DNA from: Deltaproteobacteria bacterium
Lineage (GTDB): Bacteria; Desulfobacterota; DSM-4660; Desulfatiglandales; HGW-15
Direction: 5' to 3'
Assembly: GCA_016932235.1 (NCBI GenBank)
Contig: JAFGDF010000168.1
Span: forward strand, 1 to 8,108
DNA: 8,108 bases
Every line of letters starts with the position of its first letter. The stretch's first letter is position 1. Under the pieces are notes generated by a model. It saw nothing but the letters and a program-made list of their open reading frames with translations, was not told the DNA's origin and ran no database searches. This document shows, one piece after another, positions 1 to 8,108 of this stretch. The position numbers were made by a program, and so were the translations under genes.

Positions 1-70
1 TGGCACTTTTTATTAAGAAAACAGTGATGGAAAACGGTAATAAAAGGATTCTAAAGAGTTTTTTAAACAT
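1..70 (-). CDS. Possible 5' end of a membrane or secreted protein running off the left edge
   Basis: On the minus strand an ATG at 70-68 opens a frame that stays open to the window edge (23 codons). The peptide begins MFKKLFRILLLPF and continues with a hydrophobic run ending in FLIKSA. A short basic start followed by a hydrophobic core is what a signal peptide or signal anchor looks like. The upstream DNA (about 71-230) is very AT-rich, which would suit a promoter region. Against it, no convincing Shine-Dalgarno sequence precedes the ATG and only 23 residues are visible. A competing plus-strand frame from position 3 to the TAA at 93-95 could instead be the tail of a gene entering from the left. 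No function can be assigned. Confidence 0.3.
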   Translation of the reverse strand, partial: MFKKLFRILLLPFSITVFLIKSA

Positions 71-230
71 GATAACGAGATTAGGTTGGATATAATTACA
101 GGAGATTATTATAAAATGTCCGGATATTTTCCTTTATTAATGAAATATGTTTGATATAATACAACGATAATGTTTAATAGTGGGATATAGATGACAATTG
201 ATTGAAAGAATTGAAATGTTCATCCAGAAA
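71..230. other. AT-rich non-coding segment, possible promoter region
   Basis: This stretch is markedly richer in A and T than the rest of the window and holds no long ORF. It contains TATAAT-like hexamers at 91-96 and 155-160 on the plus strand, but neither has a good -35 box at the right distance. It could hold the promoter of a leftward gene beginning near position 70, or of the distant rightward gene at 728. A 12-codon ORF starting at 115 has an AGGAGA-like sequence ahead of it, but it is too short to support as a gene. Confidence 0.3.
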
Positions 231-234
231 TCAT

Positions 235-439
235 CCCCCTCCCCCTGCCCCTCCCACCAGGGGGGCTGAAGACAGAGCTAACCTTGATGAACGACTCCAC
301 TGCCCCATTCCGCAAGGGGAGGGGTGGAAAATGGATAAATTGTGGTTTAACGGTGTGACCCAACCCCTCCCGCAAAGGGAGATGTGGCTGGGCAGAGCAA
401 ATGTTTCGAAGTTACTGAATAATCCCTCCCATAAGGAGG
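235..439. repeat. Cluster of four degenerate C-rich/G-rich hairpin repeats
   Basis: Four related units occur at about 235-265, 303-324, 364-383 and 424-439. Each has a C-rich arm such as CCCCTCCC, a short A-containing loop (CGCAA, GCAAA or CATAA) and a G-rich arm such as GGGGAGGGG. The third pairs CTCCC with GGGAG (367-371/377-381). The fourth pairs CCTCC with GGAGG (425-429/435-439). A better-preserved copy lies at 1324-1358, downstream of the next gene. Similar C-rich/G-rich intergenic repeats are common in deltaproteobacterial genomes. The clustering suggests an array or repeated insertion. ORFs crossing this stretch are proline/arginine-rich artefacts of the repeats. Confidence 0.65.
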
Positions 440-461
440 CTGTGTTGTATTTAAGAAGAAG

Positions 462-545
462 GTCATTCCGGACCCCCGTCTCCACGAGGGCAGGCTGTAA
501 GCAGCGAAATAAGCCTGCCCCTACATGTCTGAAGCCGGGGGAATC
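462..545 (+). repeat. GTCATTC/GAATC-ended hairpin repeat, copy A
   Basis: The unit begins with GTCATTC (462-468) and ends with GAATC (541-545). An outer stem pairs CCCCCG (473-478) with CGGGGG (536-541). An inner 9-bp perfect stem pairs GGGCAGGCT (488-496) with AGCCTGCCC (512-520) around a 15-nt loop. It shares its end sequences with copies B, C and D, but the core differs. The design (ATTCC...GGAAT ends around a self-complementary core) resembles dispersed repeats such as neisserial dRS3. Shared origin with dRS3 is not implied. Confidence 0.6.
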
Positions 546-568
546 AAGGATTACAAAATAAATTCAAA

Positions 569-662
569 GGATTCTGTATCCCGGCTCGCCCTTATGAATA
601 GGTTCCCACTGGGAAATTCAACAGGGCGAGCGACCGGCGTCGCTGGTCTTGGCCGGGATGAC
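569..662 (-). repeat. GTCAT(T/C)C/GAATCC-ended hairpin repeat, copy B, inverted relative to A
   Basis: Read on the minus strand, this unit starts GTCATCCCGGCC and ends GAATCC, matching the ends of copy A. An outer stem pairs ATCCCGGC (578-585) with GCCGGGAT (652-659). Inside it, GCTCGCCCT (584-592) pairs with AGGGCGAGC (623-631), and AGCGAC (629-634) pairs with GTCGCT (639-644). The inner pairings overlap slightly, so they are partly alternative folds. The whole 95-bp stretch is strongly self-complementary. It lies 66 bp upstream of the M15 peptidase gene. Confidence 0.55.
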
Positions 663-727
663 GAATTGCGGCGCAGTCTCAAGGCGAGGGGATTGCTTAC
701 AGGGCGGCATTACAGGGAGGGAATAAG

Positions 728-1288
728 ATGGCATCGAGAAGGCTTGAGGATCTTGTTGAAGAGATGCGTGAAAAGGCCGAGGATATTCAAAAGAGTTGTA
801 TGGAAAAAGGGGGATTTGACCTGCTCATCTACTGCACCCTACGCTCCCCGGAGGAACAGGCACGGCTTTACAGGCAATCACGCTCACGGCAGGAGATCGA
901 CCGGAAGATTAAGACACTGCACAGCCGCGGATTCGATTTTCTTGGCCAGGTCCTGGAAGATGTGGGACCCTGCCACGGCCCAAAGGTGACCAATGCAGGG
1001 CCTGGGGAGTCCTGGCATAATTACGGCCGGGCATTTGACGCGGTACCTCTCGTGGGGGGTAAACCGGCCTGGGATTATCGGAAATCCCGGTCCCTTTGGG
1101 ACACCTATGGCGAGGTAGTCCGGCAGGCAGGGTTATACTGGGCCGGAGACTGGACCCGTTTCCGGGAGTATCCCCATGCACAGCTAATGTCAGGTAATAA
1201 CCCCCTGAAAGAGATGCCGGCTGATCAGGTTTACGTTGCCCTTCTTGGGGGTGAAAGGGCTATTAGCGATGATATTGCATTTGTCTGA
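728..1288 (+). CDS. M15-family peptidoglycan peptidase (endolysin / CwlK-like)
   Basis: The 186-residue product has the hallmarks of LAS/M15 zinc peptidases of the phage-endolysin and CwlK type, which cut the L-Ala-D-Glu or related peptide bond in peptidoglycan stems. RS.EEQARLY at residues 39-48 is the usual N-terminal family motif. SWHNYGRAFD (95-104) gives zinc ligands His97 and Asp104. EYPH (147-150) gives the catalytic acid Glu147 and the third ligand His150. No signal peptide or cell-wall anchor is visible, so export would need a holin-type route or lysis. The ATG at 728 is supported by AGGGAGG at 714-720, 7 nt upstream. The gene stands alone between repeat clusters, with no phage structural gene nearby. 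It may be a domesticated lysin or the remnant of a mobile element. The family call is firm; bond specificity and role are inferred. Confidence 0.88.
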   Translation: MASRRLEDLVEEMREKAEDIQKSCMEKGGFDLLIYCTLRSPEEQARLYRQSRSRQEIDRKIKTLHSRGFDFLGQVLEDVGPCHGPKVTNAGPGESWHNYGRAFDAVPLVGGKPAWDYRKSRSLWDTYGEVVRQAGLYWAGDWTRFREYPHAQLMSGNNPLKEMPADQVYVALLGGERAISDDIAFV

Positions 1289-1323
1289 GGAATGGCTTAT
1301 TTATTATTTCCAATAGATGATTC

Positions 1324-1358
1324 CCCCTCCCCTCTGTCCCCTCCCACAAGGGGAGGGG
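1324..1358. repeat. C-rich/G-rich hairpin repeat, best-preserved copy
   Basis: CCCCTCCC (1338-1345) pairs perfectly with GGGAGGGG (1351-1358) around the loop ACAAG. It is preceded by another C-rich run from 1324. It belongs to the same family as the four degenerate copies at 235-439, so the family lies on both sides of the M15 gene. It is 36 bp after that gene's stop codon and could act as a terminator-like hairpin, although no T-tract follows. Confidence 0.65.
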
Positions 1359-1425
1359 AATATCACGCCTGTCTAAAATCGTTTTTTCTTTGGACAGCAT
1401 TTGCTGCATCTTAAGTGAATGCTGT

Positions 1426-1453
1426 GGATTCTTCGATCAAGTCGAAGAATGAC
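1426..1453 (-). repeat. GTCATTC/GAATCC-ended hairpin repeat, copy C
   Basis: GGATTC at the left and GAATGAC at the right are the same termini as copies A and D, read on the minus strand. ATTCTTCGA (1428-1436) pairs perfectly with TCGAAGAAT (1442-1450) around a 5-nt loop. The unit is a compact 28-bp version with no nested insert. Confidence 0.65.
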
Positions 1454-1496
1454 AAAAAAATCTAAACCATGAGGCCGTCTGTAAGGTCATTCTAAG

Positions 1497-1525
1497 GTCA
1501 TTCTGTGGCTTTGACCACAGAATCC
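1497..1525 (+). repeat. GTCATTC/GAATCC-ended hairpin repeat, copy D
   Basis: The unit begins GTCATTC (1497-1503) and ends GAATCC (1520-1525). ATTCTGTGG (1500-1508) pairs perfectly with CCACAGAAT (1515-1523) around the loop CTTTGA. Its termini match copy C, but its core stem has a different sequence that keeps full pairing. Just upstream, the 11-mer AAGGTCATTCT occurs twice in tandem (1483-1504), so the left end of this element is duplicated. Confidence 0.65.
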
Positions 1526-1696
1526 ATTTTGCCTATCGCCTTGCATATTTTGTTCGGCCCATTTGCGCTGGGACAACCTGAAGTTTTGAACGAAAGAGGC
1601 ATTGTGTAAAATCAAATACTTATCTGCCTAACTAACCGAGATTAAATTTATTTTGGACAGCAATGGGGGAATATATGGATAAAGAAAGGCTTCTGA

Positions 1697-2920
1697 TCAG
1701 TCCCTGGAGGTTGGTACCGATGCCCTGTAGATGGTGCCGGTTCCCCTGATCCTGTATCGCCCCACTGACGCGGGGACAAACAGGACATTGCCCCTGTGGA
1801 AAGGCAGGATGTCGCCACTGCCCCTGTCTTCCACACTGGAGCTCCCTTCAAGACATATCATGATCGCTGCGCTTTTCGTTTCAGGGCTTACATAAATGGA
1901 TTCTTTATGGGTAAGTCTTATGACGGAGAGCATAAATTCTTCCGCTATGACAGGATATAGGGATTCCATGGAATCCATGTCCTCAGGGAAGAGCACTTCC
2001 GGATCACGGGGACTGAAGTCCAGTATGCCCAAAAGTTCCTCCATGTCAATATGCTTGGAGGTCAGCCCTCCCCTTAAGACATTATCCGAGTTGGCCATCA
2101 GCTCAAGGCCGGCGCCTTCAAGGTAGGCATGGAGCTCTCCGGCCGGAATGAAAAGGGCCTCTGCAGGCTGAAGTCTGATCAGGTTGAGAAAGAGGGGCGA
2201 GAGACTCCCCATATCACGGGGATACTCCTGTTCGAGCCTCCTTACCCATTGAAAGGGCGGATCTGAAATCCCCCTTTTATCTATACGGGATATGACATTT
2301 TTTAGAAGAGGGCCTGAAACGTCCTTTTCAACGGTCATGAGGGATTGAAAAAATGCCTTCAGACCTTCACTATCCGGATGGTCGACCAAATGGGTTATCC
2401 CCGGGGTCTCTGCCGATTGTCCGGCCTTTTCCATTAACCGGATTATATCTTCAATCCTGCGAAAGCCCTTCAGTATCCACATGGGCTCCAGGGCGCAGAT
2501 GAGTTCGGGTTTATGGTTTTCATCCCGGTAATTCCGGTTTGACGCATCAAGGGGTATCTTTTTCCGATTTTCCTCTTCAAAGCCCTTTCTTGCCTGCTCC
2601 CTATCGGGATGGGCCTGGATCGAGAGGGGCCTGGAGGCGGCAAGGAGTTTGAATAGAAAGGGCAGTTTATTATGGAAACGGCTTGCGACGGACGGCCCAA
2701 GGATCTCAACAGGGTTCTGATCAATAAGTTCCAGAAGGGAACGAGACTCATTGCCATTGTATAAAAGGGAGGGTGCTTTTGGGTGGGACCCCATCCACAT
2801 CTCCGCGTAAGGGCTTTCTGCCGGAGACTTTTCTCCAAGGAGTTCAGGAATAAAAGTCCTTGATCCCCAGGTGTATTTCTGAATGCTGTTTTGTAGTTTT
2901 ACGATCCTTTTCATTGCCAT
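1697..2920 (-). CDS. manA: Mannose-6-phosphate isomerase, class I
   Basis: The 407-residue product interconverts fructose-6-phosphate and mannose-6-phosphate in the cytoplasm, feeding GDP-mannose and surface polysaccharide synthesis or mannose use. All class I (cupin) landmarks are present. YTWG is at 16-19. SIQAHPD (100-106) supplies zinc ligands Gln102 and His104. HKPELICAL (136-144) supplies Glu139. GELHAYL (261-267) supplies His264, followed by the signature MANSDNVLRGGLTSKH (275-290). Length is normal for the family, with an intact C-terminal cupin half. The start could be the ATG at 2920 or the ATG six bases further in; neither has a strong Shine-Dalgarno sequence. The gene is divergent from the cNMP/PilZ gene at 3002, with 81 bp between them, and appears monocistronic. 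Confidence 0.95.
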   Translation of the reverse strand: MAMKRIVKLQNSIQKYTWGSRTFIPELLGEKSPAESPYAEMWMGSHPKAPSLLYNGNESRSLLELIDQNPVEILGPSVASRFHNKLPFLFKLLAASRPLSIQAHPDREQARKGFEEENRKKIPLDASNRNYRDENHKPELICALEPMWILKGFRRIEDIIRLMEKAGQSAETPGITHLVDHPDSEGLKAFFQSLMTVEKDVSGPLLKNVISRIDKRGISDPPFQWVRRLEQEYPRDMGSLSPLFLNLIRLQPAEALFIPAGELHAYLEGAGLELMANSDNVLRGGLTSKHIDMEELLGILDFSPRDPEVLFPEDMDSMESLYPVIAEEFMLSVIRLTHKESIYVSPETKSAAIMICLEGSSSVEDRGSGDILPFHRGNVLFVPASVGRYRIRGTGTIYRASVPTSRD

Positions 2921-3001
2921 ACCGCACTGAATGCTTTACAATATATTTTTTTTGAAAAATATGCTATTATTTTTGTATCAAAGAGACAGGGAGGCCCTTA
3001 G
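2921..3001. promoter_or_regulatory. Divergent intergenic region, likely promoters for manA and the cNMP/PilZ gene
   Basis: This 81-bp, very AT-rich gap separates two genes that start away from each other, so promoters for both probably lie here. On the plus strand TTTACA (2935-2940) and TATGCT (2960-2965) are 19 bp apart, and TTGAAA (2952-2957) is 17 bp before a GTATCA hexamer (2975-2980). Either is a plausible but weak sigma-70 arrangement. AGGGAGG at 2988-2994 is the ribosome binding site for the plus-strand gene. No clear operator palindrome was seen. Confidence 0.4.
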
Positions 3002-3691
3002 ATGTTTACCCCCATATCAGAAGAGACCTATACAGACGGACAGGTTATTTTTAACGAGCAGAGTCCCGGAGACTGGGTGTATATAGTTCTTTCAGGGAGC
3101 GTGGAGATATCAAAATCAATCGGGGATCAAAAGTTTGTAATAGACACGCTCAAGGAAGGAGAGGTCTTCGGCGAATTGAGTTTTTTAGGAGGAATAAAGC
3201 GTACAGCCACGGTAACGGCGGTCGGTGATACAACCGTGGGGATAATTGACCGCAACATCCTGGATGAGGAATTCAACAGGCTTTCCTCTGATTTCAGGGC
3301 CGTTCTTGTGGCGGTTGTAAAAAGGTTTAAGATCCTGACAGACCGGCTGTCCGATGCATCAGGCAGGAAAGAGCCAAGAATACAGAAGACCCTGTCCCTG
3401 TCCTATAAGGATAGGCAGAGCTTTTTAAAGGCATTTTCGGGCGACATCAGCAACGGAGGTCTTTTTATCAAGACTGCCGGCCCTCTTCCGCGGGGGGAAA
3501 AATTCCTGCTCAAGCTTCAGCTTCCGGATATTCCGGAGCATCTGGATATAAATTGTACGGTCGCATGGGAAAAAAAGGAGGCGGGCGGCGAGGATAAACG
3601 TCCACAGGGTATGGGCGTTAAATTCATGGAGATGAGCGGAAAGGATAGGGAGATCCTCGGGAGATACCTGAAATCCATTAGCTCAAAATAA
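3002..3691 (+). CDS. Cyclic-nucleotide-binding domain protein fused to a PilZ-like domain
   Basis: The 229-residue cytoplasmic protein joins two nucleotide-sensing folds. Residues about 5-115 form a CRP/cNMP-binding domain; the phosphate-binding cassette FGELSFLGGIKRTATV (56-71) keeps Gly57, Glu58 and Arg67. Residues about 124-226 look like the PilZ subfamily common in deltaproteobacteria (TIGR02266-like), with DISNGGLFIKT (148-158) giving the DxSxxG c-di-GMP motif. The N-terminal RxxxR motif is not intact: Arg126 is followed by Lys130 where the second Arg would be. No helix-turn-helix is visible, so it is probably not a transcription factor. It may act as a protein-level switch, perhaps in motility or surface behaviour. 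The start at 3002 is supported by AGGGAGG 7 nt upstream. Domain calls are firm; ligands are inferred. Confidence 0.88.
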   Translation: MFTPISEETYTDGQVIFNEQSPGDWVYIVLSGSVEISKSIGDQKFVIDTLKEGEVFGELSFLGGIKRTATVTAVGDTTVGIIDRNILDEEFNRLSSDFRAVLVAVVKRFKILTDRLSDASGRKEPRIQKTLSLSYKDRQSFLKAFSGDISNGGLFIKTAGPLPRGEKFLLKLQLPDIPEHLDINCTVAWEKKEAGGEDKRPQGMGVKFMEMSGKDREILGRYLKSISSK

Positions 3692-3904
3692 CCTGCGGGT
3701 AATTAATATGAGTCTTCTCACAATTAGTCAGGAGAAAGTGGTTTAGGATTCAAGGGTTAAAGTGGTCAAGTGTTTCTTTTCTAACAATTTTATCAAACCT
3801 TTAATTCTTTGTAATTTTTGAGCATTTCACTCGAATCCTTGAATCCTGAGCCCCTTGAACCCTTCCCATCGATCAGTTAGCTTAGAGATGGTCCATTAAT
3901 ATAT
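3692..3904. repeat. Convergent intergenic spacer with 11-bp inverted repeat
   Basis: The spacer lies between two genes that end towards each other. AGGATTCAAGG (3745-3755) is exactly inverted as CCTTGAATCCT (3837-3847), about 80 bp apart. Nearby variants of the same word (CAAGGGTT at 3751-3758, and CTTGAACCCTT further right) suggest a larger degenerate inverted repeat built on TTCAAGG. It may be a dispersed repeat or a bidirectional transcription stop, but there is no compact hairpin followed by a T-tract. No gene is supported in it. Confidence 0.5.
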
Positions 3905-5242
3905 CTATTTCCTATAAACCCCGTATTCCTTTACAGATTCCATCATAACTTTTATATTTTCCAGGTTTGCGTTGTCGGCCGTAGCGCCCGGCGCCATGAT
4001 ATAACCGCCGTCCTTTCCGGCTGTTTCAATAAGCTTACGGCAGTATTCCCTGACCTCATCCCTTGTGCCTGTTACGAGTAAAGATGCCGGAATATTACCC
4101 ATGATACAGGCCCTGCCGCCAAGGATCTCCTTTGCCCTTGCCATATCGGTATGGTCAAAATGCCATACCACCTTACCTTTTGGAAGTTCACTGATTATCT
4201 CCAGCCGGCTGTTGTATCCCCCCTCTGCAAAGAGCCTTGGCACAAGTCCTTCCTCCACAATGCCCAATATGACCCTCTTAAGGTATGGCCAGTAGAACGT
4301 GTTAAACTGAGCTTCGGACATGAAACCGTCGGCCCCCCTGTGGAGAGGGATAAAGATTATCGGGACACCGGTCCTTTCCGCCCCTGCCACGGCGGCCCTT
4401 ATGACGGCGGGTATCATCTCCTCCATATATTCAAAAAGTTTGTCCGGTTGGCGGAACATATCCATGACCGTGCCTTTTGTTCCTCTTAATGAGGCCCCGA
4501 TACGGTCGAGGGGAGAGATGGCCCCGGCAGTGCCACCGTAAAAGATCGGCAGACCCGATGCCAGTCCTTCCCGGTCCAGTTGGGAGATTACTCCTCTCCA
4601 TTTCTTCTCTTCCTCACCGGCCTCGAAAAACGCCCTGAAAACCGCCTGAATCTCAGGATCTGCAAAGGCCGCGAATCCTCCACCGGGTGCGGCTCCTATG
4701 GCGGTCAGGGGAGGGAGCTTTTTTAAGGCCTCCGCCACCCCACAGATCCTCGGCAGGTAGGTCCTGAAATGAAAGTCAGCAGGGTCCTTCCGAATGATAT
4801 CCCACTCATCGGCCCTGACGTATTCGCCTTCAAGGTATTGGGCGGCAAGGTCATCCGACAAGCCGTGGCCGGGCCATTTGTACATCCTGGAGTTGATGAT
4901 ATCGAGGACCCTGCCGCACCTGATAACACCGGCGCTGGGAAGAATATCGAGCTCAAAATCATCAATATATTTCTTCCATGCCTTGACGACCTTGTTTATA
5001 TCATACATTACATCCCTGACCGTGTAACCTGAATAGCGGGCCGGCGTATGTCCCGGGTTTGCGGCCAGAGGGACCCTGTCCGGTTCCCTGAGCTTTATCG
5101 CGTCTATAAGCCGGTTGACCCTTTCTTTGTAAAGTCTTTCCGCCTCAGGGCTTATAAATTCTATATTGTCAGGTGAGAGCCATTGCTTGAATCTTTCCGC
5201 CTGTTTTTCATCAGGAGATAATCCAGCCCATTTGTTTTCCAT
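3905..5242 (-). CDS. Uroporphyrinogen decarboxylase superfamily protein (UroD/MtaA-like)
   Basis: The 445-residue product belongs to the UroD superfamily, which includes true HemE and the corrinoid methyltransferases MtaA and CmuA. Support comes mainly from the C-terminal half: HRGADGFMSEAQFNTFYWPY (301-320), WHFDHTD (360-366), CIMGNIPASLL (379-389), then GGYIMAPGA (412-420) and an ENIKVMMESVKEYG-type end. The canonical HemE N-terminal motif (RxPxWxMRQAGR) is absent and the N-terminus is about 50 residues longer, so it is unlikely to be housekeeping HemE. Such paralogues are numerous in anaerobes and often act on methylated or corrinoid substrates; the substrate here is unknown. AGGAGA (5251-5256) precedes the ATG by 8 nt. 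It is the last gene of the minus-strand cluster, 33 nt after the small membrane protein gene. Confidence 0.85.
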   Translation of the reverse strand: MENKWAGLSPDEKQAERFKQWLSPDNIEFISPEAERLYKERVNRLIDAIKLREPDRVPLAANPGHTPARYSGYTVRDVMYDINKVVKAWKKYIDDFELDILPSAGVIRCGRVLDIINSRMYKWPGHGLSDDLAAQYLEGEYVRADEWDIIRKDPADFHFRTYLPRICGVAEALKKLPPLTAIGAAPGGGFAAFADPEIQAVFRAFFEAGEEEKKWRGVISQLDREGLASGLPIFYGGTAGAISPLDRIGASLRGTKGTVMDMFRQPDKLFEYMEEMIPAVIRAAVAGAERTGVPIIFIPLHRGADGFMSEAQFNTFYWPYLKRVILGIVEEGLVPRLFAEGGYNSRLEIISELPKGKVVWHFDHTDMARAKEILGGRACIMGNIPASLLVTGTRDEVREYCRKLIETAGKDGGYIMAPGATADNANLENIKVMMESVKEYGVYRK

Positions 5243-5275
5243 ATATAAGTTCTCCTATCTAATATTTAATCATTC

Positions 5276-5680
5276 CTATTCCCACCGGTCCTTTCCGGTC
5301 TTTCTCATCTCAATAGAACGAAACCTTCCGACCCTGCCCTGATCGCTGATAAATGAACTCAGGAGCCAGCTCACAAGGCTGATCAGGAGGGAACCCGCGA
5401 CCGCTGACCAGAAATCCCTTACCACAAGACCGGAGATAATGCCCGAGACCATCAGAAGCAGTACCCCATTTATTATAAAGGTAAAGAGACCCAGAGTAAG
5501 GATATTCAAAGGAAGGGTCAGTATTATCAGGACCGGGCGGAAAAAGGCGTTTAATATTCCCAGGAATGCCGCGGCAATGAGGGCGCTGCCGAAGCCCGTG
5601 ATCCGGATCCCCTCCAGGAGATAGGCGGTCAGCATGATTGCCGCAGTGAGAACCAGCCAGCGTATTATAACTCCCTTCAT
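5276..5680 (-). CDS. Small membrane protein, PF04020 (phage holin 4 superfamily / YvlD-like)
   Basis: The 134-residue protein is almost entirely hydrophobic up to residue 111, with about four transmembrane segments (roughly 5-23, 30-53, 57-83 and 90-111) and a short basic tail. The block LGILNAFFRPVLIILTLPLN (40-59) followed by ILTLGLFTFIINGVLLL is the recognisable signature of this family. Members are called holin-like by similarity, but in most bacteria they are chromosomal membrane proteins of unknown role, and nothing here shows lysis function. The start is well fixed: AAGGAGG (5688-5694) lies 7 nt ahead of the ATG. The ATG overlaps the TGA of the upstream hydrolase gene as ATGA (5680-5677), so translation is probably coupled. 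Confidence 0.85.
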   Translation of the reverse strand: MKGVIIRWLVLTAAIMLTAYLLEGIRITGFGSALIAAAFLGILNAFFRPVLIILTLPLNILTLGLFTFIINGVLLLMVSGIISGLVVRDFWSAVAGSLLISLVSWLLSSFISDQGRVGRFRSIEMRKTGKDRWE

Positions 5681-6465
5681 AATAAATCCTCCTTGGGAAA
5701 TCCTTTTATAAACCTTTTTGCAGCCTGATTAAACCCGTCTGCATCGTGGATATTAACGGCATGACCCCCGTCCAGGAGCAGGAGTTCCAGCCCGGGAATA
5801 GTCTTTTCAGCGACCCTGATAAGAGGGACGAATGATTTTTCGAATCGTCCCGCGATCAGCAATGTAGGCACTCTTGTCGCCGGGAGCAGGGGCAGGATGC
5901 CCGATTTCGTTATAGTATACAGTGAAGTATCCCTGAACCCTTCAATCGTTACCTTCTTTACATCATCCAAAAGCGCTTTCCTGATCTCCTCCGGCAGATT
6001 ACGGCCTTTTGAAGGGTGAAAGGGAAACTCATCAATCACTTTTCGGCCCTGTTCTTTGATGCGCCGGATGAGCATGTCCGGATCTCTGTCCGAGCGGACA
6101 TCAGACAGGCCTGAATGGGAGTTGGTAAAGATCTGTCCTGCAATGTGTTCAGGGTGATCAAGGGCGTAACGGAGCGTAAGGGATGCCCCCAGTGACTGAC
6201 CGCATATAAACCATTTTTTAACATCAAGCTCTTTCCGGATCTTCTCAAATTCCAGGACATAATTCTCAGGAGTATAATCCCTGGGATTTTCAGGGGACGA
6301 AGACCGGCCATGCCCGAAAAGCTCGATTATGACCGGACGGCAAAAATTTTTCAGGGCATCCAGGTTGTGAATCCACTGGGCGCGGCTTGACAGCATACCG
6401 TGAACCAGGAGGAGAAAGGGGCCCTGTTCCCCGTGAACTTCATAGTACAGCGCCGTCTTTTCCAT
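5677..6465 (-). CDS. Alpha/beta hydrolase
   Basis: The 262-residue cytoplasmic protein has a full alpha/beta-hydrolase layout. VHGM (21-24) forms the oxyanion-hole region. ELFGHGRSS (48-56) is the usual post-strand motif. GQSLG (89-93) is the nucleophile elbow with Ser91. The C-terminal GGHAVN (233-238) carries the catalytic His235. The usual acid position after strand 7 reads AGRFEKSF (205-212), so Glu209 may stand in for the common Asp. The substrate cannot be predicted; esterase, lipase or C-C hydrolase activity are all possible. The ATG at 6465 follows the zincin gene stop after 2 nt, with AAAGAG as a modest ribosome binding site inside the upstream gene's end. Tight packing indicates one operon. 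Confidence 0.9.
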   Translation of the reverse strand: MEKTALYYEVHGEQGPFLLLVHGMLSSRAQWIHNLDALKNFCRPVIIELFGHGRSSSPENPRDYTPENYVLEFEKIRKELDVKKWFICGQSLGASLTLRYALDHPEHIAGQIFTNSHSGLSDVRSDRDPDMLIRRIKEQGRKVIDEFPFHPSKGRNLPEEIRKALLDDVKKVTIEGFRDTSLYTITKSGILPLLPATRVPTLLIAGRFEKSFVPLIRVAEKTIPGLELLLLDGGHAVNIHDADGFNQAAKRFIKGFPKEDLL

Positions 6466-6467
6466 TT

Positions 6468-7511
6468 TTAAATCTCTTTCGTTAAAAGGGTAATACCCTT
6501 CATCTTTAATGCCTCCCTGATATCCTTTAAGGCATTTTTAGTCAGGCAGAATTCCACAAAATCCTCTGACAGGTCTAATGCAAGGCCTATTTGGGAAATA
6601 AGGGTTAACTCCTTTCCGGTCTCAAACTCGATCCGGTTTTTATGATATTGAAACAGTTCATCCCTTGTGATTTCCACCCCGTCCTTTGCTTCCTGCGGCC
6701 TTACCCTGTTAAGGTATTCAATGCCATGCCCCGCCTTCAGCAGATATCGATAAAAGGCGGAATGCCCGGTTTCCGACAGGCCCTGCTGTAAATAAAAGTT
6801 CAGCAACTCCTCCAGGGTTGCCGTGGATAAAGCAGTGACGTCCATGGGCCTGCCCCTCATAAACAGATCGATATTTCTGGCAAAATGTTCCTCCAGGTCA
6901 TTTTTTCTCGGGGTCAGTGTCGTGTTCAGGGGGTCTTCGATGAATTGTCCTGAAAAGCCCCCGATTAATCCGGCATAACTCTTGTGGGCATCCGGGATCA
7001 GATCGTCGGGAAGCAACGCCCGGGAGGTATTCCCATCCCGGAAAGAATTCATGAGGGCTGACTTTTTTTCATTTTCATCCTCCCTGGTAAGCCATGCGTA
7101 CCATACATGGTGACCGATCTCGTGGATAAAGTCCTGTGCTCCCTTTATGCTTATGATTGAATTGACGGGATTATAATAACTGCCTGTTCCATCATTATAC
7201 TCAATATTTACCTTATCGCTTAAGAGGCGTTTTAATATGGAGTCGGGCATGAGTTCAGCGGTCATTTTCGCTTCGACCCATAATTTCGGATAGGAGCTGT
7301 GCCGGGGCGCGGTCACATCCGTTTGCTCCGAGATAAGGGCAACCACGAGAATCTGCCTGTGTGGATTTTTCCTCCTGTATTCATCGGCAAGGTGATACAG
7401 GGGAGAAGGTTTATCCGAACGGATCATGGTGTAGTCATGGAGTGATTCACCTTTTACAGCCATAAAAAGCCGGTCGACCGTCCGGTTGCTATCCGTTTTT
7501 GATTGCATCAT
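6468..7511 (-). CDS. Uncharacterised HExxH zincin-like protein
   Basis: I do not recognise a named family for this 347-residue protein. It carries a clear zinc-metallopeptidase motif HEIGHH (129-134 region: His130, Glu131, His134). About 75 residues later comes EEHFARNIDLF (207-217), where Glu207 or Glu208 is a likely third zinc ligand, as in gluzincins with an E-x-F-A helix. This pattern resembles the ATLF-like (lethal-factor-like) and related peptidase domains, but the rest of the sequence does not settle the family. There is no signal peptide or membrane segment, so it should act in the cytoplasm. The C-terminal third is helical and charged. The start overlaps the end of the DUF166 gene by 23 nt, with AAGGCG ahead of two adjacent ATGs (7511 and 7508), so translation is likely coupled. 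Peptidase activity is inferred. Confidence 0.75.
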   Translation of the reverse strand: MMQSKTDSNRTVDRLFMAVKGESLHDYTMIRSDKPSPLYHLADEYRRKNPHRQILVVALISEQTDVTAPRHSSYPKLWVEAKMTAELMPDSILKRLLSDKVNIEYNDGTGSYYNPVNSIISIKGAQDFIHEIGHHVWYAWLTREDENEKKSALMNSFRDGNTSRALLPDDLIPDAHKSYAGLIGGFSGQFIEDPLNTTLTPRKNDLEEHFARNIDLFMRGRPMDVTALSTATLEELLNFYLQQGLSETGHSAFYRYLLKAGHGIEYLNRVRPQEAKDGVEITRDELFQYHKNRIEFETGKELTLISQIGLALDLSEDFVEFCLTKNALKDIREALKMKGITLLTKEI

Positions 7512-8108
7512 TAATCGCCTTTTTTAAGGCCTGGTTATGGATCCTTCCTGCGATATGGACAGGGCTTTTCTGATAGATCGGGTCCCAGTCAGCAGGATCA
7601 GCCGTGCAGAAAAACTGTGTTTCCAGTCCTATCCTCTCAACAGCTTTTTCCAGGTTTAATCCGCATATCTTCTCGGCAGCATCCCAGGTCGCGCCGCATG
7701 GAGCGCCCCTGGACACCCGGATTTTTTTCACCACGCCCTTATCGATTTCCAGTACAAATTCAGGCGCACCAAAAAACTCTCCATATCTTCCCAGCACAAA
7801 CTGTCTGGAAAGGGCGCATCATGTTGGAGGAGTTATGGCGCTTTCAACATCGATCTTCTTCCCCGATGCCACAAGAGGCACCTTCTGATTCTCACAAAGG
7901 AGAGCAAGCTCATGGGATATATCCGGATGGACAAGGAAATCAATGACCAGGTCCGCATGGATCTTTTCAGGAAGATAGATTCCTGGATAATCTATCACAG
8001 GTGGAAGGTTGTCTTCAACTGATATTATATCCAATCGGAACATATCCCTTCCATATTTTTTTATTCCAGCAATCTTGCTCTCACCCCGGCCCTTCTGCTG
8101 AAAAACCA
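7489..8108 (-). CDS. DUF166/COG1810 family protein, probable selenoprotein with in-frame TGA (5' end outside window)
   Basis: Conventional reading gives two ORFs, 8043-7819 and 7797-7489, but they share one frame and are separated only by a TGA at 7821-7819. The frame is also open upstream of 8043 to the window edge, so the visible part is 205 residues including the TGA residue. Sequence on both sides fits the DUF166 family: IDYPGIYLPE and a hydrophobic HADLVIDFLVHPD stretch before it; YGEFFGAPEF, RGAPCGATW (133-141) and HIAGRIHN (184-191) after it. At the junction TPPT-TGA-C-ALS implies Sec96-Cys97. The TGA is followed by a SECIS-like hairpin. Pfam lists this family (PF02593) with an uncertain thymidylate-synthase link; the true role is unknown. 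Other cysteines are Cys137, Cys148 and Cys167. A nonsense mutation in a pseudogene is the main alternative. The gene leads the visible operon. Confidence 0.82.
7787..7821 (-). promoter_or_regulatory. Candidate bacterial SECIS element with UGA selenocysteine codon
   Basis: In the mRNA sense the UGA (7821-7819) is followed by UGCGCC and then an 8-bp stem. CUUUCCAG (7812-7805) pairs with CUGGGAAG (7794-7787), with one G-U pair. The 10-nt loop ACAGUUUGUG can close further by ACA-UGU pairing, leaving a GUU apical loop and one unpaired G. The apical G lies 18 nt after the UGA. Bacterial SECIS elements, such as that of E. coli fdhF, sit directly after the UGA with a G near the loop start at about this distance. 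The hairpin is inside the coding sequence, as expected for bacteria. Fold and spacing are seen directly; SelB binding is inferred. Confidence 0.75.

Follow-up and report, generated by a model that had tools for sequence, protein, structure and literature searches.

The DUF166 family (pfam02593) is entered among the selenoproteins in a 2022 review, with a citation of Zhang and Gladyshev (2007), a work on a symbiont of Olavius algarvensis (PMC9312934), and a 2026 review enters the family NF041372 with reference to the same work (PMC13188914). According to both reviews, the cited source appeared in Nucleic Acids Research; the rows that they devote to DUF166 or DfsP give neither a selenocysteine (Sec) motif nor a role (PMC9312934; PMC13188914). 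In NCBIfam, NF041372 bears the name ‘DUF166 family (seleno)protein DfsP’, and some relatives in the sequence databases are already named DfsP as well.

Here, we describe a dfsP gene at the edge of a stretch of 8,108 nucleotides, referred to as the window in the following. The visible part of its product matches NF041372 over residues 1-198 (308.9 bits, cut-off 200), and the closest database protein that we found is 63% identical. The likeness to the described family extends over the whole visible protein, which scores above the cut-off and shares the Sec/Cys column, and we see no difference of substance. The original prediction had remarked that the selenoprotein family may be new or little described, which the NCBIfam name and the two review entries do not support. 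The case for DfsP as a selenoprotein is strong, and the family has been recorded as such before; for the gene described here, the identification amounts to a corrected annotation.

A dfsP gene split by an in-frame TGA

The dfsP gene lies on the minus strand and runs off the window, its N-terminus being encoded past base 8108. The visible frame (8106..7489) comprises 205 codons and ends with TAG at 7491..7489; its sole in-frame stop is a TGA at codon 96 (7821..7819), and it contains no frameshift. Standard ORF calling cuts it at this TGA into two minus-strand ORFs in the same frame. The upstream ORF ends with the TGA at 7819 and passes the window edge on its other side, while the downstream ORF (7489..7797, 102 amino acids) begins with a GTG that is not preceded by any Shine-Dalgarno-like run visible by eye. 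Both pieces match DUF166 (PF02593, gathering cut-off 24.4 bits), with 49.6 bits for the upstream and 94.0 bits for the downstream ORF, and the read-through protein reaches 151.1 bits. This homology on either side of the TGA indicates that the continuity of the frame is not due to chance. The TGA is preceded by a TPPT motif and directly followed by TGC, the codon for Cys97 (7818..7816).

The original prediction had described the locus in these terms, with a single frame interrupted by one TGA, two halves of one DUF166 protein, a GTG start without a Shine-Dalgarno sequence and a TGA directly before Cys and beside TPPT, and all of this is borne out. Regarding the extent that it gave for the gene, 7489..8108, the frame and the end are right, whereas the real start lies off the window.

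A few homologs carry the source name ‘thymidylate synthase’ in the databases, and some DUF166 labels would accordingly make DfsP such an enzyme. The window protein, however, matches no thymidylate synthase family in Pfam at E-values up to 10 or in NCBIfam at E-values up to 0.001. The label looks like a carried-over annotation, and we give this reading practically no chance.

The codon that splits dfsP in ordinary gene calls is most likely a selenocysteine codon, and we consider it very probable that the stretch represents the 3′ part of a dfsP gene whose UGA is read as Sec. Ribosomes with SelB and tRNA-Sec would do so under the guidance of a hairpin located just after the codon, and the product would be one uninterrupted protein in which Sec96 and Cys97 form a pair.

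TGA and cysteine codons at the same column

To compare this position among homologs, we searched a sample of 297 genomes from the phylum Thermodesulfobacteriota (Desulfobacterota) with the NF041372 model, which matched in 61 genomes, 40 of them over the cut-off. Two of the 45 places in this sample that scored above 150 bits were left out of the DfsP gene set, which was read directly from DNA and comprises 45 genes, namely those of the window, of the loci L001, L002, L017 and L033, and of 40 fetched regions. Aligned across this set, as the original prediction had proposed, the column holds TGA in 20 genes, a Cys codon in 25 and nothing else. In a tree of 44 genes, five changes between Sec and Cys are needed, at least three of which are forced by well-supported branches, and one genome (G134) harbors two dfsP copies, one with Sec and one with Cys. 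Invariant in all 45 genes are Cys97, Cys137, which is part of a CG motif (codon 7698..7696), Cys167 (7608..7606), His60, His184 (7557..7555) and His190; among these, Cys137 and Cys167 are candidate metal ligands and His184 is a further candidate ligand.

As TGA is only one base away from the Cys codons TGC and TGT, and Cys-type genes make up 25 of the 45, the TGA in the window might instead be a true stop, or an ordinary DUF166 gene of the Cys type might have suffered a nonsense mutation or been misread in sequencing. Against this stand 19 other loci, coding for proteins with 48 to 60% identity to the window protein, in which TGA occupies exactly the same codon, as well as the otherwise uninterrupted frame; we therefore regard these readings as very unlikely. 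The dfsP genes of Desulfobacterales bacterium GWB2_56_26 and Desulfobulbaceae bacterium BRH_c16a, two named relatives whose proteins are 53 to 55% identical, have TGA at this codon. These nearest named relatives belong to the Thermodesulfobacteriota (Desulfobacterota), so that the window gene probably stems from an anaerobe of this group.

A second possibility is that UGA is read as an amino acid other than Sec, for example as Trp following a change of the genetic code. In its favor, 7 of 181 listed database proteins have Trp at this column, the other 174 having Cys, as which Sec may also be printed; these Trp residues may represent TGA translated under another table. By contrast, the 45 DNA-derived genes include none with Trp at the column, and TGA also serves as an ordinary stop in the window, where it terminates the genes for ManA (1699..1697) and an alpha/beta hydrolase (5679..5677). 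Given that the genomes of the two named relatives, moreover, contain SelB and a whole or cut tRNA-Sec, a reading as another amino acid appears extremely improbable.

A SECIS-like hairpin in TGA genes

Inside the reading frame, just downstream of the TGA, we find a SECIS-like hairpin (7812..7787, minus strand). In the register of the family, the segment 13 to 18 nucleotides after the T of TGA pairs with the one 25 to 30 nucleotides after it, which corresponds to a helix of 7808..7803 with 7796..7791 in the window. Across the 20 TGA genes, 84.2% of the pair cells are formed, versus 35% at the same place in the 25 Cys genes. Comparison of these genes thus supports a hairpin that would follow the Sec codon and be missing from Cys genes, which further argues against a nonsense mutation or sequencing error. 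In controls that ignore relatedness, none of 500 shuffles reached the paired percentage of the TGA-gene helix, and none reached its covariation score of 0.168 (shuffled mean 0.058). In two pairs, both partners have changed, a count that was reached by 139 of the 500 shuffles, and the number of further pair types was reached by 38 of 500; one slid register of the hairpin is also 78% paired.

The usual loop in TGA genes is xGGUCx, which we take to resemble the SECIS loop of Escherichia coli fdhF. The window illustrates this hairpin poorly: it has four of the six register pairs and the loop AGUUUG, and its fold taken alone is not significant (z -1.06, with 36 of 200 shuffles as good). An Rfam scan of the window detected no bacterial SECIS, its three matches (E-values of 0.32 to 0.48) lying far below the gathering scores, and a scan of two ordinary DUF166 loci yielded nothing at gathering level.

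Selenocysteine machinery in related genomes

SelB (TIGR00475) scores over the cut-off in the genomes of both named relatives. In one of them (G002), the tRNA-Sec model RF01852 matches with 72 bits, and ARAGORN also calls a tRNA-SeC with the anticodon TCA. In the other (G001), the match scores 49.2 bits (gathering score 47) and lies in a gene that is cut by a contig end; ARAGORN makes no call here, but an anticodon loop with TCA can be made out by eye. RF01852 also matches ordinary tRNAs, and one of the two places over the cut-off in G002 is a tRNA-Trp according to ARAGORN.

More broadly, among the 44 genomes whose DfsP scores above 150 bits, 43 have selB over the cut-off, the sole exception being a Cys-type genome; these include each of the 19 genomes in the phylum sample whose dfsP has TGA. 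Since selB is nearly general in this sample (263 of 297 genomes), its co-occurrence agrees with Sec, but hardly adds weight and does not set the TGA genomes apart. The TGA/Cys column, the hairpin, the TGA codons of the two named relatives and the selB and whole or cut tRNA-Sec genes in the genomes of these relatives together support the central claim of the original prediction, namely that this DUF166 gene encodes a selenoprotein.

Seven of the 44 DfsP genomes (G164, G213, G189, G134, G163, G103 and G031) have two selB genes over the cut-off, although one of the second copies scores so only when neighboring frame pieces are added.

Relation to the wider DUF166 family

Ordinary DUF166 proteins (PF02593, COG1810) are predicted to have a similar two-part fold and share several of the conserved residues with DfsP: Cys97 and Cys137-Gly138 are present in 116 of 116 sequences, and His184 is a His in 111 of them. 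They differ in their longer middle part and in the Sec column, which holds Phe (111/116) or Leu (5/116). The methanogen Methanococcus has a COG1810 gene as well, MMP0976, which is the entry for COG1810 in one published table (PMC1852104). Alternation of Sec and Cys at this column, as expected in the original prediction, is therefore a property of the DfsP subfamily, not of DUF166 as a whole. The column aligned to Cys167 is Pro in 115 of the 116 sequences; as a PCxA motif occurs in 103 of them, the corresponding Cys is probably located one place on.

Three proteins in the database listing (P0239, P0240 and P0242) combine DUF166 and PF01257 in a single chain of 375 to 391 residues, and one of them is named NADH-quinone oxidoreductase subunit E.

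In an AlphaFold2 model of DfsP (pLDDT 95.4), the N-terminal half appears Rossmann-like and the C-terminal half IscU-like, the fold match to IscU being borderline. In searches with this model, IscU chains occupy the top nine rows in Foldseek and the top nine rows in VIA-align. When an ordinary DUF166 protein was modeled instead, Rossmann dehydrogenases came first among the 50 listed Foldseek matches, which include no IscU, and IscU appeared at ranks 39 and 44 in VIA-align. On the sequence level, a profile comparison of the C-terminal half with IscU scored 26.2; 20 column shuffles reached at most 17.8, and a reversed profile reached 14.6. The profile alignments reach the middle IscU cysteine alone, which is paired with Cys137 in one alignment and shifted in another, and given this unstable pairing, we do not claim homology to IscU. 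IscU/NifU_N (PF01592) gave no Pfam match in DfsP at E-values up to 10. DfsP further differs from IscU/NifU_N by its additional Rossmann-like half and its Sec-Cys pair, and as judged by eye, the first and third cysteines of IscU have no counterpart in it. A sequence search for solved structures returned a single chance match (E-value of 0.26).

Genomic context of DfsP and ordinary DUF166

Within 8 kb of dfsP, the most widespread cluster of neighboring proteins, response-regulator-like by eye, occurs in 8 of 43 loci, which does not point to an operon partner. Ordinary DUF166 genes present a different picture: CODH/ACS genes adjoin them in 8 of 16 loci, whereas such neighbors occur in none of the 43 DfsP loci within the stretches examined. 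The gene order is cdhA - DUF166 - cdhB - cdhC in 4 of the 16 loci; in 4 of the 16, a CooC-like ATPase directly adjoins DUF166, with CdhD- and CdhE-like genes nearby. ‘CooC-like’ is our own label, and in the one such locus with NCBIfam names, the ATPase matches ParA/MinD-type models alone. The fetched stretches of 8 of the 16 loci contain no CODH/ACS-type neighbors.

On the genome level, uncorrected for relatedness, CdhC (E-value ≤ 1e-40) is found in 40 of the 44 genomes with DfsP versus 145 of the 253 others, and in 16 of the 17 genomes with ordinary DUF166 versus 129 of the remaining 236. Finally, the Cys-type DfsP gene of G134 is located between two HdrA2-family genes, in a stretch (L056, contig 1, 1451000-1470500) that also encodes an IscA/HesB-type protein of the IscA_HesB_Se family, a member of the OS_HP2 (seleno)protein family and a second SelB.

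Possible roles of DfsP

The CODH/ACS neighbors of ordinary DUF166 genes, the association with CdhC and the HdrA2 context in G134 point to the assembly or care of metal centers in anaerobic redox enzymes. We tentatively suggest that DfsP combines a Rossmann-like N-terminal half with an IscU-like C-terminal half, that Sec96/Cys97, Cys137, Cys167 and His184 could form a thiol/selenol metal site, and that the protein might hold, insert or repair a metal or Fe-S center in such enzymes, as ordinary DUF166 proteins may do for CODH/ACS. The Sec96-Cys97 pair would then either bind the metal strongly or keep the site open by acting as a reductant.

Alternatively, DfsP could be a redox enzyme or reductase that performs Sec-Cys thiol/selenol chemistry on a substrate bound by its Rossmann half, with no link to metal-cluster assembly. 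Most prokaryotic selenoproteins are thought to be redox-active, as stated in the abstract of the 2022 review (PMC9312934), and the Rossmann-like half, the vicinal position of Sec and Cys and the HdrA2-family genes on both sides of the Cys-type copy in G134 would fit this role. The IscU-like half speaks against it, as does the retention of Cys97, Cys137 and a His in relatives that have neither Cys nor Sec at column 96, which suits a set of ligands better than a simple redox pair. Overall, we consider a plain redox enzyme a possibility that falls somewhat short of probable, and about as likely as a role in metal-center assembly.

If the latter role applied, an extension to the entire family could be envisaged, although we think it rather unlikely: DUF166 proteins would be unrecognized factors for the assembly or transfer of metal clusters, built as fusions of an IscU-like and a Rossmann-like part and serving CODH/ACS in the case of ordinary members. 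DfsP would then represent a branch in which the residue preceding the ligand Cys is Cys or Sec and not Phe, in effect a selenocysteine-armed scaffold. The link between non-seleno cousins and CODH/ACS, in combination with the IscU-like half, provides a testable guess on how nickel-iron-sulfur enzymes are built or protected in anaerobes.

Further genes of the window

A plasmid search with positions 6468-8108 of the window gave no match. The gene next to dfsP (6468..7511, minus strand) encodes a protein of 347 amino acids without a match in Pfam or NCBIfam; it shares 23 bases with the end of dfsP, and the two genes are therefore probably co-expressed. By tblastn (E-values up to 1e-8), the remaining 42 DfsP regions and the 16 ordinary DUF166 regions searched yielded no match to this gene. 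By eye, its product contains an HEIGH stretch that is similar to a zinc-peptidase motif.

A protein with cNMP-binding and PilZ domains is encoded near dfsP in the window (3002-3691, plus strand) and upstream of the Sec-type dfsP of G134 (L055, 5231-5938, plus strand). The two proteins are 44% identical, and a search of the remaining 41 DfsP regions and of 16 ordinary DUF166 regions gave no match. The minus strand of the window, on which dfsP lies, further encodes a URO-D family protein (3905-5242) with distant similarity to the corrinoid methyltransferases MtaA and CmuA, and a membrane protein of the Phage_holin_4_2 family (5276-5680; PF04020, 110.8 bits). The start of the gene for the latter shares 4 bases with the end of the alpha/beta hydrolase gene.
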